A DNA stretch of 64,000 nt from Actinomyces slackii. Its GTDB lineage: Bacteria; Actinomycetota; Actinomycetes; Actinomycetales; Actinomycetaceae. Where the stretch lies: assembly GCF_900637295.1 (NCBI RefSeq), contig NZ_LR134363.1, positions 186,001-250,000 of the forward strand, read 5' to 3'. The position numbers and the translations under genes are program-made. The notes below the pieces were generated by a model. That model was given only the letters and a program-made list of their open reading frames with translations. It was not told where the DNA came from and made no database searches. Shown piece after piece: positions 1-64,000 of this stretch; position 1 is the first letter of the stretch; each line of letters opens with the position of its first letter.

Positions 1-812
1 GGGGCCTGCTCGCGGCGGGCCTCGTCGGACTCCTGTCCGTCTCGGCGCTCCTGCCCGCCGTCGGCCACGCCCAGCCCCTTCCCACCTCCTCCGATTCATC
101 CTCCTCGGCCGACATGTCGGCCGAGCTCAGCCTGACCATCAAGTCCGATGACACCGTCGTCTCGAAGTCCGTCGTCACTGACAAGTCGGACTACAACTTC
201 CTCACCGAGGAGAACTGCACCGCAGACAGTTTCACTCTCAACGGCGCCGATGAATCGAAGACCGAGGCGAGCGCCTCCTTCGAGGACAAGGGCGACTCGC
301 GCGCGTGCACCGTTGAGGGGACCTACAAGATCGAGGACCTGGAGGGGATCACCCACGAGGGCGATGAGTACGTCGTCAAGCTCGACGGCCCTGGGAGCTC
401 GAGCTCTGATTCCTTCGACGTCAAGGTCTCCATCACCTTCCCGGGCAAGGTCACCGAGGCCGACGGCGGCACGGTCGACGGCAACACCGTCACCCTGACC
501 TCCCTGGACCACACGGTGCGGGGCAAGGACTCACCGGGACTCCCCTGGCTGTGGCTGGGCCTGGGACTCGTCGTCCTGCTCGCCGTGGGCGGCGGTGTGG
601 CCGGCGTCCTGGTGAGCCAGAATAAGAAGAAGAAGGCCGCTGCCGCGGCCCAGGCGGGCGGCTACGTCGCTCAGCCCCTTCCCGGGCAGGTCCCCGGCCA
701 GCAGGCGCAGGCCCCCGGCTACTCCCCGACCCAGCCGCTGCAGTCCAACCCCTACCCGCCCCAGGGACAGGCCCCCGGCTACCCGCCGGCCCAGCCGCCC
801 TACCAGGGCTGA
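1..812 (+). CDS. LppM-like envelope protein, 5' end outside window
   Basis: The reading frame is open from base 3, so the start lies upstream of the window; an internal ATG at 114 is not the true start. The first visible residues form the hydrophobic end of a signal peptide ending near GHAQ. A beta-rich extracellular domain of about 140 residues follows, ending in a FPGKVTEADGG segment typical of the LppM/DUF3153 family. After it come one membrane helix (about 538-612), a KKKK stop-transfer sequence and a cytoplasmic Pro/Gln/Gly tail with repeated QAPGY units. LppM proteins of actinobacteria are envelope proteins of poorly defined function. The next gene is a paralog, so the pair looks like a tandem duplication. 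Family assignment is from remembered sequence character, not a search. Confidence 0.75.
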   Translation, partial: GLLAAGLVGLLSVSALLPAVGHAQPLPTSSDSSSSADMSAELSLTIKSDDTVVSKSVVTDKSDYNFLTEENCTADSFTLNGADESKTEASASFEDKGDSRACTVEGTYKIEDLEGITHEGDEYVVKLDGPGSSSSDSFDVKVSITFPGKVTEADGGTVDGNTVTLTSLDHTVRGKDSPGLPWLWLGLGLVVLLAVGGGVAGVLVSQNKKKKAAAAAQAGGYVAQPLPGQVPGQQAQAPGYSPTQPLQSNPYPPQGQAPGYPPAQPPYQG

Positions 813-837
813 GCGCCTCCTATCAGCTCCCCACCCC

Positions 838-869
838 AGCGCCCGTCCCGCATATGCGGGGCGGGCGCT
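838..869. terminator. Hairpin terminator between the two LppM-like genes
   Basis: AGCGCCCGTCCCGC pairs with GCGGGGCGGGCGCT around an ATAT loop (14 bp, one G-T pair). It sits 26 bases after the first LppM-like stop. The ATG at 854 lies in the loop, which argues against using it as the start of the next gene. Confidence 0.75.
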
Positions 870-919
870 GGCTGTCTCCAGATTTCCCGCCGCCGTCACG
901 ATCCGATTACGGTAGGGGC

Positions 920-1582
920 ATGCACCCCGCCTCCGATCCGCGCGTGTCCCCGGCCCGGACCGCTCTCCCCCTCCTCCTGGCCCCATTGCTCGCCATGGCC
1001 CTTCTGCTCGCGCCGTCATCGGCGCAGGCCAAGGCCAACGACGACTACAGCCTGTCCTTCGAGGTCACGCTGTCCCCGGATGACACCTACGCGATGAAGA
1101 TGGTCCTCCAGGACCGCGCCAAGGACCAGCCGCGGATCACCAAGGAGACCTGCACGGTCGAGAAGCTCTTCCAGAGCAGCGCGCAGCCCCCCAAGGACGC
1201 CAAGGCCTCCTTCACCGAGGAGGGCGGGACCCGCACCTGCACGATCACCGGCTCCGAGGACATCTCGCTGACCAATGGGCTCATCACCCATGAGGAGGAC
1301 GAGTACGTGGTCAAGACCGAGGGCCTGACCGGCGACTCGGCAGTGAAGATGAGCCTGTCAGTGACCTTCCCCGGCGCGGTGACGCAGGCCGACGGCGGCA
1401 CGGTGGAGGGCAGCACCGTGACCCTTGAGAGCGTTGACGACCACGTCCTGCGAGGCAAGGACTCCGCGGGGCCCTCATGGCCGCTCGTCGCGGTGGGCGT
1501 GCTGGCGGGCCTCACCGCCCTGGGCGCCCTGGCCGCCCTGGTCGTCGTCCTCCTGCGCCGCAAGCGCGCCCAGCAGCCCTGA
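920..1582 (+). CDS. LppM-like envelope protein (paralog of preceding gene)
   Basis: A 220-residue protein with the same plan as its upstream neighbour. It has a signal peptide (hydrophobic run about residues 15-33, cleavage after AQA), an extracellular LppM-like domain, and a membrane helix near residues 190-212. It ends in a short basic tail and lacks the Pro/Gln tail of its neighbour. The segment FPGAVTQADGGTV closely matches FPGKVTEADGGTV of the first gene, and the HEEDEYVVK and HVLRGKDS blocks are also shared. I chose ATG 920 because the in-frame ATG at 854 lies inside the terminator loop and would add a non-signal leader. Two cysteines in the domain (TCTVEK and RTCTITG) are conserved in both paralogs and could form a disulfide. 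Function unknown. Confidence 0.75.
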   Translation: MHPASDPRVSPARTALPLLLAPLLAMALLLAPSSAQAKANDDYSLSFEVTLSPDDTYAMKMVLQDRAKDQPRITKETCTVEKLFQSSAQPPKDAKASFTEEGGTRTCTITGSEDISLTNGLITHEEDEYVVKTEGLTGDSAVKMSLSVTFPGAVTQADGGTVEGSTVTLESVDDHVLRGKDSAGPSWPLVAVGVLAGLTALGALAALVVVLLRRKRAQQP

Positions 1583-1604
1583 GGCGCGCAGCCACTCTCA
1601 CGCG

Positions 1605-1644
1605 CATCTGGCCGGCACCGCCCTCATGCGGTGCCGGCCAGATG
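1605..1644. terminator. Bidirectional terminator between convergent genes
   Basis: CATCTGGCCGGCACCG and CGGTGCCGGCCAGATG form a perfect 16-bp stem with an 8-nt loop. It lies between the LppM-like gene (+) and purA (-), 20 bases from the end of purA. Confidence 0.85.
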
Positions 1645-1664
1645 AGTTCTGAGCCCGCCCGCGC

Positions 1665-3029
<1,365 letters not shown>

Positions 3030-3041
3030 TCAGGGGCCGGC

Positions 3042-3671
3042 TCAGGCGCGCTGGCGCAGGCGGTTGATGATCCCGCGCTGGATGAGGGCCACGAGATAGG
3101 CCTGGAAGGCCACGCCGATGAGGACCATGAACCAGGCGGTGGGCGCGCGCATGGCCGGAGCGGCCCAGGCCACGGCCAGCGGGGCGGCCAGGACCGCCAG
3201 GCACGCCGTCGTCCGCCCCAGCGCGCCCAGGGCCAGGCGCGCGGCGTTGACCAGGTGGCGGCCGATCCCGGTCTCGAAGAAGGCGATGAGCGGAACGAGC
3301 CAGACCAGCAGCGCCAGGACCATGAGCACGCCGGCCGCCAGCAGGCCGGAGACGATCCCGGCCTCCAGCGCCCCGGCACGCGAGATGACGGCCTGCTCCC
3401 ACAGGGCCAGCGCCGCCAGCACCAGGACCGGGGGCCACCAGGCCAGGGACTGGCGCAGGTTCGAGCGCAGGGAGCGCCACCAGCTGCGCACGGTGTAGGT
3501 CTCCTCCTCGCGCGCCATCTCCATCATCACCCGCATGCAGGCGGTCAGTGCCGCGCCGGCGGTGATCAGCGGCAGGCAGGCCAGCAGGGTCAGCAGATTG
3601 ATGACCACCAGGTCGGCGGCCGCGCTCCAGGCGCGCATGGCCGGGGAGTCGTGTCTCAGCCAGGCGGTCAT
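3042..3671 (-). CDS. DUF624 (YesL-like) membrane protein
   Basis: A 209-residue protein with about five predicted membrane helices and a basic C-terminus (INRLRQRA). The opening segment (DLVVINLLTLLACLPLITAG) and the following conserved TVRSWWRSLRSNLRQS block are characteristic of the DUF624/YesL family. These proteins are often encoded beside ABC sugar permeases, and here the gene follows such a cluster on the same strand. Their role is not established; an accessory function in uptake is inferred only from context. A strong hairpin at 3701-3734 separates it from the upstream permease, so it may be only partly co-transcribed. Confidence 0.8.
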   Translation of the reverse strand: MTAWLRHDSPAMRAWSAAADLVVINLLTLLACLPLITAGAALTACMRVMMEMAREEETYTVRSWWRSLRSNLRQSLAWWPPVLVLAALALWEQAVISRAGALEAGIVSGLLAAGVLMVLALLVWLVPLIAFFETGIGRHLVNAARLALGALGRTTACLAVLAAPLAVAWAAPAMRAPTAWFMVLIGVAFQAYLVALIQRGIINRLRQRA

Positions 3672-3700
3672 GGTCTCCTCCAGGGTTAGCGGCGTCGATG

Positions 3701-3734
3701 CGGCCCCGGTCCGCGCAGCCGCGGACCGGGGCCG
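3701..3734 (-). terminator. Hairpin after the first ABC sugar operon
   Basis: CGGCCCCGGTCCGCG and CGCGGACCGGGGCCG form a perfect 15-bp stem with a CAGC loop. It lies 21 bases beyond the permease stop and 30 bases before the DUF624 start, so it could end or attenuate the message. Confidence 0.75.
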
Positions 3735-3754
3735 ACGATGGTCAGGGCGGGCGA

Positions 3755-4681
3755 TCAGCCCTTGACGGCGCCGGCCGCCACGCCCTCGATGATGTGCTTC
3801 TGGCCCACGAGGTAGAAGGCGACGATCGGGATGATGGCCAGGACCAGCATGGCCATCTGCGCGCCCATGTCGCGGTTCCCGTTGGAGCCGATGAGCATCT
3901 GGATGACGATCGGGATCGTCTTGTACTGCTCATTCTGGCCGATCACGAGGTTGGGCAGCAGGAAGTCGTTCCACACCCACATGGCGTTGAGGATCGCCAC
4001 GGTCACCGCGGTGGGCTTGAGCAGGGGCATGACCACCTTGATATAGGTCTGCAGGGGCGAGCAGCCGTCCATGTAGGCGGCCTCCTCGATCTCCATGGGA
4101 ATCGACTTGATGAAGCCGGCGAACAGGAAGACCGACAGTCCTCCACCGAATCCCAGGTAGATGATGATCATCCCCCAGGGCGTGGCCAGGCCCAGCGAGT
4201 CGGCGATCTTGACCGTGGGGAACATGACCATCTGGAACGGGGCGATCATGGAGAAGGCGAAGGCGTAGTAGATCAGCGAGGTCCACCAGCGCTTGACGCG
4301 GGTGATGTAGTACGCGGTCATCGCCGTCAGCAGGACGATGACGCCCACCGATCCCACCGTGATGAACAGGGACCAGCCGATGGCCCTGGCGAAGCCCGAG
4401 AGCTGCAGGCCGGTGGCGTAGTTGGCCAGTCCCGCGAAGGTCTCCCCCGTGGGCAGGGAGAAGGGCGACTGGGAGATGAAGAACTTGCCCTTGAAGGAGT
4501 TGATGAGGATGAAGGCCAGCGGGATCACCCACACCAGGGTCAGCAGGCTCAGCAGTCCCACGAGGGCATTGGCCCCCGGGGTCTGCGGGGCCCGGGGCGC
4601 CGTGACGGCGGCGGCCTTGGCAGTGGTGGCCTGGGCAGTGGCGGCCTTGGCGGTGGCAGGGGCCTGAACGGCGGCGCTCAT
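3755..4681 (-). CDS. ABC sugar transporter permease (MalG type)
   Basis: A 308-residue inner-membrane permease of the carbohydrate uptake-1 family. It has six predicted helices and the EAA loop that docks the ATPase (EEAAYMDGCSPLQTYIKVVMPL). Before the first helix is an unusual 36-residue Ala/Thr/Lys-rich N-terminal tail. Its start overlaps the stop of the upstream permease by four bases (ATGA), so the two are translationally coupled and should form the heterodimeric channel. The C-terminal GQKHIIEGVAAGAVKG is the usual end of MalG-type proteins. No ATPase is encoded nearby; the orphan UgpC-type ATPase at 37680-38807 is the likely partner. Substrate unknown. Confidence 0.92.
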   Translation of the reverse strand: MSAAVQAPATAKAATAQATTAKAAAVTAPRAPQTPGANALVGLLSLLTLVWVIPLAFILINSFKGKFFISQSPFSLPTGETFAGLANYATGLQLSGFARAIGWSLFITVGSVGVIVLLTAMTAYYITRVKRWWTSLIYYAFAFSMIAPFQMVMFPTVKIADSLGLATPWGMIIIYLGFGGGLSVFLFAGFIKSIPMEIEEAAYMDGCSPLQTYIKVVMPLLKPTAVTVAILNAMWVWNDFLLPNLVIGQNEQYKTIPIVIQMLIGSNGNRDMGAQMAMLVLAIIPIVAFYLVGQKHIIEGVAAGAVKG

Positions 4682-5523
4682 GCGTCGACCTCCTTGGAGC
4701 GTGTGGCGCGCAGCTGGATGAGCGCGATGGCCGAGACGATGAGGAAGAAGATGACGGCCTGGGCCTGGGCGACGCCTTCATGGCCGACCTTCTCGTACAT
4801 GGCCTCGACGATGTTGAGAGCCGCCATCTGGGTCTGCTTGAGAGGGGCGCCGTTGGTCAGCGCCAGGTTCTGGTCGAACATCTTGAAGGTGTTGGCCAGG
4901 GTCAGGAACAGGCAGATGGTGATGGAGGGCATGATCATCGGCAGGGTGACATTGCGCAGGGTCTGCCAGCGGCCCGCGCCGTCGATCTGCGCTGCCTCGA
5001 TGAGCTCGGGGGGCACGTTCTGCAGGCCGGCGATGTAGATGATCATCATGTAGCCCATGAGCTGCCAGTTGACGATGAGGACGAGCCCGGCCAGGCCCAG
5101 CTTCCAGTCATTGACGATCGTGTGGCCCCAGCGCTGGAGGATCGAGTTGAGCATGACCTGCCAGGTGTAGCCCAGGACGATGCCGCCGATGAGGTTGGGC
5201 ATGAAGAAGACCGCGCGGAAGACATTGGTGCCGCGCAGCTTGCGGGTGAGCATGTAGGCCAGGGTGAAGGCCCCCAGGTTCACCGTGATGATGGAGATCG
5301 CCGAGACCAGTGCGGTGAAGCCCAGGGCGGAGATGAATCCGCTCCGCTCCCCCAGGGCGTCCTGGTAGTTCTGGAAGCCCACCCACTCGGCGTCGGTCAG
5401 CGTGGTGAAGTCCGTGAAGGACAGGTAGAGCCCCATGAAGAAGGGGACGACGAACGCGATGAGGAATGCGATGAGGGTGGGACCGGCGAAGATCGGGAAG
5501 TATTTTGTCAGTGCTTTTGTCAT
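4678..5523 (-). CDS. ABC sugar transporter permease (MalF/UgpA type)
   Basis: A 281-residue permease with six predicted helices. Its EAA loop is ELIEAAQIDGAGRWQTLRNVTLPM. It lies second in the operon, 98 bases after the binding-protein gene and overlapping the MalG-type partner gene. Together the two permeases would form the membrane channel of a sugar importer. The last residues (RATRSKEVDA) are cytoplasmic and polar. A stem-loop in the gap before this gene probably lowers its expression relative to the binding protein. Confidence 0.92.
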   Translation of the reverse strand: MTKALTKYFPIFAGPTLIAFLIAFVVPFFMGLYLSFTDFTTLTDAEWVGFQNYQDALGERSGFISALGFTALVSAISIITVNLGAFTLAYMLTRKLRGTNVFRAVFFMPNLIGGIVLGYTWQVMLNSILQRWGHTIVNDWKLGLAGLVLIVNWQLMGYMMIIYIAGLQNVPPELIEAAQIDGAGRWQTLRNVTLPMIMPSITICLFLTLANTFKMFDQNLALTNGAPLKQTQMAALNIVEAMYEKVGHEGVAQAQAVIFFLIVSAIALIQLRATRSKEVDA

Positions 5524-5548
5524 GTGTGTCTCGCTATGCGCCTGAGCC

Positions 5549-5582
5549 GGGGCCCTGGAGGGGGCGGGCCCTCCAGGGCCCC
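5549..5582 (-). terminator. Intercistronic hairpin between binding protein and permeases
   Basis: GGGGCCCTGGAGGG pairs perfectly with CCCTCCAGGGCCCC around a six-base loop. It falls between the binding-protein stop and the first permease start. Such hairpins in ABC operons usually stabilise the upstream message or cut read-through. Confidence 0.7.
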
Positions 5583-5621
5583 GGATCCGCGCCCGGACCG
5601 GATCGGGACCGGCAGATGGGA

Positions 5622-6953
5622 TCAGGCCTTCTTCTCAGCGGCCCACTGGTCGACGAAGTAGGTCGTCACGGCGCTCCAGTCCTGCTTGTTGGAGGCGTAC
5701 TGGGCCAGGTTCTGGCCCAGCTGGTCCTTGAAGTCCTGGCTGGGGAAGGCGGAGAAGACCCAGTTGACGGCGTAGAGGTCGTCGTTGTTCATGTACTCCA
5801 CGACCTGCTTGCCCAGAGGGTCGGCCGGGGCGAGGTCGGCGAAGGCCTCGTAGGGGGCGATGATGCCCAGCTTCTCCGAGGCCATCTTGGCGCCCTCGGC
5901 GTCGGTGAACAGCCAGGTCAGGAAGTCAGCAGTGGCCTTCTGGTCCTCCTTGGAGGCCTGGGAGTTGATGGTCAGGAAGTTCTCGGTGCCGATCGCGATG
6001 CCGGACTTCTCCTCGCCCTTGACGCCGATGTAGATCGGCATGAAGTGGATGTCCTCCTCCTTGACCGTGTTGCCCTCGACCTCGGAGATCTGGGACCAGG
6101 CCCAGTTGCCGTTCTGGACGAAGGCCGCCTTGCCCAGGGCGAACTCGGCCATGGAGTCGGTGACCGTCTTGGCGGAGGTGGCGGTGCGGTCCACCGTGGA
6201 GTTGTTGAGGTACAGGTCGAAGATCGCCTTGTACTGGTCGCCGTAGGTGAGCTTGAGCTCCTCGGCGTCCTGGACGCCGGCGTCGCGGAACTCGTAGAAG
6301 ACGGGGTAGTTGGCCAGGTGGGTCTGCCAGCGCCAGTCCTCACCGGGGGCCAGGGAGGTTGAGGCGAAGACGCCGTCGATGCCCAGCTCGGCCTTCTTGG
6401 ACTGCATGTCCTCGACGACCTCCTTGAGCTTGTCGAAGGAGGTGATCTCCTCCACCGAGGCGGCCTTGGCCCCGGAGGTGGCGAAGTACTTGGTGAGGAT
6501 GGCGCCGTTGTAGATCAGGCCGTAGCCCTCGGTGCCCAGCGGCACGCCGTAGATCTTGTCGTCCTCGCCGCGGATGGTCATGGTCTCGTCGGTCAGCGCC
6601 TTGGTGAAGGGCTGGTCGCTCAGGTCCGAGGCGTACTTGGACCAGTTGGCGTAGCCCACGGGGCCGTTGAGGTTGAACAGGGTGGGGGCGTCGGACTTGG
6701 CGACCTCGGTCTTCAGGGTCTGCTCATAGCTGCCCGAGGCGGCCGTGACGACCTTGACCTCCACGCCGGTCTTGTCCTTGTAGGCCTTGGCGATCTCCTT
6801 GAAGGCCGCCTCCGCCTCCGGCTTGAAGTTGAGGAAGTAGACGTTGCCGACGCCATCATCGGAGCCCGACGAGCCCGAGCAGGCGGCAAGGGTGGCCGCC
6901 ACGGCGAGGGCGGCGGTGCCACCGAGCATGGTGCGGCGAGAGACGAGTCGCAT
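5622..6953 (-). CDS. ABC transporter sugar-binding lipoprotein
   Basis: A 443-residue extracellular solute-binding protein (family 1). The N-terminus MRLVSRRTMLGGTAAL is a twin-arginine-like lipoprotein signal, followed by the lipobox LAAC and a Ser/Gly linker, so the mature protein is lipid-anchored on the outer face of the membrane. ATG 6953 is preceded by AAAGGAGG seven bases upstream; the 40 extra in-frame residues before it are not a plausible start. The IYGVPLGTEGYGLIYN segment and the closing FVDQWAAEKK helix are typical for maltose- and raffinose-type binding proteins. It is the first gene of a three-gene importer unit. The substrate cannot be told from sequence. Confidence 0.92.
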   Translation of the reverse strand: MRLVSRRTMLGGTAALAVAATLAACSGSSGSDDGVGNVYFLNFKPEAEAAFKEIAKAYKDKTGVEVKVVTAASGSYEQTLKTEVAKSDAPTLFNLNGPVGYANWSKYASDLSDQPFTKALTDETMTIRGEDDKIYGVPLGTEGYGLIYNGAILTKYFATSGAKAASVEEITSFDKLKEVVEDMQSKKAELGIDGVFASTSLAPGEDWRWQTHLANYPVFYEFRDAGVQDAEELKLTYGDQYKAIFDLYLNNSTVDRTATSAKTVTDSMAEFALGKAAFVQNGNWAWSQISEVEGNTVKEEDIHFMPIYIGVKGEEKSGIAIGTENFLTINSQASKEDQKATADFLTWLFTDAEGAKMASEKLGIIAPYEAFADLAPADPLGKQVVEYMNNDDLYAVNWVFSAFPSQDFKDQLGQNLAQYASNKQDWSAVTTYFVDQWAAEKKA

Positions 6954-7291
6954 GTCATGTCCTCCTTTGGACGAGGTAGAGCGGGCCATCAGCCCCTGGT
7001 GAGAGCGACTGCCCAGGGCTGGCCGGGGGGCCGGGCCTGGAAGCAACATTGATATGATTGCACACAGAGCCACGTTTGCTTGCAGAATTTTCAGAAACGT
7101 GACGCAAACACCAGATTGGACTGGGAGGTGAGGGCGCTCGCCCTCTCTGCCGCCATCCTCAGGTGCAACTCATGCAAAGGTTGCAGAACGGTCACGGCCG
7201 GCTGCCGCCCTGGGGCACGACGACGGTCCCGGCACCCGTGACGGGTGCCGGGACCGTTGCTCAGTCCGACCGTGCCCGGTGGTTCAGGCGC
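6954..7291. other. Intergenic region between fba and the ABC sugar operon
   Basis: No gene is supported here. It contains the fba terminator (7223-7257) and an AT-richer stretch at 7045-7115 that should carry the promoter of the minus-strand ABC operon. Within it GTTTGC (7074-7079) and GCAAAC (7104-7109) are inverted and about three helical turns apart, a possible operator. I see no convincing -35/-10 pair. Confidence 0.45.
7223..7257 (-). terminator. fba terminator hairpin
   Basis: ACGGTCCCGGCACCCGT and ACGGGTGCCGGGACCGT are perfect inverted repeats of 17 bases separated by one base, giving about 15 bp around a five-base loop. It lies 35 bases past the fba stop. Confidence 0.85.
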
Positions 7292-8341
7292 TCAGCGCTT
7301 GGCCGAGCCCACCGAGCCGAGGCGCTCGCAGGCCTCGACGACGCGGGCGGCCATGCCCTCCTCGGCGGCCTTGCCCCAGGCGCGGGGGTCGTAGGTCTTC
7401 TTGTTGCCGACCTCGCCGTCGATCTTGAGGACGCCGTCGTAGTTCTTCAGCATCCAGTCGGCCACGGGACGGGTGTAGGCGTACTGGGTGTCGGTGTCCA
7501 CGTTCATCTTGATGACGCCGTTGCGCACCGCGGTGGCGATCTCCTCGTCGGTGGAGCCCGAGCCGCCGTGCATGACCAGGTCGAAGGGCGAGGAGGTGTC
7601 GCCGACCTTGGTCGACAGGCGGTCGCCCAGGCGCTTGGCGCACTCGTCCTGGATCTCGCCGAGGATCTCGGGGCGCAGCTTGACGTGGCCGGGCTTGTAG
7701 GAGCCGTGCACGTTGCCGAAGGTCAGGGCCGTGATGTAGCGGCCGTTCTCGCCCAGGCCCAGTGCCTCGATGGCGCGCCAGGCGTCGTCGGCCGTGGTGT
7801 AGAGGTTGGCGTTGACGTCACCCTTGATGCCGTCCTCCTCGCCGCCCACGGCGCCGATCTCGATCTCGAGCACGACGTTGGCGGCCTTGGCGCGGGCGAG
7901 CATGTCCACGGCGATCTCGATGTTGTCGTCCAGGGACTCGGCCGAGCCGTCCCACATGTGGGAGTTGAACATGGGCAGCTCGCCGCGCTTGACCTGCTCA
8001 GCCTCGATCTCCAGCAGCGGGTGGATCCAGGGCTCGAGCATGTTCTTGGGGCAGTGGTCGGTGTGCAGGCCGATGACACCGGGGTAGAGGTCGCCCACGG
8101 CGCGGGCGTAGGCGGCGAAGGCGATCGAGCCCTTCACCTTGTCAGCGCGCGAGGAGCCGGACCAGTAGGCGGCACCACCGTTGGAGATCTGGACGATGCC
8201 GTCAGACTCGGCGTCGGCGAAGCCCTTGAGGGCGGCCGACAGGGTCTGGGAGGAGGTGACGTTGATCGCGGGGATGGCGTACTTGCCGGCCTTGGCGCGG
8301 TCAAGCATGTCAGCGTAGGACTCCGGGGTTGCAATGGCCAC
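7292..8341 (-). CDS. fba: Class II fructose-bisphosphate aldolase
   Basis: A 349-residue zinc-dependent class IIA aldolase that splits fructose 1,6-bisphosphate into DHAP and glyceraldehyde 3-phosphate in glycolysis. Visible signatures are the N-terminal YAIPAINVTSSQT, the catalytic and zinc-binding HTDHC, the long insertion containing FNSHMWDGSAE, TFGNVHGSYKPGHV, and the phosphate-binding MHGGSGS and GVIKMNVDTDTQYAYTRP. Length and motifs match the housekeeping enzyme of actinobacteria. It lies downstream of the TrmH-like gene and pyrE, as is common in this phylum. A second, shorter aldolase (32482-33342) belongs to an accessory sugar operon and is a different subgroup. Confidence 0.96.
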   Translation of the reverse strand: MAIATPESYADMLDRAKAGKYAIPAINVTSSQTLSAALKGFADAESDGIVQISNGGAAYWSGSSRADKVKGSIAFAAYARAVGDLYPGVIGLHTDHCPKNMLEPWIHPLLEIEAEQVKRGELPMFNSHMWDGSAESLDDNIEIAVDMLARAKAANVVLEIEIGAVGGEEDGIKGDVNANLYTTADDAWRAIEALGLGENGRYITALTFGNVHGSYKPGHVKLRPEILGEIQDECAKRLGDRLSTKVGDTSSPFDLVMHGGSGSTDEEIATAVRNGVIKMNVDTDTQYAYTRPVADWMLKNYDGVLKIDGEVGNKKTYDPRAWGKAAEEGMAARVVEACERLGSVGSAKR

Positions 8342-8547
8342 TGGGTGCCTCCTGAAATCTGTGATGAGTCAGTGGTGCAGAACCGATTCTTCCACGATTC
8401 TCGAGCCAGGTGTACCGGATCATGGTCCTGGTCCCGAGCGCCCATCCATCGACATCGCGCATCGTCTCAGCGCCATGGGTCCTCCGGGTCCGACTTTCCC
8501 GCATGATCGCATCGAGGCGCGGCGTGAGGACGCGCGGTCTGCGCGAC

Positions 8548-9540
8548 TCAGTCGGGAGCCGGGCCGGCGTGCTGGAGGATCCAGGCGTGCATGGCCACAG
8601 CCGCGGCCGCGGCCACATTGATCGAGCGGGTTGAGCCGTACTGGCCGATCCTCAGCAGGCGCGAGCAGCCGGCGGCCAGCTCTGGGCTGATCCCCTCCCC
8701 CTCGGAGCCGAAGACCATGAGGCACCGCTCAGGCAGCTCCGCCTCCTCCAGCTGGAGCGAGCCGGGGCCGTTGTCGATGCCGATCACCTCATAGCCCTCG
8801 GCCGCCGCCCAGTCCAGGAGCTCGCCGGCCTCGGGGTGGTGGCGCACATCGAGGTAGCGGTTGGTGACCATGGCGCCGCGCTTGTTCCAGCGGCGCCTGC
8901 CGATGATGTGGACGCCGGCCGCGTTGAAGGCATTGGCGCTGCGCACGATGGAGCCGATGTTGAGGTCCTGACTGACGTTCTCGATGGCCACGTGCAGCAG
9001 GTGGGCGCGGGAGGCCAGGTCGGCGCGGATCGCCTCGATGCTCCAGTAGCGGTAGCGGTCCACGACGTTCCTGCGATCGCCCTGGGACAGCAGCTCCGGG
9101 TCGTAGCGAGGGTCCTCCGGCCAGTCCTGCCGTCCCCCGGGCCAGGGCCCGACGCCGACCGCGCGGGAGTCGACGTCGTGCTCCGCCGGGTAAGCAGAAC
9201 CTGTCGGGCGCTCATCAGCCTGGCGGTACAGCAGGGCGATCCCTTCGAGAACCTGACGATCAGGCTCGGCATCCGCCGCATAGGTGCGCGATGCGCGGTC
9301 ATAGACATGCCTCGCGGCGGCGCGGACCTCGTAGGGGTCCGGCTCGCCGGTGATGAGGTAGTGCAAGGGGCTATCGAGGGCGTAGGCGATCTCAGCGAGC
9401 TCGACCGCTGCGAAGGATCGGGTCCCTCCCAGGGCCTTGGACAGGGCCGACTCGCTCATCGCCACGCGGCGCGCGAGCTCAGCCTGCGTCATCCCCGAGG
9501 CGACGAGGGCTTCTTTGACCCGCCCTGCGATCTTCTCCAT
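8548..9540 (-). CDS. XRE helix-turn-helix / TrmH-family RNA methyltransferase fusion
   Basis: A 330-residue protein with two unrelated parts. Residues 5-60 form an XRE helix-turn-helix (GMTQAELARRVAMSESALSKAL). Residues 60-112 (DSPLHYLITGEPDPYEV, ARHVYDRAS, DRQVLEGIALLYRQAD) resemble the linker that in actinobacterial regulators precedes an ImmA/IrrE peptidase, but no HExxH follows. From about residue 128 (VGVGPWPGG) it is a complete SpoU/TrmH 2'-O-methyltransferase with LNIGSIVRSANAF, VFGSEGEGISPEL and STRSINVAAAAAVAMH. Between the parts the frame offers no ATG or GTG, so the methyltransferase cannot easily start alone. The enzyme part sits in its usual place between fba and pyrE. Palindromes 13-56 bases upstream suggest autoregulation. 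RNA target unknown. Confidence 0.85.
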   Translation of the reverse strand: MEKIAGRVKEALVASGMTQAELARRVAMSESALSKALGGTRSFAAVELAEIAYALDSPLHYLITGEPDPYEVRAAARHVYDRASRTYAADAEPDRQVLEGIALLYRQADERPTGSAYPAEHDVDSRAVGVGPWPGGRQDWPEDPRYDPELLSQGDRRNVVDRYRYWSIEAIRADLASRAHLLHVAIENVSQDLNIGSIVRSANAFNAAGVHIIGRRRWNKRGAMVTNRYLDVRHHPEAGELLDWAAAEGYEVIGIDNGPGSLQLEEAELPERCLMVFGSEGEGISPELAAGCSRLLRIGQYGSTRSINVAAAAAVAMHAWILQHAGPAPD

Positions 9541-9552
9541 GGCACCAGCCTA

Positions 9553-9583
9553 CGCAGATCTTTCGATTTGAGAAAGATCTGCG
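9553..9583. promoter_or_regulatory. Palindromic operator upstream of the XRE-TrmH gene
   Basis: CGCAGATCTTTC and GAAAGATCTGCG are perfect 12-base inverted repeats with a seven-base AT-rich spacer. They lie 13-43 bases upstream of the start codon, where a repressor would block transcription, and are the obvious candidate site for the fused HTH domain. As RNA it would also form a hairpin. Confidence 0.55.
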
Positions 9584-9596
9584 ACGGAACCGTCGC
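9581..9596. promoter_or_regulatory. Second short palindrome upstream of the XRE-TrmH gene
   Basis: GCGACGG-AA-CCGTCGC is a perfect 7+7 inverted repeat that overlaps the last three bases of the larger palindrome. It may be part of the same operator or a pyrE-side terminator stem; pyrE ends 37 bases away. Confidence 0.4.
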
Positions 9597-9632
9597 ACGA
9601 TGCACACCGCAGGACGATGCTGCGGGCAGCGC

Positions 9633-10202
9633 TCAGGACAGTCCGAGGTCCTCCAGGCCCAGGGCGGCGTGGTACGCCAGTCCCTCGGCCTCGATGCGCT
9701 CACGCGCGCCCGTGGCGCGGTCCACGACCACGGCCACGGCCAGAACCTCCGCACCCGCCTCGCGCAGCGCCTCGACCGCCTCCAGCGGGGAGCCTCCCGT
9801 GGTCGAGGTGTCCTCCAGGACGACGACGCGCCGTCCTGCCACCTCCGGGCCCTCAATGCGCCGCTTCATGCCGTGGTCCTTGGCGGCCTTGCGCACGACG
9901 AAGGCGTCGAGGTCCAGGCCTCGCGAGGCGGCGGCGTGCAGCATCGCAGCGGCCACGGGGTCAGCTCCCATGGTCAGCCCGCCCACGGCGTCGACCTCGT
10001 CAATGCCCAGGCCCGCCTCCTCCAGCATGTCCAGCATGACGTGGCCGATGAGGGGCGCCGCCTCATGGTGGAGGGTGGCGCGGCGCATGTCCACATAGAA
10101 GTCGGAGGTCAGGCCGGAGGCCAGGGTCACCGTGCCGCGCACGACGGCCAGCTCTGCGACGAGCTCGGCCAGGCGGGAGACATGGGAATCGTTGGTGCTC
10201 AC
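9633..10202 (-). CDS. pyrE: Orotate phosphoribosyltransferase
   Basis: A 189-residue enzyme that transfers phosphoribose from PRPP to orotate, giving OMP in pyrimidine synthesis. The PRPP-binding signature VVVLEDTSTTGGSPLEAVEALREAGAE is intact. The region VTLASGLTSDFYVDMRRATLH and the FVVRKAAKDHGMKRRIEG loop are typical of actinobacterial PyrE. Length is normal. It lies upstream of the XRE-TrmH fusion on the same strand with a 92-base gap that contains palindromes, so the two may have separate promoters. Confidence 0.95.
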   Translation of the reverse strand: MSTNDSHVSRLAELVAELAVVRGTVTLASGLTSDFYVDMRRATLHHEAAPLIGHVMLDMLEEAGLGIDEVDAVGGLTMGADPVAAAMLHAAASRGLDLDAFVVRKAAKDHGMKRRIEGPEVAGRRVVVLEDTSTTGGSPLEAVEALREAGAEVLAVAVVVDRATGARERIEAEGLAYHAALGLEDLGLS

Positions 10203-10274
10203 GGCATCAGGCTAGAGGACTCCTCCCCGCCTGGCAGGACCCACGGGGCTCTTGTCCCCCGGCCGTTGCGCGAA

Positions 10275-11048
10275 TCACTTGGCGGCGCTCACAGCGGTGA
10301 TCCGCTCCTCCATCTGGGCCGGGCTGAGCAGGCCCACCTGGGTGTGGCGGATCACGCCATTGGCGTCGATGAAGTAATGCGCGGGAACCCCCATGACCCC
10401 GTACGCGGCGGCGACGTCATTGGAGTGGTCGGCCACCTGCGTGAAGGTCAGGCCCACGCGCTCGGAGTAGGGCTTGACCGTCGCGGCGCTCTCGCCAACG
10501 TAGATGGCGATGACCTCGATGTCCTCGCCGTGCTCGGCAGCGGCCGCCTGGACGTCGGGCATCTCGGTGCGGCACCCCGTGCACCAGGTGGCCACGAACA
10601 TCACCCACACCGGCTTTCCGCGCAGGGCCTGCAGATCGACTGGCTGGGAGTTGATGTCCGTTGTGGTGAAGGCCGGGGCCGTGTCCCCCACGACGGGGGC
10701 GGTGGCGACGCCGTCGACCTCCACGCGACTGACCGCAGCGGCCTGGGCACGGTCCTCCTCCTCATCGGGGCCCACCACCCACCATGTGGCGATGGCGATG
10801 GCGAAGGCCGCGACCAGCAGCACCGCGACCTGGCCGAAGCTGGACTGCCTCAGGCGCGCCCTCCAGGCCGGCTCCTGGGCCGCCGCGCTCCGGGACCTCA
10901 CGGGTCTCGCGGTCTCCTCGGAGTCGGGATCCTCCTCATCGGGGTCGGGGCCCAGGTCCTCCTCATCGGGGTCGACCGGCTGGGCGGATCCCGTCTCCTC
11001 GGGCGCGTCGGGCTCCCGCTCCTCGTTGCGGGCATCAGGCGTAGGCAT
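10275..11048 (-). CDS. TlpA/ResA-like membrane-anchored thioredoxin
   Basis: A 257-residue protein. It has a long acidic, Pro-rich cytoplasmic N-terminus (about 70 residues with repeated DPDEED), one membrane helix (about 73-92) and a periplasmic-side thioredoxin domain with the active site WCTGC (Cys156, Cys159) and the cis-proline in MGVPAHYF. Such proteins reduce apocytochrome CxxCH cysteines before heme attachment. It is the last gene of the nrf/ccs operon and its start overlaps the end of ccsB by 14 bases. This supports a CcsX/ResA role with CcdA (13449-14138) as its electron donor. Confidence 0.88.
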   Translation of the reverse strand: MPTPDARNEEREPDAPEETGSAQPVDPDEEDLGPDPDEEDPDSEETARPVRSRSAAAQEPAWRARLRQSSFGQVAVLLVAAFAIAIATWWVVGPDEEEDRAQAAAVSRVEVDGVATAPVVGDTAPAFTTTDINSQPVDLQALRGKPVWVMFVATWCTGCRTEMPDVQAAAAEHGEDIEVIAIYVGESAATVKPYSERVGLTFTQVADHSNDVAAAYGVMGVPAHYFIDANGVIRHTQVGLLSPAQMEERITAVSAAK

Positions 11049-11952
11049 GCAGACCTCCGAAGAACAGGTTGCCCATGTAGGTGAAGATGACCGCGGCGAA
11101 TCCCAGGATGAGCAGCCATGCTGAGCGCTCCCCCCGCCAGTTGCGCGTCACGCGCGCATGCAGGTAGGCGCCGTAGATCAGCCAGGTCACCAGGGCGGCG
11201 GTCTCCTTGGGATCCCAGCCCCAATAGCGCCCCCAGGCCACATTGCCCCAGATCGCGCCGAGGATGAGCATGAGGGTGAGCATGGGATAGGTGACCACCG
11301 TGGCCTTGTAGCCCAGGTCATCGAGGGTCTCCCGACTGGGCCAGCCGTGCCAGCGCACTCGCGGCGCCAGCAGGTACATGACCGCCGCGGCGAAGGACAC
11401 CACAGCGGCCCCGTATCCAATGGAGGCGGTCAGCACGTGAAGGGTCAGCAGTGGTGAGTTCTGCAGCGCGGGCATGAGCGGGTTGGGCTCGTAGGACAGG
11501 GTCGAGGCGTAGATGAGCAGCGCCAGGATGATCGGCAGGACGATGATCGAGATCGTGCGCACCCGGTAGCGCCATTCGAAGAAGGCCTGGGCCAGGATCA
11601 TCCCCCAGGCGAAGGCGATGGCGAACTCGTAGTGGTTGGAGAAGGGGGCGTGCCCGGTGTCGGCCATCCTGGTGAGCATCGAGCCGGTCAGCAGCACCAG
11701 CGCCATCTGCGTGGCCTTGGCGGCCCACCAGGTGATGGTGAAGCGCCTGGCCGGCGCACGGCGCTCGCCCCCGGTGACGGTCACGGTGCGCCCCTGCGAT
11801 CCCGTGGAGAGCACCACCGCCCCAGCATCGCCCGCCGCCACGGGCGCCCGGGCGGCCATGCGCGCGGTGATGAAGGCGCCGAGGTAGGCGACGGTGGACA
11901 GCACGAGCAATCCGGTGGTGATGAGCAAAAGGGCCTGGGAGTACTCAAGCAT
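11035..11952 (-). CDS. ccsB: Cytochrome c biogenesis protein CcsB (CcsA/ResC type)
   Basis: A 305-residue polytopic membrane protein, the heme-handling half of the System II cytochrome c synthase. The tryptophan-rich heme motif WGNVAWGRYWGWDPKETAAL is present, as are conserved histidines near NHYEFAIAFAWG and LHVLTASIGYG. I start at ATG 11952, which overlaps the resB stop by eight bases; the longer in-frame version would run 16 residues further into resB. With ResB it should export heme and join it to the CxxCH cysteines of NrfA and NrfH. Confidence 0.92.
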   Translation of the reverse strand: MLEYSQALLLITTGLLVLSTVAYLGAFITARMAARAPVAAGDAGAVVLSTGSQGRTVTVTGGERRAPARRFTITWWAAKATQMALVLLTGSMLTRMADTGHAPFSNHYEFAIAFAWGMILAQAFFEWRYRVRTISIIVLPIILALLIYASTLSYEPNPLMPALQNSPLLTLHVLTASIGYGAAVVSFAAAVMYLLAPRVRWHGWPSRETLDDLGYKATVVTYPMLTLMLILGAIWGNVAWGRYWGWDPKETAALVTWLIYGAYLHARVTRNWRGERSAWLLILGFAAVIFTYMGNLFFGGLHAYA

Positions 11953-13435
11953 CGGGGGACGTCCTCTCGTTGACGCGGCGGTCCAATTCGCCGCTGACAC
12001 GGACGGCCATGTCCGTGAAGAATCTGGTGAATGCCGAATCCTGTCTGTCCGGGGATGCCATCTGCACCAGCGTCCCCTCCTCGGTGCTGCTCACTCGCAG
12101 CCACATGCGGTGGTGGCGCAGGAGCAGTGTCATGAACGTGCCGACCGCCAGGAGCGCGAATCCCGCCCAGACCACGATGGTTCCCGGATCTCGCTTGACG
12201 ATCATGCCGGTGTACTGCTGCTCGCGCTCGAAGGTGATGGTGTAGCCCCCCAGATCGGTCTCCTGCCCCATGTCCAGCAGGGCGCCGTCGATGGGCGTGG
12301 AATCGCCCTGGTAGATCTCCGCCCGCACCTGGCCCGGCTCGATGCCCGTCCCGGTCTGGCCCGAGGCGGATCCGACGACGTAGAGCGTGGCGCCCTCGGG
12401 CAGGTCCGCCCGCCCATAGGACATTCGCCCATCCTGGGTGCTCCACTCCAGCGCGACCCCGTCATGAAGGACCTCGCGACCCGAGGAATCAACCACTCGC
12501 ATGACGGCGGAGACCCCGAAATAGGCCTGGTGGAACATGACGCCGTCATAGGAGAGCGGACTGTTGACCCGCACGTCCTGACGGGCCACCTGCCTGCCGT
12601 TCTCGGTGAGGGTCACGTCCGCCACGTAGTCCTTGGGCGAGCCGTCCTCATAGTAGAGGTCCTGGAAGCCGTTGGCCTGGGCCACCAGCTCGGTGCCATG
12701 GCCCACCTGCCGGGGGTGCCCGACGGTCAGGGTGAAGCGATCGTCTCTGAACCCGGTGAACGAGGAGACGACCACCCCGATCATGATCAGGACGAAGGCC
12801 GCATGCACAACAGCCGTCCCGAAGGGCGCCCAGGCGTTGCGGTCGATGTAGGCGTTGCGCCCCGGGCCCCGCTCCTCGGTGATGACCCGCAGTCGGTGCG
12901 CGCGGGCATCGGCGATGATCGTCTCGAAGGCGCTGTCGACATCGGTGTCGGTGGTGAAGCGGGTGCGCAGGCGCGCCCGGTCGAAGAACGCGGCGGTCAC
13001 CCGGGTGCGCGGATGCCGCGCCGCCTTCCACAGCACCGGCAGGCGGTGCGCCGTGCAGGCGATGATGGAGGCGGCCAGGAGCCCCATCACCACGAGGAAG
13101 GGGATGGAGGTGAACATGGAGAACAGGCCGATCCTGCTCAGGGGCTCGGCCCACCCCCCGAAGACCGGGCGGACCTGTTCCAGCCACTGCTGGGCGGCCT
13201 CCGGCTCGGTGCGCACCGAATCGGTCATCTGGGGAACGACGGCGCCGATGAGGCACAGCGTTCCCGCCAGGAGGATGAGGACGATGCCCACCGATTTCTT
13301 GTAGAAGAACGCGTAGACCTGCTTGAGGACCTGACTCAGGGGCACCGCGGCCTGATCGTCCAGGCCATCGGTGGCCGGCCCCTGTGCGGAGCCGGATGTG
13401 GGAGCGGTCCTCTCCACGCTCTTCTTCTCGCTCAT
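11945..13435 (-). CDS. resB: Cytochrome c biogenesis protein ResB
   Basis: A 496-residue membrane protein of the ResB/Ccs1 family, partner of CcsB in System II heme attachment. It begins with a polar cytoplasmic region followed by VYAFFYKKSVGIVLILLAGTLCLIGAVVPQ. It has four predicted helices, with a large extracytoplasmic domain between the third and the last (GTIVVWAGFALLAVGTFMTLLLRHHRMWLRV, residues about 420-450). A conserved MFHQAYFGV segment is visible. It lies between ccdA and ccsB with 13 bases to ccdA, consistent with one operon. Confidence 0.92.
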   Translation of the reverse strand: MSEKKSVERTAPTSGSAQGPATDGLDDQAAVPLSQVLKQVYAFFYKKSVGIVLILLAGTLCLIGAVVPQMTDSVRTEPEAAQQWLEQVRPVFGGWAEPLSRIGLFSMFTSIPFLVVMGLLAASIIACTAHRLPVLWKAARHPRTRVTAAFFDRARLRTRFTTDTDVDSAFETIIADARAHRLRVITEERGPGRNAYIDRNAWAPFGTAVVHAAFVLIMIGVVVSSFTGFRDDRFTLTVGHPRQVGHGTELVAQANGFQDLYYEDGSPKDYVADVTLTENGRQVARQDVRVNSPLSYDGVMFHQAYFGVSAVMRVVDSSGREVLHDGVALEWSTQDGRMSYGRADLPEGATLYVVGSASGQTGTGIEPGQVRAEIYQGDSTPIDGALLDMGQETDLGGYTITFEREQQYTGMIVKRDPGTIVVWAGFALLAVGTFMTLLLRHHRMWLRVSSTEEGTLVQMASPDRQDSAFTRFFTDMAVRVSGELDRRVNERTSPDA

Positions 13436-13448
13436 GCGGCACTCCTCC

Positions 13449-14138
13449 TTAGATCTCCACAGTGGGGAGCCATCCGGCGAGTCGGGGGAACATATTGGTG
13501 ATCATGAGCATGCCGATAACAACAAGGATACCCCCGCTGACCAGGGAGATCACCACGTGGTGGCGGCGGAACCAGCTCAGTCGCGCGGTCGCCTGAGCAG
13601 ACCCCAGGGCCACGGCGATGATCGGCAGGCCCAGGCCCGCGCAGTAGCCGACCATGAGGGCGGCGCCGGACCACGCCGTCGAGCTCACGGTGGCCAGCGC
13701 GAGGATGCCTCCCAGGACTGGGCCGATGCACGGGGTCCAGCCCGCCGCGAAGACCACCCCCATGAGCCCCGCCCGCAGGGGCGAGGCGCCATTGGCCGGG
13801 CCGCGGGCCCGCACCAGGCGGTCAAGGACCGGGATGCTCAGCAGGCCGGCCACATGCAGGCCCATGAGGACCAGCACCGCGCCCGCCACGATCCGCGCGT
13901 ACTCGGCGTAGGGGCCCAGTGAGTGGCCGATCAGCCCCAGTGCGGCCCACAGCGCGATGAAGACGATCGAGAAGCCCGCCACGAAGCTCAGGGAGTTGCC
14001 CAGGGCGGCCCGCCTATCCACGCGCCCGTCCCCTGAGCCGACGAGCTGCCCCACATAGGCCGGGACGATCGGCAGGAAGCAGGGCGAGGCGAAGGAGACC
14101 AGGCCCGCGAGCACTGCGACGGGAAGGGTGATCTGCAC
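13449..14138 (-). CDS. ccdA: CcdA-like thiol-disulfide membrane transporter
   Basis: A 229-residue protein with six predicted helices. The two redox cysteines of the CcdA/DsbD core are in SFASPCFLPIVPAYVGQ and FAAGWTPCIGPVLGG. It would carry reducing equivalents from cytoplasmic thioredoxin across the membrane to the TlpA-like protein, which keeps apocytochrome cysteines reduced. Its start lies 15 bases after the TPR gene. Length is normal for the short CcdA branch, with no fused thioredoxin domain. Confidence 0.93.
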   Translation of the reverse strand: MQITLPVAVLAGLVSFASPCFLPIVPAYVGQLVGSGDGRVDRRAALGNSLSFVAGFSIVFIALWAALGLIGHSLGPYAEYARIVAGAVLVLMGLHVAGLLSIPVLDRLVRARGPANGASPLRAGLMGVVFAAGWTPCIGPVLGGILALATVSSTAWSGAALMVGYCAGLGLPIIAVALGSAQATARLSWFRRHHVVISLVSGGILVVIGMLMITNMFPRLAGWLPTVEI

Positions 14139-14153
14139 GCTTCTCCCCCTGCC

Positions 14154-15128
14154 TCAGTTCGTGGGACCTGCTGAGGGCGCGGCCGTAGCGCCCCCCGACG
14201 GCGCGACCGTGGGACCGGCCGACGGCGCGGCCGTGCCGATCTGCTCAAGATGGGTGCGCACGGAGGCCGCCATGGTGGAGTCCGGGGCGACCTCGATGAC
14301 CTTGCTCCAGCACTCCCTGGCCTGATCGGGCTTGGGCGGGTCCTGCGCCATGTACAGGAATCCGAGGTTGTACCACGGCTCGGCGGCGGTGGGGTCGAGC
14401 TCCGCGGTGCGCCGCCAGTGGGTCTCGGCGGAGTCGTAGTCGCTGGACTGATACTCGGCCACCCCGATGGCCAGCAGGGCCTGGACGTTATCGGGGTCGA
14501 CGTCGAGGATCTGCTGGAAGTAGGGAATGGCGTCCTCGTAGAGCGCCGCATTGATGTACATGACGCCCAGCTCCTGGCGGGACTCGGTGTCATTGGGGTC
14601 GGCCTCGGCCGCGGCCTTGAGCTCGGTCTCCCGCTCGCGGTCCACGGGCTGAGCCGCATCCATCTCCGCCATGGCGGCGGGATCGGCGGTGGAGGAGATG
14701 GAGGGGTGGTCGCTGGGCATCATGGGCGAGGCGGGCTCGGAGCCCTGACCCCGCTGCTGGATGATGATGACCACTGCTGCCGTCAGCAGCACCACGAGCA
14801 GGAGGTTGATCCGCGAGACGCCGGTGCGCTGCTGGAGCGAGGACTCCACGGGGGCCGAGGCAGCGGCGGACTGGGGCACCGGGGCCTCATCCTCATCGAG
14901 GATGTCCTCGATATCGGCCGCGTCCTCGGGGGACCCGCCCCGGGCGGCGGCCGCCTCGTCCGTCGTCGCAGGATCAGCCGGCTCACCGTCCTGGCCGCCC
15001 TGCGGAGCCTCGAGACCGGCCAACTGCTCTTCAGCCCAGCCGCGCAGGCTCTCGGGGGCACCGGCCAGGAAGGCCCTGAGCTCCTCCCGGTCCACCTCGC
15101 CGTCCGAGCGCCCCTCGCGGCCCCCCAT
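14154..15128 (-). CDS. Membrane-anchored TPR protein of the nrf operon
   Basis: A 324-residue protein. The acidic N-terminal half has one membrane helix (about residues 110-128). At least three tetratricopeptide repeats follow on the outer side (for example NDTESRQELGVMYINAALYEDAIPYFQQIL and NVQALLAIGVAEYQSSDYDSAETHWRRTAEL). The tail is a low-complexity Ala/Pro/Gly/Thr run with repeated APSAGPT units. TPR proteins of this kind (NrfG, CcmH/CcmI) present apocytochromes to the heme-attachment machinery. Its position between nrfA and ccdA fits that role, but the equivalence to NrfG is inferred from context only. Confidence 0.8.
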   Translation of the reverse strand: MGGREGRSDGEVDREELRAFLAGAPESLRGWAEEQLAGLEAPQGGQDGEPADPATTDEAAAARGGSPEDAADIEDILDEDEAPVPQSAAASAPVESSLQQRTGVSRINLLLVVLLTAAVVIIIQQRGQGSEPASPMMPSDHPSISSTADPAAMAEMDAAQPVDRERETELKAAAEADPNDTESRQELGVMYINAALYEDAIPYFQQILDVDPDNVQALLAIGVAEYQSSDYDSAETHWRRTAELDPTAAEPWYNLGFLYMAQDPPKPDQARECWSKVIEVAPDSTMAASVRTHLEQIGTAAPSAGPTVAPSGGATAAPSAGPTN

Positions 15129-15155
15129 CGCGTCTCCTCACCCGGCCCTTGGCCG

Positions 15156-16613
15156 CTAGTTCCCAGCGGGCATGTTGGGCAGCTCAACAGCCGGGCCCTC
15201 GCCGTTGGTCACCGTCACGCCGCGCAGGGCGAGCTGGCCCGAGCGGGCCCAGTCGGTGGCCTGGTTGAGAATCGACTGGGAGTAGGCCGGGGCGTGGAAT
15301 CCGCGCCCGTTCTCCGAGAAGGAGTAGTCAATGACGAACTGGGCCTTGCGCTGATAGTCGCGGGCCTTGGTCAGCTGCTCCTCAGTGGCCGAGCCGTTCT
15401 TGGAGGCCTCGGTGATATCCGTGATGAGCGCATCCAGGGCGGTGAAGCTCACGTTCATCGACCCCTGCCAGGTGGTCTGGATGTTGTCCACCCGCTGGCG
15501 CATCTCACTGGCCGAGCTGTGGTGGCAGGTCAGGCAGGAGGAGTTGATGGTCTCCTCGCTGGCCATCGGGCTCATGATCTGGTGATTGGAGACCTTGGCG
15601 GCGCCCTCGCGGTTGTAGGACATGTGGCAGTCCGCGCAGGTCACGCCATTGGCCGCGTGGATGCCCTGGGAGTAGGTCTCGAAATCGGGGTGCTGGGCCT
15701 TGAGCACCGGAGCCCCGCTCTCCTCGTGGGTGAAGTCGGTCCACCCGATCTCGTCGTAGCGCTCCATCGCGTTGTACACGGTCAGGCCCTTGTCCCAGGG
15801 GAAGGTCAGAGTCTTCTCATCGCCCTTGAAGTAGTACTCCACGTGGCACTGGGCGCACACGTAGGAGCGCATCTCCTCATTGGTGGCATCGCGGTTGACA
15901 TCGTAATCGGCGATGCCCTCCGCCGCCTTGGCCTTCTTGATCCCGTCCACGAAGGCGGGCCGGGTGATGGTCAGCTCCATGGTCTGGGGATCGTGGCAGT
16001 CGATGCAGGCGATGGAGGTGGTCGCATGCTCCACGGCCTCGTTGTAGCTCAGGGCGTTCATGGCGTGGAACCCGGCCTCCCGGTCCCCCTTGCCGAGCTT
16101 GTCGTAGATCTCAGGAGTCGAGGCGTGGCAGTTCAGGCAGGCTCCCGGCTGCTTGAAGGGCTCCTGAACGCGCTTGGTGTACTTCTGGTCGATCAGCGCC
16201 CATTCGTGCCCGCGCGGCTCGGTGTAGTCCGCGGCGAAGGGGTAGCCGCGCCACATCCTCTGGGCACGGGGCTCAGCATCGATGCGCGACTGCGTGTGGT
16301 ACTCGCGCGGGTCATCGGCGGTGGGCTCGACCTTGACGAAGTCGCCGTCGGTGTCCTCGACGGTCGCCTTGTACTGCTCGTAGTGGATGGGGAAGTTCTT
16401 GCCCCACTCCGCCGGGTCATAGGACGTGTCCGACAGGGCGACGACCTGGGTGTAGGGGGACTTGGCCTCCTGCTTGTGGTCGAAGATCGTGGTCAGCAGC
16501 CAGGTCAGCAGCGCGGCCGCCACCGCGACGCCCACCAGCACGAGGATCGGCACCCATCTCTTGCGCGCACCCGCCCAGACGGTTGCGGCCTTGTCACTCG
16601 TTGCGGAACCCAT
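15156..16613 (-). CDS. nrfA: Cytochrome c nitrite reductase (ammonia-forming)
   Basis: A 485-residue pentaheme enzyme that reduces nitrite to ammonium with six electrons on the outer face of the membrane. Residues 21-43 form an uncleaved-type anchor or signal. Five heme motifs are visible: CLNCH (159-163), CIDCH (203-207), CAQCH (253-257), CADCH (326-330) and CLTCH (360-364). The first, active-site heme site is CxxCH, not the CxxCK found in E. coli, so no NrfEFG lyase is needed. The catalytic Tyr (CAQCHVEYYF) and a conserved His in the QHPDFETYSQGIHA region are present. It follows nrfH by six bases and precedes the maturation genes. Confidence 0.94.
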   Translation of the reverse strand: MGSATSDKAATVWAGARKRWVPILVLVGVAVAAALLTWLLTTIFDHKQEAKSPYTQVVALSDTSYDPAEWGKNFPIHYEQYKATVEDTDGDFVKVEPTADDPREYHTQSRIDAEPRAQRMWRGYPFAADYTEPRGHEWALIDQKYTKRVQEPFKQPGACLNCHASTPEIYDKLGKGDREAGFHAMNALSYNEAVEHATTSIACIDCHDPQTMELTITRPAFVDGIKKAKAAEGIADYDVNRDATNEEMRSYVCAQCHVEYYFKGDEKTLTFPWDKGLTVYNAMERYDEIGWTDFTHEESGAPVLKAQHPDFETYSQGIHAANGVTCADCHMSYNREGAAKVSNHQIMSPMASEETINSSCLTCHHSSASEMRQRVDNIQTTWQGSMNVSFTALDALITDITEASKNGSATEEQLTKARDYQRKAQFVIDYSFSENGRGFHAPAYSQSILNQATDWARSGQLALRGVTVTNGEGPAVELPNMPAGN

Positions 16614-16619
16614 CTCGTC

Positions 16620-17117
16620 TCACCTCTTGTGACCGACGCCGTCGTGGCACCGGATGCACGACATCGTCTCTCCCTTATGAGTCGAACTGTTGACGGCCTG
16701 GTCGACGTAGTCGCCATGGCAGTAGAGGCAGGCAGCCTCGGTGATCTCACGGTTGTGCTCACGGATCTGGATGTTCTCCGGGTAGTTCTGCAGCGTGAAC
16801 TTCAGGGAGTGCCAGATGCCGTTGTCCGCCTTGTTGACGTACTTGTAGACGATGTCGTCATGGGGGGCGTGGCAATCGTTGCAGGTGGCCACGCCATGGT
16901 GACTGCCCTTGAGCCATCCGTCGTACTGCTCATTCATGGCGTGGCAGTTGGCGCAGGTCGCCGGGTCATCACTGAGGTAGCCGGTCACCCCCGAGTAGTG
17001 GACCGTGTAGGCCCCAACCCCGAGGACGACGCCCAGGAGCGAGGCGAGCACGATGCCCGACCACCCGGTGAAGGCATGCGTGAAGTCCCGCCACCGTGCG
17101 GCGACCCAGCGCTTCAC
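16620..17117 (-). CDS. nrfH: NrfH membrane tetraheme quinol dehydrogenase
   Basis: A 165-residue NapC/NirT-family cytochrome that oxidises menaquinol and feeds electrons to NrfA. One N-terminal membrane helix spans about residues 20-40. The four heme motifs are CANCH (55-59), CNDCH (79-83), CLYCH (130-134) and CIRCH (154-158). The CANCHAMNEQYDGW segment with its Met after the first heme matches NrfH. It is the first gene of a seven-gene operon running to 10275. On the minus strand a TAAAAT at 17220-17225 could be the -10 element, about 100 bases upstream of the start; I do not see a strong -35. Confidence 0.94.
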   Translation of the reverse strand: MKRWVAARWRDFTHAFTGWSGIVLASLLGVVLGVGAYTVHYSGVTGYLSDDPATCANCHAMNEQYDGWLKGSHHGVATCNDCHAPHDDIVYKYVNKADNGIWHSLKFTLQNYPENIQIREHNREITEAACLYCHGDYVDQAVNSSTHKGETMSCIRCHDGVGHKR

Positions 17118-17293
17118 GGGACTCCCCCCTCATCCGCTCGAGATCTGCGTCCTTGCCCGCCCGCGACCCTCGTGCGTCGTGCAGCCCCGGCGCCGCACCA
17201 GAGAAAAGCGGGCACTACGATTTTACCGAGGAGGCCTGCCGCCCGCCCAGTGGATGGTGACACCGTGTGCGAAAGGATCCCGCCGCAGACGCA

Positions 17294-17338
17294 CAAGCGC
17301 CGCCAAAACAGGACTTACATCCCATCTGGCGGCGCTTG
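17294..17338 (-). terminator. tpx terminator hairpin
   Basis: CAAGCGCCGCCA and TGGCGGCGCTTG form a perfect 12-bp stem with a 21-nt loop. It begins 17 bases past the tpx stop and separates tpx from the nrf promoter region. Confidence 0.75.
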
Positions 17339-17354
17339 AGGAGGGCGGGAGGAC

Positions 17355-17849
17355 TCAGGCCAGGGCGTCCACGGCGGCCTGGTAGTCGGGCTCCTGCCCG
17401 ACCTCGGGAACCTGCTCGGCGTGCAGAACCCGGCCCTCGGCGTCGAGCACGACCACGGCGCGCGAGAGCAGGCCGGCCAGCGGCCCATCCGCGATGGTCA
17501 CCCCGTAGTCGGTGCCGAAGCTGGAGCGGAAGGAGGAGGCGGTCACCACTCGGTCCAGCCCCTCGGCCCCGCAGAAGCGCCCCTGGGCGAAGGGCAGGTC
17601 CGCCGAGACGCACAGGACCGTGGTGTCCTCCAGCTGCGCGGCGAGCTGGTTGAACTGGCGCACCGAGGTGGCGCACACCCCGGTGTCCACCGAGGGGAAG
17701 ATGTTGAGGACCACTCGCCCGCTGAGGTCCCGGCTGGTCACGGGCGACAGGTCCGCCCCCACCAGCTCGAAGTCGGGGGCAGTGGTGCCAGGGGCGGGAA
17801 GCTCGCCAACAGTGCTGATCGGGTCTCCGTGAAAAGTGATTGAAGCCAT
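17355..17849 (-). CDS. tpx: Thiol peroxidase
   Basis: A 164-residue atypical 2-Cys peroxiredoxin that reduces hydrogen peroxide and alkyl hydroperoxides with electrons from thioredoxin. The peroxidatic Cys59 lies in SVDTGVCATSVRQFN and the resolving Cys93 in FAQGRFCGAEG, both as expected for Tpx. I use ATG 17849 (ASITFHGDPI follows), giving the usual family length; the longer open frame upstream has no homology-like character. It is a single gene ended by a clear hairpin. Confidence 0.94.
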   Translation of the reverse strand: MASITFHGDPISTVGELPAPGTTAPDFELVGADLSPVTSRDLSGRVVLNIFPSVDTGVCATSVRQFNQLAAQLEDTTVLCVSADLPFAQGRFCGAEGLDRVVTASSFRSSFGTDYGVTIADGPLAGLLSRAVVVLDAEGRVLHAEQVPEVGQEPDYQAAVDALA

Positions 17850-17946
17850 GGGCCAAGAGTCCCAGGTCTCATCGGCGAGCACCAGAGGCGCGCCGCCCGG
17901 TTCCGCTCCCCGCTGAGGGCGCGGGCCGGCCCCGCCCACCTCGGCC

Positions 17947-18720
17947 TCACTCCAGGGGCCGGCCCGTCCTCGAGGTGCCGGCGACCTTGCGCACCAGCCA
18001 CCGGGGCGCAGTGCGCAGGACCGCGTTGGCACTGCGATAGCGCAGGCTGGGGGTGCAGATCACCTGACCGCGGCGCACGGCGGCCAGGCCCTCGGCCGCC
18101 ACCCTCTCCGAGTCGAGCCACACCGGGCCGCTCCAGGTGGAGTCATCGACGCCCGCCGCCGCATGGAAGCCGGTGTGCACCAGGCCCGGGCACAGCGCAG
18201 TCGCCGTGACCCCGGTGCCCTCCAGCTCGCTGGCCAGCCCCTCGGTGAAGCTGAGCACCCAGGCCTTATGCGCGGCGTAGGTGCCCATGGCGGTGCGCGC
18301 CGCCACCGAGGAGACATTGAGAATCGCTCCCCGCCCGCGCTCCGCCATGGCCCCTGCCGCCGCATGGGACAGGACCATGACAGCGCGCACCATGACATCC
18401 AGGGCCCGCTCCTCAGCCGCCAGCTCCCCACCCACGAAGGACTGCCCCAGGCCGAATCCGGCATTGTTGACCAGCAGGCCCACGGGTCGCCGGGGGCTGG
18501 TCAGGCGCTCGACGACGCGGTCCAGATCCGCGCGCAGGGCCAGATCCGCGGGCAGGACCTCCACCTGCACGCCGGCGAACTGACGCAGCTCCTCGGCCAC
18601 CGCGCCGAGCCGCTCCTCGGTGCGCGCCACCAGGATGAGGCGATGATGGGCCTGGGCCAGCTGCCAGGCCAGCTCCAGTCCGATGCCGCTGGTGGCCCCG
18701 GTGACGAGTGCTGTTCCCAT
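17947..18720 (-). CDS. Short-chain dehydrogenase/reductase
   Basis: A 257-residue SDR of the classical type. The NAD(P)-binding TGATSGIGLE is near the N-terminus, followed by the NNAG motif (LLVNNAGFGLGQSF), the catalytic Ser in LNVSSVAARTAMG and the YAAHK active-site Tyr/Lys pair. The family reduces carbonyls or oxidises alcohols; the substrate cannot be deduced. The basic C-terminus (RWLVRKVAGTSRTGRPLE) resembles the DltE-like subgroup. It is divergent from xth with 107 bases between the starts. Confidence 0.9.
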   Translation of the reverse strand: MGTALVTGATSGIGLELAWQLAQAHHRLILVARTEERLGAVAEELRQFAGVQVEVLPADLALRADLDRVVERLTSPRRPVGLLVNNAGFGLGQSFVGGELAAEERALDVMVRAVMVLSHAAAGAMAERGRGAILNVSSVAARTAMGTYAAHKAWVLSFTEGLASELEGTGVTATALCPGLVHTGFHAAAGVDDSTWSGPVWLDSERVAAEGLAAVRRGQVICTPSLRYRSANAVLRTAPRWLVRKVAGTSRTGRPLE

Positions 18721-18827
18721 GGCCCCAGGCTACGCGCCGTCGCCTCGGCCGCGGGCTCAGCGACACCGGCCGACCCGCTGCCCAGGCGCAGGTCCGGGAC
18801 ACCGGCCAGAGGCGCTACCCTGCCTGC

Positions 18828-19640
18828 ATGCGCCTGGCCACCTGGAACGTCAACTCCATCCGCACCCGCGTCGACCGCGTCCTGGCATTCCTGGAGCGCG
18901 AGAGCATCGACGCCCTGGCGATGCAGGAGATCAAGTGCCGCCCCGAGCAGTTCCCCAGCGAGCCATTCCAGGCCGCCGGCTACGAGTTGGCGATCCATGG
19001 CCTGAACCAGTGGAACGGGGTGGCCATCGCCTCGCGGATCGGGCTGGACGACGTCGTCCGCTCCTTCCCCGACCAGCCCGCCTGGGCATCCACGCAGGAC
19101 GGTGAGGCGGTGGTCGAGGCCCGGGCCCTGGGGGCCACGGTGGGCGCCGCCTCGGGCTCGAGCCGGCCGGTGCGCCTGTGGAGCCTCTACGTCCCCAACG
19201 GCCGGGAGCTCACCCACCCCCACTACTCCTACAAGCTGGCATGGCTGGACCGGCTTCGCGACGCCGTCGGCACCTGGATGGAGGCCGATCCGGACCTCGA
19301 CCTGGCCCTTGTGGGCGACTGGAACGTGGCGCCCCTCGACCAGGATGTCTGGGACATGGCCGCCTTCGAGGGCGCCACGCATGTCTCAGGCGCCGAGCGC
19401 CGCGCCTTCGCCGCCTTCGAGACGGTCGGCATGAGCGAGGTGACCCGCGAGCGCGTCACCAACTACACCTACTGGGACTACCAGAAGCTGCGGTTCCCCC
19501 GCAACGAGGGCATGCGCATTGACTTCGCCTACGCCTCGCCGTCCCTGGCCGCCCGGGTCAGCGGGGCCGCCATTGACCGCGACGAGCGCAAGGGCAAGGG
19601 CGCCTCCGATCACGTCCCGGTCATCATCGAGGTGGACTGA
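18828..19640 (+). CDS. xth: Exodeoxyribonuclease III
   Basis: A 270-residue AP endonuclease/3'-5' exonuclease of the ExoIII family for base-excision repair. Diagnostic motifs are MRLATWNVNSIRTR, LAMQEIKC (metal-binding Glu), SLYVPNGRE, LVGDWNVAP, RIDFAYASP and KGASDHVPVIIEVD with the catalytic Asp-His. ATG 18828 gives the standard start; the frame is open further upstream but has no domain there. Its neighbour ung (20675) also acts in base excision. Confidence 0.95.
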   Translation: MRLATWNVNSIRTRVDRVLAFLERESIDALAMQEIKCRPEQFPSEPFQAAGYELAIHGLNQWNGVAIASRIGLDDVVRSFPDQPAWASTQDGEAVVEARALGATVGAASGSSRPVRLWSLYVPNGRELTHPHYSYKLAWLDRLRDAVGTWMEADPDLDLALVGDWNVAPLDQDVWDMAAFEGATHVSGAERRAFAAFETVGMSEVTRERVTNYTYWDYQKLRFPRNEGMRIDFAYASPSLAARVSGAAIDRDERKGKGASDHVPVIIEVD

Positions 19641-19686
19641 GCGGCGAGCCACCGCGCCGCTCAGTGGCCCGCCGGCCCGCTCATGC

Positions 19687-19723
19687 TCAATGGCCGCCCC
19701 GGATCACCGGCGGCGGCCATTGA
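19687..19723. terminator. Bidirectional terminator between xth and the LytR_C gene
   Basis: TCAATGGCCGCC and GGCGGCCATTGA form a perfect 12-bp stem with a 13-nt loop, midway between two convergent stops. Confidence 0.8.
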
Positions 19724-19742
19724 TTGATGGGGCGGGTCGGGC

Positions 19743-20528
19743 TCACTGGCCCTGGTTGCCCTCGGAGGAGTCCTGCCCGGAGCCGCCCTGGGCGCCGCCC
19801 TCCTGGGAGCCGCCCTCCTGGGAGCCGCCCTGAGATCCCCCGTCCTGCGAGCCGCCCCCCTGGGAGTCGCCCTGCGAGCCGCCCTCCTGGGAGCCGCCCT
19901 GGGACCCCCCGTCCTGGGAGTCGCTCTCGGAGAAGTCCTCGCGCAGGATGACCACGATCGGGTTGGACTCCGTGGCGGCGGTGTCCTCCACCAGCTCAGT
20001 GATCCCCAGCGCCTTGCCGACCGCCTCGGCGGTGGCGCGCTCCTCGGCGCCTCGGTAGTAGATCGTCGTCGCCGTGGGCTCGGAGGCGTCGTAGGTGCCC
20101 TGGGAGACCGTCACCGCGGTGAAGCCGGAGTTGGTGAGACGGTCCCCCGTGCGGCCCGCCAGACCGGTGATGGTGGTGCCGTTGTGGACCGTGATGCCCA
20201 TCGTCAGATCGGCGGAGCCCTCGGCCGTCGCGCTGGGGGAGGCGGCCGCGCTGCCCTCGGAGCTCGCCTTGCCGTCCGCTGTGGGCGTCCCGCCACCGGC
20301 AGGCGCCTGGGAGGCGGCCTGACCGCCGCCCGAACCGCCTGAGCCGCCCGACCCTCCGCCTATCAGGGCGACGACACCCCAGCCCAGCGCGGGCACGATG
20401 ATGAGGATGGCGAGCAGGGGTATCCAACTGCGCCAGCGCGGCACCTGCGCCCGGTGCACGCCAACGGGGACCGGCCCGTCATCCTCGCCGACGTCGAACT
20501 CGTCCTCGGGGTAGTGGTAACTGCTCAC
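19743..20528 (-). CDS. LytR C-terminal-domain membrane protein with Gly/Ser/Gln tail
   Basis: A 261-residue protein. I choose GTG 20528 because GGGAG lies five bases upstream and the N-terminus then reads SSYHYPEDEFDVGEDD, a form common in actinobacterial LytR_C proteins. After the acidic start come one membrane helix (about 38-58), a Gly/Ser linker and a LytR_C domain (LTMGITVHNGTTITGLAGRTGDRL to EAVGKALGI). The last 55 residues are a low-complexity Gly/Ser/Gln/Asp/Glu run built from GGSQ units. LytR_C domains are envelope-associated, often beside wall-polymer ligases; no ligase domain is present here. The tail is highly repetitive at DNA level too (19760-19920). Confidence 0.8.
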   Translation of the reverse strand: MSSYHYPEDEFDVGEDDGPVPVGVHRAQVPRWRSWIPLLAILIIVPALGWGVVALIGGGSGGSGGSGGGQAASQAPAGGGTPTADGKASSEGSAAASPSATAEGSADLTMGITVHNGTTITGLAGRTGDRLTNSGFTAVTVSQGTYDASEPTATTIYYRGAEERATAEAVGKALGITELVEDTAATESNPIVVILREDFSESDSQDGGSQGGSQEGGSQGDSQGGGSQDGGSQGGSQEGGSQEGGAQGGSGQDSSEGNQGQ

Positions 20529-20674
20529 GCTCCCAAGATACCGGGCGCCGATCACTTTGCGGGGATTGTTCTCCCAGGGCGGCTCTGTCAGTCGGCGGTC
20601 AGTCGGCGGTCAGTCGGGCCGGTCGGCCGCCGGTCGGAGGTGCGGCGGCCGACCGGCCTGGCTAGGCTCGTGAC

Positions 20675-21352
20675 GTGACCGACGCCAAGCCCCTGTCCGA
20701 GCTCGTCGACCCCGCCTGGGCTCGCGCCCTGGCCTCGGTCGAGCCCACCGTCCATGAGATCGGCCAGCGCCTGCGCGCGGAGGTCGCCTCCGGCTCGGGC
20801 TACCTGCCGGCGGGCAGCGATGTCCTGCGGGCCTTCACCTACCCCATGGACTCGGTCCGCGTCCTCATCGTGGGCCAGGACCCCTACCCCACCCCCGGCC
20901 ATCCCGTGGGCCTGAGCTTCTCGGTGGCGCCCGGGGTGCGGCCGCCCCGGAGCCTGGAGAACATCTTCCGGGAGCTGGTCTCCGACCTGGGGGTCGCCCC
21001 TCCGTCATCCGGGGATCTCACGCCCTGGTGCGAGCAGGGGGTCATGCTGCTCAACCGGGTGCTCACCGTGCGCCCGGGCGCCCCGGCCTCTCACAAGGGC
21101 TGGGGCTGGGAGACGGTCACCCAGCGAGCCATCGAGGCCCTGGTCGAGCGCGGCGGGCCGCTGGTGGCGATCCTGTGGGGTCGCCCCGCCCAGTCCCTGA
21201 CCCCCATGCTGGGAGACACGCCGATCATCGCCTCCCCGCATCCCTCGCCGCTGTCGGCCTCCCGGGGGTTCTTCGGATCGCGGCCCTTCTCCCGGGCCAA
21301 TGAGCTCCTGGAGTCGATGGGCGGCCAGCCGATCGACTGGCGCCTGCCCTGA
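20675..21352 (+). CDS. ung: Uracil-DNA glycosylase
   Basis: A 225-residue family-1 UDG that removes uracil from DNA. The water-activating motif [17 protein letters not shown] and the DNA-intercalating [21 protein letters not shown] loop are complete. The start is GTG 20675. It is divergent from the LytR_C gene; the 146-base gap holds short direct repeats of GTCAGTCGGCG (20588-20615) of unknown meaning. Confidence 0.95.
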
Positions 21353-21383
21353 GCCCCCTCGAGGCGATCCCCGGACGGCCGGG

Positions 21384-21848
21384 TCATCCCGTGAAGGGGG
21401 CCATGAGGATCATCACCACCCCGGCGAAGGCCTCGACCGCCCCGACCCACTGGATCGGGATGAAGAACAGGGTGTGGATATTGCTTCGCGCCTCCACCAG
21501 GCCCCTGGTCTGATGGAGGACGATCTGCTCGACCTGCTGCGTCGCCTCCTCCTGGGAGGAGGGAGCGGGCGCTCCGGGTGCCACCTGGAACTCTCCGCTG
21601 TTGACCCGCCGCCACAGCTCAGCGCGCAGGCGCTGCACCTGCGAGGCCGCCTCGTTGCGCGGATTAATCGTGTTGAGCCAGTGGCCCAGCGCACCATTGG
21701 CCGCTCCCGCAACGATCAGCCCTATTCCGATCGCCGCTTTGAACAGCGCCTCCCGCTCGAGGGTGGACTCCCCCATCGCGGCGATGGGGGCGATCACCCC
21801 CGCCGTGATGAAGACCGCCAGAATCCCCCAGCCACGCCAAATGATCAT
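21384..21848 (-). CDS. Small membrane protein of unknown function
   Basis: A 154-residue protein with two N-terminal helices (IIWRGWGILAVFITAGVIAPIAAMG and AAIGIGLIVAGAANGALGHWLN) and a third helix at the C-terminus (FFIPIQWVGAVEAFAGVVMILM). Between them lies a soluble Gln/Glu-rich helical stretch. ATG 21848 gives a clean start before the first helix; the frame is open upstream but reads as low-complexity Trp/Gly/Cys. I do not recognise a family. It is convergent with ung, 31 bases away. No co-transcribed partner is evident. Confidence 0.65.
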   Translation of the reverse strand: MIIWRGWGILAVFITAGVIAPIAAMGESTLEREALFKAAIGIGLIVAGAANGALGHWLNTINPRNEAASQVQRLRAELWRRVNSGEFQVAPGAPAPSSQEEATQQVEQIVLHQTRGLVEARSNIHTLFFIPIQWVGAVEAFAGVVMILMAPFTG

Positions 21849-22020
21849 GCCTGGCACGGTAGCAACGCGCCCCTGGTCCCCATAGGGGGAGAGCAGCACT
21901 CCGGGCAGGACTGCCCATGCCCCACCGGCCTGCCCGCGGCGGACCGGGCGGCCGCAGCAGGACAGGCAGGCAGGGCAGGCGGTGCCTGCCCTGGCCTCAG
22001 GCCTGAGGCACACTGGGGCC

Positions 22021-22605
22021 ATGCCCTCGCAGCCCTCCCAGACCTCCCAGCCCTCCCAGCCCTGGACAGCTCCCGGCGCCGCGCCGGCGCTCCCGATTCT
22101 GCCGCGCACCGGCATCGGCACCGATGTCCACGCCTTCGCCGAGCCGGACTCGCCTGAGGCCCGCGCCCCCCTTCACCTGGCTTGCCTGGAGTGGCCGGGC
22201 GAGCAGCCGCTGGCGGGCCACTCCGACGGCGATGTGGTGGCCCACGCCTGCTGCGACGCCCTGCTCTCCGCGTCGGGGCTGGGAGATCTGGGCTCCACCT
22301 TCGGCACCGCCGAGCCTCAGTGGAAGGGAGCCGCGGGCGCCGTCCTGCTGGCCGAGACCGCCCGACGTGTGCGCGAGGCCGGCTTCGAGATCGGCAATGT
22401 GGCCGTCCAGCTCATCGGCGCCCGCCCCCGCGTGGGGCCGCGCATGGCCGAGGCCGCCCAGGCGCTGACGCGCGCCGCCGGCGCGCCGGTGTCCTTCACC
22501 GCGACCACCACCGACCACCTGGGCTTCCTGGGGCGCCAGGAGGGCCTGGCCGCCATCGCCACGGCCCTGGTGGTGCCCGCCGCCCTCCGCCCCGGAGGGG
22601 ATTGA
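22021..22605 (+). CDS. ispF: 2-C-methyl-D-erythritol 2,4-cyclodiphosphate synthase
   Basis: A 194-residue IspF that makes the cyclic diphosphate intermediate of the MEP isoprenoid pathway. The zinc-binding GTDVHAF and the [25 protein letters not shown] block are intact, as is [22 protein letters not shown] near the end. It has an extra N-terminal segment of about 33 residues with the repeat [13 protein letters not shown]. If that segment is not translated, no other obvious start lies nearby. It is followed by cysS, a common actinobacterial order; IspD is not in the window. Confidence 0.93.
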
Positions 22606-22724
22606 GGAGAGCGGGCCCGAAGGAGGAATCGGTCCGCGCAGGCAGCATCATAGTTTCCCCGAGATACCTTGACGGCTCGGAACTCAATCTCCTCCACAGC
22701 GGTCGCGTCCCGTATGTTTGGGCC

Positions 22725-24281
22725 GTGAGCGATCTCCAGCCCCACGCGCCTTCCCTGCGCCTCTACGACTCCGCCCAGCGCGCCGTCGTCCCCTTGGCAC
22801 CCACGGTCACGCCCGGGGTGGTCACCATTTATCTGTGCGGTGCCACCGTCCAGGGCAGCCCGCATATCGGGCATATGCGATCGGCCATCGCCTTCGACGT
22901 CCTGCGCCGCTGGCTGGAGCGCCAGGGCCAGCAGGTCATCCTCATTCGCAATGTCACCGACATCGATGACAAGATCCTCACCAAGTCGGCCTGCGCCGAG
23001 CCCCCCGTGCCCTGGTGGGCCTGGGCCCAGCGCCACGAGCGCCAGTTCGACGCCGCCTACCGGGCACTGGGCGTCGCCGCCCCCACCTACGAGCCCCGGG
23101 CCACCGGGCATATCCCCGAGATGATCGATCTGGTCGCCCGGCTCCTGGAGTCCGGGCACGCCTACGTGGGCGAGGCCGGCAATGTCTACTTCGATGTCTC
23201 CTCCCTGCCCGGGTACGGCTCCCTGACCAATCAGCGCGTCGAGGACCTGGCCACCACCGAGGACGACTCCCAGCTCGACGAGGATATTGAGGCCGACAAG
23301 CTTGACCCGCGTGACTTCGCCCTGTGGAAGACCATCAAGCCGACCGATCCCGCCGACGCCGCCTGGGACGCCCCCTGGGGCCGGGGTCGGCCCGGCTGGC
23401 ACCTGGAGTGCTCGGCCATGTCCCGGCGCTACCTGGGCGAGGAGTTCGACATCCACGGCGGCGGCATCGACCTGCGCTTCCCCCACCACGAGAACGAGCA
23501 GGCCCAGTCCCACGGGGCCGGCTGGGGCTTCGCGCGCCACTGGGTGCACAACGCCTGGGTGACCATCAAGGGCGCCAAGATGAGCAAGTCCCTGGGCAAC
23601 TCCCAGACCGTGGCCTCGCTCATGGAGCGCTATGAGCCCGTGGTGCTGCGCCTGGCCCTGGGCACGGTTCATCACCGCTCGACCGTGGAGTTCTCCGAGG
23701 AGACCCTGGCCGAGGCCGCCGCCCTGTGGGACCGCCTGGCCGGCGCCATCCTGCGGGCCCGGGAGGCCACCGGTGAGGCGGGCGAGGCGATCGACGCCGC
23801 CCCCGCCGAGCTGCGCGCCCGCGCCCTGCCCGCCGACTTCACTTCGGCGCTGGACGAGGACCTCAACCTCGCCGGGGCCATGGCCTGCGTGCACGCCACC
23901 CTCAAGGAGCTCAATCGGGCCCTGTCGGAGACCGGCGCCGATCAGGACGCCCCCGCCCCGGCCAGCGGCGCCGGGCGCGCCGAGCCGGCCAATGCCGCGC
24001 AGATCATCGCCACCGTCCTGGACCTGCGCGCCCAGCTCGACGTCCTGGGGCTCGACCCCCTGGCCGAGCCCTGGCGCGCCTCCGTGGTCACGGGCACCGG
24101 CGAGAGCGCCGGGGCCGCCATGGCCACCCTCGACCGCCTCATCCAGCACGACCTGGACGAGCGGGCCCACGCCCGCGCCGCCAAGGACTGGGCCCGGGCC
24201 GACGCCCTGCGCGACAAGCTCACGGCGGCCGGCGTCGTCGTCGAGGACTCCCCCGCCGGGGCCCGCTGGCACCTGGCCTGA
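22725..24281 (+). CDS. cysS: Cysteinyl-tRNA synthetase
   Basis: A 518-residue class I synthetase that charges tRNA-Cys. The HIGH signature (SPHIGHMRSAIAFD), the zinc-binding Cys in LCGATVQ and the WHLECSAM block are present. The DIHGGGIDLRFPHHENE segment and the KMSKS loop (KMSKSLGNSQ) are also complete. I use GTG 22725 (VSDLQPHAP) because the actual catalytic fold begins about 30 residues later; the frame is open much further upstream but overlaps ispF. The ribosome-binding site is weak. It runs directly into rlmB. Confidence 0.94.
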   Translation: MSDLQPHAPSLRLYDSAQRAVVPLAPTVTPGVVTIYLCGATVQGSPHIGHMRSAIAFDVLRRWLERQGQQVILIRNVTDIDDKILTKSACAEPPVPWWAWAQRHERQFDAAYRALGVAAPTYEPRATGHIPEMIDLVARLLESGHAYVGEAGNVYFDVSSLPGYGSLTNQRVEDLATTEDDSQLDEDIEADKLDPRDFALWKTIKPTDPADAAWDAPWGRGRPGWHLECSAMSRRYLGEEFDIHGGGIDLRFPHHENEQAQSHGAGWGFARHWVHNAWVTIKGAKMSKSLGNSQTVASLMERYEPVVLRLALGTVHHRSTVEFSEETLAEAAALWDRLAGAILRAREATGEAGEAIDAAPAELRARALPADFTSALDEDLNLAGAMACVHATLKELNRALSETGADQDAPAPASGAGRAEPANAAQIIATVLDLRAQLDVLGLDPLAEPWRASVVTGTGESAGAAMATLDRLIQHDLDERAHARAAKDWARADALRDKLTAAGVVVEDSPAGARWHLA

Positions 24282-24323
24282 GACATCCGCCCATCAGCAC
24301 CCACGAGCAGGAGGCACCCCGCG

Positions 24324-25322
24324 ATGCCCGGAAACGACCGCCGCCACGGCGCCGTGCGCAGGCCCGGCTCCAAGAAGGGCCCGACCAAGGGCTCGGGGGG
24401 CAACCGCCGCCAGGGCCTGGAGGGCAGGGGCCCCACGCCCAAGGCTGAGGACCGGGTGGGCCATCCCAAGGCGCGGGCCAAGGCCCGGGCGGAGGCCCGC
24501 GCCGCCCAGCCCACGCGCGCCAAGCAGCTGGAGAGGGTCCGGCGCCGCTTCGAGGTGCCCGAGGGCCATGAGATCCTGTGCGGCCGCAACGCCGTGGCGG
24601 AGGCCGCCTATGCGGCCGTGCCCATCTCCCGGGTGTTCATGGCGGTCTCGGCCGACTCCGACGAGCGTCTGGGCGCCGTGGTGCGCCGGGCCGCCCTTCT
24701 GGGGGCCCCGGTGCTGGAGACCACCAAGCTCGACCTGGAGGCCCTGACCGAGGGCGCCGCCCATCAGGGGGTGGCCATCGAGGTCCCCGCCTACGAGTAC
24801 GCCGACCCCATGGACCTGCTCGAGCGCGCCCGCGCCGTGGGGCGCACCCCCCTGCTGGTCGCCCTGGACCAGATCACCGACCCCCACAACCTGGGCGCGG
24901 TGCTGCGCAGCGCCGGGGCCTTCGGCGCCGACGGCGTCATCATCCCCGAGCGCCGCAGCGCCGGCGTGAGCGCCGCCGCCTGGAAGGTCTCGGCCGGGGC
25001 CGCGGCCCGCGTGCGCGTGGCCCGGGCCACCAACCTGGTGCGCGCCCTGGAGCGCCTCAAGCGCGAGGGCTGCTTCGTCGTCGGGCTCGATGGCAGGGGC
25101 CAGGGCCTCATCGAGGACCTGCACCTGGCCGACTCCCCCCTGGTCCTGGTCACCGGCGCCGAGGGCGCCGGGCTCTCCCGCCTGGTGCGCGAGACCTGCG
25201 ACCTGGTGGCCCGCGTGCCCATCTCCAGCTCGGTGGAGTCCCTCAACGCGGCCGTGGCCACCGGCATCAGCCTCTATGAGGTCGACCGCCTGCGCCGTCG
25301 GGCGCGCGATGGAGCCCACTGA
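24324..25322 (+). CDS. rlmB: 23S rRNA 2'-O-methyltransferase RlmB (TrmH group 3)
   Basis: A 332-residue SpoU-family methyltransferase. A basic Gly/Arg/Lys-rich N-terminal tail of about 70 residues precedes the substrate-binding domain (HEILCGRNAVAEAAY). The knotted catalytic domain has LDQITDPHNLGAVLRSAGAFG, LVTGAEGAGLSRLV and SSVESLNAAVATGISLYE. RlmB methylates G2251 of 23S rRNA in E. coli. It follows cysS by 42 bases, the standard actinobacterial pair. This is the orthodox member of the family, unlike the HTH fusion at 8548-9540. Confidence 0.93.
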   Translation: MPGNDRRHGAVRRPGSKKGPTKGSGGNRRQGLEGRGPTPKAEDRVGHPKARAKARAEARAAQPTRAKQLERVRRRFEVPEGHEILCGRNAVAEAAYAAVPISRVFMAVSADSDERLGAVVRRAALLGAPVLETTKLDLEALTEGAAHQGVAIEVPAYEYADPMDLLERARAVGRTPLLVALDQITDPHNLGAVLRSAGAFGADGVIIPERRSAGVSAAAWKVSAGAAARVRVARATNLVRALERLKREGCFVVGLDGRGQGLIEDLHLADSPLVLVTGAEGAGLSRLVRETCDLVARVPISSSVESLNAAVATGISLYEVDRLRRRARDGAH

Positions 25323-25408
25323 CCCATTCCCGCTCCCCATCCCATGCCCGCAGACATCCGGGGCCCGTTGCTGACACAATGGTCCCCAGCCGATCACAGG
25401 AGGACCAT

Positions 25409-26650
25409 ATGGCGCAGGACGCCTCGCAGCGCTGGAACCGCACGGATGGCGTGCTCATCGCCCCTGGCACCACGCCGGAGGCGGTGGCCGCCGCCTTCGC
25501 CGCACGCGGCGTCCTGGTGCGCCTGGAGTGGTTCCCCACCACCGCCCATCTGCTGAGCCTGACGCTGCTGACCGACGTCGAGGGGCGAGTGGCCGTGACC
25601 CCTCCGTCCCGCGGGGGCGCGGTGCCCGGCCCCGGGGTCAGCGAGCTGGTGGAGTCCCTGGCCCGGGAGTTCACCGCGGATGTGGCCATCGGCCCGGCCA
25701 CCTTCAACGCGCTTCCCGACAGCGCCGAGCTGCCGGCCGTCTCCGCTCATGGGGCGGCCAGCACGCGCACCGTCGTCATCTCCCCCATGAGCGCCTACAT
25801 GGTCCCCCTCCAGGCCACCCTGCTGGAGCGGCCCCTGGCAGTGGCCAATGCGCCGGCGCTGAGCCGGCGCATCGTCATGTACTCCGGGGAGGGCGCTGAT
25901 CTGGGGGTCTTCGGCTGGGATGAGGAGTCCCTGCCCGCCCTCATCCTGACCTCCGACGCCGAGGACCTGTCCATCCGCGCGGTGACCACCGGGGATCCTG
26001 AGGACGACGCCGTCTTCTCCTGGGGCATGTCCTCCCTGCACGTGTGGGGCGGGGTCGAGGAGCCGGGGCCCGCCCTGCGCGCCCTGGCCGATGAGCTCCT
26101 GGCCGACCTGACGGACGCCTCCGGCATCGTGGCGGCGATCCCCGGCGCCGACCTGGAGGCGGCCACGGAGGCCATCGCCCAGCCCGGGCCCGAGGGCTTC
26201 GCCGCCATGCTGGCGGCCCTGGGCCTGCCCGAGTGGGTGGGCTCGGTCCTCACCGGCCGCCTGGCGCCGGTGGAGGCCCCCGGCGTGGTGGTCCATGAGC
26301 CGCGGGGCCTGTCCAATGCGGTGGGCCGCAGCGTGGGCCTGCTCCTGGCCGACCCCTCCACCCCCGGCTCCGCCTTCTGGCAGACCTATGTGCGCACGGT
26401 GACCGATCGCCCCTGGGCGGTGCGCGCCGGCGCCCTCCTGGAGGCAGGGCTCGGCGGCACCCTGGTGGGTGCCGCCGTGCGTCGGCGCCGCTCGACCGGC
26501 CTGCTCCCGGTGGGGCTGACCGCCGTGGGGGTCTTCCTCATGGTCGATGCCATCACCGAGGTCTCCCTGGCGTCATGGACGCGGCACCGCGAGTTGCGGC
26601 GCCGCGCCGATGAGGAGATGGCCCTCGTGGCCGAGGAGCTCGGGGCCTGA
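25409..26650 (+). CDS. Unknown protein with C-terminal membrane segments
   Basis: A 413-residue protein. ATG 25409 has AGGAGG at a proper distance, which rules out the start ten codons upstream. Residues 1-330 are soluble, acidic and without a recognised motif; the first 90 residues may form a small alpha/beta domain. Near the C-terminus are a Gly-rich hydrophobic segment (AGALLEAGLGGTLVGAAV) and a clear helix (GLLPVGLTAVGVFLMVDAITEVSL), followed by a charged helical end. I do not recognise a family. It stands alone between rlmB and a convergent DUF3021 gene. The Ala/Glu-rich composition matches neighbouring genes, so there is no sign of transfer. Confidence 0.7.
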   Translation: MAQDASQRWNRTDGVLIAPGTTPEAVAAAFAARGVLVRLEWFPTTAHLLSLTLLTDVEGRVAVTPPSRGGAVPGPGVSELVESLAREFTADVAIGPATFNALPDSAELPAVSAHGAASTRTVVISPMSAYMVPLQATLLERPLAVANAPALSRRIVMYSGEGADLGVFGWDEESLPALILTSDAEDLSIRAVTTGDPEDDAVFSWGMSSLHVWGGVEEPGPALRALADELLADLTDASGIVAAIPGADLEAATEAIAQPGPEGFAAMLAALGLPEWVGSVLTGRLAPVEAPGVVVHEPRGLSNAVGRSVGLLLADPSTPGSAFWQTYVRTVTDRPWAVRAGALLEAGLGGTLVGAAVRRRRSTGLLPVGLTAVGVFLMVDAITEVSLASWTRHRELRRRADEEMALVAEELGA

Positions 26651-26698
26651 CCGAGGCTCCCGGGCCGCGCTCAGCGGCCACGGGCGCCCCGCCGGCCC

Positions 26699-27145
26699 TC
26701 AGCGGGAGGTGATCCCCTCATTGACCTGGCTGATCTGCTGGCGGTAGTACAGCCATCCGCCAACCCACATTAGAGCGTAGGCGATGAGGAAGGTGATGGC
26801 GAAGCCCAGCAGCGTCCGTCCGGGGAGGAACCACTGCAGGTACCACCCGGCGCCGAAGACGCCGAGCGCCACGATCCCCAGGTGGGTCAGGGAGGCGGCG
26901 GCGATGCTCAGCCGCTCGGCGTCGTAGACCATGGCGGCCAGGGCGCACACGGCGCCCAGCAGCGCGTAGACGATGAACTGGATGAGGACCGCGGTGTTCT
27001 CGTTGGCGAAGCCCTCCAGGAAGCCGGGCGCACCGGGGAGGTAGTCCGCGCCCTTCATGCTGGAGACCAGCAGGGAGATGACCGATCCGATGGTCACGCC
27101 CCCCATGGCGCCGACTCCGGCACGGGTGAGGATCGAGGTGTTCAT
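26699..27145 (-). CDS. DUF3021 membrane protein
   Basis: A 148-residue protein with four predicted helices, matching the size and layout of DUF3021 proteins. These are nearly always encoded beside a LytTR-domain regulator, as here: its start is 56 bases after the LytTR gene. The family is thought to act in signalling or to limit the activity of the partner regulator, but no mechanism is proven. The SMKGADYLPGAPGFLEGF loop lies outside the membrane between helices one and two. Confidence 0.82.
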   Translation of the reverse strand: MNTSILTRAGVGAMGGVTIGSVISLLVSSMKGADYLPGAPGFLEGFANENTAVLIQFIVYALLGAVCALAAMVYDAERLSIAAASLTHLGIVALGVFGAGWYLQWFLPGRTLLGFAITFLIAYALMWVGGWLYYRQQISQVNEGITSR

Positions 27146-27201
27146 GATGTGCTCCTTTCGTGGATGAGTGTGGGGCGTGGGTCAGGTGGGGCCGGCCGGG
27201 C

Positions 27202-27645
27202 CTAGAGCCCGAGCGAGGCCTTGAAGCGGGGGATGGAGCGCCGCGAGACGAAGCACCGCGTGCCGTCCTTGAGCTGGATGCCGATGGTCCCGGTGCCGGA
27301 CAGGTCCAGGAAGGCCACCTGGGCGAGGTTGACGATCTCGCCCTGGTTGATGCGGATGAAGTCACGGGCGGGCAGCATGGACTCCAGCTCGTGGAGGCGA
27401 TGGTGGACCTGCCAGTGGCCGGCGGCGTCCTGGGCCAGCACCTTCTTGTCCCGGGTGTAGAAGCGCAGGACCCGGCGGGGGTCGAGCAGGACGGTGCGAT
27501 CGCCCGCGGTGGCGGTCAGGCGGGGCGCCGCCCCCAGCCCGGTCAGGGCTGACTCGATGCGGCGCACCTCCTCATCGAGGGCGGCGGCCCGCACCTCCAC
27601 CTCCGTCTCGTGCAGGCCAGGATCAATGCTGATGGTGACCTTCAT
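27202..27645 (-). CDS. LytTR-domain DNA-binding regulator
   Basis: A 147-residue protein. The N-terminal 50 residues are a small alpha/beta segment with repeated Glu/Val. Residues 50-145 are a LytTR domain (RVLRFYTRDKKVLAQDAAGHWQVHHRLHELESML, FIRINQGEIVNLAQVAFL, GTRCFVSRRSIPRFKASLGL). LytTR proteins bind direct repeats in promoters. No receiver domain is present, so it is the stand-alone type that pairs with DUF3021 proteins. It probably controls its own two-gene operon. Confidence 0.88.
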   Translation of the reverse strand: MKVTISIDPGLHETEVEVRAAALDEEVRRIESALTGLGAAPRLTATAGDRTVLLDPRRVLRFYTRDKKVLAQDAAGHWQVHHRLHELESMLPARDFIRINQGEIVNLAQVAFLDLSGTGTIGIQLKDGTRCFVSRRSIPRFKASLGL

Positions 27646-27815
27646 GGCGTGCTCCTCGTCCTCGTGGGCGGGACCCGGTGCCTCCGCCTGGTATCAGTCA
27701 AGCGCAGGATGGCCCACGAGCCGCTATCGGGGCGGACAAGCGGTCGCCACAGGGGGATATGCGGTGCGGCGGCGGTGGATCGCGCCGGTGGATCGCGCCG
27801 GTGCGGCCAGGGCGC

Positions 27816-28265
27816 TCAGCCGCCGATGAGAAGCAGGGCGCCCACCATGAGGAGGTTGATGATCACGAGGACGGATACCACGGTGATGACGAGGACCCCC
27901 ACGTTCCGGCGTCGGACTGGCCCCTGATCATCGAAGGTCAGCGAGCCCTTCCAGTGGTTGTTGTAGGCCGACGCCGCGTAGTAGACGGGCACGTGGGCGC
28001 CCGGTGCCAGCATGAAGGACAGGCGCGGGCCACCGGTCAGGGTGTCCCGGCACTCGATCACCACGGGCCCCGCCGGCAGCCAGAGGCCCTGGACCCTCTC
28101 GCTGCTGCGCGGGAGCGCCCACCCGTTGATGGTCGTGCGCGGCACGGACGCCAGGAAGCGGATGTAGGTGTAGTGGATCTCCACGTACCCGGCATCGGGC
28201 GGGACCTGCCCCGGCCACTGAGGCGCCGGCGGCCGGGGCGCCCACCTGTCCTCATGTGCCTCCAT
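27816..28265 (-). CDS. Unknown tail-anchored membrane protein
   Basis: A 149-residue protein. A Pro-rich N-terminus (first 25 residues) is followed by a beta-rich domain (YVEIHYTYIRFLASVPRTTINGW to LTFDDQGPVRRRN). A single strong C-terminal helix (VGVLVITVVSVLVIINLLMVGALLLIGG) ends the protein. This tail-anchored layout puts the soluble part in the cytoplasm. I do not recognise a family. The 170-base gap to the LytTR gene includes a tandem GGTGGATCGCGCC repeat at 27774-27800. Confidence 0.65.
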   Translation of the reverse strand: MEAHEDRWAPRPPAPQWPGQVPPDAGYVEIHYTYIRFLASVPRTTINGWALPRSSERVQGLWLPAGPVVIECRDTLTGGPRLSFMLAPGAHVPVYYAASAYNNHWKGSLTFDDQGPVRRRNVGVLVITVVSVLVIINLLMVGALLLIGG

Positions 28266-28338
28266 GGCCCCTCATTGTGCCCCCGCATCCGCCCTGCCCG
28301 GGCAGGTATGGGGAAGCGCGCCAAGGGCCCGCCTGGCC

Positions 28339-29145
28339 TCAGCGGAGCGCCTCCGGGGTCAGGACCTGGACGCCGGCCTGGGACAGGGCCTGGGACAGCG
28401 CCTGGGGCGGGCGCTCCTCGGTGACGAGGAAGTCGGCGATCTCCAGGGGGCCGATGGCGGCGAAGAGGCGCTGGCCCAGCTTGGTGGAGTCGGCCAGGAT
28501 CGCCACGCGGCGGGCCCGGCCGGCCATCTGCCCCAGCATGGCGGCCTCGTCGAGATTGGAGGTGGACAGGCCCTCCTCGTCGACGGCGCCGACCCCGATG
28601 AGGGCGAGGTCGACGTGGATGTCGTTCTCCACCCCGGAGATGGAGGAGGCGAAGGCGACCGGGCCGATGGTCACCTGGCCCGAGAGGCGCACATGCCCGC
28701 CGATGACGTAGATGTCCCGGCAGGAATCGGCGTTGATCTCCGCCGGCAGGGAGAGGTTGTTGGTGGCGATGATGAGCTCACGGCGCTCACTGAGGTAGTG
28801 CAGCATGGCCAGCGCCGTGGTGCCGCCGTTGATGAACAGGACATCGCCGTCCTGGACGAGCCCAGCCGCCATCTGGCCGATCCGGTCCTTCTGCTCGGCC
28901 TGGAGGCGGGCGCGCTCGGACAGGGAGGTGTCATGGCCGGGCAGGGAGGAGTTCGACATCGCCCCGCCGTGCATGCGGATGATCAGGCCATCGGCGTCGA
29001 GCTGGTCGAGATCGCGCCTGATGGTGTCGGTGGAGACTCCGAAGCGCTCTGCCAGCGCCGCCACCGTGACCTGCCCGAGCCGGTTCACGTGGCTGGCGAC
29101 CTCTGCCTTGCGACCTGCGGGAAGGCGCGACGAGATGTCGTTCAT
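28339..29145 (-). CDS. DeoR/GlpR-family sugar regulator
   Basis: A 268-residue repressor. The N-terminal winged helix-turn-helix (VTVALAERFGVSTDTIRRDLDQLDADGLI) is the DeoR signature (residues about 25-65). The C-terminal DeoRC sensor domain (DGDVLFINGGTTALAMLHYL, IYVIGGHV, DLALIGVGAVDEEGLSTS) usually binds a phosphorylated sugar. It is divergent from the ABC sugar operon that starts at 29330, with 184 bases between the starts. It is therefore the likely local regulator, with a sugar phosphate made by the kinase at 33370 or the aldolase substrate as effector. Confidence 0.92.
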   Translation of the reverse strand: MNDISSRLPAGRKAEVASHVNRLGQVTVAALAERFGVSTDTIRRDLDQLDADGLIIRMHGGAMSNSSLPGHDTSLSERARLQAEQKDRIGQMAAGLVQDGDVLFINGGTTALAMLHYLSERRELIIATNNLSLPAEINADSCRDIYVIGGHVRLSGQVTIGPVAFASSISGVENDIHVDLALIGVGAVDEEGLSTSNLDEAAMLGQMAGRARRVAILADSTKLGQRLFAAIGPLEIADFLVTEERPPQALSQALSQAGVQVLTPEALR

Positions 29146-29253
29146 GCCTCCGAGTGTAGACGAGGAGGAGGAAGAATACAGGGAAACTTTACGGGTTCGT
29201 TACGTGACCTAGAAGTGGACAAACGCAGATTCCCGCACTACGCTACCGCTCAG

Positions 29254-29288
29254 GCGTCACAAAATCGCGAATACCCGCATGATGACGC
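29254..29288. promoter_or_regulatory. Possible operator between DeoR gene and ABC operon
   Basis: GCGTCA (29254-29259) and TGACGC (29283-29288) are inverted repeats with centres about 29 bases apart in the divergent gap. The second arm is part of TGACGCAAAC, a 10-base string also found upstream of the other ABC operon (7100-7109, plus strand). Site function is inferred from position only. Confidence 0.35.
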
Positions 29289-29329
29289 AAACCCTAGCAG
29301 TACTCGTATCAATGACGATGGAGTGAACG

Positions 29330-30604
29330 ATGCAGATGCGCAGACGCGAACTCGGCCGGATGGCCGCGGTGATGTCCGCCCTGGCAGCCCTGAGCGTGGC
29401 GGGCTGCGGCGGCAGTGGCTCGGGGAGCGGGGAGGTGACCCTGGAGTTCACCCAGTGGTGGGAGCCCGAGCTCCCCGACGGCACCTTCCGCGCTCTTATG
29501 GACACCTTCGAGAAGCAGAACCCCGGGATCAAGGTCGAGCTGCTCTCAGGCCCCTACGCCTCCACCAAGGAGCAGCTCGTCGCAGGAGCGGCCTCCAAGA
29601 CCATGCCCGACGTCGTCGGGCTCGACGGCGCCTGGGTCTCCGACTTCGCCAAGCAGGGCGCGATCGCTGATCTCACCGCGCTGATGGGCGAGCAGAAGTT
29701 CGACGACTCCCAGCTGGCCAGCCAGATCCAGATCGACGGCGCGACCTACATGATCCCGGTGGTCAACTTCGTCTACCCCATGTTCGCCAACATGAACCTG
29801 CTCTCCGGGGCCAAGGTCTCCGCCATGCCCTCGACCCGCGAGGAGTTCCAGGCCGCGGCCAAGGCCGTCGCTGCCACCGGGGGCGACGTCTCCGGCTGGG
29901 CTCTGCCCCTGTCCCTGGAGGCGCCCAACGGCATCCAGAACGATGTCATGTCCTGGGTGTGGGCCTCAGGGGGCTCCATGCTCGCCGATGGCAAGCCGAA
30001 CCTGGTCGGCAACAAGGACGTCATCAGCGCCTGCGAGTTCATCAAGGGGATGTGGGACGAGGGCGTCATCTCCCCGGGTGCCTTCACCATGAAGGAGCAG
30101 GACAAGGTCGAGGACTTCACCAACGGCCGCACCGGCCTCATGATCGACTCCCTGGCCCATGTCAACACCATCCGCAAGGGCAACCCGGATCTGTCCTTCG
30201 ACATCTCGGCCCTGCCGGCGGTCTCCGGGTACACCGGCGAGCGCGGCATGCCCTACGCCTCCTGGGGGATCGGGGTCTCCGCCTCCACCGAGCACCCGGC
30301 GGAGGCCTGGAAGCTCGTCGCCTTCCTCATGGGCGCCGACATCAACGCCCAGCTGGCCAACGACGCCAAGGCCTTCCCCGGCAACTCCACGGCCACCCCC
30401 GACTTCGTCGAGGACGACGAGGTCTTCAAGAAGGCCTTCGACATCTGGAGCTCGGGCAAGCCCGCCAACGAGTTCACGGGCCTGCCGGTCTCCGAGACCC
30501 TCATGCGCGACTTCGACGAGCAGTTCCAGAGTTACCTGCGCGGTGACATCACCCTCGAGACCTGCCTGGCCAACGCGCAGAAGGCCTGGGAGGCGAAGTT
30601 CTGA
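29330..30604 (+). CDS. ABC transporter sugar-binding lipoprotein
   Basis: A 424-residue family-1 solute-binding protein. The signal ends in a lipobox (SVAGCGG), so Cys is lipidated and the mature protein sits outside the membrane. TFRALMDTFEKQNPGIKVELLSG and the DVVGLDGAWVSDFAKQGAIADL region are typical of oligosaccharide- and polyol-binding members. It is the first gene of a five-gene operon with two permeases, an aldolase and a kinase. It shares only fold-level similarity with the binding protein at 5622. The substrate is unknown; the aldolase points to a sugar that yields a ketose bisphosphate. Confidence 0.92.
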   Translation: MQMRRRELGRMAAVMSALAALSVAGCGGSGSGSGEVTLEFTQWWEPELPDGTFRALMDTFEKQNPGIKVELLSGPYASTKEQLVAGAASKTMPDVVGLDGAWVSDFAKQGAIADLTALMGEQKFDDSQLASQIQIDGATYMIPVVNFVYPMFANMNLLSGAKVSAMPSTREEFQAAAKAVAATGGDVSGWALPLSLEAPNGIQNDVMSWVWASGGSMLADGKPNLVGNKDVISACEFIKGMWDEGVISPGAFTMKEQDKVEDFTNGRTGLMIDSLAHVNTIRKGNPDLSFDISALPAVSGYTGERGMPYASWGIGVSASTEHPAEAWKLVAFLMGADINAQLANDAKAFPGNSTATPDFVEDDEVFKKAFDIWSSGKPANEFTGLPVSETLMRDFDEQFQSYLRGDITLETCLANAQKAWEAKF

Positions 30605-30624
30605 CCCGGCCCGCTCCAACCCGG

Positions 30625-30656
30625 CGGCGGGGACGGGCACCGGCCCGGCCCCGCCG
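30625..30656 (+). terminator. Intercistronic hairpin after the binding-protein gene
   Basis: CGGCGGGG and CCCCGCCG pair around a 16-nt loop that can itself pair (GGG with CCC). It lies between the binding-protein stop and the first permease start, the same place as the hairpin at 5549-5582 in the other ABC operon. Confidence 0.6.
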
Positions 30657-30672
30657 CATGGAGGAAAGCACG

Positions 30673-31602
30673 ATGACCCCCACTGCCGCTCCCGCACGCC
30701 CCGGCACCGCCCATCCCGGGCGGTCGCGCCAACCCCTGGCGATGGCCGTCCCCTACGCCTACCTGTCCCCCACCATCCTTCTCCTGCTGATCCTCATGGC
30801 GACGCCGATCGTCATCGTCATCGGCTACTCCCTCATGGATGCCGTCATCACCGCGCCGCGATCGACCTTCGTCGGCCTGAGCAACTACACCGAGATCCTC
30901 ACCAGTGCGAAGTTCCGCACCGCCCTGGGGAATACGGCCTGGTTCGTGGGGGCCAGCGTCGTCGCCCACATGCTGCTGGGCCTGGGATTCGCCACACTGC
31001 TCAACTCCGAGGCCGTCTCCCCCGTGACGCGGGCGGTCTTCCGCACGCTGTTCGTGCTCCCCTGGCTGCTGACGGTGGCCATCATCGCCATCCTGTGGCG
31101 GCTGCTGCTCAACCCCAATGGCGTCATCAACGCCATCCTGTCGGGGATCGGGGCCGTGACCGGTCAGCACGAGTGGCTCGCCGATCCCGACCTGGCGCTG
31201 GGGGTCGTCACCGTCATCAACATCTGGTCCGGCTACCCCTTCTTCATGATCTCCATCCTGGCCGGCCTCCAGGGGATCCCCAAGGACCTGTATGAGGCCG
31301 CCGAGGTCGACGGCGCGGGCGCCCTGCGCCGATTCTGGTCCATCACCCTGCCCCAGCTGCGGCCCATCATCATCTCGATGGCGCTGCTCGACGTCATCTG
31401 GACCTCCCAGCAATTCGCCCTGATCTGGATGACCACCGGCGGCGGGCCCCTGGACCGCACCGAGATGCTGTCCACCTTCACCTACAAGCTGGCCTTCGCC
31501 GAGTACGACTTCTCCGGGGCCTCCGCCAGCGCCGTCATCGTGCTCCTGCTGTCCATGCTGCTCGCCTTCCTCTACGTGCGCAGCCAGAAGGCGAGGGACT
31601 GA
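30673..31602 (+). CDS. ABC sugar transporter permease (MalF/UgpA type)
   Basis: A 309-residue permease with six helices. The EAA loop is LYEAAEVDGAGALRRFWSITLPQLRP. I choose ATG 30673 because GGAGGAAAG lies just upstream; the ATG at 30658 overlaps that ribosome-binding site. A short polar N-terminus (PTAAPARPGTAHPGRSRQ) precedes helix one. One base separates its stop from the next permease. The pair forms the channel for the binding protein at 29330, again with no ATPase gene in the operon. Confidence 0.92.
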   Translation: MTPTAAPARPGTAHPGRSRQPLAMAVPYAYLSPTILLLLILMATPIVIVIGYSLMDAVITAPRSTFVGLSNYTEILTSAKFRTALGNTAWFVGASVVAHMLLGLGFATLLNSEAVSPVTRAVFRTLFVLPWLLTVAIIAILWRLLLNPNGVINAILSGIGAVTGQHEWLADPDLALGVVTVINIWSGYPFFMISILAGLQGIPKDLYEAAEVDGAGALRRFWSITLPQLRPIIISMALLDVIWTSQQFALIWMTTGGGPLDRTEMLSTFTYKLAFAEYDFSGASASAVIVLLLSMLLAFLYVRSQKARD

Positions 31603-31603
31603 T

Positions 31604-32446
31604 ATGACCTCCAAGCAGCGTCGCCAGCTGGTGACCAGGATCTGCGTGTGGGCCGGGCTCCTGGCCGGAGCCGGATTCGCCGCCTCCCCCATCGTGTGGA
31701 TGGTGGCCTCCTCCTTCAAGCCCAATGCCCGGATCTTCGCCTCTCCTCCCCGGCTCATCGAGGAGGGGGCCTCCGTGGCCGCCTACACCGCGATCCTCAA
31801 CGACCCTGACAAGATGCGATTCTTCGCCAACAGCTATTTCGTGGCCCTGTCGGTGACGATGCTGACCCTCGTGGTGGCGATCATGGCGGCCTACGCCTTC
31901 AGCCGCTTCGACTTCCCCGGCAAGAGGATTCTCAACGTCATCATCATCTCGGTGCAGGCCGTCCCGCCGATCACCCTGCTCATCCCGTTCTTCGGGCTCA
32001 TGGTGAGCCTGAGGCTCTACAACACCTACCAGGGACTCATCGCCACATACATGGTGTTCACCCTCCCCTACGCCATCATCATGCTCACCGGGTACTTCAA
32101 CACCCTGCCCCGCGAGCTCGACGAGGCCGCCAAGGTTGACGGGACCGGCTCATTCGGCGCCCTGTGGCGGGTACTGGTGCCGATCTCGGTGCCGGGAATC
32201 GTCTCGGTGGGCATCTACACCTTCATGATCGCGTGGAACGAGTACCTGTTCGCGCTGACCCTGACCCGCACCAATGACATGCGCACCGTCCCCATCGGCA
32301 TCCAGCTGCTCATGGGGCAGCACGCCTACGAGTGGAACGAGATGATGGCGATGTCCGTGCTCGGCTCGATCCCCGTCGTCATCCTCTTCATCGTCTTCCA
32401 GCGCTATTTCATCGGAGGAATGACCGCTGGATCCGTCAAGAACTGA
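31604..32446 (+). CDS. ABC sugar transporter permease (MalG type)
   Basis: A 280-residue permease with six predicted helices and an EAA loop ELDEAAKVDGTGSFGALWRVLVPISVPG. It starts one base after the upstream permease. The ending FQRYFIGGMTAGSVKN is the usual C-terminus of MalG-type proteins. The next gene, the aldolase, starts 36 bases later, so uptake and catabolism are coupled in one operon. Confidence 0.92.
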   Translation: MTSKQRRQLVTRICVWAGLLAGAGFAASPIVWMVASSFKPNARIFASPPRLIEEGASVAAYTAILNDPDKMRFFANSYFVALSVTMLTLVVAIMAAYAFSRFDFPGKRILNVIIISVQAVPPITLLIPFFGLMVSLRLYNTYQGLIATYMVFTLPYAIIMLTGYFNTLPRELDEAAKVDGTGSFGALWRVLVPISVPGIVSVGIYTFMIAWNEYLFALTLTRTNDMRTVPIGIQLLMGQHAYEWNEMMAMSVLGSIPVVILFIVFQRYFIGGMTAGSVKN

Positions 32447-32481
32447 TCGTGACCCCACAACACAGGAAGGCAAGTACTCAG

Positions 32482-33342
32482 ATGCTAATGACCGGATGTG
32501 ACGTCCTCGCCGTCGCACATGAGCACAGGTTCGCGGTCCCCGCGTTCAACATCTCCAGCTACTCGATGCTGCGCGCCGTGGTCGATGTCTGCGAGGAGAA
32601 GCGCTCCCCGCATATCATCGCCATCCATCCCGATGAGCTGAGCCACATCCGCCCCGCCATGCTCGCCTCGATCATCAGGATCGCCCACGAGTCCACCGTT
32701 CCCACCGCCATCCACCTGGACCACGGCGCCAGTTACGAGCAGGTGCTGGGCGCAATCCAGGCCGGATTCACCTCCGTCATGATCGACAAGTCACTGGCCC
32801 CCTTCGAGGAGAACATCGAGGAGACCCGCAGGGTCGTGCACGCCGCCCACGCCGTGGGCATCTCCGTGGAGGCCGAGCTGGGGACCATCGGGGTCTCCGA
32901 CCAGTACGGGGAGACCGGCACCGAGGAGATCCTCTACACCGATCCCGACGACGCCGCCCGCTTCGTTGAGGCCACTGGCACCGACTCCCTGGCCATCGCC
33001 ATCGGCACGCGCCATGGCCTCTACCCCACCGAGGTCAAGCCCGAGCTGCGCCTGGACCTGCTGGAGACCATCGCCGGCCGAGTGGACATCCCCCTGGTGC
33101 TCCACGGAGGCTCGAACAACTCCGACACCGAGATCGCGGGCGCCGTGCGCGGCGGCATCAACAAGATCAACATCTCCTCGGACATCAAGGCGGCCTACTA
33201 CCTCAGGATGCGCGAGGTTCTGGCCGACACCCACCTGCGCGAGCCCAATGTCATCGAGCCCCCCTGCCAGGAGGCGCTCATGGCATGCGCGGCGCAGAAG
33301 ATCGACCTGTTCGCCTCGGCCGGCACGGCCGAGCTGTACTGA
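32482..33342 (+). CDS. Ketose-bisphosphate aldolase (GatY/KbaY-like class II)
   Basis: A 286-residue zinc-dependent aldolase. Catalytic and metal residues are visible in IHLDHGASYEQV, the Glu of VEAELGTIG, HGLYP and LHGGSNNSDTEI, and the phosphate loop is INKINISSDIK. These proteins split tagatose or fructose 1,6-bisphosphate, or related ketose phosphates. It is only distantly like the housekeeping Fba at 7292 and lacks that enzyme's long insertions. The variant GTRHGLYP replaces the more usual GTAHG. ATG 32482 follows AGGAAGG. It should use the product of the neighbouring kinase. Exact substrate unknown. Confidence 0.9.
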   Translation: MLMTGCDVLAVAHEHRFAVPAFNISSYSMLRAVVDVCEEKRSPHIIAIHPDELSHIRPAMLASIIRIAHESTVPTAIHLDHGASYEQVLGAIQAGFTSVMIDKSLAPFEENIEETRRVVHAAHAVGISVEAELGTIGVSDQYGETGTEEILYTDPDDAARFVEATGTDSLAIAIGTRHGLYPTEVKPELRLDLLETIAGRVDIPLVLHGGSNNSDTEIAGAVRGGINKINISSDIKAAYYLRMREVLADTHLREPNVIEPPCQEALMACAAQKIDLFASAGTAELY

Positions 33343-33369
33343 TCGGCATCAGGACTCCAGGAGGGGAGC

Positions 33370-34563
33370 ATGCCAGGACGGATCATTCTTGGTCTCGGTG
33401 GCACGGTGGACTACGAGCTCCACTGGCAGACCGGGGCGCTCCAGGCACTGGTGGATGAGTGCCGGATCCGCCTGGCCGAGCTCGAGGACGAGCCCCCGGC
33501 GGTGGCGCATGGGACCAGGGAGATGGTCCTGGCCATCCTGCGCTCCATGCGCCACGGCCGGGGCTGGGAGTGCTATGCGGCCGACCGGCCGGCCCTCATC
33601 GACCTCGCTGGACGCTTCGAGCGGAGCACGACCCTGGGCGGCACCTGCGTGCGGGCTGCCCTGGCCCTGGCCCGGCTCGGCGTGCCCTCAACGGTCCACC
33701 TGGTCTCCATGAGCCCCGAGGTGCGCCGGCTCCTGCCCCCGAAGGTCGAGCGCCTGTGCAGCGCCGCGCAGGACAGCCTCGACCCGCATGTCATCGTCCA
33801 GTACCCCCGTGGCGCCCAGCTGCGCCTGGTCGACGGGACAGTGAGGAGCTCGCGCCCCAACCGGGTCATCCTGGTCAACGACGAGCCCAACGAGCACATG
33901 CTCCTGGCCCCCGGTCTGGCGCGGGCCGTGGGCCGGGCCCGGGCCGTGCTCATCTCGGGCCTGAACACGATGAAGTCGCAGGCCGAGCTGCGCGAGCGCC
34001 TCACCGAGCTGGAGCGGATCCTGGCGGGAGCCCCGGGCGATGTCATCTACGAGGACGCCGGCTTCCACGATGAGGCCATGCGACAGGTGGTGCTCAGCGC
34101 GATGCCCCGGATGGTCTGGGCCCACTCCCTCAACGAGGACGAGGCCCAGCACTACCTGGGTCGCTCCGTCAACCTGGAGGACCCCGGCCAGGTGGTCTCC
34201 ATGATGAGGGACCTGCTGGCACTGCTGGGCAGCCCGGCCGTCATGGTTCACACCAGCGGCTACGCCGCCGTCGTGGGCAGGGACGCGCAGCGCCTGCACC
34301 GTGCCGCCGAGTTCGGCTGCCTCATGGCCTCGACCCGCTACCTGCACGGGGATGCCCACGGCCGCGCCGAGTACGAGGCCGTGCGCCGGGCCGGGCGCGA
34401 TCCGCGGGGACTGGACCTGGCGCGCGACCCCGCGATCAGCCGGGCGGGCGTGCTCATCGCCCCCTCCTTCGCGGTGCGCCCCGACTCGCCGACGACGATC
34501 GGCCTGGGCGACGCCTTCATCGGCGGCGTCATGGGCAGCCTCGCCGGCGCCGAGGGGCTGTGA
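33370..34563 (+). CDS. ADP-dependent glucokinase/phosphofructokinase-family sugar kinase
   Basis: A 397-residue protein of the ribokinase-like ADP-dependent kinase family known from archaeal glycolysis. The key C-terminal catalytic loop TTIGLGDAFIGGV carries the GxGD Asp. Supporting segments are LGLGGTVDYEL at the N-terminus, GGTCVRAALALARLGVP, ILVNDEPNE and LISGLNTMKS. The family phosphorylates glucose or fructose 6-phosphate with ADP as donor, giving AMP. It is the last gene of the DeoR/ABC/aldolase operon, so it may phosphorylate the imported sugar or its phosphate before aldol cleavage. ADP use and substrate are inferred from family, not shown. Confidence 0.82.
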   Translation: MPGRIILGLGGTVDYELHWQTGALQALVDECRIRLAELEDEPPAVAHGTREMVLAILRSMRHGRGWECYAADRPALIDLAGRFERSTTLGGTCVRAALALARLGVPSTVHLVSMSPEVRRLLPPKVERLCSAAQDSLDPHVIVQYPRGAQLRLVDGTVRSSRPNRVILVNDEPNEHMLLAPGLARAVGRARAVLISGLNTMKSQAELRERLTELERILAGAPGDVIYEDAGFHDEAMRQVVLSAMPRMVWAHSLNEDEAQHYLGRSVNLEDPGQVVSMMRDLLALLGSPAVMVHTSGYAAVVGRDAQRLHRAAEFGCLMASTRYLHGDAHGRAEYEAVRRAGRDPRGLDLARDPAISRAGVLIAPSFAVRPDSPTTIGLGDAFIGGVMGSLAGAEGL

Positions 34564-34578
34564 GGCCGGGCGCCCGCC

Positions 34579-35946
34579 CTACTCGCCCTTGAAGCGCAGG
34601 CCCGCGGTGAAGCCCATCGGGTTGGCCTCGAACTCCGCGGCGGTGGCCTCATCCAGGGCGGCGAACTCGGCGTCGTCGTCGGGCAGGGGCTCCTCCTCGC
34701 CGAAGATCGCCTCCATCTCCTGGGTGTCGCCGACCCCCAGGTAGGCCTGCTCGTCGCGATGCCGGGGCAGGACCGTGCTGACGTAGTCCGCCACGGCCGC
34801 CTCCATGGAGACATCATGCTGGCGGGCCTCGGACATGTACCAGCGGTGCTCGAGGATCTCGTGGAAGATCTCCGCGGGCTCCAGCTTGCGTCGCATCTCG
34901 GCGGGCACCGCCAGGATGGTGGGCTCGAAGACCTCGGCAAGCCAGGAATGGGCCACCAACTCGATCGGGTCCTCCTTGCGCCCGGTGATCGTCCGGTAGG
35001 CCTCCAGGTCGTTGAGCATGCGCTGGCCCTGGCGCTCCTGGACATCCAATCCGGTCAGGCGCATCACCTGGCGGTGATAGTGGCCGGCGTCGACCACCTT
35101 GGGCTGGATGGACATATGCGACCCCGAGGCATCGGTGCTCATCGTCAGCTCGCCGACGTCGTAGCCCAGCTCGTTGAGCTTCTCGATGCGGCTGCGCACC
35201 CGCCAGCGCTCCCCCATGGAGAAGGACTCCTCGGCGGTGAGCACCTCCCACAGCTCGAGGTAGCGCGAGACGATTCGGTCACCCACCTCGATGGTGTCCA
35301 CGGTGGGCTCCAGCAGGGCGCCGGCCTGCAGATCCATGAGCTCGCCGATGATATTGGTGCGAGCCACGTCGATGTCGTAGAGGCGCTTGCCCTCGGTCAG
35401 GCCCTCGGTGTGCAGCTCGCCGGTCTCGGCGTCCACCAGGTAGGCGGCGAAGGCGCCCGCATCGCGCCTGAACAGCGTGTTGGACAGCGAGACATCCCCC
35501 CAGTAGAAGCCCAGCAGGTGCAGGCGCACGAGCAGCACCGCCAGGGCGTCGATGAGCCGGGTGGCCGTCTCGGGGCGCATGTACTGACTGAACAGCGCCC
35601 GGTAGGGAAGGGAGTAGGACAGGTGCTCGGTGACCAGCACCGAGTTCAGCAACTCCCCGCCCCGGCTGGTGCGCCCGGTGATGACCGCCGTCGGCTGGAC
35701 GCAGGGCGCCCCCAGGCGCACCAGGTCCCGCAGGAGCTCGTACTCCCGGTAGGCCACGGACTCCCCGATCTCCTTGACCGCGATCACCCGCTCGGAGAGG
35801 TTGACGAAGCGCACGATATGCCGCGACAGGCCGCGCGGCAGCGCCGCGAGGACCTCAGGGGGCCACTCCTCCAAGGGGATCTCCCACGGCAGATCGAGCA
35901 GCGCCGGGTCGATGGTGGCGGCGGTGATCTGCATGGACTGCGGCAT
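34579..35946 (-). CDS. DUF4032 protein (kinase-like fold)
   Basis: A 455-residue soluble protein of the DUF4032 family, widespread in actinobacteria. The N-terminal half is a kinase-like region: VIAVKEIGESVAYREYELLRDL holds the Lys and Glu, LHLLGFYWGDVSLSNTLFRRD is the catalytic-type loop and AYLVDAETGELH the metal-binding DxE. The C-terminal half is the DUF4032 part (LNDLEAYRTITGRKEDPIELVAHSWL). Substrate unknown. It is convergent with the kinase operon, 15 bases away. The very acidic C-terminus (EEEPLPDDDAEF) is normal for the family. Confidence 0.85.
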   Translation of the reverse strand: MPQSMQITAATIDPALLDLPWEIPLEEWPPEVLAALPRGLSRHIVRFVNLSERVIAVKEIGESVAYREYELLRDLVRLGAPCVQPTAVITGRTSRGGELLNSVLVTEHLSYSLPYRALFSQYMRPETATRLIDALAVLLVRLHLLGFYWGDVSLSNTLFRRDAGAFAAYLVDAETGELHTEGLTEGKRLYDIDVARTNIIGELMDLQAGALLEPTVDTIEVGDRIVSRYLELWEVLTAEESFSMGERWRVRSRIEKLNELGYDVGELTMSTDASGSHMSIQPKVVDAGHYHRQVMRLTGLDVQERQGQRMLNDLEAYRTITGRKEDPIELVAHSWLAEVFEPTILAVPAEMRRKLEPAEIFHEILEHRWYMSEARQHDVSMEAAVADYVSTVLPRHRDEQAYLGVGDTQEMEAIFGEEEPLPDDDAEFAALDEATAAEFEANPMGFTAGLRFKGE

Positions 35947-36008
35947 ACGGCGATTCTCTCAGGAAACGATGACGGTGGCGCGTTGGCCGCGCGGATCGAG
36001 ACAGTGAC

Positions 36009-37496
36009 TCAATCCTGGCCGGATCGGCGCAGGAGACGCGGCAGGGGCGCGGGCGCCCCGAGGCCGAGGCCCCGCGCGAGATCCTGGCCTGCGGCAGTGG
36101 TGGCGGCCTCATCGAGGCCGACCACGTCGGCTCCGCATGAGGACCTGCCGTGCTGGCAGATCACCGCGCCGCGCTCGCCTCGACTGGTGAGCACCGCGAG
36201 TGAGAGGCAGCTCTCGGGGGTCTCGAGGATGAGCACCGGCTGGTCGCTGTCCAGGCAGAGCCGATCGGTGGAGTACCCCACCATGGCCCACAGGGACAGG
36301 CGACTCACGGGGGCCTCCAGTACGGTCCGGCTCCGGAGGCGGCCCGCGGTGCGCAACTGCACGCCCCGGGCGCCGGCAACGAGGAGACAGGGGCGACCGC
36401 GGCTACTGCGGCGCGCACCACTGATCCCCCGGGGCTCGACGGCGACGACCGGCAGGACGAGGACCCGCTCGCCGATCTGGCCGGAGTCCTGTCCGCTGCG
36501 GCGCATCTCCCGGCGCCGACTCCGTTCCAGCCGGCGCCAGCCGACATCGGACTCGAGATGCAGGAGCACATCGATGAACACCCAGGAAATGAGGAGCAAG
36601 GTCGCCATGGCTGCGAAGTAGGCCAAGAGATCCATATCGCTCGCCCGGGCTGCCAGCCAGGCCGCGGTGCACAGCGCTGCCTCGGGGACCCCGACGAGGA
36701 GCACGCGCAGCAGGACTGCCTTGAGCACGCTCCCCGCTTCCCCCAGGACCAGGATCAGGATGAACATATAGGTGAGGAGGATGAAGGCCGCCCCTGCGTT
36801 CATGAGCCTCTCGCTGGCGACCGCCCATCCCCAGGCCACCAATGCCCAGGGACCGACCAGCAGCAGCACCAGGATCATGCCGAGAGCGAGCCTCGTCATC
36901 CACCGGCGCAGAGCCGACGGAGCCTCATCCTCCACGGGGCGGGCAACAGGTGCGTCCTCCCACTGGTGAGCGGTGTCGTGCCAGGCCTGCGCCCTGGCCT
37001 TCTTGACCCACTCCTCGGTGTTCTCGGTCAGGACAACGCGGCCTTCCTCGTTGTCGATGAGGAGCCCGCCGACTCGGGAGACCAGGGTGTCCAGGCCGTC
37101 CTGCAGTCCCGAGGGGGCCGAGTACCAGTTGGACATCTCCAGGACGTAGGAGTGGGTGAAGGTCGCCAGTACGTCCCGGGGGATCGGGAGCGGAGGGGTG
37201 ACGTCCGCGTCCTCCTGCATCGTCTCCATGATCGTCTCCCAGTACGCCTCATCATCCCACCAGTCCTCCCACCACAGTCCCGACCAGTCCCTCCTGGGCC
37301 CGAGGAGGCTGTCGTCGAGGGCCAGCGGGTGGATGCGGATGGTGTGGAGGGGATGGGAGAAGGTGAGGCTCCCGTCGTCGGGGGACTCCTCGAAGACGAG
37401 ATCGGGTCCGAAGGCCACGGCGAGGTCGGTCAGGGTGATGGGACGCACCAGGTGCAGCTCGTACTCGCTGAGGATCTCTGGCTCGTTGACGATCAT
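36009..37496 (-). CDS. Large membrane protein of unknown function
   Basis: A 495-residue protein. I use ATG 37496 (IVNEPEILSEYELHLV); a start 13 codons upstream has no support. Residues 1-180 are soluble and acidic, with a Trp/Asp-rich stretch (WSGLWWEDWWDDEAYWE). The middle (about 195-330) has four helices. The C-terminal 160 residues are soluble, Arg-rich at first (RRLERSRRREMRRSG), then beta-rich with several cysteines. I do not recognise a family. It is upstream of the DUF4032 gene on the same strand, 62 bases apart. A G-rich purine tract lies just upstream of its start. Confidence 0.65.
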   Translation of the reverse strand: MIVNEPEILSEYELHLVRPITLTDLAVAFGPDLVFEESPDDGSLTFSHPLHTIRIHPLALDDSLLGPRRDWSGLWWEDWWDDEAYWETIMETMQEDADVTPPLPIPRDVLATFTHSYVLEMSNWYSAPSGLQDGLDTLVSRVGGLLIDNEEGRVVLTENTEEWVKKARAQAWHDTAHQWEDAPVARPVEDEAPSALRRWMTRLALGMILVLLLVGPWALVAWGWAVASERLMNAGAAFILLTYMFILILVLGEAGSVLKAVLLRVLLVGVPEAALCTAAWLAARASDMDLLAYFAAMATLLLISWVFIDVLLHLESDVGWRRLERSRRREMRRSGQDSGQIGERVLVLPVVAVEPRGISGARRSSRGRPCLLVAGARGVQLRTAGRLRSRTVLEAPVSRLSLWAMVGYSTDRLCLDSDQPVLILETPESCLSLAVLTSRGERGAVICQHGRSSCGADVVGLDEAATTAAGQDLARGLGLGAPAPLPRLLRRSGQD

Positions 37497-37529
37497 GGCT
37501 GTTCCGGCGCTCCGGGAGTCGGGAGGAGA

Positions 37530-37620
37530 CAACAAGGGAGGGTGGGGGAACGAGGGCGGGGGACAGGGGAAGCGGGGACGGGGGGAACGGGGACGGGAGA
37601 AGGAGAGGGAAACGAGCGGG
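37530..37620. repeat. G-run purine tract (possible G-quadruplex)
   Basis: The plus strand has about a dozen runs of three or more G within 90 bases, opening with GGGAGGGTGGGGG at 37536-37548, and almost no pyrimidines. It lies between the ugpC terminator and the start of the unknown membrane protein, so on the transcribed minus strand the message is C-rich. Confidence 0.6.
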
Positions 37621-37644
37621 AGCCCCGCGCTGGGCGGGGCTCCC
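37618..37644 (-). terminator. Terminator of the UgpC-type ATPase gene
   Basis: GGGAGCCCCGC and GCGGGGCTCCC form a perfect 11-bp stem with a five-base loop, 36 bases past the stop. Confidence 0.85.
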
Positions 37645-37679
37645 GGGTGCCGGCACTGCGCGCCGGCTGAGGCCTCCGA

Positions 37680-38807
37680 TCAGACGGGCAGGCGCTCGCC
37701 GGTGGATGCGGAGAAGATGTGCTCCTGACCGGGGCGGATGCGCACGTAGACGGTCTCGCCGGGCTCGGGCGCGGTCCGCGGGGGAACGCGCACGATGATC
37801 TGGCTGGAGTCCTCGCCCGAGCCGAGCTTGGCGTCGGAGTCCTCGGCGCCCACGAGCTCGCCGTAGATGTAGGCGTCCGAGCCCAGCTCCTCGACGAAGG
37901 ACAGGCGCACCGGGATGGAGTGCTCGTCCTCGGCGGAGACGACGTCGAGGGACTCGGGGCGGAAGCCGATGGTCACCTTGCCGCCGTCCTCGGGCTTGAT
38001 GGCGTCCAGGGTCGCCTTGGACAGCTGGATCTTGGCCGCGCCCACCGTGGCCACGTCGCCCTCGACCGTGAACTGGCCCAGGTTCATGGCCGGGGAGCCG
38101 ATGAAGCCGGCGACGAACTCGTTGGCGGGCTTGTCGTACATCTCGCGGGGGGTGCCCACCTGCTGGAGGATGCCGTCCTTGAGCACCGCGATGCGGTCGC
38201 CCATGGTCAGGGCCTCGGTCTGGTCGTGGGTGACGTAGACCGTGGTCACGCCCAGGGAGCGCTGCAGGGAGGCGATCTGGGTGCGGGTCTGGACGCGGAG
38301 CTTGGCGTCCAGGTTGGACAGGGGCTCGTCCATGAGGAAGACCTTGGGCTTGCGCACGATGGCGCGGCCCATGGCCACGCGCTGGCGCTGACCACCGGAG
38401 AGGGCCTTGGGCTTGCGGTCCAGGTACTCGGTCAGGCCCAGGATCTTGGCGGCCTCCTTGACCCGCTTGTCGATCTCCTCCTTGGGGGTGCCGGCGATCT
38501 TCAGGGCGAAGCCCATGTTGTCGTGCACCGACATGTGCGGGTAGAGGGCGTAGTTCTGGAAGACCATGGCGATGTCGCGGTCCTTGGGCTGGACGTCGGT
38601 GACGTCACGGTCCCCGATGAGGATGCGACCGGAGTTGACGTCCTCCAGGCCCGCGAGCATGCGCAGGGAGGTCGACTTCCCGCAGCCGGAGGGGCCCACG
38701 AGCACGAGGAACTCGCCGTCGGCGATCTCGAGGTTGAGGGCGTCCACACTGGGGCGGTCATTGCCCGGGTAGACGCGCGTAGCGTTCTCAAAGGTCACGG
38801 TAGCCAT
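37680..38807 (-). CDS. ugpC: Orphan ABC sugar transporter ATPase (UgpC/MsmK type)
   Basis: A 375-residue ATPase of the carbohydrate uptake family. Walker A is GPSGCGKST, the Q-loop is in VFQNYALYPHMSV, the signature is LSGGQRQRVAMGRA, Walker B is VFLMDEPLSNLD and the switch His is in YVTHDQTEAL. The C-terminal TOBE/regulatory domain (residues about 240-375) is complete and ends in IRPGQEHIFSASTGERL. No permease or binding-protein gene adjoins it. Both ABC sugar clusters in the window lack an ATPase, so this protein probably serves several importers, as MsmK does in streptococci. It is a single-gene transcript with its own terminator. Confidence 0.94.
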   Translation of the reverse strand: MATVTFENATRVYPGNDRPSVDALNLEIADGEFLVLVGPSGCGKSTSLRMLAGLEDVNSGRILIGDRDVTDVQPKDRDIAMVFQNYALYPHMSVHDNMGFALKIAGTPKEEIDKRVKEAAKILGLTEYLDRKPKALSGGQRQRVAMGRAIVRKPKVFLMDEPLSNLDAKLRVQTRTQIASLQRSLGVTTVYVTHDQTEALTMGDRIAVLKDGILQQVGTPREMYDKPANEFVAGFIGSPAMNLGQFTVEGDVATVGAAKIQLSKATLDAIKPEDGGKVTIGFRPESLDVVSAEDEHSIPVRLSFVEELGSDAYIYGELVGAEDSDAKLGSGEDSSQIIVRVPPRTAPEPGETVYVRIRPGQEHIFSASTGERLPV

Positions 38808-39100
38808 ATGCTGCTATCCCTTCACTGGCAGGTACGTGCCAGACGATCCGTAGTGAAAGGTGCCGATGCGTGTCCGCATTGACACGGCGCCGGGCCTCGG
38901 ATGCCGGGCGACGTGCACATCCTGTCATACGCACCGAGGATTCGCCAAGCCTATCCGCCTTATTGCACGCCATGCGACCCCCTGGCCGACGCATCGGCGC
39001 AGGCCGGCGGTATTGTGCAGAGACCTCCTTCACAGGACTGCGGCCAACCGGGCATCGCCGCCTTCGTCCGGGCGCGCGCATGGGCGGTACTGTGGAACCC

Positions 39101-41068
39101 ATGACGCAGAACCCAGATGTGCGCTCCAGCGGGCTGACCATGCTCAGCGGCCTGCGCGCTGGCACCCATCTGGGGGGCTACCGGCTTCTGCGGCGCCTGG
39201 GCGCCGGGGGAATGGGCGTGGTCTGGGAGGTCGTCGACGGCGGCGGCAAGCATGTGGCGATGAAGATCCTACATCCGCAGATCGCCGCCGACCCCACCGC
39301 GCGGCGCCGCCTGGATCGCGAGGCCAGCGTGCTGGCCCGCGTGCGCGACACGCGGGTGGCCCGCATCCTCGACATCGAGACCGGCGACGACGAGGAGAGC
39401 GGCGCGGGGGTCACCTTCGTCATCACCGAGCTGGTCGACGGCCCCACCCTCCAGCACGAGGTCGACCACGAGGGCGTCTACGACCTGGGCACTGACGCCC
39501 GCGACCTGGCCGATCTGGCTCACGGCCTGGTCACCGCCCTGCGAGCGGTCCATGACGCCGGTGTCATCCACCGCGACCTCAAGCCCTCCAATGTCATGCT
39601 GGGCGCGCAGGGGCCCGTTCTCATCGACTTCGGCATCGCCCAGGTCGCCGACGACGTCCGCCTGACCCAGACCGGTCAGGTCACCGGCACCCCCGGCTTC
39701 ATCCCCCCCGAGATGCTCGACGGCGGGGAGCCCACCCCCGACGTCGACTGGTACGCCTGCGCGGGGGTGCTCCTGTTCACGGTCACCGGTCAGGCGCCCT
39801 TCGGCTCGGGGGCGTGGCAGGTGGTCTTCCGCCGCGTGTACGCCGGCACCCCGGAGCTGGGCAGCCTGCCCGAGGAGTGCCCGGCCCTGGCCCGGGCCTT
39901 CACCGCCGCCCTGGCCCCCGATGCCAAGGACAGGATCAGCCCCGATGAGCTCGTGGCGGTCCTGGACGAGATCGCCGAGGGCGGCACCGGCCAGGAGGCC
40001 CTCGACAAGGTCCTGGGCCCCGAGGAGGAGCTCGATGAGGGCTCGGCCGGATACGGCATTGTCTCCGGCTCGGATCAGGCCTCCAGCGCGAGCAGCCCGG
40101 TTTCGACCGCGGCGGCCTCCTACGGCTACGTCGCCGGCTCGGGGCGCCCGGCCGCCTCAGCGCCTCAGCCGCAGACCCCGCCGCCCTCCATACCTCCCCG
40201 CATCTCACCGGTCGCCTCCTCCGGCCCGCCCGCCGCGCTGCGGGCGATGCCCGCCCCAGTGGCCCCGGTCCCCTCGACGCCCCCGCACGGCCTGGTGCCC
40301 CCGCAGGCCGCCAACCCGCATTACACCAGCCCGCAGCCCGCAGCCCCGCCGGCCGGCCCCGCATACACCGGGCCCTACAGCGTCATGCACCCGGCCTCGA
40401 CCGGCCCGATCCACTCCGGGGCCCTCGCCCCGCCGGTCTCCTACGCCCCGGGACCCGCAGCGGCGCCGCAGGGAGCCCTGCCGGCATGGGCGCGCGAGCC
40501 GGACCGCCATCCGGTCGTGATCGCCGTCCTGCTCCTCTTCATCACGGTCCTGGGCGTGGTCGCGCCGTTCTGGGTGATGATCATCATGTCCGGCGTGGTG
40601 CTGCTCCTGGGGACGGCCGGGCGCGCCCAGGACGCGCGCCGATGGAACCGCCTGGAGCGCGGCTCAGTGGCGCCGGGTGATACCTCACGCATGTGGGCCG
40701 CCATGCCCTGGTACTTCCTGCGCTCCCTCGTGGCGACCTTCTTCGCGGTCATCCCGGCCGCTATCGTGGCCGGGGTCCTGCTCTACGTCACCTTGACGCA
40801 GCAGGCGACGCTATTCGAGTCCATGCCCGTCATCCCGCGCATCATCCTCATGCATATCATCTGGGTGGCGGGCTATCTGGGGGTCCTCTGGCTGGCGCCC
40901 TGGAACTCCCCCGCGCGCCGCGGGGGCGCCCAGGCAGTGGGGCTGGTGGCCTCCAGCCCGTCATCCAGTCGCGCGACGGTGCTGCTCTTCCTGGGGCTGT
41001 CGGCGCTGCTGCTCGCCCTGGAGTTCACCGGGCAGATCCCCACGCCGTCCCTGAGTCCCTTGAGTTGA
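39101..41068 (+). CDS. Serine/threonine protein kinase with C-terminal membrane segments
   Basis: A 655-residue eukaryotic-like kinase. The kinase domain covers about residues 27-290: Gly-rich loop LGAGGMGVVW, Lys in HVAMKIL, catalytic HRDLKPSN, DFGIAQ and GTPGFIPPEM. A long Pro/Ala/Ser linker (about 320-460) follows, then four predicted helices (for example HPVVIAVLLLFITVLGVVAPFWVMIIMSGVVLLLG). Extracellular PASTA repeats are absent, so it is not PknB-like. I use ATG 39101; the frame is open upstream but into the promoter region. It is divergent from the ATPase gene. Target unknown. Confidence 0.9.
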   Translation: MTQNPDVRSSGLTMLSGLRAGTHLGGYRLLRRLGAGGMGVVWEVVDGGGKHVAMKILHPQIAADPTARRRLDREASVLARVRDTRVARILDIETGDDEESGAGVTFVITELVDGPTLQHEVDHEGVYDLGTDARDLADLAHGLVTALRAVHDAGVIHRDLKPSNVMLGAQGPVLIDFGIAQVADDVRLTQTGQVTGTPGFIPPEMLDGGEPTPDVDWYACAGVLLFTVTGQAPFGSGAWQVVFRRVYAGTPELGSLPEECPALARAFTAALAPDAKDRISPDELVAVLDEIAEGGTGQEALDKVLGPEEELDEGSAGYGIVSGSDQASSASSPVSTAAASYGYVAGSGRPAASAPQPQTPPPSIPPRISPVASSGPPAALRAMPAPVAPVPSTPPHGLVPPQAANPHYTSPQPAAPPAGPAYTGPYSVMHPASTGPIHSGALAPPVSYAPGPAAAPQGALPAWAREPDRHPVVIAVLLLFITVLGVVAPFWVMIIMSGVVLLLGTAGRAQDARRWNRLERGSVAPGDTSRMWAAMPWYFLRSLVATFFAVIPAAIVAGVLLYVTLTQQATLFESMPVIPRIILMHIIWVAGYLGVLWLAPWNSPARRGGAQAVGLVASSPSSSRATVLLFLGLSALLLALEFTGQIPTPSLSPLS

Positions 41069-41291
41069 TGGTGGACCTGGTGACCCCCGGCACCCAGTGG
41101 TGCAGCTGCTGCGCTGTGGGCCGGAGCTCAGCGGGCAGGCTCACGCGCCGCGGTCCGCGCTGGGCGGGCAAGGGTGATTTTCTCGTCCACTTCAGGCAAG
41201 ATATCCACGACATCTGCAGGTCGGTCGCGCAGCAGCGGGTGATGCCCGTGATGACGCGCTCCGCCGCACCATCATCCAGGAGGATCGATCC

Positions 41292-42245
41292 GTGAGCTCC
41301 CAGAAGCCCCGCCCCACCAAGGCTCAGCGCCGTGAGGCCGCCCGAGCCCAGGCCAAGGCCCTGCGCGAGGAGGAGGAGCGCCGGGCACGGCGCGCCACCA
41401 TCACGCGCCGCAGCCTCATCGGAGTCGCGGGCGCAGCCGTCCTCGGCGGAGGCGCCTGGTGGGGCTACAAGGAGATCACCAAGCCGGAGGACCCCCCGAT
41501 CAAGCCCGCCGGTCAGGGCATCATGGAGGTCAAGGCCGATCGCAGCGGGGTGCCCAAGCCCGTCCTGGTCGACGGCGCCTGGACCCACGGCAGCAAGGGC
41601 GCTCTGGACTCGGTCGTCAGCGCCGCCCCGGTGCTGGACATCTACTTCGACTACGCCTGCCCCCACTGCGCCACCTTCGAGACCATGCACGCCGAGGAGA
41701 TCGGCACGCTCCTGGAGCAGGGCAGCATCACCCTGGTCCAGCACCCCGTCCGGCTCCAGGCCCCCGAATGGGGCGATATGGCCATGAACGCCATGGGGCT
41801 CGTCCTGGACAAGGCCCCGGAGAAGTCCCTGGCCTTCCACACCCAGGCCATGGCGGTCTTCGGTCGGGCCGTCCAGGCCCAGGACCAGTCCCTGCTGACC
41901 CTGGAGAACCTCGTGGCCGCGGCCACCTCCGCGGGCGTGCCCTCCTCCGTCTCCGACGGCTTCAAGGACGCCATCAAGGGCAATGACTACAAGCAGTGGA
42001 TGGAGCTGAGCAACAAGGCCTTCCAGGAGCGCGGCCTGAAGGGCACCCCCACGGTCTACTTCGACGGCGAGAACATCGATCTGTCCACCCTGCAGACCCC
42101 CACGGCCCTCACTGAGCTCATCAACGGCGCCTCGCCGCAGGCCTCCGGCTCAGCCTCCCCCCAGCCCGGGCAGCCCGCATCGCCGGATCAGGAGCAGCCG
42201 ACGCAGGATCCCACCGAGCAGTCCGGCGAGCAGTCCGGCGAGTAG
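41292..42245 (+). CDS. DsbA-like thiol oxidoreductase, membrane-anchored
   Basis: A 317-residue protein starting at GTG 41292 with AGGAGG upstream. A charged N-terminal tail (RRAARATIT-like, Arg/Glu/Ala) precedes one membrane helix (about 37-57). A DsbA/thioredoxin-type domain follows with the active site CPHC in YFDYACPHCATFE and the cis-Pro in GLKGTPTVYFDGE. The C-terminal tail is a Gln/Ser/Pro-rich repeat of SGEQ units. Actinobacterial proteins of this type make disulfides in exported and pilus proteins. It precedes tRNA-Thr; the previous gene is the Ser/Thr kinase. Confidence 0.88.
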   Translation: MSSQKPRPTKAQRREAARAQAKALREEEERRARRATITRRSLIGVAGAAVLGGGAWWGYKEITKPEDPPIKPAGQGIMEVKADRSGVPKPVLVDGAWTHGSKGALDSVVSAAPVLDIYFDYACPHCATFETMHAEEIGTLLEQGSITLVQHPVRLQAPEWGDMAMNAMGLVLDKAPEKSLAFHTQAMAVFGRAVQAQDQSLLTLENLVAAATSAGVPSSVSDGFKDAIKGNDYKQWMELSNKAFQERGLKGTPTVYFDGENIDLSTLQTPTALTELINGASPQASGSASPQPGQPASPDQEQPTQDPTEQSGEQSGE

Positions 42246-42320
42246 CCCGGTAGCAGCCCGGTGGGCGCCGCCCCCGCATCGTGTGCCACACTGTCCCGTG
42301 CGGCCGCGCGATGCGGTTGC

Positions 42321-42396
42321 GCCGCTTTAGCTCAGTTGGTAGAGCAGCTGTCTTGTAAACAGCAGGTCGTCGGTTCGAGTCCGACAAGCGGCTCCA
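42321..42396 (+). tRNA. tRNA-Thr (anticodon TGT)
   Basis: A complete cloverleaf of 76 bases with encoded CCA. Acceptor arms GCCGCTT and AAGCGGC pair fully; the D arm is TAGCTCAGTTGGTAGAGCA. The anticodon stem-loop CTGTCTTGTAAACAG shows TGT, and the T loop is GGTTCGAGTCC. No intron. It reads ACA codons (and wobble partners). Confidence 0.96.
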
Positions 42397-42424
42397 CATC
42401 CACAACCCCACCGCAGAGAGAGGC

Positions 42425-43648
42425 ATGAGCGCGATCGCCACCTCGCCGTCGTCCCTCTGCTCCCTGCACAGCAGCGGGGCCTGCGGCTCCTGCCCCCATC
42501 TGGATGCCCCGTACACGGCTCAGCTGATCGACAAGCAGGAGCGGGTCGCGCGCCTGCTGGCCGCCCACGTGCCGCGGGGAGCCTGGGCCGCGCCCCAGGC
42601 CAGCGCGCCCACCGGCTTTCGCAACAAGGCCAAGATGGTGGTGGCCGGCACCACCGCGCGCCCGACCCTGGGGATCCTTGACGCCACGGGGGCGGGGGTC
42701 GATCTGACGGACTGCCCCCTGCATGTCCCGCCCATCAGGGCCGCGCTGCCCGTGCTGGCCGACCTGATCCGCGACCGCGGCATCGCCCCCTATGACGTGC
42801 CCACGCGCCAGGGAGAGCTCAAGCACATCCTGGTCACCGCCTCACCCGACGAGGACCTCATGGTCCGATTCGTGCTGCGCTCGCGCCATCATGTGGAGGA
42901 CCTGCGCGCCGCCCTGCCGCGCCTGCGCGAGGCCCTGCCCCAGCTGGCAGTGCTCAGCGCCAATATCCAGGGCGTCCACCAGGCGATCATCGAGGGCGAT
43001 GAGGAGATCGTGCTCAGCCAGGAGGACCGGCTTCTCATGCGCCTGCCCCTTGCGGACGGGCGGGGCCGCGACTGGGGCAACGGTGACGGCGGGGCAGAGG
43101 AGCTGCCCCTCCTGCTGCCCACGCGCTCGTTCTTCCAGACCAACACGGCGGTGGCCGCATCCCTGTACGCCACCGCCCGCCACTGGGCGCAGGGGCTGAG
43201 CCCGGGCACCGTGTGGGACCTGTTCTGCGGGGTGGGCGGCTTCGCCCTGGCCCTGGCCGCCCCGGGGCGGCGCGTCCTGGGAGTGGAGGCCTCCGCACCG
43301 GCCATCGCCGGGGCGCGACAGGCGGCGGCACTCATGGGCCTGGGGCCGCAGGAGGTGCGCTTCGAGGCGGGCGATGCCCGCGTCCTGGACCCCGGCGCCC
43401 AGGGCCCCGACCTGCTCGTGGTCAACCCGCCCCGGCGAGGGATCGGGGCGGAGCTGGCAGGGCGCATCGAGGCCAGCCGGGCCACGGGAGTCCTGTACTC
43501 CTCATGCAACCCTGTGACCCTGGCGGCGGATCTGGAGCGCATGCCCTCCCTGGGCGTCGCGCGCGCCCGCCTGTTCGACATGTTCCCCCACACCGATCAT
43601 GCCGAGGTGCTCGTCGAGCTGGCCCGCCGTTGGCCCTCCCGGTCGTGA
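42425..43648 (+). CDS. rlmC: RNA uracil-C5 methyltransferase (RlmC-like)
   Basis: A 407-residue SAM-dependent methyltransferase of the TrmA/RumA/RumB family. The N-terminus has iron-sulfur type cysteines (SLCSLHSSGACGSCPHL) instead of a TRAM domain, which favours RlmC over RlmD. The C-terminal Rossmann domain has VWDLFCGVGGFALALA, LLVVNPPRRG and the catalytic Cys in VLYSSCNPVTLAADL. In E. coli RlmC makes m5U747 in 23S rRNA. It starts 28 bases after tRNA-Thr. The stop codon is part of a small terminator palindrome shared with the convergent gene. Confidence 0.88.
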   Translation: MSAIATSPSSLCSLHSSGACGSCPHLDAPYTAQLIDKQERVARLLAAHVPRGAWAAPQASAPTGFRNKAKMVVAGTTARPTLGILDATGAGVDLTDCPLHVPPIRAALPVLADLIRDRGIAPYDVPTRQGELKHILVTASPDEDLMVRFVLRSRHHVEDLRAALPRLREALPQLAVLSANIQGVHQAIIEGDEEIVLSQEDRLLMRLPLADGRGRDWGNGDGGAEELPLLLPTRSFFQTNTAVAASLYATARHWAQGLSPGTVWDLFCGVGGFALALAAPGRRVLGVEASAPAIAGARQAAALMGLGPQEVRFEAGDARVLDPGAQGPDLLVVNPPRRGIGAELAGRIEASRATGVLYSSCNPVTLAADLERMPSLGVARARLFDMFPHTDHAEVLVELARRWPSRS

Positions 43649-43664
43649 GGCCCCGGGGGCCTCA
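43646..43664. terminator. Palindrome joining two convergent stop codons
   Basis: TGAGGCCCC and GGGGCCTCA are perfect inverted repeats around one base. The two outer TGA triplets are the stop codons of rlmC (+) and the PAS protein (-). It is a compact bidirectional terminator candidate, though without a U-run. Confidence 0.65.
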
Positions 43665-45011
43665 GCGCATCAGGGACGCCAGGGCCTGGCGGACCTCGGC
43701 GAGGCGCTCCTCGATCCGCTCGGGCTCATAGGGGATCTCCAGGTCGCGCAGGCTCCCGGCCAGGTCGGCCAGATCGCGGGCCTCGGGGAAGCCGTCGCGC
43801 ACCAGGGAGCGGGCGGTGCGCACGGAGATCTCCTGCGCGGCGCCCGCATCGGCGGCAGCGCCCAGGAGGTCGAGCAGCGGGGCGTGGGTGTCGGTCAGGG
43901 CCTTGGCCACGGTGTCGAGCTCGCCACCCACCAGCTCACTGCGGGCGGCGAGCAGATCGATGCGCTCCACCAGGGCGCCGGCGTCCTCGTGCAGGGCGGT
44001 GCACAGCTCCTCCAGGGAGCCGACGGCGTCATTGGCGTCCACCTCATCCTCCCCCTGGATGATCTGCAGGGAGAACATGCCGGCGGCGAGGTTGTGCAGG
44101 CGCAGCAGGGCGATGCCGAAGCGCACGGCATCGACGTCGGCCCGCAGCTCGGCGACCTGGCCGCGCAGCGGGTGCAGCTGCTCGTGGCACTCCAGGACCA
44201 GGTCATCGACCGTGGCGCAGCTCGTGGCCACGTCCTCGGCCTCGGGGCCGGCCCCCAGGCGCTCGACGTCGCTGACCGCGGTGCGCAGGGCGGCGCGCAG
44301 CTGGCCCAGGCGCTGGGACAGGGCGTCGATCTCCTCGGCGCGCCGATCGAGCAGGCCCACCAGGCGCCGTCCCTCATCGAGGACTCCCATGAGCTCGGAG
44401 GTGTCCTCCTCGATGGCGTTCATGGCATCCAGGATCCGGGCCACGGGGCCGTCCCCGGCCCGGTGGTCGGGGATGCCGACCCCGGAGGCCAGCAGGGCGG
44501 CGACCTCCTCGGGCAGGATCTGGCGGGTGAAATCGGCGGCGTCGCGGTACCCCAGGGACTCCAGCTCGGCGTGAAGGGCCGCCTGGCCCGCGGTGGCGGC
44601 CTCCCGGCGGGTGGAGCCGGCGGCGGTGGAGGACCGCTCGACTTCGAGGATGCGCGCGTAGGCGCCCTCGACCTGATCGCGCAGATCGGTGAGCATGGGC
44701 AGGGTGCGCACGGACAGGTAGCCCGTCCCCGAGGGGACGATGGTGGCGAAGACCCGGTAGTGGCCGCCGTCGGCGGAGCGGTTGGTGATGTAGGCGCAGG
44801 CCGCGCCACCGGCCTCGATGGTCTCCCAGACGCTGCGGAACAGCCCGGCCGGCATGTCGGCGTGGCGCACGACGTTGTGCGCCCGGCCCACAAGCGTGCC
44901 GCGGGGGTGGCCCGACAGTCGCATGAAGGTGGAGTTGGCGCGGCGGATGCGGCCCTGGGAGTCGGTGGTGGAGAAGAAGAGCTCGTCTGAGCCGAAGAGG
45001 TGCTCGACCAT
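43662..45011 (-). CDS. PAS-domain helical protein (Aer-type PAS, no signalling output domain)
   Basis: A 449-residue protein. ATG 45011 is preceded by GGAAGG. Residues 5-110 are a PAS domain of the Aer/MCP kind (LFFSTTDSQGRIRRANSTFMRLSG, GRAHNVVRHADMPAGLFRSVWETI). The rest is almost entirely alpha-helical and acidic with heptad-like repeats, resembling a degenerate chemoreceptor stalk. The conserved hairpin tip for CheA/CheW is missing, and there is no membrane segment. The protein probably senses redox or a ligand in the cytoplasm. No chemotaxis gene is near. Output unknown. Confidence 0.78.
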   Translation of the reverse strand: MVEHLFGSDELFFSTTDSQGRIRRANSTFMRLSGHPRGTLVGRAHNVVRHADMPAGLFRSVWETIEAGGAACAYITNRSADGGHYRVFATIVPSGTGYLSVRTLPMLTDLRDQVEGAYARILEVERSSTAAGSTRREAATAGQAALHAELESLGYRDAADFTRQILPEEVAALLASGVGIPDHRAGDGPVARILDAMNAIEEDTSELMGVLDEGRRLVGLLDRRAEEIDALSQRLGQLRAALRTAVSDVERLGAGPEAEDVATSCATVDDLVLECHEQLHPLRGQVAELRADVDAVRFGIALLRLHNLAAGMFSLQIIQGEDEVDANDAVGSLEELCTALHEDAGALVERIDLLAARSELVGGELDTVAKALTDTHAPLLDLLGAAADAGAAQEISVRTARSLVRDGFPEARDLADLAGSLRDLEIPYEPERIEERLAEVRQALASLMR

Positions 45012-45211
45012 GAGTGACCTTCCGTGACGGCGCTGGTGTTGGGGGTCCGGGGAAAGGCTACTCGCGCTGGCGCCGGGCGGGCCACCGGCGGGCCCGCGCG
45101 CTCCCCGCGCCCCGGCGACGGAGCCGGCCGTCTCCGCTCCCCCTTCGCCACTGCCAGTACCGGGGGTAGGCTCCTGATCGGCAGTCATCACCGACACCCC
45201 GGAGGGACCCC

Positions 45212-45652
45212 ATGACCGTTGAACTCGTCACCGCTTCCAGCCCCGAGATCGTCGAGGCCATGGAGCGGCTCATCCCCCAGCTCTCCCGCAGCGCCCCGGC
45301 CCTGACCGCCGAGCAGTGCGAGGAGCTCATCGCGCAGCAGGGCGTCTACCTCTTCGTCTACCGGCCCGACACCGCCGAGGGCCCCGCCCCGATCCTGGGC
45401 ATGCTCACCCTGGCGACCTTCATGATCCCCACCGGCCTGCGCTCCTGGGTCGAGGACGTCGTCGTGGACAGCCAGGCCCGTGGGCAGGGGGCCGGACGAG
45501 CCCTTGTCGAGGCCGCCGTCGAGCATGCCGCCTCGGTCGGCGCCCGCACCGTGGATCTGACCTCCCGCCCCTCGCGCGAGGCCGCCAACCGCCTCTACCA
45601 GCGCTCCGGATTCGAGCTGCGGGAGACCAACGTCTACCGCCACGCCCAGTGA
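45212..45652 (+). CDS. GNAT-family N-acetyltransferase
   Basis: A 146-residue GNAT protein. The acetyl-CoA-binding motif A is in VEDVVVDSQARGQGAGRALVEAAVEHA. The motif-B-like ending reads AANRLYQRSGFELRETNVYR. The fold is complete. Substrate (small molecule, peptide or protein N-terminus) is unknown. It is divergent from the PAS gene with 200 bases between starts and ends at a very strong hairpin. Confidence 0.9.
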   Translation: MTVELVTASSPEIVEAMERLIPQLSRSAPALTAEQCEELIAQQGVYLFVYRPDTAEGPAPILGMLTLATFMIPTGLRSWVEDVVVDSQARGQGAGRALVEAAVEHAASVGARTVDLTSRPSREAANRLYQRSGFELRETNVYRHAQ

Positions 45653-45698
45653 GGCGGTCAGACGCGGCGAGACGGCGCCGGATACCGCGCTGACCTGA

Positions 45699-45744
45699 CG
45701 CCCCGGGGGCGTGAGCGGGGAGTCCCGCTCACGCCCCCGGGGCG
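45699..45744. terminator. Strong bidirectional terminator
   Basis: A perfect 21-bp stem (CGCCCCGGGGGCGTGAGC... with its complement) around a GAGT loop, between convergent genes. It is the strongest ordinary terminator in the window. Confidence 0.9.
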
Positions 45745-45784
45745 CTCTGGTCATCCTGCGGACCGGACCCGGGATCAGGGGACC

Positions 45785-46984
45785 TCAGCCGCGGCGACGG
45801 CGCCGCAGCAGCACGCCCCCGGCGACAAGCAGCGCTCCCGCCCCGATCAGCCAGGGCAGGGCATCGCCACCGGCCTGGGCCAGGACGGATCTGCCATCGC
45901 TCTGAGTGGCCTTGGCGTCACGGGCGCCGTAGGCGCCGCCGCCGGTTCCCGGTGCGCCGCTGGAGGTCGCCCCCGGCCCGCTCGACGCCGTCGGCTGCGC
46001 GGTCGTCGTGGGCTGCACCGTGGGATTGGGCTGGACCTGGCAGTTGGCCCCGTAGGCCGAGCAGGGATCCTTGGGCAGGGTGTCGGCGAAGCCCAGGCCA
46101 TCGGTGGCCAGCAGGAGCGTGGAGTCGAGCTGGCCGTCGCGGGTATCGGCGATGGAGATCGAGACCCGGACCGTCTCACCCGGCGTCACGGCCGCCTGGC
46201 AGGCCATGGTGGGGGTGTAGCCGTTGAAGGCCACATCGATGCTCCCCAGCTGGTGGCCGGAGATATTGGGAACGTAGTACCCGGCATTGGATGCCTCATT
46301 GACGGTGCCGGCGTTGACGGGGGTGTCCGTGCCCGGCACGAGGGCGCAGTTGGTCCCGTTGACGTCGATCTTGACCACGTCCTTGAAGCCCTGGGACTGC
46401 CAGCTGCCCTTGTTGGGGTTGCCCGCGCCCGAGCCGCCCTCGCCCGCGTACTCCTCGGAGCCGAACTCGTAGAGCAGCACCATGGTCGAGCCCGTGGCGG
46501 TGACATCGAAGGACAGGGTGGCGGCGTCGTAGGTGTCCTCGCCGGCCAGGGTGGACAGGCCCTCCTCGCCCGCGCCGCCCAGGTCGCCCGTGGTGGTCAG
46601 CTTCTTGTTGGGGCCGAGCACGGAGGACATCTCGAAGTCGACGTCGGAGTCGGCCTGGGGGTCGGGGTCGATGAGAGAGCCCGTGGTCAGCGCGACTCCG
46701 TCGGTGATGGCATGACTGTCACCGGGCAGCCCGCTGACAGTGCCCAGCTGGACGTCGAGCCCGGAGACGGTGGCGTTGGAGACGCTCACACCATCACCGG
46801 CTATCTTCTCGGCCAGGGCCTGCGCGGTCACCGAGCTGTCGCGCATGGAGGTTGCGCTCTGGCCCTCGGAGGCCAGGGCGGGGGCGGAGACGCTCAGACT
46901 CGCCGCCAGCAGGCATGCTGCTGAGACGAGCGCACGACGCCGCGGTGTGCGATGGGATCTCGTTGGTTGCAGGGGCACGATCAT
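45785..46984 (-). CDS. Choice-of-anchor L surface protein with modified sorting motif
   Basis: A 399-residue exported protein. A signal peptide (about 1-36, ending PALA) is followed by a choice-of-anchor L domain (residues about 60-290: TLSFDVTATGSTMVLLYEFGSEEYAGEG, DVVKIDVNGTNCALVPGTDTPVN). A Pro/Thr/Gln/Ser spacer and a C-terminal wall-sorting-like tail (LAQAGGDALPWLIGAGALLVAGGVLLRRRRRG) end the protein. The tail has the helix and Arg cluster of LAxTG sortase substrates, but the motif reads LAQAG, with Ala in place of Thr. Sortase cleavage may therefore fail, leaving it membrane-bound. I use ATG 46984. Function unknown. Confidence 0.85.
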   Translation of the reverse strand: MIVPLQPTRSHRTPRRRALVSAACLLAASLSVSAPALASEGQSATSMRDSSVTAQALAEKIAGDGVSVSNATVSGLDVQLGTVSGLPGDSHAITDGVALTTGSLIDPDPQADSDVDFEMSSVLGPNKKLTTTGDLGGAGEEGLSTLAGEDTYDAATLSFDVTATGSTMVLLYEFGSEEYAGEGGSGAGNPNKGSWQSQGFKDVVKIDVNGTNCALVPGTDTPVNAGTVNEASNAGYYVPNISGHQLGSIDVAFNGYTPTMACQAAVTPGETVRVSISIADTRDGQLDSTLLLATDGLGFADTLPKDPCSAYGANCQVQPNPTVQPTTTAQPTASSGPGATSSGAPGTGGGAYGARDAKATQSDGRSVLAQAGGDALPWLIGAGALLVAGGVLLRRRRRG

Positions 46985-47375
46985 CTCTCCAGTCCTCTGG
47001 CTCCGGCGCCGAGGCGCGCCAGGCGCAGCGCGCGTCGGTTGCGCGCCTGCCATTGATCCGTGGGCTCAGCGGAGAGCCGGATTGAGTTGGGACGTGATGG
47101 AACCTGGGAGGCCGACCACTCACGGAGACGTGAACAACACTGTAGGCACAGGTGTGCGCTCGCCGCAGAGTAGTCGCATGATCAATCACGAATTGACCAG
47201 GAAGAAGGAACAGTGATGACCTGGACAAACATGACCGTTTCGTGATCTGCATCTCATCTTGATCACGGTCGTCGATTCGCTCGGGGTTGTTGGGGCCCGC
47301 TGGCTGGGGTACCGTGGTGGGCGGGAGTTCGACGAAGAAACCGCTCACGGGTCGCCACACTGTCCCCTCAAGAAA
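46985..47375. other. Intergenic region upstream of the levansucrase gene
   Basis: Divergent promoter region for the choice-of-anchor L gene (-) and the levansucrase gene (+). I see the likely levansucrase promoter at 47287-47315 and a nine-codon open frame at 47216-47245 with a good AGGAAGAAGGA site. No LacI-type TAACGCGCGTTA operator is present. Confidence 0.5.
47287..47315 (+). promoter_or_regulatory. Possible promoter of the levansucrase gene
   Basis: TTGTTG (-35) and TACCGT (-10) are separated by 17 bases. The -10 keeps the TANNNT core usual in high-GC Gram-positives. The proposed start codon is 61 bases downstream. Confidence 0.4.
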
Positions 47376-49118
47376 GTGACAGCGATCGTGACACGCATCC
47401 TTCGCACGCTACGCCGTGCGCGCCGCAGAGGTGCGGCCGCCGTGCTCGCCGTGCTGCTGACAACCACCTCGGCCGTCGCCGTGGCGGCTCCGCCGGACGA
47501 CGCCGATCCCCAGGCCCAGGAGGCAGCGCAGCCCGCGGCCTTCACCCCGGACAACTCCGGCTGGCCCAACGCCACCCAGCACTCGCAGGCCGCCTACCCG
47601 GTGGACTCCGAGTTCACCGCCAAGTGGACCCGCGCCGACGCCATGCAGATCAAGCGGATCTCCGATCCGCAGGCGCCCTCGGGCAGCTCCTCCCTGCCCC
47701 AGGACTACACGATGCCCAACATCGACAACGGGTTCCCGACAACGAGCGAGGACGTGTGGGTCTGGGACACCTGGACGCTGACCGACGCCGCCGCCAACCA
47801 GATCTCCTACAACGGCTGGGAGGTCATCTTCGCCCTGGTGGCCGACAGGCACGCCGGCTACACCTTCGATGACCGGCACACCAACGCGCGCCTGGGCTAC
47901 TTCTACCGCAAGGCGGGCACGGAGACCTCCGCGGAGGGCGGCGCCTCGGCCTCCAACGGCGAGTGGATCTACGGCGGGCACGTCTTCCCCGACGGCGCAA
48001 CCGGCGCCATCTTCGATGACCAGGGCTACTCCCACCAGACCGAGTGGTCGGGATCGACCCGTCTCATGGAGGGCAACAAGCTGCGCACCTTCTTCACCTC
48101 GGTGGCCTTCTACCGCGATGCCGGCAACGAGAAGGCCGCTGACCCGCATATCGTGCAGTCCGAGGGTCGCATCTACGCCGATGACAACGGCGTGTGGTTC
48201 ACCGGCTTCCGCGACCAGCACGACCTGCTGGTCCCCGACGGCCACTACTACCAGTCCAACGTGCAGAACCCGTACGTGAACTTCCGCGACCCCTTCACCT
48301 TCCGCGACCAGAACAACACCTCGGACACCACTGACTACATGGTCTTCGAGGGCAACAGCGCCTACGCGCGCGACGCCTCCTTCTCCGAGGCCGCGGCCGC
48401 GGCCGGGCACAACTCGACCCCGGCCACCTGCACCGAGGCCGACCTGGGATACCAGGACGGCGATCCCCAGGCCGAGACCGTCGATGCGGTCAACGAGGCC
48501 GGCGGCTACTACCAGTTGGCCAATGTGGGGCTGGCACGGGCGACCAACAAGGCCATGACCTCGTGGGAGTACCTGCCACCGCTGCTGAGCGGCAACTGCG
48601 TCAATGACCAGACCGAGCGCCCGCAGATCTACTTCCAGGACGGCAAGTACTACCTGTTCACGATCTCCCACCGCAGCACCTATGCCAGCGGCATGGACGG
48701 CCCCGAGGGGGTCTACGGCTTCGTGGGAAACGGCCTGCGCTCGGACTACCAGCCGATGAACCAGTCCACGGGCATCGCGCTGGGCAACGAGGTCAACCTC
48801 AACTACAACGCCGGCACACCCTATGAGCCGGATTGGAACCAGAGCCCGTATGAGTTCCAGTCCTATTCGCACTACGTCATGCCCGGCGGCCTGGTGGAGT
48901 CCTTCATCGACTCCATCGGCGGCAACCATGACAACAACCCCACTCGTGGCGGCTCCCTGGCCCCCACGGTCAAGCTCAACATCTCCGGTGAGAACAGCAC
49001 CGTGGACCGTGCCTACGGCCATAACGGCCTGGGCGGCTTCGGCCATATCCCGGCCAACACGGCCCGGTCCAATGGTGGGGACGTGCGCACGGACCGCACC
49101 TACTGGACGGGCAAGTAG
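47376..49118 (+). CDS. GH68 levansucrase (secreted fructosyltransferase)
   Basis: A 580-residue secreted enzyme that splits sucrose and builds beta-2,6-fructan (levan) outside the cell. The Arg-rich signal peptide is at residues 1-38. GH68 catalytic residues are visible: nucleophile Asp131 in WDTWTLTD, stabiliser Asp305 in FRDPFTFRD and acid/base Glu414 in QTERPQIY. Actinomyces naeslundii has a known levansucrase (LevJ), and this is probably its counterpart. The start is uncertain: GTG 47376 or GTG 47388 both give a signal peptide. No wall-sorting motif is present. A strong terminator follows. Confidence 0.93.
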   Translation: MTAIVTRILRTLRRARRRGAAAVLAVLLTTTSAVAVAAPPDDADPQAQEAAQPAAFTPDNSGWPNATQHSQAAYPVDSEFTAKWTRADAMQIKRISDPQAPSGSSSLPQDYTMPNIDNGFPTTSEDVWVWDTWTLTDAAANQISYNGWEVIFALVADRHAGYTFDDRHTNARLGYFYRKAGTETSAEGGASASNGEWIYGGHVFPDGATGAIFDDQGYSHQTEWSGSTRLMEGNKLRTFFTSVAFYRDAGNEKAADPHIVQSEGRIYADDNGVWFTGFRDQHDLLVPDGHYYQSNVQNPYVNFRDPFTFRDQNNTSDTTDYMVFEGNSAYARDASFSEAAAAAGHNSTPATCTEADLGYQDGDPQAETVDAVNEAGGYYQLANVGLARATNKAMTSWEYLPPLLSGNCVNDQTERPQIYFQDGKYYLFTISHRSTYASGMDGPEGVYGFVGNGLRSDYQPMNQSTGIALGNEVNLNYNAGTPYEPDWNQSPYEFQSYSHYVMPGGLVESFIDSIGGNHDNNPTRGGSLAPTVKLNISGENSTVDRAYGHNGLGGFGHIPANTARSNGGDVRTDRTYWTGK

Positions 49119-49146
49119 CGCGCCGCGGCATCCGACCGCGCTCAAT

Positions 49147-49186
49147 GGCCGGGCCCCGCAGCACGCCAGTGCTGCGGGGCCCGGCC
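49147..49186. terminator. Bidirectional terminator after the levansucrase gene
   Basis: GGCCGGGCCCCGCAGCAC and its perfect complement form an 18-bp stem with a GCCA loop, between the convergent GH68 and GH32 genes. Confidence 0.9.
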
Positions 49187-49204
49187 CTGAGGCGGGGGGG
49201 TCCC

Positions 49205-50881
49205 TCAGGGCGCCTCGACCTGGGCGACCGGCGTCAGGCTGCCGGTCAGGACGCTGACCGTCCCGGTGGCGCCCAGTGCGATGCCCTGAGCCTGGGCATC
49301 GTTGAAGACGAGGAAGCTGCCCACGGTGGCGCCGTCGTCGACGAAGACCTCCAGGCTGGAGCGGTCCAGCAGGACGCGGAGCCTCGCCTTGCCGTCCACC
49401 GGCGTGTAGGGCACCTCGCGGCGCAGCGCGAAGTCAACCTCCTGGGCGCCCTCCTCGCGGTTGGCGACCTTCTCCAGGTCCCCCGCGCTGCGGTCGAGGT
49501 AGAACACGGAGTGGGCGGTGTCCACGCCCACCCGCACCTCCGAGCCCGTGGCCGAGGTGCTGGAGCCCTCCGAGCGCGCCAGGCTCAGCCAGGCGTCCTG
49601 CGCCTGGGAGACGTCCAGCTCGACATCGATCTGGACGCAGCGCCCGGTGCCCAACTCGCTCACACCGTCCTTGGCGCTCATGCCCGCCAGGTCGGCGGAC
49701 TCCTCCAGGAACGCCTCGAGCTCGGGCACGGGCACCTGGCGCAGGCGGCGGACGCCGTCGACGCGCGTCAGGCTCAGCTCACGGGGCACGCTCATCTCCC
49801 CGTGCCAGCCCTCGGTGGGCAGTGAGTAGGGGTAGCGCCAGTTGCCCATCCAGGCCATCCACACCCGGCGCCCCTCGATCTTCTCGAAGCTCTGCGCCGC
49901 GTAGAAGTCCTGCCCGGCATCGGTGAAGCGGATCTGGTCGTCCTCGGGGAAGAAGGTGGTGCCGTCGAAGTCCCCGATGAAGTACTGGGCGGTCGAGCCC
50001 GCGGTCTCCTGGTTGTCCCCCACCGAGACGGTCATGACCCAGCGGACCTCGTCATCGGTGACGTCCTTGAGCGGGAAGAGGTCGGGGCACTCCCACACGG
50101 CCGCATGCGACCCCTGGTCCTGGCCGAAGCTGGAGGCCCAGGTCCAGGTCTTGAGGTCCGGCGATCGGTGGATCTCGACGTGGTCGCCGGCCGAGACGAT
50201 CATGACCCAGGACGTGGAGCCCTCGTGCCAGAAGACCTTGGGGTCGCGGAAGTCCTTGCGGCCATCATTGGCGATGACGGGGTTGCCCTCGTAGCGGGTC
50301 CAGGTGCGGCCCCGGTCGGAGCTGTAGGCCAGCGACTGGGCCTCTCCCCCGGTGGTGGAGGTGTAGAGGGCGACCAGTCCCCCATCGGGCAGGAGACCCG
50401 AGGTGTTGGCCCCGTCCACGACGCAGCTGCCGGACATGGCCAGGCCCAGGTCATCATGCTCCAGGGCGGTGTCCAGCGGCTCCCAGGTCATGAGATCGGT
50501 GCTCACCGCATGCGCCCAGGTCCCATCCTGCTGGTGGAAGAGGTGGTACTCCCCCTCGTACTCCACCAGGCCGTTGGGATCGGCCATGTTCCCGTCCTGC
50601 GGGCTGTAGTGGTAGGCGGGGCGGAAGGGATCCTCCGGATCGTGGGTGGTCCCGTCGGTCGGCGGCGCGGCCGTCGCGCTGGGCCCGGGCGACGGCGTGC
50701 CGCTCGGACCGGGACCCGGCCTGCCGTCGATGCAGGAGCTCAGGAGCAGGCCTCCCGCCACGGCCGGGACCCCTGCGGCCAGGCCCGCGAGGATTCGACG
50801 CCGTCGCCACCCGCCGGTGGGGACGGCCGCCTCCCGACCGGGGCCGGGAGGCTCTATGTTGGCGGAGCGTGACGTGGTCAT
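49205..50881 (-). CDS. GH32 fructan/sucrose hydrolase lipoprotein
   Basis: A 558-residue secreted GH32 enzyme. The signal is RRRRILAGLAAG...LLLSSC with a lipobox Cys near residue 50, so it is lipid-anchored. A Pro/Ser/Gly spacer follows. The five-bladed propeller has nucleophile Asp101 in MADPNG (the usual NDPNG with Asn replaced by Ala), Asp213 in FRDPKVFW and acid/base Glu264 in WECPDLFPL. The C-terminal beta-sandwich runs from about residue 400, ending with LDRSSLEVFVDDG. It likely hydrolyses levan, inulin or sucrose to fructose. I start at ATG 50881, with GGAG upstream. It is convergent with the levansucrase gene. Confidence 0.92.
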   Translation of the reverse strand: MTTSRSANIEPPGPGREAAVPTGGWRRRRILAGLAAGVPAVAGGLLLSSCIDGRPGPGPSGTPSPGPSATAAPPTDGTTHDPEDPFRPAYHYSPQDGNMADPNGLVEYEGEYHLFHQQDGTWAHAVSTDLMTWEPLDTALEHDDLGLAMSGSCVVDGANTSGLLPDGGLVALYTSTTGGEAQSLAYSSDRGRTWTRYEGNPVIANDGRKDFRDPKVFWHEGSTSWVMIVSAGDHVEIHRSPDLKTWTWASSFGQDQGSHAAVWECPDLFPLKDVTDDEVRWVMTVSVGDNQETAGSTAQYFIGDFDGTTFFPEDDQIRFTDAGQDFYAAQSFEKIEGRRVWMAWMGNWRYPYSLPTEGWHGEMSVPRELSLTRVDGVRRLRQVPVPELEAFLEESADLAGMSAKDGVSELGTGRCVQIDVELDVSQAQDAWLSLARSEGSSTSATGSEVRVGVDTAHSVFYLDRSAGDLEKVANREEGAQEVDFALRREVPYTPVDGKARLRVLLDRSSLEVFVDDGATVGSFLVFNDAQAQGIALGATGTVSVLTGSLTPVAQVEAP

Positions 50882-50993
50882 GACTGTCTCCAACTCGTTG
50901 GTGAATAAGACCGCCCCGGGAGCACCCGGCCCCGGCCACCATCCGGCGGCGCTCCCGGGGCGCTTCGCGACGCATCATGCATGAGCCTCATGT

Positions 50994-51010
50994 AACGATA
51001 AGATATCGTT
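50994..51010. promoter_or_regulatory. Palindrome upstream of the GH32 lipoprotein gene
   Basis: AACGATA-AGA-TATCGTT is a perfect inverted repeat 113 bases upstream of the start codon, in an AT-rich patch of a GC-rich gap. It is a likely operator, but its half-site spacing differs from the TAACGCGCGTTA sites near the other fructan genes, so it may serve another regulator. Confidence 0.5.
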
Positions 51011-51047
51011 CCAGGGCTTCGTCCCGGCGGCAACCGCAGGGGCTGCT

Positions 51048-51827
51048 CTACAGGAGCCGATCCACCAGGTCGGCCAGGCTCTCCACCGTCTCCTCGCAGT
51101 GCTCGACGACCTCCGGCGGGGACCAGGGCAGGGCGAAGGCGTGATCGGCCACCTGGTGCATGGGGATGTCGTTCCAGGAGTCCCCGATGGAGAAGGTCTC
51201 GATCCTCTCACCCGCGCAGGCGCCGCCCGGCCCCTGCAAGGAGCCCACCAGGCTCTCCAGCCCCACCCCCTTGGAGGCGCCGGCGGGCACGACGTCGACG
51301 AAGTCCTGGTTGCGGAAGCCCACGGCCCTGCCGGCCCATCGCTGATCGACGTGCTCCAGGGCCCGCTCGGCCATCCCCTGGTCGGTGAATCGCAGGGGGA
51401 CGCCGATGAGCTCGCGCCCCTCCAGGTCGGCCGGGGTGCCGGGGGTGAAGAGGTCCAGCAGCACGGTGGTCGAGCCGATGGTGTCGTACAGGAGCAGATC
51501 CCCCTCCAGCGTGGTGGCGAAGACGGCCACGCCGTCGCGCCCCCGCAGAAGATCCAGGAGGTCGTCGGCCACCGTGCGGGGCAGGGTGGCGGCCTCCAGC
51601 ACTCCCAGGCGCGCATCGGTGAGAACCGCGCCGGTGTACAGGATCGCGTAGTCGAAGGCCGGCCCCGGGGCCACCTGCTTGAAAGCCCCCAGGGAGCGCC
51701 CGGTATTGACGGTGAGGAGGTTGCCCGCCGCGCGCCAGCGCTCCATGGCCTCGAGGTCGCGCGAGCCGATGCGCGCATTGAAGACCACCGTGCCGTCCAG
51801 GTCGGTGGAGATGAGCTTGGGGGTCAC
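51048..51827 (-). CDS. HAD-superfamily phosphatase (first of two paralogs)
   Basis: A 259-residue HAD (type IIB, Cof-like) hydrolase. The nucleophile motif is STDLDGTVVF, motif II Thr lies in TVNTGRSLG, and motif IV is GDSWNDIPMH. The start is GTG 51827 with GAGGAGG upstream. It shares layout and many blocks with the HAD protein at 52422 (for example AMERWRAAGNLL, DFVDVVPAGASKG, ALPWSPPEVVEHC), so the two arose by duplication. Such enzymes dephosphorylate sugar phosphates. The link to the PTS operon upstream suggests a fructose phosphate, but this is only inferred. Confidence 0.88.
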   Translation of the reverse strand: MTPKLISTDLDGTVVFNARIGSRDLEAMERWRAAGNLLTVNTGRSLGAFKQVAPGPAFDYAILYTGAVLTDARLGVLEAATLPRTVADDLLDLLRGRDGVAVFATTLEGDLLLYDTIGSTTVLLDLFTPGTPADLEGRELIGVPLRFTDQGMAERALEHVDQRWAGRAVGFRNQDFVDVVPAGASKGVGLESLVGSLQGPGGACAGERIETFSIGDSWNDIPMHQVADHAFALPWSPPEVVEHCEETVESLADLVDRLL

Positions 51828-51915
51828 TGATCCTCCTCGGTCCTCGTCGCTGGCCACCTGCGCGGCTCGGGCACGCGCGCGCTCGGCGCGGGTGGTTGCG
51901 GCGCTGAGCCGCCCC

Positions 51916-52425
51916 TCACTTCTCCTCGCCGGACTTATCCGTGCGGGATCCGTTCTTGCTGGATCCGTCCTTGCGGGATCCGTCCTTGCGAGCCGCGCGC
52001 TCCTGGCGCTTCCTGGCCCACTCGGCGTGCTCCTCCAGGGCCTGTCGGGAGGAGTCGGTGAGGATCTTGTTGTCCTCCAGCATGCCCTCGGCGCGCAGCA
52101 CCATGAACTCCAGGTACTCGGGGTTCCTCGTGCGCTCGTACTGGCGCCGGGCCTCGTTGAGATCGGAGAAGTCACGGCGGACCTGGTTCTCGATGAAGGC
52201 CCGTCCCCCCATGAGGAAGATGGCCAGGACCAGGACGAAGATCGAGCCGATGCCCTTGGTCAGGGGGTAGAGGACGCAGGCGAGCACCATGAGCCAGGTG
52301 ACGTGGACGCCCACCGAGCGGGTGTAGCCGCGCGAGCGTCCATCATCGCCGGTGGCCCAGGCCCGGATCTTCTCCCGGCCCCGAGGGTCTCCCCCGTTGA
52401 ACCATTCGCGCACCCGTGAGATCAC
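51916..52425 (-). CDS. Unknown small membrane protein between the HAD pair
   Basis: A 169-residue protein with two helices (VGVHVTWLMVLACVLYPLTKGIG and SIFVLVLAIFLMGG). A charged helical region follows (RRDFSDLNEARRQYERTRNPEYLEFMVLRAEGMLE). The tail is Lys/Arg/Ser/Gly-rich with repeated KDGS units. Its start overlaps the stop of the upstream HAD gene by four bases. The tail comes from three copies of a 15-base DNA repeat. No family recognised. Position suggests co-expression with both HAD genes. Confidence 0.75.
   Translation of the reverse strand: MISRVREWFNGGDPRGREKIRAWATGDDGRSRGYTRSVGVHVTWLMVLACVLYPLTKGIGSIFVLVLAIFLMGGRAFIENQVRRDFSDLNEARRQYERTRNPEYLEFMVLRAEGMLEDNKILTDSSRQALEEHAEWARKRQERAARKDGSRKDGSSKNGSRTDKSGEEK
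51946..51990 (-). repeat. Three 15-base direct repeats inside the C-terminal tail
   Basis: GGATCCGTTCTTGCT, GGATCCGTCCTTGCG and GGATCCGTCCTTGCG lie end to end. Read on the minus strand they encode KDGS/KNGS units. Repeat number is likely variable between strains. Confidence 0.8.
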
Positions 52426-53270
52426 GGCGCCTCTCCTTCCAGGATGCTGTCGATGAGCTCTGCCATGGATCCTACGGTGAGCTCGCAGGCCGCCGTCACC
52501 TCTGGTGGGGACCAGGGCAGGGCGACGGCGTGGTCGGCCACCGCGTGCATGTCCAGATCATTCCAGGAGTCCCCGATGGTCCATACCTCCAGGTCATGGC
52601 CGGCCAGGGGGCCCTGGAGCAGGGCGGTGAGCCCGGAGCCCTTGGTGGCCCCTGCGGGGACGAGATCGAGGAACTCCTGGTTGCGGTGGCAGTCCAGGAT
52701 GCCGGCCCAGCGCTGGGTCAGGTCGGCCTGGAGGCGGTCGCGAGTGGCGTCGTCGGCCACGCGCATGGGGACGCCGATGAAGCGGTGGCCCGCCATCTCC
52801 TCCACGCTCATCTCGCTGAAGGTCGCCAGGATGGAGGACACGCCTCCGATGTTGTCCGCCAGGATGTAGTCGGTCTCGATGGTGGTGGCGAAGGTGGTCA
52901 CGCCGGGGATATCGACCAGACCGGCCACGATCTCCTGGGCCACGCCCTCGGGGATGAAGCGGGCCCGCAGGACCTCGTAGTCGGCGTCGATGAGCACCGC
53001 GCCGGTGAAGACGACGCCATAGTCGAAGACCACCCCACTGGGCCCCAGGACGTCGCGGGTGGCGAAGACGGACTTGCCCGTGTCCACGGCCAGGAGATTC
53101 CCGGCCCGGCGCCAGCGCTCCATGGCCTGGCGATCGGACGGTGGGACGCGGCGATCGAAGACGATGGTGGCATCGAGGTCGGTGACCAGGAGCCGGGTGG
53201 GCTGGGCGGATCGGGTGGGTCGCGCAGCGGGCCCCGCCTGCGCTTGAGGTCCAGGTGCTGCTGGTGCCAC
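52422..53270 (-). CDS. HAD-superfamily phosphatase (second paralog)
   Basis: A 282-residue Cof-like HAD phosphatase starting at GTG 53270 (GAGGA upstream). It has an extra N-terminal Pro/Ala/Gln segment of about 25 residues. Motif I reads VTDLDATIVF, so the usual Gly after the second Asp is Ala, which is tolerated in HAD enzymes. Motif II is in AVDTGKSVF and motif IV is GDSWNDLDMH. It lies 155 bases after the PTS IID gene on the same strand and overlaps the next gene by four bases. It may be the last metabolic step for the PTS product. Confidence 0.88.
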   Translation of the reverse strand: MAPAAPGPQAQAGPAARPTRSAQPTRLLVTDLDATIVFDRRVPPSDRQAMERWRRAGNLLAVDTGKSVFATRDVLGPSGVVFDYGVVFTGAVLIDADYEVLRARFIPEGVAQEIVAGLVDIPGVTTFATTIETDYILADNIGGVSSILATFSEMSVEEMAGHRFIGVPMRVADDATRDRLQADLTQRWAGILDCHRNQEFLDLVPAGATKGSGLTALLQGPLAGHDLEVWTIGDSWNDLDMHAVADHAVALPWSPPEVTAACELTVGSMAELIDSILEGEAP

Positions 53271-53424
53271 GGTGGTTCCTCGGTGCTTCCTTGGGCTCTG
53301 GCGGTTGGTGGTGGGGCGCTCCGGGGCGCGGAATCAGGAGAGGAGGGCGCCGGGAGCGCAGGGCTCCCGGCGCTCTCCCCGTGCTGCCGACTCCCCGTGC
53401 TGCCGAGTGGGCGGAGCAGGGCTC

Positions 53425-54279
53425 TTAGCCCAGGAAGCCGGTCCAGCGCCCCAGGATGCCGATGATGAACATCCCCAGGATGATCCACAGGGCGTTGACC
53501 TTCTTGTTGAGCAGCCACATGCACAGGAAGGTCAGCCCCAGGGCGGCCAGGCCGGGAAGGAGCTGATCCAGGATGTCCTGGAACGTTTGGGTGTCGGGGA
53601 TCCCGGTCTCCGGATCCGTCACGGAGGTGACCACGGCGGGGAAGTTGATGTTCGTCCACTTGGACACCAGCGCCCCCATGACGAACAGACCCATGATCGC
53701 CGCCATCTGGGTGATCTTCTTGAGCTGTCCGCCGCCGACCTCGGTGACCATCTCGGTACCGCGGTTGTAGCCGAGCTTCAGGCCGTACCAGCGCGTGGCG
53801 ATGCGCAGAACGTTGATGCCCACGAAGAACAGCAGCGGGCCCACGAGGGAGCCGTTGATCGCCAGGGAGGCCCCCAGGGCGGCCAGCACGGGGCGGGCCG
53901 TGCCCCAGAAGATGGGGTCGCCCACACCGGCGAGCGGTCCCATGAGGCCGATCTTGACGTTGGTGATGGTGTCCTCACCGATGTCCTCGCCCTTGGACTT
54001 CTGCTCCTCCATGGCGGCGGTGACGCCGAAGATGACCGAGGAGACCCAGGGGTGGGTGTTGTAGAACTCCAGGTGCCGCTTGAGCGCGGCGGCCTGAGCG
54101 CTCTTGTCATCGCGGTAGAACTTCCGGATGGCGGGCATGAGGGTGTAGCACACGCCCATGGCCTGCATGCGCTCGAAGTTGAAGGAGCCCAGCAGGAAGG
54201 TGGAGCGCCAGTACATGCGGCGCAGGTCGCGGTTGGTGAGCATCTTCTCCGGAGCGGCCGGAGCATTCTGGGTGGTCAT
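53425..54279 (-). CDS. PTS mannose/fructose/sorbose-family IID component
   Basis: A 284-residue membrane subunit of a mannose-class phosphotransferase system. It begins LTNRDLRRMYWRSTFLLGSFNFERMQAMG, with the conserved FYRDDKSAQAAALKRHLEFYNTHPW and the GVGDPIFWGT loop of IID. It ends LWIILGMFIIGILGRWTGFLG. IID works with IIC to move the sugar while IIB phosphorylates it. It lies 21 bases after IIC. The order IIA-IIB-IIC-IID is that of levDEFG, whose product transports fructose. Confidence 0.93.
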   Translation of the reverse strand: MTTQNAPAAPEKMLTNRDLRRMYWRSTFLLGSFNFERMQAMGVCYTLMPAIRKFYRDDKSAQAAALKRHLEFYNTHPWVSSVIFGVTAAMEEQKSKGEDIGEDTITNVKIGLMGPLAGVGDPIFWGTARPVLAALGASLAINGSLVGPLLFFVGINVLRIATRWYGLKLGYNRGTEMVTEVGGGQLKKITQMAAIMGLFVMGALVSKWTNINFPAVVTSVTDPETGIPDTQTFQDILDQLLPGLAALGLTFLCMWLLNKKVNALWIILGMFIIGILGRWTGFLG

Positions 54280-54300
54280 GATCGTTTACTCCGTTCTCGC

Positions 54301-55236
54301 TCAGTCGAGCTCGTCGTCCAGGTCGTCGTCCAGGTCGCTGCTGGAGCCGCCGCCCGCGGGCGAGGCCGCGGTGGGCAGGCGCACGGCGTCGTGGAACTCG
54401 GGGTTGAGCTGGACGTAGATGACGGCCAGGCAGGCGCCCAGGATGCCCAGGCCCACGAGGGTGACACCGGTGGGCGCGGTGGAGATGACCCAGTTGGCCA
54501 TGACTCCCTTGCCCTGCGGGTCGCTGACCTCGCCGCCGCCGGCCATCGTGGTGGCGAAGGTGGCGAAGACGAAGCCCAGGAAGAAGAAGGGCATGAGCTT
54601 GCGGGCCTTCATCATGTTGATGACCATGGCGTAGCCGACCACCACGATGAAGCCTCCGGCGATGTTCAGGCCGTCGGAGATGACGACGGGGATGGCCTCC
54701 AGGGCGTTCTTCACGGCATCGCCGGAGGCCAGTGCCGCCACGGCGGCGGTGGGCACGGCCACGCGCAGGCCCTGAAGGCCCAGGGCGAGGAAGTGCATGG
54801 CGGCGATACCCCGGTAATTGACCTGTTCGGCGTACTTATCCGCTTGGTGGGCGAAGAAGATCGCGATCGTTCTCACGAAGATCGTCAGCGCCTGCCCGGC
54901 CACGGCCAGGGGCACGGCGACGCCGATGGCCGCCGTGATCGCGGCCTTGGTCGTTCCGCTGTCGCCGACGGAGGCCACGGCGATGACGGTGGAGACGGTG
55001 GAGGCCAGGGCGGCGTCGGGGGCCATGGCGGCGCCGACGTTCATCCAGCCCAGGGCCAGCAGCTCCAGCGAGCCGCCGACCATGATGCCGATGGTGGGCT
55101 CCCCCATGGCGATGCCGGTCAGGGTGCAGGCGACGAGCGGACGGTGGAACTGGCGCTCGTCCAGGACGCTGGCCATGCCCGCGACGAAGGCCACGAGCGT
55201 CACCAGGATGATCTGGATCAGGTTGATGTCTTGCAC
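54301..55236 (-). CDS. PTS mannose/fructose/sorbose-family IIC component
   Basis: A 311-residue membrane channel subunit, with the family signature GEPTIGIMVGGSLELLALGWMNVGAAMAPDAALAST in the N-terminal third and several further helices. The C-terminus is an extra acidic tail (SSSDLDDDLDDELD) not needed for transport. It is followed by IID 21 bases away. A gap of 182 bases separates it from IIB, more than elsewhere in the operon; this gap has a small GGCTCC/GGAGCC hairpin at 55343-55356. Confidence 0.93.
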   Translation of the reverse strand: MQDINLIQIILVTLVAFVAGMASVLDERQFHRPLVACTLTGIAMGEPTIGIMVGGSLELLALGWMNVGAAMAPDAALASTVSTVIAVASVGDSGTTKAAITAAIGVAVPLAVAGQALTIFVRTIAIFFAHQADKYAEQVNYRGIAAMHFLALGLQGLRVAVPTAAVAALASGDAVKNALEAIPVVISDGLNIAGGFIVVVGYAMVINMMKARKLMPFFFLGFVFATFATTMAGGGEVSDPQGKGVMANWVISTAPTGVTLVGLGILGACLAVIYVQLNPEFHDAVRLPTAASPAGGGSSSDLDDDLDDELD

Positions 55237-55418
55237 GGCAGGACTCTCTCAGTGGTGGACGGTTAGGGGTGAGGGGTGCACTCCGCCTGCCCGCGCGGCG
55301 CACGGCCGCCAGGCCTATTCAGTGGGATGCACGGGAGGTGCGGGCTCCGCGGAGCCTCGGAGGAACTCGGTTCGACGGCGTCGAGCCGTGGGCGGAGCCG
55401 CCTTGATCAGCCCTCGGC

Positions 55419-55910
55419 TCAGAGCATGCCCTTGGCCTTGAGCGCGGCCATGAGGTCGGAGCTGGAGGAGGAGGGCACCTGCTGGATGTACTGCTTGATG
55501 CCGCGGGAGTCGATCTCCTTGAAGGCCTCCACGTCCTCGGGTGAGACGTAGACCGCCTGGGAGAGCTGGCTGGTCCCCTGCTTGAAGGTCATGCCGCCGA
55601 CGTTGACCTCCGGGGCCTGAACCCCCAGGTCCAGGAGTCGGACGATGTCGGCGGGGGTCTCCACGACAATGACGGCCTTGAGGCTCTCGTACTTGGCGTT
55701 CTTGTAGACGCGGGCCGCCTTCTCCACGCCCAGGACGTGGACCTTGACCTTGCCGCCCCCGGTCTGGAGCATGAGGGTCTTGCGCAGCTCGTCATTGGCG
55801 GCGCCGTCGGACACGGCGAGGATCGCCTCCGCCCCCAGGGCGCCTGCCCAATTGTTGGCGACCTGACCGTGGACCAGGCGGGAATCGATACGCAGGAGCT
55901 TGATGTCCAT
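55419..55910 (-). CDS. PTS mannose/fructose/sorbose-family IIB component
   Basis: A 163-residue cytoplasmic phosphocarrier. The phosphorylated His is His15 in RIDSRLVHGQVANNW, the standard IIB-Man site. It takes phosphate from IIA and passes it to the sugar bound by IIC/IID. The ATG overlaps the IIA stop by one base (TGATG), so the pair is translationally coupled. Length is normal. Confidence 0.93.
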   Translation of the reverse strand: MDIKLLRIDSRLVHGQVANNWAGALGAEAILAVSDGAANDELRKTLMLQTGGGKVKVHVLGVEKAARVYKNAKYESLKAVIVVETPADIVRLLDLGVQAPEVNVGGMTFKQGTSQLSQAVYVSPEDVEAFKEIDSRGIKQYIQQVPSSSSSDLMAALKAKGML

Positions 55911-56347
55911 CAGAGCTCGTCTCCTTCATCATCATCAGAAGTAGTGGTGGGTACGAAAACCTCGGAGAGGATCTTGACGCCGTCGACGCCGGCGCTGCGG
56001 GCGGCCTCGACCAGCTCGGGCATACCGGCTCCGCCCAGGCGTCGGGAGAGAACCTCCACCAGCATGGGCAGGTTGACGCCGGTGACGACGTCGCAGTCCT
56101 CACGGGCGGCCCCGAAGCGGGCGGCGGCGTTGTAGGGGCTGCCCCCGAAGAGGTCGACGAGGAACAGGTGCTCCTGGCTGGAGGAGGCCTCGACGGCGGA
56201 GGTGTACTTGGCCAGCAGGTCATCCGGCCCCTCGGAGGGGTCGAAGGTGACTGCGGTGATGTCGTCACTTGGGCCGACGATCATGGCCGAGGAGGCCAGA
56301 AGACCTTCGGCCAGGTGTCCATGAGCGGCAATGATCAGGGAGACCAT
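55910..56347 (-). CDS. PTS mannose/fructose/sorbose-family IIA component
   Basis: A 145-residue phosphocarrier beginning MVSLIIAAHGHLAEGLLASS; the active His is His10 in AAHGH. The second half (SSQEHLFLVDLFGGSPYNAAAR) is the typical IIA-Man core. It ends in a short acidic tail. I use ATG 56347; the frame upstream overlaps the promoter region. It is the first gene of the PTS operon. A LacI-type operator about 146 bases upstream suggests control by the regulator at 62985. HPr and enzyme I are not in the window. Confidence 0.93.
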   Translation of the reverse strand: MVSLIIAAHGHLAEGLLASSAMIVGPSDDITAVTFDPSEGPDDLLAKYTSAVEASSSQEHLFLVDLFGGSPYNAAARFGAAREDCDVVTGVNLPMLVEVLSRRLGGAGMPELVEAARSAGVDGVKILSEVFVPTTTSDDDEGDEL

Positions 56348-56492
56348 GGGCGGGAACCTTTTCCATCCTGGCTGCTGCGGTGCAGTCCGCAACAGCGACG
56401 GTTGTTGCAGGCCCACCGTAGGGAGGCTGAACAGCATCCCCCAAGAAACATCCCTACCAGTTACGCCCAGAAACACACACAACCAACACTGG

Positions 56493-56504
56493 TAACTCGC
56501 GTTA
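56493..56504. promoter_or_regulatory. LacI-type operator upstream of the PTS operon
   Basis: TAACTCGCGTTA matches 11 of 12 bases of the two TAACGCGCGTTA sites in front of the GH32 fructanase at 60393. It overlaps a second small palindrome, CTCGC-GTTA-GCGAG (56496-56509). It is 146 bases upstream of the IIA start. Confidence 0.55.
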
Positions 56505-56841
56505 GCGAGCGAAAACAAGGAGTATTGCGCCTAACCAGGCAGTTTTGCCTCCACCAGGATCAAACATGCACCCCTCGGATCGCTAAGTATGTCGTACGTC
56601 ACACACTAGGACTAAAGTCCCATGTCTGGGTCTGGCACGCATTTTGTTTGATGGCAGTTGGAGGGGGGAGCGGCCTGCGCAGTGCGCAGCACCAGGCGGG
56701 TCGAGAGCGCCGAGGGGGCGAGCGCGCCCCGGGCCAGTCGCGGATCGTGGGGCCAGCGGTGGACCGCGAGGATTATCAGGACAATAGGGCGACAACAGGG
56801 TCGGAGGTCGAGCGGATGGGTGGGTCTCATCGCCGGGCCTC

Positions 56842-56917
56842 GCAGGCGCGCCTCGGCGTCGCAGGCGCACCTCGGCGTCGCAGGCGCACCTCGGCGTCGC
56901 AGGCGCACCTCGGCGTC
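56842..56917. repeat. Four tandem 19-base repeats
   Basis: Four end-to-end copies of GCAGGCGCACCTCGGCGTC; the first has one change (GCGC for GCAC). There are no spacers, so it is not a CRISPR array. Confidence 0.9.
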
Positions 56918-56920
56918 GAC

Positions 56921-57000
56921 GACGAGGGTTTGCGTAGACGACGTGACTTTGCGTCATGTGCCGATGTGCGGACCTCAGTCGGATGACGCATACCCTCGTC
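56921..57000. repeat. Inverted repeat with nested hairpin
   Basis: GACGAGGGTTTGCGT (56921-56935) is matched at 14 of 15 bases by the complement of 56986-57000. Inside, TGCGTCAT (56950-56957) plus CCGA pairs with TCGG plus ATGACGCA (56977-56990), giving a competing hairpin. It may act as the nadE terminator, an RNA element or a repeat-family copy. Confidence 0.55.
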
Positions 57001-57020
57001 CGGTACGCAGACCCACGTCC

Positions 57021-57163
57021 GACGCCGCCCGGTCCGCCCGCCATCCCGGCGACGTCGCTGCTGGCGATGCCCCATGACGCCCCGCCCGGCTCACCCGCCG
57101 TCCCGGCGACGTCGCCGCCGGCGATGCCCCATGACGCCCCGGCCGGCCCGCCCGCCTGCGGCG
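57021..57163. repeat. Imperfect 55/57-base tandem repeats downstream of nadE
   Basis: Two nearly full units (57021-57075, 57076-57132) and a partial third share CCCGGCGACGTCGC and GGCGATGCCCCATGACGCC. The full period, 57, is three times 19 but the sequence is not the same as the 19-base unit. Confidence 0.75.
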
Positions 57164-57244
57164 CTACGGGCTCGTGCTCGCGGCGGCCGCTGGGGGCCGG
57201 GGCATGGGAACGGGCCTGAAGGGAGCCTGTCCGACGCCGGCCCC

Positions 57245-59626
57245 TCAGGTCCGGGGCACGTTGCGCTCGATCTCCGCCAGCCAGGCGGCCGCCGAGGCAT
57301 CCGAGGGCATCCGCCAGTCACCGCGCGGGGACAGCGAGCCCCCGGCCACGACCTTGGGCCCATTGGGCAGCGTGGAGCGCTTGAACTGGTTGGCGAAGAA
57401 CCGCCTGCAGAACAGCTCCAGCCACTGGCGGATCTCCGGGAGGGCGTAGGCCACCCGCTCGGCCTCGGGCAGCCCCGGCGGCCAGGCCCCCTGTGAGGCG
57501 TCCGACCAGGCCTTCTCCGCCAAGAAGGCGATCCGCGAGGGGCGCGAGCCGCGGCGCAGCACATGCCACAGCGTGAAGTCCTGGAGCGCGTAGGGGCCGA
57601 TCCGGGCCTGCGTGGACTGAATGGGCTCACCCTCGCCGGCCGGGACGAGCTCGGGGCTGATCTCCGTGTCCAGGATGGACAGAAGCGTGCGCCCCACGGC
57701 GTCGTCGAACAGCTCCTCAGCCACCACCCAGCGGATGAGGTGCTGGATGAGGGTCTTGGGGATGCCCGCGTTGACGCCGTAATGGGACATCTGGTCCCCC
57801 ACCCCGAAGGTGCACCATCCCAGGGCCAGCTCGGAGAGGTCTCCGGTTCCCAGCACGATGCCGCCGCGGTGGCCCGCGATGCGGAACAGGAAGTCGGTGC
57901 GCAGCCCCGCCTGGACGTTCTCGAAGGCGACGTCGTAGACCTCCCGCTCGGTCATGCCCTGCGGCGGTCGCCCGGTGGCGGCCAGGACCCCGTAGGGGTG
58001 GCCCATCTCGGTGAGCATCCGGGTGGCGGTGGGGCGGATGTCCAGCTCCTCGAAGTGGCAGCCCAGGCCGCGCGCCAGCTCCTCGGCATTGGCCCGGGTC
58101 CGGGCGCTGGTGGCGAAGCCGGGCATCGTGATGGCGTGGATATCGGAGCGGGGACGGCCCAGGCGGTCCATGGCACGGGCGGCCACGATGAGGGCGTGGG
58201 TGGAGTCCAACCCGCCGGAGACGCCGATGACGATCTTGGGCAGGCCGATGGCCTGGAGGCGCTGGACCAGGGCAGCGACCTGGATGCTGTAGGCCTCGTA
58301 GCAGTCCTGGGCCAGGCGTGCCGGGTCGTCGGGGACGAAGGGGAAGCGATCGACCTCGCGGCGCAGGCCGATATCAGTGCGCGGCAGGAGCATCTCCTCG
58401 CGTCCCAGCACGTGGCGCCGGAACCGGGAGGGATCGCAGAAAGAAGGCCCCCAGGAGCCGTCCCCCGCACCTCGGGCCGAGAGGGTGGCGGCATTGTCCC
58501 CGAAGGTGCCCTGGCGCAGGCGCTCGGCGCGCAGACCCTCGATGTCCACGTCCACCACGGTGGCCCGGGGCCCATCCGGGAAGCGCTCGGTCTGGCCCAG
58601 CAGAGTCCCGTTCTCATAGACGAAGGTCTGCCCGTCCCAGGCCAGGTCCGTGGAGGACTCGCCCTGACCGGCGGCGGCGTAGAGGTAGGCCGCCAGCCCC
58701 CGGGCCGAGGAGGCGCGCGCCAGGAGCCGGCGGTCCTCAGCGCGGCCCACCGTGATGGGCGAGCCGGAGATGTTGACCAGGACGGTGGCGCCGGCCAGTG
58801 CCGCGACGGAGGAGGGCGGGACGGGCACCCACATGTCCTCGCAGACCTCCGCGTGGAAGACCAGGCCCGGGACGTCCTCGACCTCGAAGAGCAGGTCGGA
58901 GCCGAAGGGGACGCGCGCACGCGGCCCTCCGGCGTCAACAGATCCTGCCGCTGCCCCGACCGCACCGAGCGCGACCCCGGCCGCGCCGCCCTGCTCCACG
59001 CCCGGCAGCGAGATCATCCCCTCGGCGCCGGGCAGGGCGTCGCCGGGGGCGAAGTGCCGCTTCTCGTAGAACTCTCGGTAGGTGGGCAGATAGGACTTGG
59101 GGGCGACGCCGCGCACCCGTCCGCCCTGGATGATGACGGCGCAGTTGTAGAGGCGGTCGTTGTGGCGCAGCGGCGCGCCCACGACGAGCGCCGGCAGGAG
59201 CTCGGCGCTGGCGGCACGGATCGTCTCGATGGCCTCCAGGGTCTGGCTGAGCAGGACGTCCTGGAGGAGAAGGTCGTCGATGGCGTAGCCGGTCAGGCAC
59301 AGCTCCGGGAATGCGGCCAGGCTCACGCCCTGCTGGGACAGGGAGCGGGCCTGGTCGATGATGGCCCGGGCATTGGCGGCCGGGTCGGCGATGGCCACGG
59401 GCAGGGTGACGGCGGCGACGCGGGCGAAGCCCTGGTCGTAGGCGGAGCGGAAGGAGATCGTGGGATCGGGGCCACGGTCCCCGTCTCCCTCTGCGCCCGC
59501 CGGGTCCTGCGTGCCCCGGCGAGTGGAGCGGCTGTCACGACTGGCGCCCCGCGCGGCGTCGTCGTCCTGCATGACGTCCTGCGCGATGTCCTGATCGGCA
59601 TCCCTGCTGCGGTCGATGGAGTTCAC
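57245..59626 (-). CDS. nadE: Glutamine-dependent NAD+ synthetase
   Basis: A 793-residue two-domain enzyme that amidates nicotinate adenine dinucleotide to NAD+. The N-terminal nitrilase-type glutaminase has the Glu-Lys-Cys triad in FPELCLTGYAIDD, PKSYLPTYREFYEKRHF and FHAEVCEDMWVP. The C-terminal ATP pyrophosphatase domain has SGGLDST near residue 470 and GTGDLSELALGWCT. It is about 100 residues longer than most. A polar 58-residue N-terminal extension (many Asp/Arg) and an Ala/Gly insertion (VALGAVGAAAGSVDAGG) inside the glutaminase part account for the extra length. The start is GTG 59626 with AGGAT upstream. Confidence 0.95.
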   Translation of the reverse strand: MNSIDRSRDADQDIAQDVMQDDDAARGASRDSRSTRRGTQDPAGAEGDGDRGPDPTISFRSAYDQGFARVAAVTLPVAIADPAANARAIIDQARSLSQQGVSLAAFPELCLTGYAIDDLLLQDVLLSQTLEAIETIRAASAELLPALVVGAPLRHNDRLYNCAVIIQGGRVRGVAPKSYLPTYREFYEKRHFAPGDALPGAEGMISLPGVEQGGAAGVALGAVGAAAGSVDAGGPRARVPFGSDLLFEVEDVPGLVFHAEVCEDMWVPVPPSSVAALAGATVLVNISGSPITVGRAEDRRLLARASSARGLAAYLYAAAGQGESSTDLAWDGQTFVYENGTLLGQTERFPDGPRATVVDVDIEGLRAERLRQGTFGDNAATLSARGAGDGSWGPSFCDPSRFRRHVLGREEMLLPRTDIGLRREVDRFPFVPDDPARLAQDCYEAYSIQVAALVQRLQAIGLPKIVIGVSGGLDSTHALIVAARAMDRLGRPRSDIHAITMPGFATSARTRANAEELARGLGCHFEELDIRPTATRMLTEMGHPYGVLAATGRPPQGMTEREVYDVAFENVQAGLRTDFLFRIAGHRGGIVLGTGDLSELALGWCTFGVGDQMSHYGVNAGIPKTLIQHLIRWVVAEELFDDAVGRTLLSILDTEISPELVPAGEGEPIQSTQARIGPYALQDFTLWHVLRRGSRPSRIAFLAEKAWSDASQGAWPPGLPEAERVAYALPEIRQWLELFCRRFFANQFKRSTLPNGPKVVAGGSLSPRGDWRMPSDASAAAWLAEIERNVPRT

Positions 59627-59706
59627 GCACCGATCCTGCCATGCCCGAAGACTGCCCGCCCGAGCGGATCACCGCGGCGCTCGCCCGCGGCCCTCAGCCG
59701 TGGTCG

Positions 59707-59958
59707 TCAGCCGCGGTCTTCGGGGGCGGGCATGGCGATGAAGGCGAGCAGGTAGACGACCCACATGGGACCGGGCAGGAGGGCCAGGAGGAGCACGGCG
59801 GCCCTGACGCCCCACACGGGCGCATCCCAGGCCTCGGCCAGGCCTCCGCATACCCCGCCCAGGAGGCGGTGACGGCGCGATCGGGGCGGCAGCCTGTCAA
59901 GGAAGCCGCGCTTGTCATCTGAGTTCCGGTAGGCATCGGAGGGATAGCTCTGTGTCAT
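59707..59958 (-). CDS. PspC-domain small membrane protein
   Basis: An 83-residue protein. The PspC motif RRHRLLGGVCGGLAEAWDAPVWGVRAAVLLLALL covers residues 27-60, followed by a second helix (GPMWVVYLLAFIAM) and a short acidic end. PspC domains are membrane-linked stress sensors. I use ATG 59958; the frame upstream runs through C-rich repeats and is not coding. It lies 80 bases from nadE on the same strand. Confidence 0.85.
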   Translation of the reverse strand: MTQSYPSDAYRNSDDKRGFLDRLPPRSRRHRLLGGVCGGLAEAWDAPVWGVRAAVLLLALLPGPMWVVYLLAFIAMPAPEDRG

Positions 59959-60053
59959 GCCCCGAGCCTGGCTCAACGCGCCGCCCAGAACCATCCGGGA
60001 ACCCCCTGAAACATCCCCGATGCGCAGCGGGACCGGCCCCCGTCCCGCCTCCT

Positions 60054-60111
60054 CCGGCCCTATCCGGTCCCGCCCGGCCCCTCCGGCCCTATCCGGTCCC
60101 GCCCGGCCCCT
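60054..60111. repeat. 29-base tandem repeat, C-rich
   Basis: Two identical end-to-end copies (60054-60082, 60083-60111) of a unit starting CCGGCCCTATCCGG, followed by a partial third copy and decaying versions to about 60270. Confidence 0.85.
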
Positions 60112-60310
60112 CCGGCCCTGTCCGGCCCCCACCGCAGGAATGCTGGCGGCGTCGGCCCAGCCCCTCCGGCTCTGTCCAACCCCGCCCGGCCCTGCTCGGC
60201 CGTGCCACCCTGACCAGCCTCGCTCGCCTCCGCCCACCCCTTTCCGGCCTCGCCCGGCCCCGCCCGACCCGGGCGGGAACGTTCCATGTGACGTGAGTTG
60301 CCGCACATGC

Positions 60311-60322
60311 TAACGCGCGTTA
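60311..60322. promoter_or_regulatory. LacI-type operator, distal copy
   Basis: TAACGCGCGTTA is a perfect 12-base palindrome with the central CG pair expected of LacI-family sites. It is centred 31 bases from the proximal copy. Confidence 0.7.
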
Positions 60323-60338
60323 TTGTGGGTGACGCCAT

Positions 60339-60356
60339 CACTAACGCGCGTTAGTG
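60339..60356. promoter_or_regulatory. LacI-type operator, proximal copy
   Basis: CACTAACGCGCGTTAGTG is a perfect 18-base palindrome containing the same TAACGCGCGTTA core. It is 37 bases upstream of the fructanase start, about three helical turns from the distal copy, so both lie on one face of the DNA. Confidence 0.75.
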
Positions 60357-60392
60357 CGTGTTGGCTGTTCTCACCTCATCGAAGGAGCTGAT

Positions 60393-62897
60393 ATGAGAAG
60401 GATGACCCGCCCCCTGAGCGCCCTGGCCGTCCTGGTCCTGGCCATCGCCGGAGCGGCACTGCCGAGCGGCACCGGCTCCGCTCAGGAGCCCGAGGGCGAG
60501 CAGTGGCGCCCCACCGTCCACTACACCCCCGAGCGCAACTGGATGAACGACCCCAACGGCCTGGTCTACTACGACGGGGAGTACCACCTCTTCTACCAGT
60601 ACAACCCCGAGGGCTCCCAGTGGGGGAACATGTCCTGGGGCCACGCGATCTCCACCGACCTGGTCCACTGGAAGGAGCAGGAGGTCGCCATCCCCTACAC
60701 CGATGAGTACGGGGTGTTCTCCGGCTCGGCCGTCGTCGACCATGAGAACACCTCAGGACTGGGCAGCCGCGACAACCCGCCCATGGTGGCGGTGTGGACG
60801 CGCGCGGACAACGCCTCGGGCAACCAGTCCCAGTCCCTGGCCTACTCCACGGACAAGGGCCGCACCTGGGCGCTGTACAACAACGGCGACCCGGTCCTGG
60901 ACATCGGCTCAACCGAGTTCCGCGACCCCAAGGTCTTCTGGGATGAGACCTCCTCGCGCTGGACCATGGTGGTGGCGCACTCCACCGAGCACAGGGTCTC
61001 CTTCTACTCCTCCCCGGACCTCATCCACTGGACCGAGGAGTCCTCCTTCGGCCCGGAGGGCGACACCTCCGCCGTATGGGAGTGCCCCGACCTCTTCCCC
61101 CTGCCCGTGGACGGCGACCCGCAGCGCACCAAATGGGTCCTGGTGGTCACGCTGGGCGACTCCGCCCAGTACTTCGTCGGCGACTGGGACGGCTCCACCT
61201 TCACCCCCGATGAGGAGATCCCCCACTACGACGGCTCGGAGGGAGCCATCCTGGCCGACTTCGAGGACGGCTACGGCTCCTGGAAGCCCCAGGGCGAGGC
61301 CTTCGGCACGGCGCCGGCCACCGGGGACCTGCCCGGGCACCTGGGAGCGGGCTACGTGGACTCCTTCGGGGCCGGCGATCACCAGACCGGCTCCCTGACC
61401 TCTGAGGAGTTCACGATCTCCGCCCCCTACATCAACGCCCTTGTCGGCGGCGGCGACCACCCCTACGACCCCGCCGCTACCGGGGACAACGGCGGAGGCA
61501 CCCTCCTGGCCGGGTTCGACGGCTCCTGGGACGGGTGGACCGTTGAGGGTCAGGCCCTGGGAGACGCTCCAGCCACTGGTGCGCACCCCGGCCAGCAGAC
61601 CATCGTCAACCAGCAGGGCAGCGGCCTGCTCAACACCTTCTACGACACGGCCACCGGCCAGGGGACGGATACCACCACCGCGACCGCCACCTCCCCGGAG
61701 TTCACCATCGACCAGGACTACATCAACCTCCTCATCGGCGGCGGGGCCAAGCCGCGCGCGCAGCAGGAGGGCCCCGCCGTCGTCGAGCTCCTCGTCGATG
61801 GCAAGGTGGTGCGCAGCGCCACCGGGAAGAACCTGGAGGAGCTCAACTGGCAGACCTGGGACGTCGCGGACCTGAAGGGCGAGAAGGCCACCATCCGCGC
61901 GGTCGATGAGAGCACCGGGGACTGGGGCCACGTCCTCCTGGACGAGGTTCGCCTGTCCAACCGCCCCGCCTCCCCCTTCCCCTCCAACACCTCCCTCAAC
62001 GTCGTGGTCGACGGGACGGTGGTGGCCTCGACCACCGGGAACGGATCGGGGAGCCTGCAGTGGACCAGCATGGACGTCAGCGCCTACCAGGGCCGCACCG
62101 CCACGCTCGTCATGCAGGACAACAACGCCACCGCCAACTGGGGCCATTTCATGGTCGACCAGATCATCGCCTCGCGGACCAAGGCCTTCTCCGGGGCCGA
62201 CGTCGTCCCCCGGCTGGATTACGGGCGCGACTACTACGCGGCCGTGACCTGGAACGACGCGCCCGATGGCCAGCGCTACCAGATCGGCTGGATGTCCAAC
62301 TGGGACTACGTGCGCTCACTGCCCACCACCACCTGGCGCTCGGCCATGTCCGTGGTGCGCCGCCTGTCCCTGAGCACGATCGACGGCAGGGCCCAGCTGG
62401 TCGCCGAGCCCGTCGAGGCCCTGGAGAAGCTGCGCACCGGCAAGGAGGTCTCGCTCTCGGAGGTCACCATCCCCGAGGGCACCACGCCCCTGAAGCAGGC
62501 CAAGGGCAGGGCGCTGGACATCACCGTCGCCCTGGACCCCGGTGATGCCGAGGTCAGCGGGCTCAAGGTCCTCCAGGGCAAGGACGACTACACCCTCATC
62601 GGCTACGACACCGCCGGCCAGCAGGTCGTGGTCGACCGCTCCCACTCGGGGATCACCGACTTCTCGCCCTCCTTCCCCGGGCGCAGCGCCGTGCGGGTCC
62701 CCCTGGACGATGAGGGCCTGGTTCGACTGCGGATCATCGTCGACGCCCACTCAGTGGAGGTCTTCGCCGCCGACGGCTCGCGCGTCATCACCGACACGGT
62801 CTACCCCGACCAGGACTCCCTCGGCGTGGGCTTCTACGCCGAGGGCGGCGAGGCGAGGGTCGAGTCGCTGAGCCTCTGGCACCTGCGGGCCCCCTAA
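60393..62897 (+). CDS. GH32 secreted fructanase with nested inserted modules
   Basis: An 834-residue secreted enzyme starting at ATG 60393 (GAAGGAG upstream). A signal peptide covers residues 1-30. The GH32 propeller has nucleophile Asp53 in WMNDPNG, Asp178 in FRDPKVFW and Glu230 in WECPDLF. The propeller then breaks at about residue 286. Residues 286-369 are the first half of a beta-sandwich module (DFEDGYGSWKPQGEAFGTAPATG). Residues 370-531 are a whole second copy (GFDGSWDGWTVEGQALGDAPATG to WGHVLLDEVRLSN). Residues 532-596 are the second half of the first copy (NVVVDGTVVAS to WGHFMVDQII). The propeller resumes at about 602. No wall anchor. Likely releases fructose from levan or inulin. Confidence 0.92.
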   Translation: MRRMTRPLSALAVLVLAIAGAALPSGTGSAQEPEGEQWRPTVHYTPERNWMNDPNGLVYYDGEYHLFYQYNPEGSQWGNMSWGHAISTDLVHWKEQEVAIPYTDEYGVFSGSAVVDHENTSGLGSRDNPPMVAVWTRADNASGNQSQSLAYSTDKGRTWALYNNGDPVLDIGSTEFRDPKVFWDETSSRWTMVVAHSTEHRVSFYSSPDLIHWTEESSFGPEGDTSAVWECPDLFPLPVDGDPQRTKWVLVVTLGDSAQYFVGDWDGSTFTPDEEIPHYDGSEGAILADFEDGYGSWKPQGEAFGTAPATGDLPGHLGAGYVDSFGAGDHQTGSLTSEEFTISAPYINALVGGGDHPYDPAATGDNGGGTLLAGFDGSWDGWTVEGQALGDAPATGAHPGQQTIVNQQGSGLLNTFYDTATGQGTDTTTATATSPEFTIDQDYINLLIGGGAKPRAQQEGPAVVELLVDGKVVRSATGKNLEELNWQTWDVADLKGEKATIRAVDESTGDWGHVLLDEVRLSNRPASPFPSNTSLNVVVDGTVVASTTGNGSGSLQWTSMDVSAYQGRTATLVMQDNNATANWGHFMVDQIIASRTKAFSGADVVPRLDYGRDYYAAVTWNDAPDGQRYQIGWMSNWDYVRSLPTTTWRSAMSVVRRLSLSTIDGRAQLVAEPVEALEKLRTGKEVSLSEVTIPEGTTPLKQAKGRALDITVALDPGDAEVSGLKVLQGKDDYTLIGYDTAGQQVVVDRSHSGITDFSPSFPGRSAVRVPLDDEGLVRLRIIVDAHSVEVFAADGSRVITDTVYPDQDSLGVGFYAEGGEARVESLSLWHLRAP

Positions 62898-62979
62898 CCC
62901 TGAGTCCGCCAATTTGCGTGAGTTCGTACTTTTCCGGGCCCGGAAAAGTACGAACTCACGCAAATTGGCGGAGTCAGGG
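62898..62979. terminator. 82-base near-perfect palindrome, no loop
   Basis: Arms of 41 bases (62898-62938 and 62939-62979) are perfect inverted repeats except for one position, and meet at CCGGGCCCGG with no spacer. It lies between the convergent fructanase and LacI genes. It can end transcription both ways, but its length and lack of loop are unusual for that. Confidence 0.8.
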
Positions 62980-62984
62980 GTGGA

Positions 62985-63995
62985 TCAGGCCGAGTTGCGG
63001 CGCACGAGACGGCCGGGCAGGAACGTGGTGGCCGGAACCTCCCCGCCCGCGATGAGCGTCAGGAGATGATCCACGCCCACGCGCCCCATCTCCTCGAAGG
63101 GCAGGGCCACCGTGGTCAGGGCGGGATGGAGCTGGTCGGCGATGAGCTCCTGGTCATCGATCCCGATCACGGCGACGTCGTCGCGCACCCGCAGCCCCCG
63201 CTCGCGCAGGGCGTCGTAGGCGCCCATGGCCATACGGTCGTTGCCGCACAGCAGCGCGGTCATCCAGGGGTCGGCATCCATGAGGGCGCAGGCGGCCGCG
63301 TACCCGCCGCGGGTCGTACCGTGGCCGACGGCCGAGCGCACCGTCTCCCACGCGATCCCCGCCTGGGCCAGGTACTCCTCGCAGCCGGCCCGCCGCCCGG
63401 GGGCGGCCTCGCCGTCGTCGGCCAACTCGATGACGCCGATATCGCGGTGATGCCCCTCCAGCAGCGCCTGCGCCTCCAGGCGCCCCAGGGAGTACTCATC
63501 GGGGCGGACCTCGGGCAGGCCCGAGCCGGGATCGGTGCAGTGGACCAGGACCGTGGGGATCTCACGGGCCTGGGGCGGCATGCTCACCTGGCAGTGCCAG
63601 CCAGTGGCGTAGATGATGCCCTCCACCCTGGCCTTGAGGAGGGTCTCGAAGGCCTCCGGGTCCTCCTCGCCGCTGGGGGTGGTGGGCACGATGAACAGGG
63701 AGTACCCCGCCTGACGGGCCGCGTCCTGAACCCCCCGGATCGTAGCCGAGCCCAGCGGGCTGGTGACGATCTCGGAGACCAGGCCGATCTGGCCGGTGCG
63801 CCGTGAGGCCAGGGCGCGGGCGGCGTCGTGGGGCCGGTATCCGAGCTCCCGCGCGGCCTGGCGGATCTTCTCCCGGGTGCTGGCGGGGATGCGGACATCC
63901 GAGCGCTCGTTGAGCACGAAGGACACCGTGGTCCGCGAGACGCCGACGGCGCGGGCCACATCCTCCATGGTGGTCTTACGGGGGGTTCTCACCAC
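62985..63995 (-). CDS. LacI-family transcriptional regulator
   Basis: A 336-residue repressor. The N-terminal helix-turn-helix and hinge ([36 protein letters not shown], then [13 protein letters not shown]) are complete. The periplasmic-binding-protein-like sensor domain follows ([42 protein letters not shown]). It ends [12 protein letters not shown]. The start is GTG 63995 or GTG 63992; upstream sequence is cut by the window, so its own promoter is not visible. It is convergent with the fructanase, whose promoter holds two matching operators, and it probably also controls the PTS operon. The inducer may be fructose or a fructose phosphate. Confidence 0.92.
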
Positions 63996-64000
63996 TCTCC

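Follow-up and report, generated by a model that had tools for sequence, protein, structure and literature searches.

A predicted deletion-born fusion of an XRE-type DNA-binding domain and a TrmH/SpoU RNA methyltransferase in Actinomyces slackii

In a stretch of 64,000 nucleotides from Actinomyces slackii (contig NZ_LR134363.1, positions 186,001 to 250,000; hereafter the window), a single gene joins an XRE helix-turn-helix (HTH) to a TrmH/SpoU RNA methyltransferase. We regard it as probable that this fusion was born of a deletion, that it is translated as one protein from the ATG of the former repressor gene, and that the protein most likely binds the palindrome in its own promoter and so sets the level of its own synthesis.

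Results

The fused gene and its enzyme domain

The fused gene (8548..9540, reverse strand) encodes 330 residues, made up of the XRE HTH, an ancestral linker and the TrmH/SpoU RNA methyltransferase. The frame is intact and stays open for 330 codons from the ATG at 9540. Upstream lies a gene with a phosphoribosyltransferase domain (9633..10202, reverse strand), which we take to be pyrE, and downstream lies fba, encoding class II fructose-bisphosphate aldolase (7292..8341, reverse strand). In a search of 49 genomes of the genus, which include that of the window, the sole full-length match to the 330-residue fusion was in the window's own genome.

The HTH DNA-binding domain occupies residues 1-66 (9343..9540, reverse strand) and was assigned by homology, with an AF2 pLDDT of about 87-97. 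Pfam HTH_3 matched residues 8-62 with 21.8 bits, just below its cut-off of 23, and the decisive basis for calling the N-terminus an XRE HTH is its homology to free-standing HTH genes. It is 85-87% identical to the HTH of A. timonensis DSM 23838 (G042), the closest found, and 50-59% identical to nine other Actinomyces HTH genes. Residues 26-52, which from the fold presumably include the recognition helix, are identical to the free-standing A. timonensis repressor. Sequence comparison thus makes the N-terminus plainly homologous to the HTH genes that adjoin ImmA. Residues 67-108 (9217..9342, reverse strand) correspond to the C-terminal part of the ancestral free-standing HTH protein, retained almost to its last codons (...LLYRQA), and are followed by the deletion scar, or junction, at about residues 109-116 (9193..9216, reverse strand).

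The TrmH part (8551..9192, reverse strand) consists of a variable N-terminal arm, a conserved VGVGPWPGG...GDRRNVVD segment and the SPOUT domain. Within it, the Pfam SpoU_methylase domain (8587..8997, reverse strand; residues 182-318) scored 99.3 bits against a cut-off of 29.7 and covered profile positions 2-142 of 142. In an AF2 model built from a 51-row alignment, residues 1-66 were confident, the linker at about residues 71-130 was of low confidence, and residues 131-330 (the SPOUT domain) were mostly above 90 pLDDT; a structure search with this model returned the TrmH structures 1zjr, 7edc and 1v2x as top PDB matches. The SPOUT fold was assigned from the model and these matches. Judged from the domain match and the model, the C-terminus is a TrmH/SpoU SPOUT methyltransferase whose enzyme domain is predicted to be intact. 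The equivalog profiles for TrmH proper (tRNA Gm18; NF008295) and RlmB (TIGR00186) gave 43.1 bits against a cut-off of 227 and 47.4 bits against a cut-off of 160.15, respectively. Because both scores fall far under the cut-offs, TrmH proper is not indicated and these profiles assign no RNA target. A TrmH homologue was present in all 49 genomes of the genus, adjoining pyrE and/or fba wherever the retrieved stretch reached them.

The unfused arrangement in related genomes

The pyrE-trmH interval was compared across the 49 genomes of the genus, each represented by one stretch; for G013 and G034 the retrieved stretch was without pyrE. In 10 of the 49 (G005, G008, G015, G016, G023, G032, G036, G037, G042 and G048) the gene order was pyrE, an HTH gene, an ImmA/IrrE-type protease gene, a PIN-like gene that was often truncated, trmH and fba. 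The free-standing HTH gene is about 111 codons long and comes next after pyrE, with the ImmA/IrrE-type matches behind it; the two ImmA proteins that were scored (G042 and G015) are Peptidase_M78. The third gene gave a near full-length match in one frame in four of the ten (G042, G023, G036 and G037); elsewhere its start lay in another frame (G015), it was truncated (G032, G048), only the tail was present (G005, G008), or there was no separate match (G016). At the loci L044, L046 and L039 (G016, G008 and G005) no more than a tail of the PIN-like gene is left, and at L044 the ImmA frame runs into an apparent PIN-like tail, by its look another deletion-born fusion. G013 carries a broken HTH remnant upstream of trmH and out of frame with it (L048:2527-2765), that is, a decayed cassette. 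No HTH was seen at the pyrE-trmH locus in the remaining 37 of the 49 genomes, and G019 had a partial HTH match on another contig. The intervals of G029, G019 and G002 (L095, L049 and L103) are 1.1-2.2 kb long with no HTH match; other kinds of insertion also seem to enter this site.

The cassette of XRE protein, M78 protease and PIN-like protein occurs in varied Actinomycetota. A profile of the HTH (A1) matched 20 of 213 wider-family genomes at E <= 1e-12. The open frames around the other 19 matches were 58-233 residues long, save that of G126 (370 residues), whose TrmH match is on another contig; hence none of the 19 joins an HTH of this type to TrmH, the only kind of TrmH fusion that the survey covered. 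Scanning named genomes with A1 gave 25 loci, some of them shortened by contig ends. An ImmA-type match was present at all 25 and a third-protein match at 20, two of these as a tail only, while pyrE, trmH and fba lay within the 5 kb flanks only at the five Actinomyces loci; L071 had one weak TrmH-like match.

In the third protein the D, TVL, N, GEAE and DD positions are invariant (motifs DNTVLIN, GEAE and TDD), and the model of this protein has a pLDDT of 92.5. VapC-type toxins lead a weak Foldseek list (E 0.08-0.14, probability 0.87-0.98) with no match at E <= 0.001. In Pfam there was no PIN match (4 families, one member each, E 0.17 or worse), and in the PDB no sequence match. We call the protein PIN-like on the strength of its motifs and the weak fold match to VapC-type toxins. 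Passages of Makarova et al. 2009 (PMC2701414) predict that Xre-COG2856 proteins with PIN or RelE toxins form three-component toxin-antitoxin systems.

The deletion and its junction

The window and A. timonensis align at 83% nucleotide identity through pyrE and the HTH as far as CAGGC, three codons before the HTH stop, and the alignment picks up again, now at 78%, with the conserved RxVGVGPW of TrmH. The DNA that separates the two points measures 52 nt in the window and 1,423 nt in A. timonensis. Set against this relative, which is not a direct ancestor, the window is short of about 1.4 kb that holds the protease gene, the PIN-like gene and likely the trmH start; the HTH, linker, promoter and operator are retained. 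By our reading, the A. timonensis trmH starts at GTG, and its first codons appear to have no clear counterpart in the window. The window's CAGGC|TGATG equals CAGGC-CGCACTGGCA-TGATG of A. timonensis minus the middle 10 nt, and TGATG resembles the overlap of HTH stop and ImmA start. Loss of the 10 nt of CGCACTGGCA would carry the reading frame beyond the HTH stop, a correspondence that is suggestive only.

A frameshift or base-calling error was rejected as the whole cause of the joining, since the relative has 1.4 kb extra between the two parts. The first-pass annotation had held that separate HTH genes in close relatives, together with a frameshift or sequencing error here, would undo the fusion; the HTH is indeed separate in relatives, but the junction corresponds to a deletion of roughly 1.4 kb with the frame intact. 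Its proposal that an IrrE-type regulator lost its peptidase and captured the enzyme was essentially right, except that in the relatives the peptidase is a separate downstream gene.

At the window locus there was no match to ImmA or the PIN-like protein, so that the XRE-ImmA-PIN module is not complete there. The PIN-like protein of A. timonensis also had no match in the window's genome, an empty result that by itself shows little. The same genome carries, at about 2,326,800-2,329,060 (L105:22-2262), an intact second pair of an HTH gene (115 residues, HTH_3) and an ImmA-like gene (278 residues, Peptidase_M78) with overlapping stop and start, next to a 312-residue frame of the Fic/DOC family. The ImmA of this distant pair, with only 34-36% identity across some 90 residues, could in principle act on the fusion in trans.

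Promoter and operator-like palindromes

Upstream of the fused gene lies an operator-like palindrome, CGCAGATCTTTC-N7-GAAAGATCTGCG, with 12-bp arms (9553..9583, reverse strand; -43 to -13 relative to the start codon). A second palindrome, TGCGACGGttCCGTCGCA, has 8-bp arms (9580..9597; -57 to -40) and shares 4 nt with the first. Among 20,000 sequences, each of 100 nt, generated by a first-order Markov model of the palindrome region, arms of at least 12 (loop up to 12) arose at a frequency of 0.0001 and arms of at least 8 at 0.018. The 12-bp-arm palindrome is beyond chance and its core is kept in relatives. The 8-bp-arm palindrome is weaker and was not seen in the 10 relatives with the HTH cassette; two perfect palindromes had been listed from the letters alone, and only the longer came through this comparison well. 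G032 and G005 have a different dyad with 6-bp arms at about -71 to -49. Elsewhere in the window, long inverted repeats at 62905-62972 and 45699-45744, with arms of at least 28 and 17 bp, are terminator-like or element ends.

TCTTTC starts at -36 to -38 upstream of the HTH in all 11 loci (the window and the 10 relatives), and 7 nt after it the mirrored half GAAA follows in nine, with GCAA in G015 and G048. The inner bases of the left half read TTTCTC in the window, as against the usual TTTCGA. A -10-type box, TAGGCT (9547..9552, reverse strand), lies 6 nt before the ATG, and in 11 of 11 HTH loci a TAnnCT box ends 6-7 nt ahead of the start codon; therefore a leaderless transcript is predicted. 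TANNNT about 12 bp before the start is described, in passages of PMC3160421, as a signature of leaderless genes that is common in Actinobacteria.

With at most one mismatch, the strict pattern CTTTCGANNNTCGAAAG had a single match in eight of the 10 genomes with the cassette, each time at the HTH promoter, and missed G015, G048 and the window. It also matched once each in G021, G024 and G040, all without the cassette, and the reversed control matched in 3 of the 49 genomes. In the window's own genome, TCTTTCNNNNNTCGAAAGA had no second site at fewer than 2 mismatches; at 2 mismatches there were three other places against one for the reversed control, and a regulon beyond the fusion's own promoter was rejected on these counts. 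As the only good site found in the genome is that promoter, the operator looks autogenous, and control by the fusion, if any, is probably autogenous. The fused gene has, in its own promoter, the conserved operator-like dyad looked for in an autorepressor.

A second fusion in a metagenomic protein

Among the best 120 of 7998 proteins scored, only one had HTH domains. This metagenomic protein, P0002, is 305 residues long and is represented in ENA by 5 member sequences on 9 contigs. It joins the HTH, to about residue 66, directly onto the TrmH arm, so that its junction differs from that of the window. Over residues 1-66 the window HTH has an identity of 0.88 to the unfused A. timonensis protein and 0.58 to P0002, whose own HTH is nearest to G023 (0.74) and then G015 (0.71). 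The different HTH allele and the different junction disfavour a single shared origin with P0002; in the TrmH tree, the support values that bear on one origin (84/13 and 87/34) neither support nor firmly exclude it. The simplest reading is that HTH-TrmH fusions probably arose twice, by two independent deletions. The cassette ancestry of P0002 is suggested by its HTH alone. A protein search with residues 1-115 alone gave no match, though P0002 is related (pairwise blastp E 4e-26), and that search is not evidence of absence. Searching with the P0002 region returned only P0002 itself. Viral carriage of the HTH was set aside after a scan of viral contigs gave only 3 weak loci (34%).

Selection on the HTH and history of the locus

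Between the window and A. timonensis, dN/dS was 0.105 for the HTH (108 codons; 37 synonymous and 16 non-synonymous differences), 0.200 for TrmH (203 codons), 0.171 for pyrE and 0.138 for fba. In relative-rate counts with nine outgroups, the window had more changes with G023 (4:3), G048 (5:3) and G037 (3:1), the counts were equal with G015, and A. timonensis had more with the other five. These figures speak against free decay of the HTH, although the fusion could be young and the conservation older than it. For the selected fusion linking methylation to transcription control that the first-pass annotation suggested, the evidence falls short: the HTH is without relaxed evolution and the operator is kept, yet the gene's own promoter is the only good site found.

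The same data bear on whether the HTH is a passenger that represses nothing and was kept only as a source of promoter and start codon for trmH. The likely native trmH start is gone with no close substitute, chance would join the parts in frame in about one of three deletions, and relatives show plain decay at the same locus, where the HTH of G013 is broken and no more than four of the ten cassettes have a third gene that its match shows as intact. Against this, the amino acids of the fused HTH are as constrained as those of the unfused relative; the palindrome arms of the window, at 12 bp, exceed those of the relatives, which measure 6-8 bp in eight of the 10, with none of at least 6 in G015 and G048; and the second lineage, P0002, kept a well-scoring HTH (HTH_3, 40.3 bits). 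We consider a mere passenger unlikely.

In the TrmH tree the window falls near the P0002/G023 side with weak support, and A. timonensis belongs to a well-supported clade with G006, G016 and G008, whereas the window HTH is clearly A. timonensis-like. Because TrmH and HTH of the window differ in their nearest relatives, cassette alleles probably moved between species at this locus, and the cassette and its neighbours have mixed histories.

Translation start

In the fused frame up to residue 175, ATG occurs at 1, 17 and 28, GTG at 26 and 160, TTG at 59, and CTG at 33, 37, 103, 104, 150, 151 and 175. The first ATG, GTG or TTG beyond TTG 59 is GTG 160, within the conserved enzyme segment, and between these two the only start-type codons are CTG 103/104 and 150/151. 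The open frame and domain matches, with this codon count, agree with the first-pass annotation that the HTH is joined to a complete methyltransferase in one frame and that no ATG or GTG lies at the junction.

Protein record P0001 (227 residues, identical sequence) begins at the CTG of residue 104 (9229..9231, reverse strand), which cuts off the HTH. Initiation at CTG 103/104 would yield an HTH-less TrmH of 227-228 residues, either as the only product or together with the full-length protein, and GAAGGG lies a few bases upstream. A near-identical stretch, GAGGGGATCGCCCTG, is found inside the HTH gene of the unfused relative, where it is explained, as in the fusion, by the conserved LEGIALLYRQ peptide. 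CTG is moreover a rare start codon, and upstream stands an ATG with a conserved promoter at leaderless spacing. An internal start is on this evidence improbable.

Discussion

We propose that pyrE and trmH were once separated by an ancestral cassette of XRE repressor, ImmA/IrrE-type protease and PIN-like protein, expressed from a leaderless promoter with the repressor's operator in the -35/-10 spacer. About 1.4 kb would then have been lost from within, at once or in several steps, and with it the protease gene, the PIN-like gene, and the start and first codons of trmH, so that the final codons of the repressor came to run in frame into trmH. The resulting protein would be a DNA-binding domain, a flexible linker and a SPOUT RNA 2'-O-methyltransferase, translated from the repressor ATG. 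Most likely it still binds the palindrome over its own promoter, so that its synthesis is held at a set level, and without the cognate protease, cleavage could no longer relieve repression. From the sequence evidence, the gene most likely encodes a self-repressing RNA methyltransferase without its de-repressing protease. We infer single-protein translation, DNA binding, autorepression, and enzyme activity with its substrate. Counting against this model are the deviant inner bases of the window operator, the HTH score under the Pfam cut-off, the start of P0001 at CTG 104 with an AAGGG-like stretch upstream, and the grouping of the window's TrmH apart from that of A. timonensis.

The two activities might also be coupled, the SAM- or RNA-bound state altering DNA binding so that methylation capacity feeds back on transcription. 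Both domains belong to the same polypeptide and are modelled as folded, and a dimeric state common to SPOUT enzymes and XRE repressors would favour coupling: XRE repressors are dimers. TrmH-type SPOUT enzymes are dimers too, according to passages of PMC9508554. The low-confidence linker at about residues 71-130, however, gives no sign of rigid coupling. Feedback of catalysis or RNA binding on DNA binding is unlikely, and the coupled enzyme-repressor as a whole we hold to be quite improbable. Slightly fainter still is the chance of an RNA-modifying enzyme that represses its own gene and occupies the operator according to its catalytic state or its bound RNA, thereby sensing the demand for RNA methylation. 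Such a sensor would have been made, probably twice in Actinomyces-type bacteria, when the protease and PIN-like genes of a toxin-antitoxin-like cassette were deleted. An assembly artefact that dropped 1.4 kb is scarcely credible: the comparison rests on one strain of the species, but the genome is a complete single contig of 3,220,508 bp, the retained trmH arm differs from that of the relative, and an independent protein, P0002, has the same architecture.

The deletion-born fusion matters in several ways. With the unfused state still present in relatives, it shows a repressor-protease-PIN cassette decaying by deletion, and what is left is an RNA-modifying enzyme that carries a DNA-binding domain and is placed behind the promoter and operator of the cassette. 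Should the HTH have kept its binding, the fusion would be an RNA methyltransferase with autogenous control of transcription built into it. The fusion also brings to light a start-site problem, as a record that begins inside the gene hides the HTH.

Literature searches, judged by title or the start of the abstract, found no HTH-SPOUT fusion; one paper that they returned, PMC1564403, deals with GIY-YIG nucleases. In the portions available of two SPOUT overviews (PMC9508554 and PMC1829167), 'helix-turn-helix' occurs 0 times in each, and 'HTH' occurs once in the former and 0 times in the latter. The fusion is a new arrangement of known parts. BirA, NadR and PutA are enzymes that carry a DNA-binding domain and act on their own promoters; their folds differ from those of the fusion, for which nothing points to control of DNA binding by substrate. 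ImmR/ImmA and DdrO/IrrE each pair an XRE repressor that has a C-terminal extension with a separate protease gene and an operator in the repressor's own promoter. The cassette is alike in these features, but at the window locus the cognate protease gene is absent. Repressor-protease pairs of both types are partly described in PMC2701414. The XRE-COG2856 (ImmA/IrrE)-PIN operons in passages of the same paper resemble the ancestral cassette, in which the XRE gene overlaps the M78 protease gene and a PIN-like gene follows; in contrast to them, the window keeps the repressor only, fused to a genus-wide RNA methyltransferase (PMC2701414). Compared with the Actinomyces TrmH/SpoU protein, the fusion has had its native N-terminus swapped for about 108 residues of DNA-binding protein. 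The Actinomyces TrmH/SpoU protein, which we take to belong to COG0566, the TrmH/SpoU 2'-O-methyltransferases, is encoded between pyrE and fba and has the same complete SPOUT domain as the fusion.
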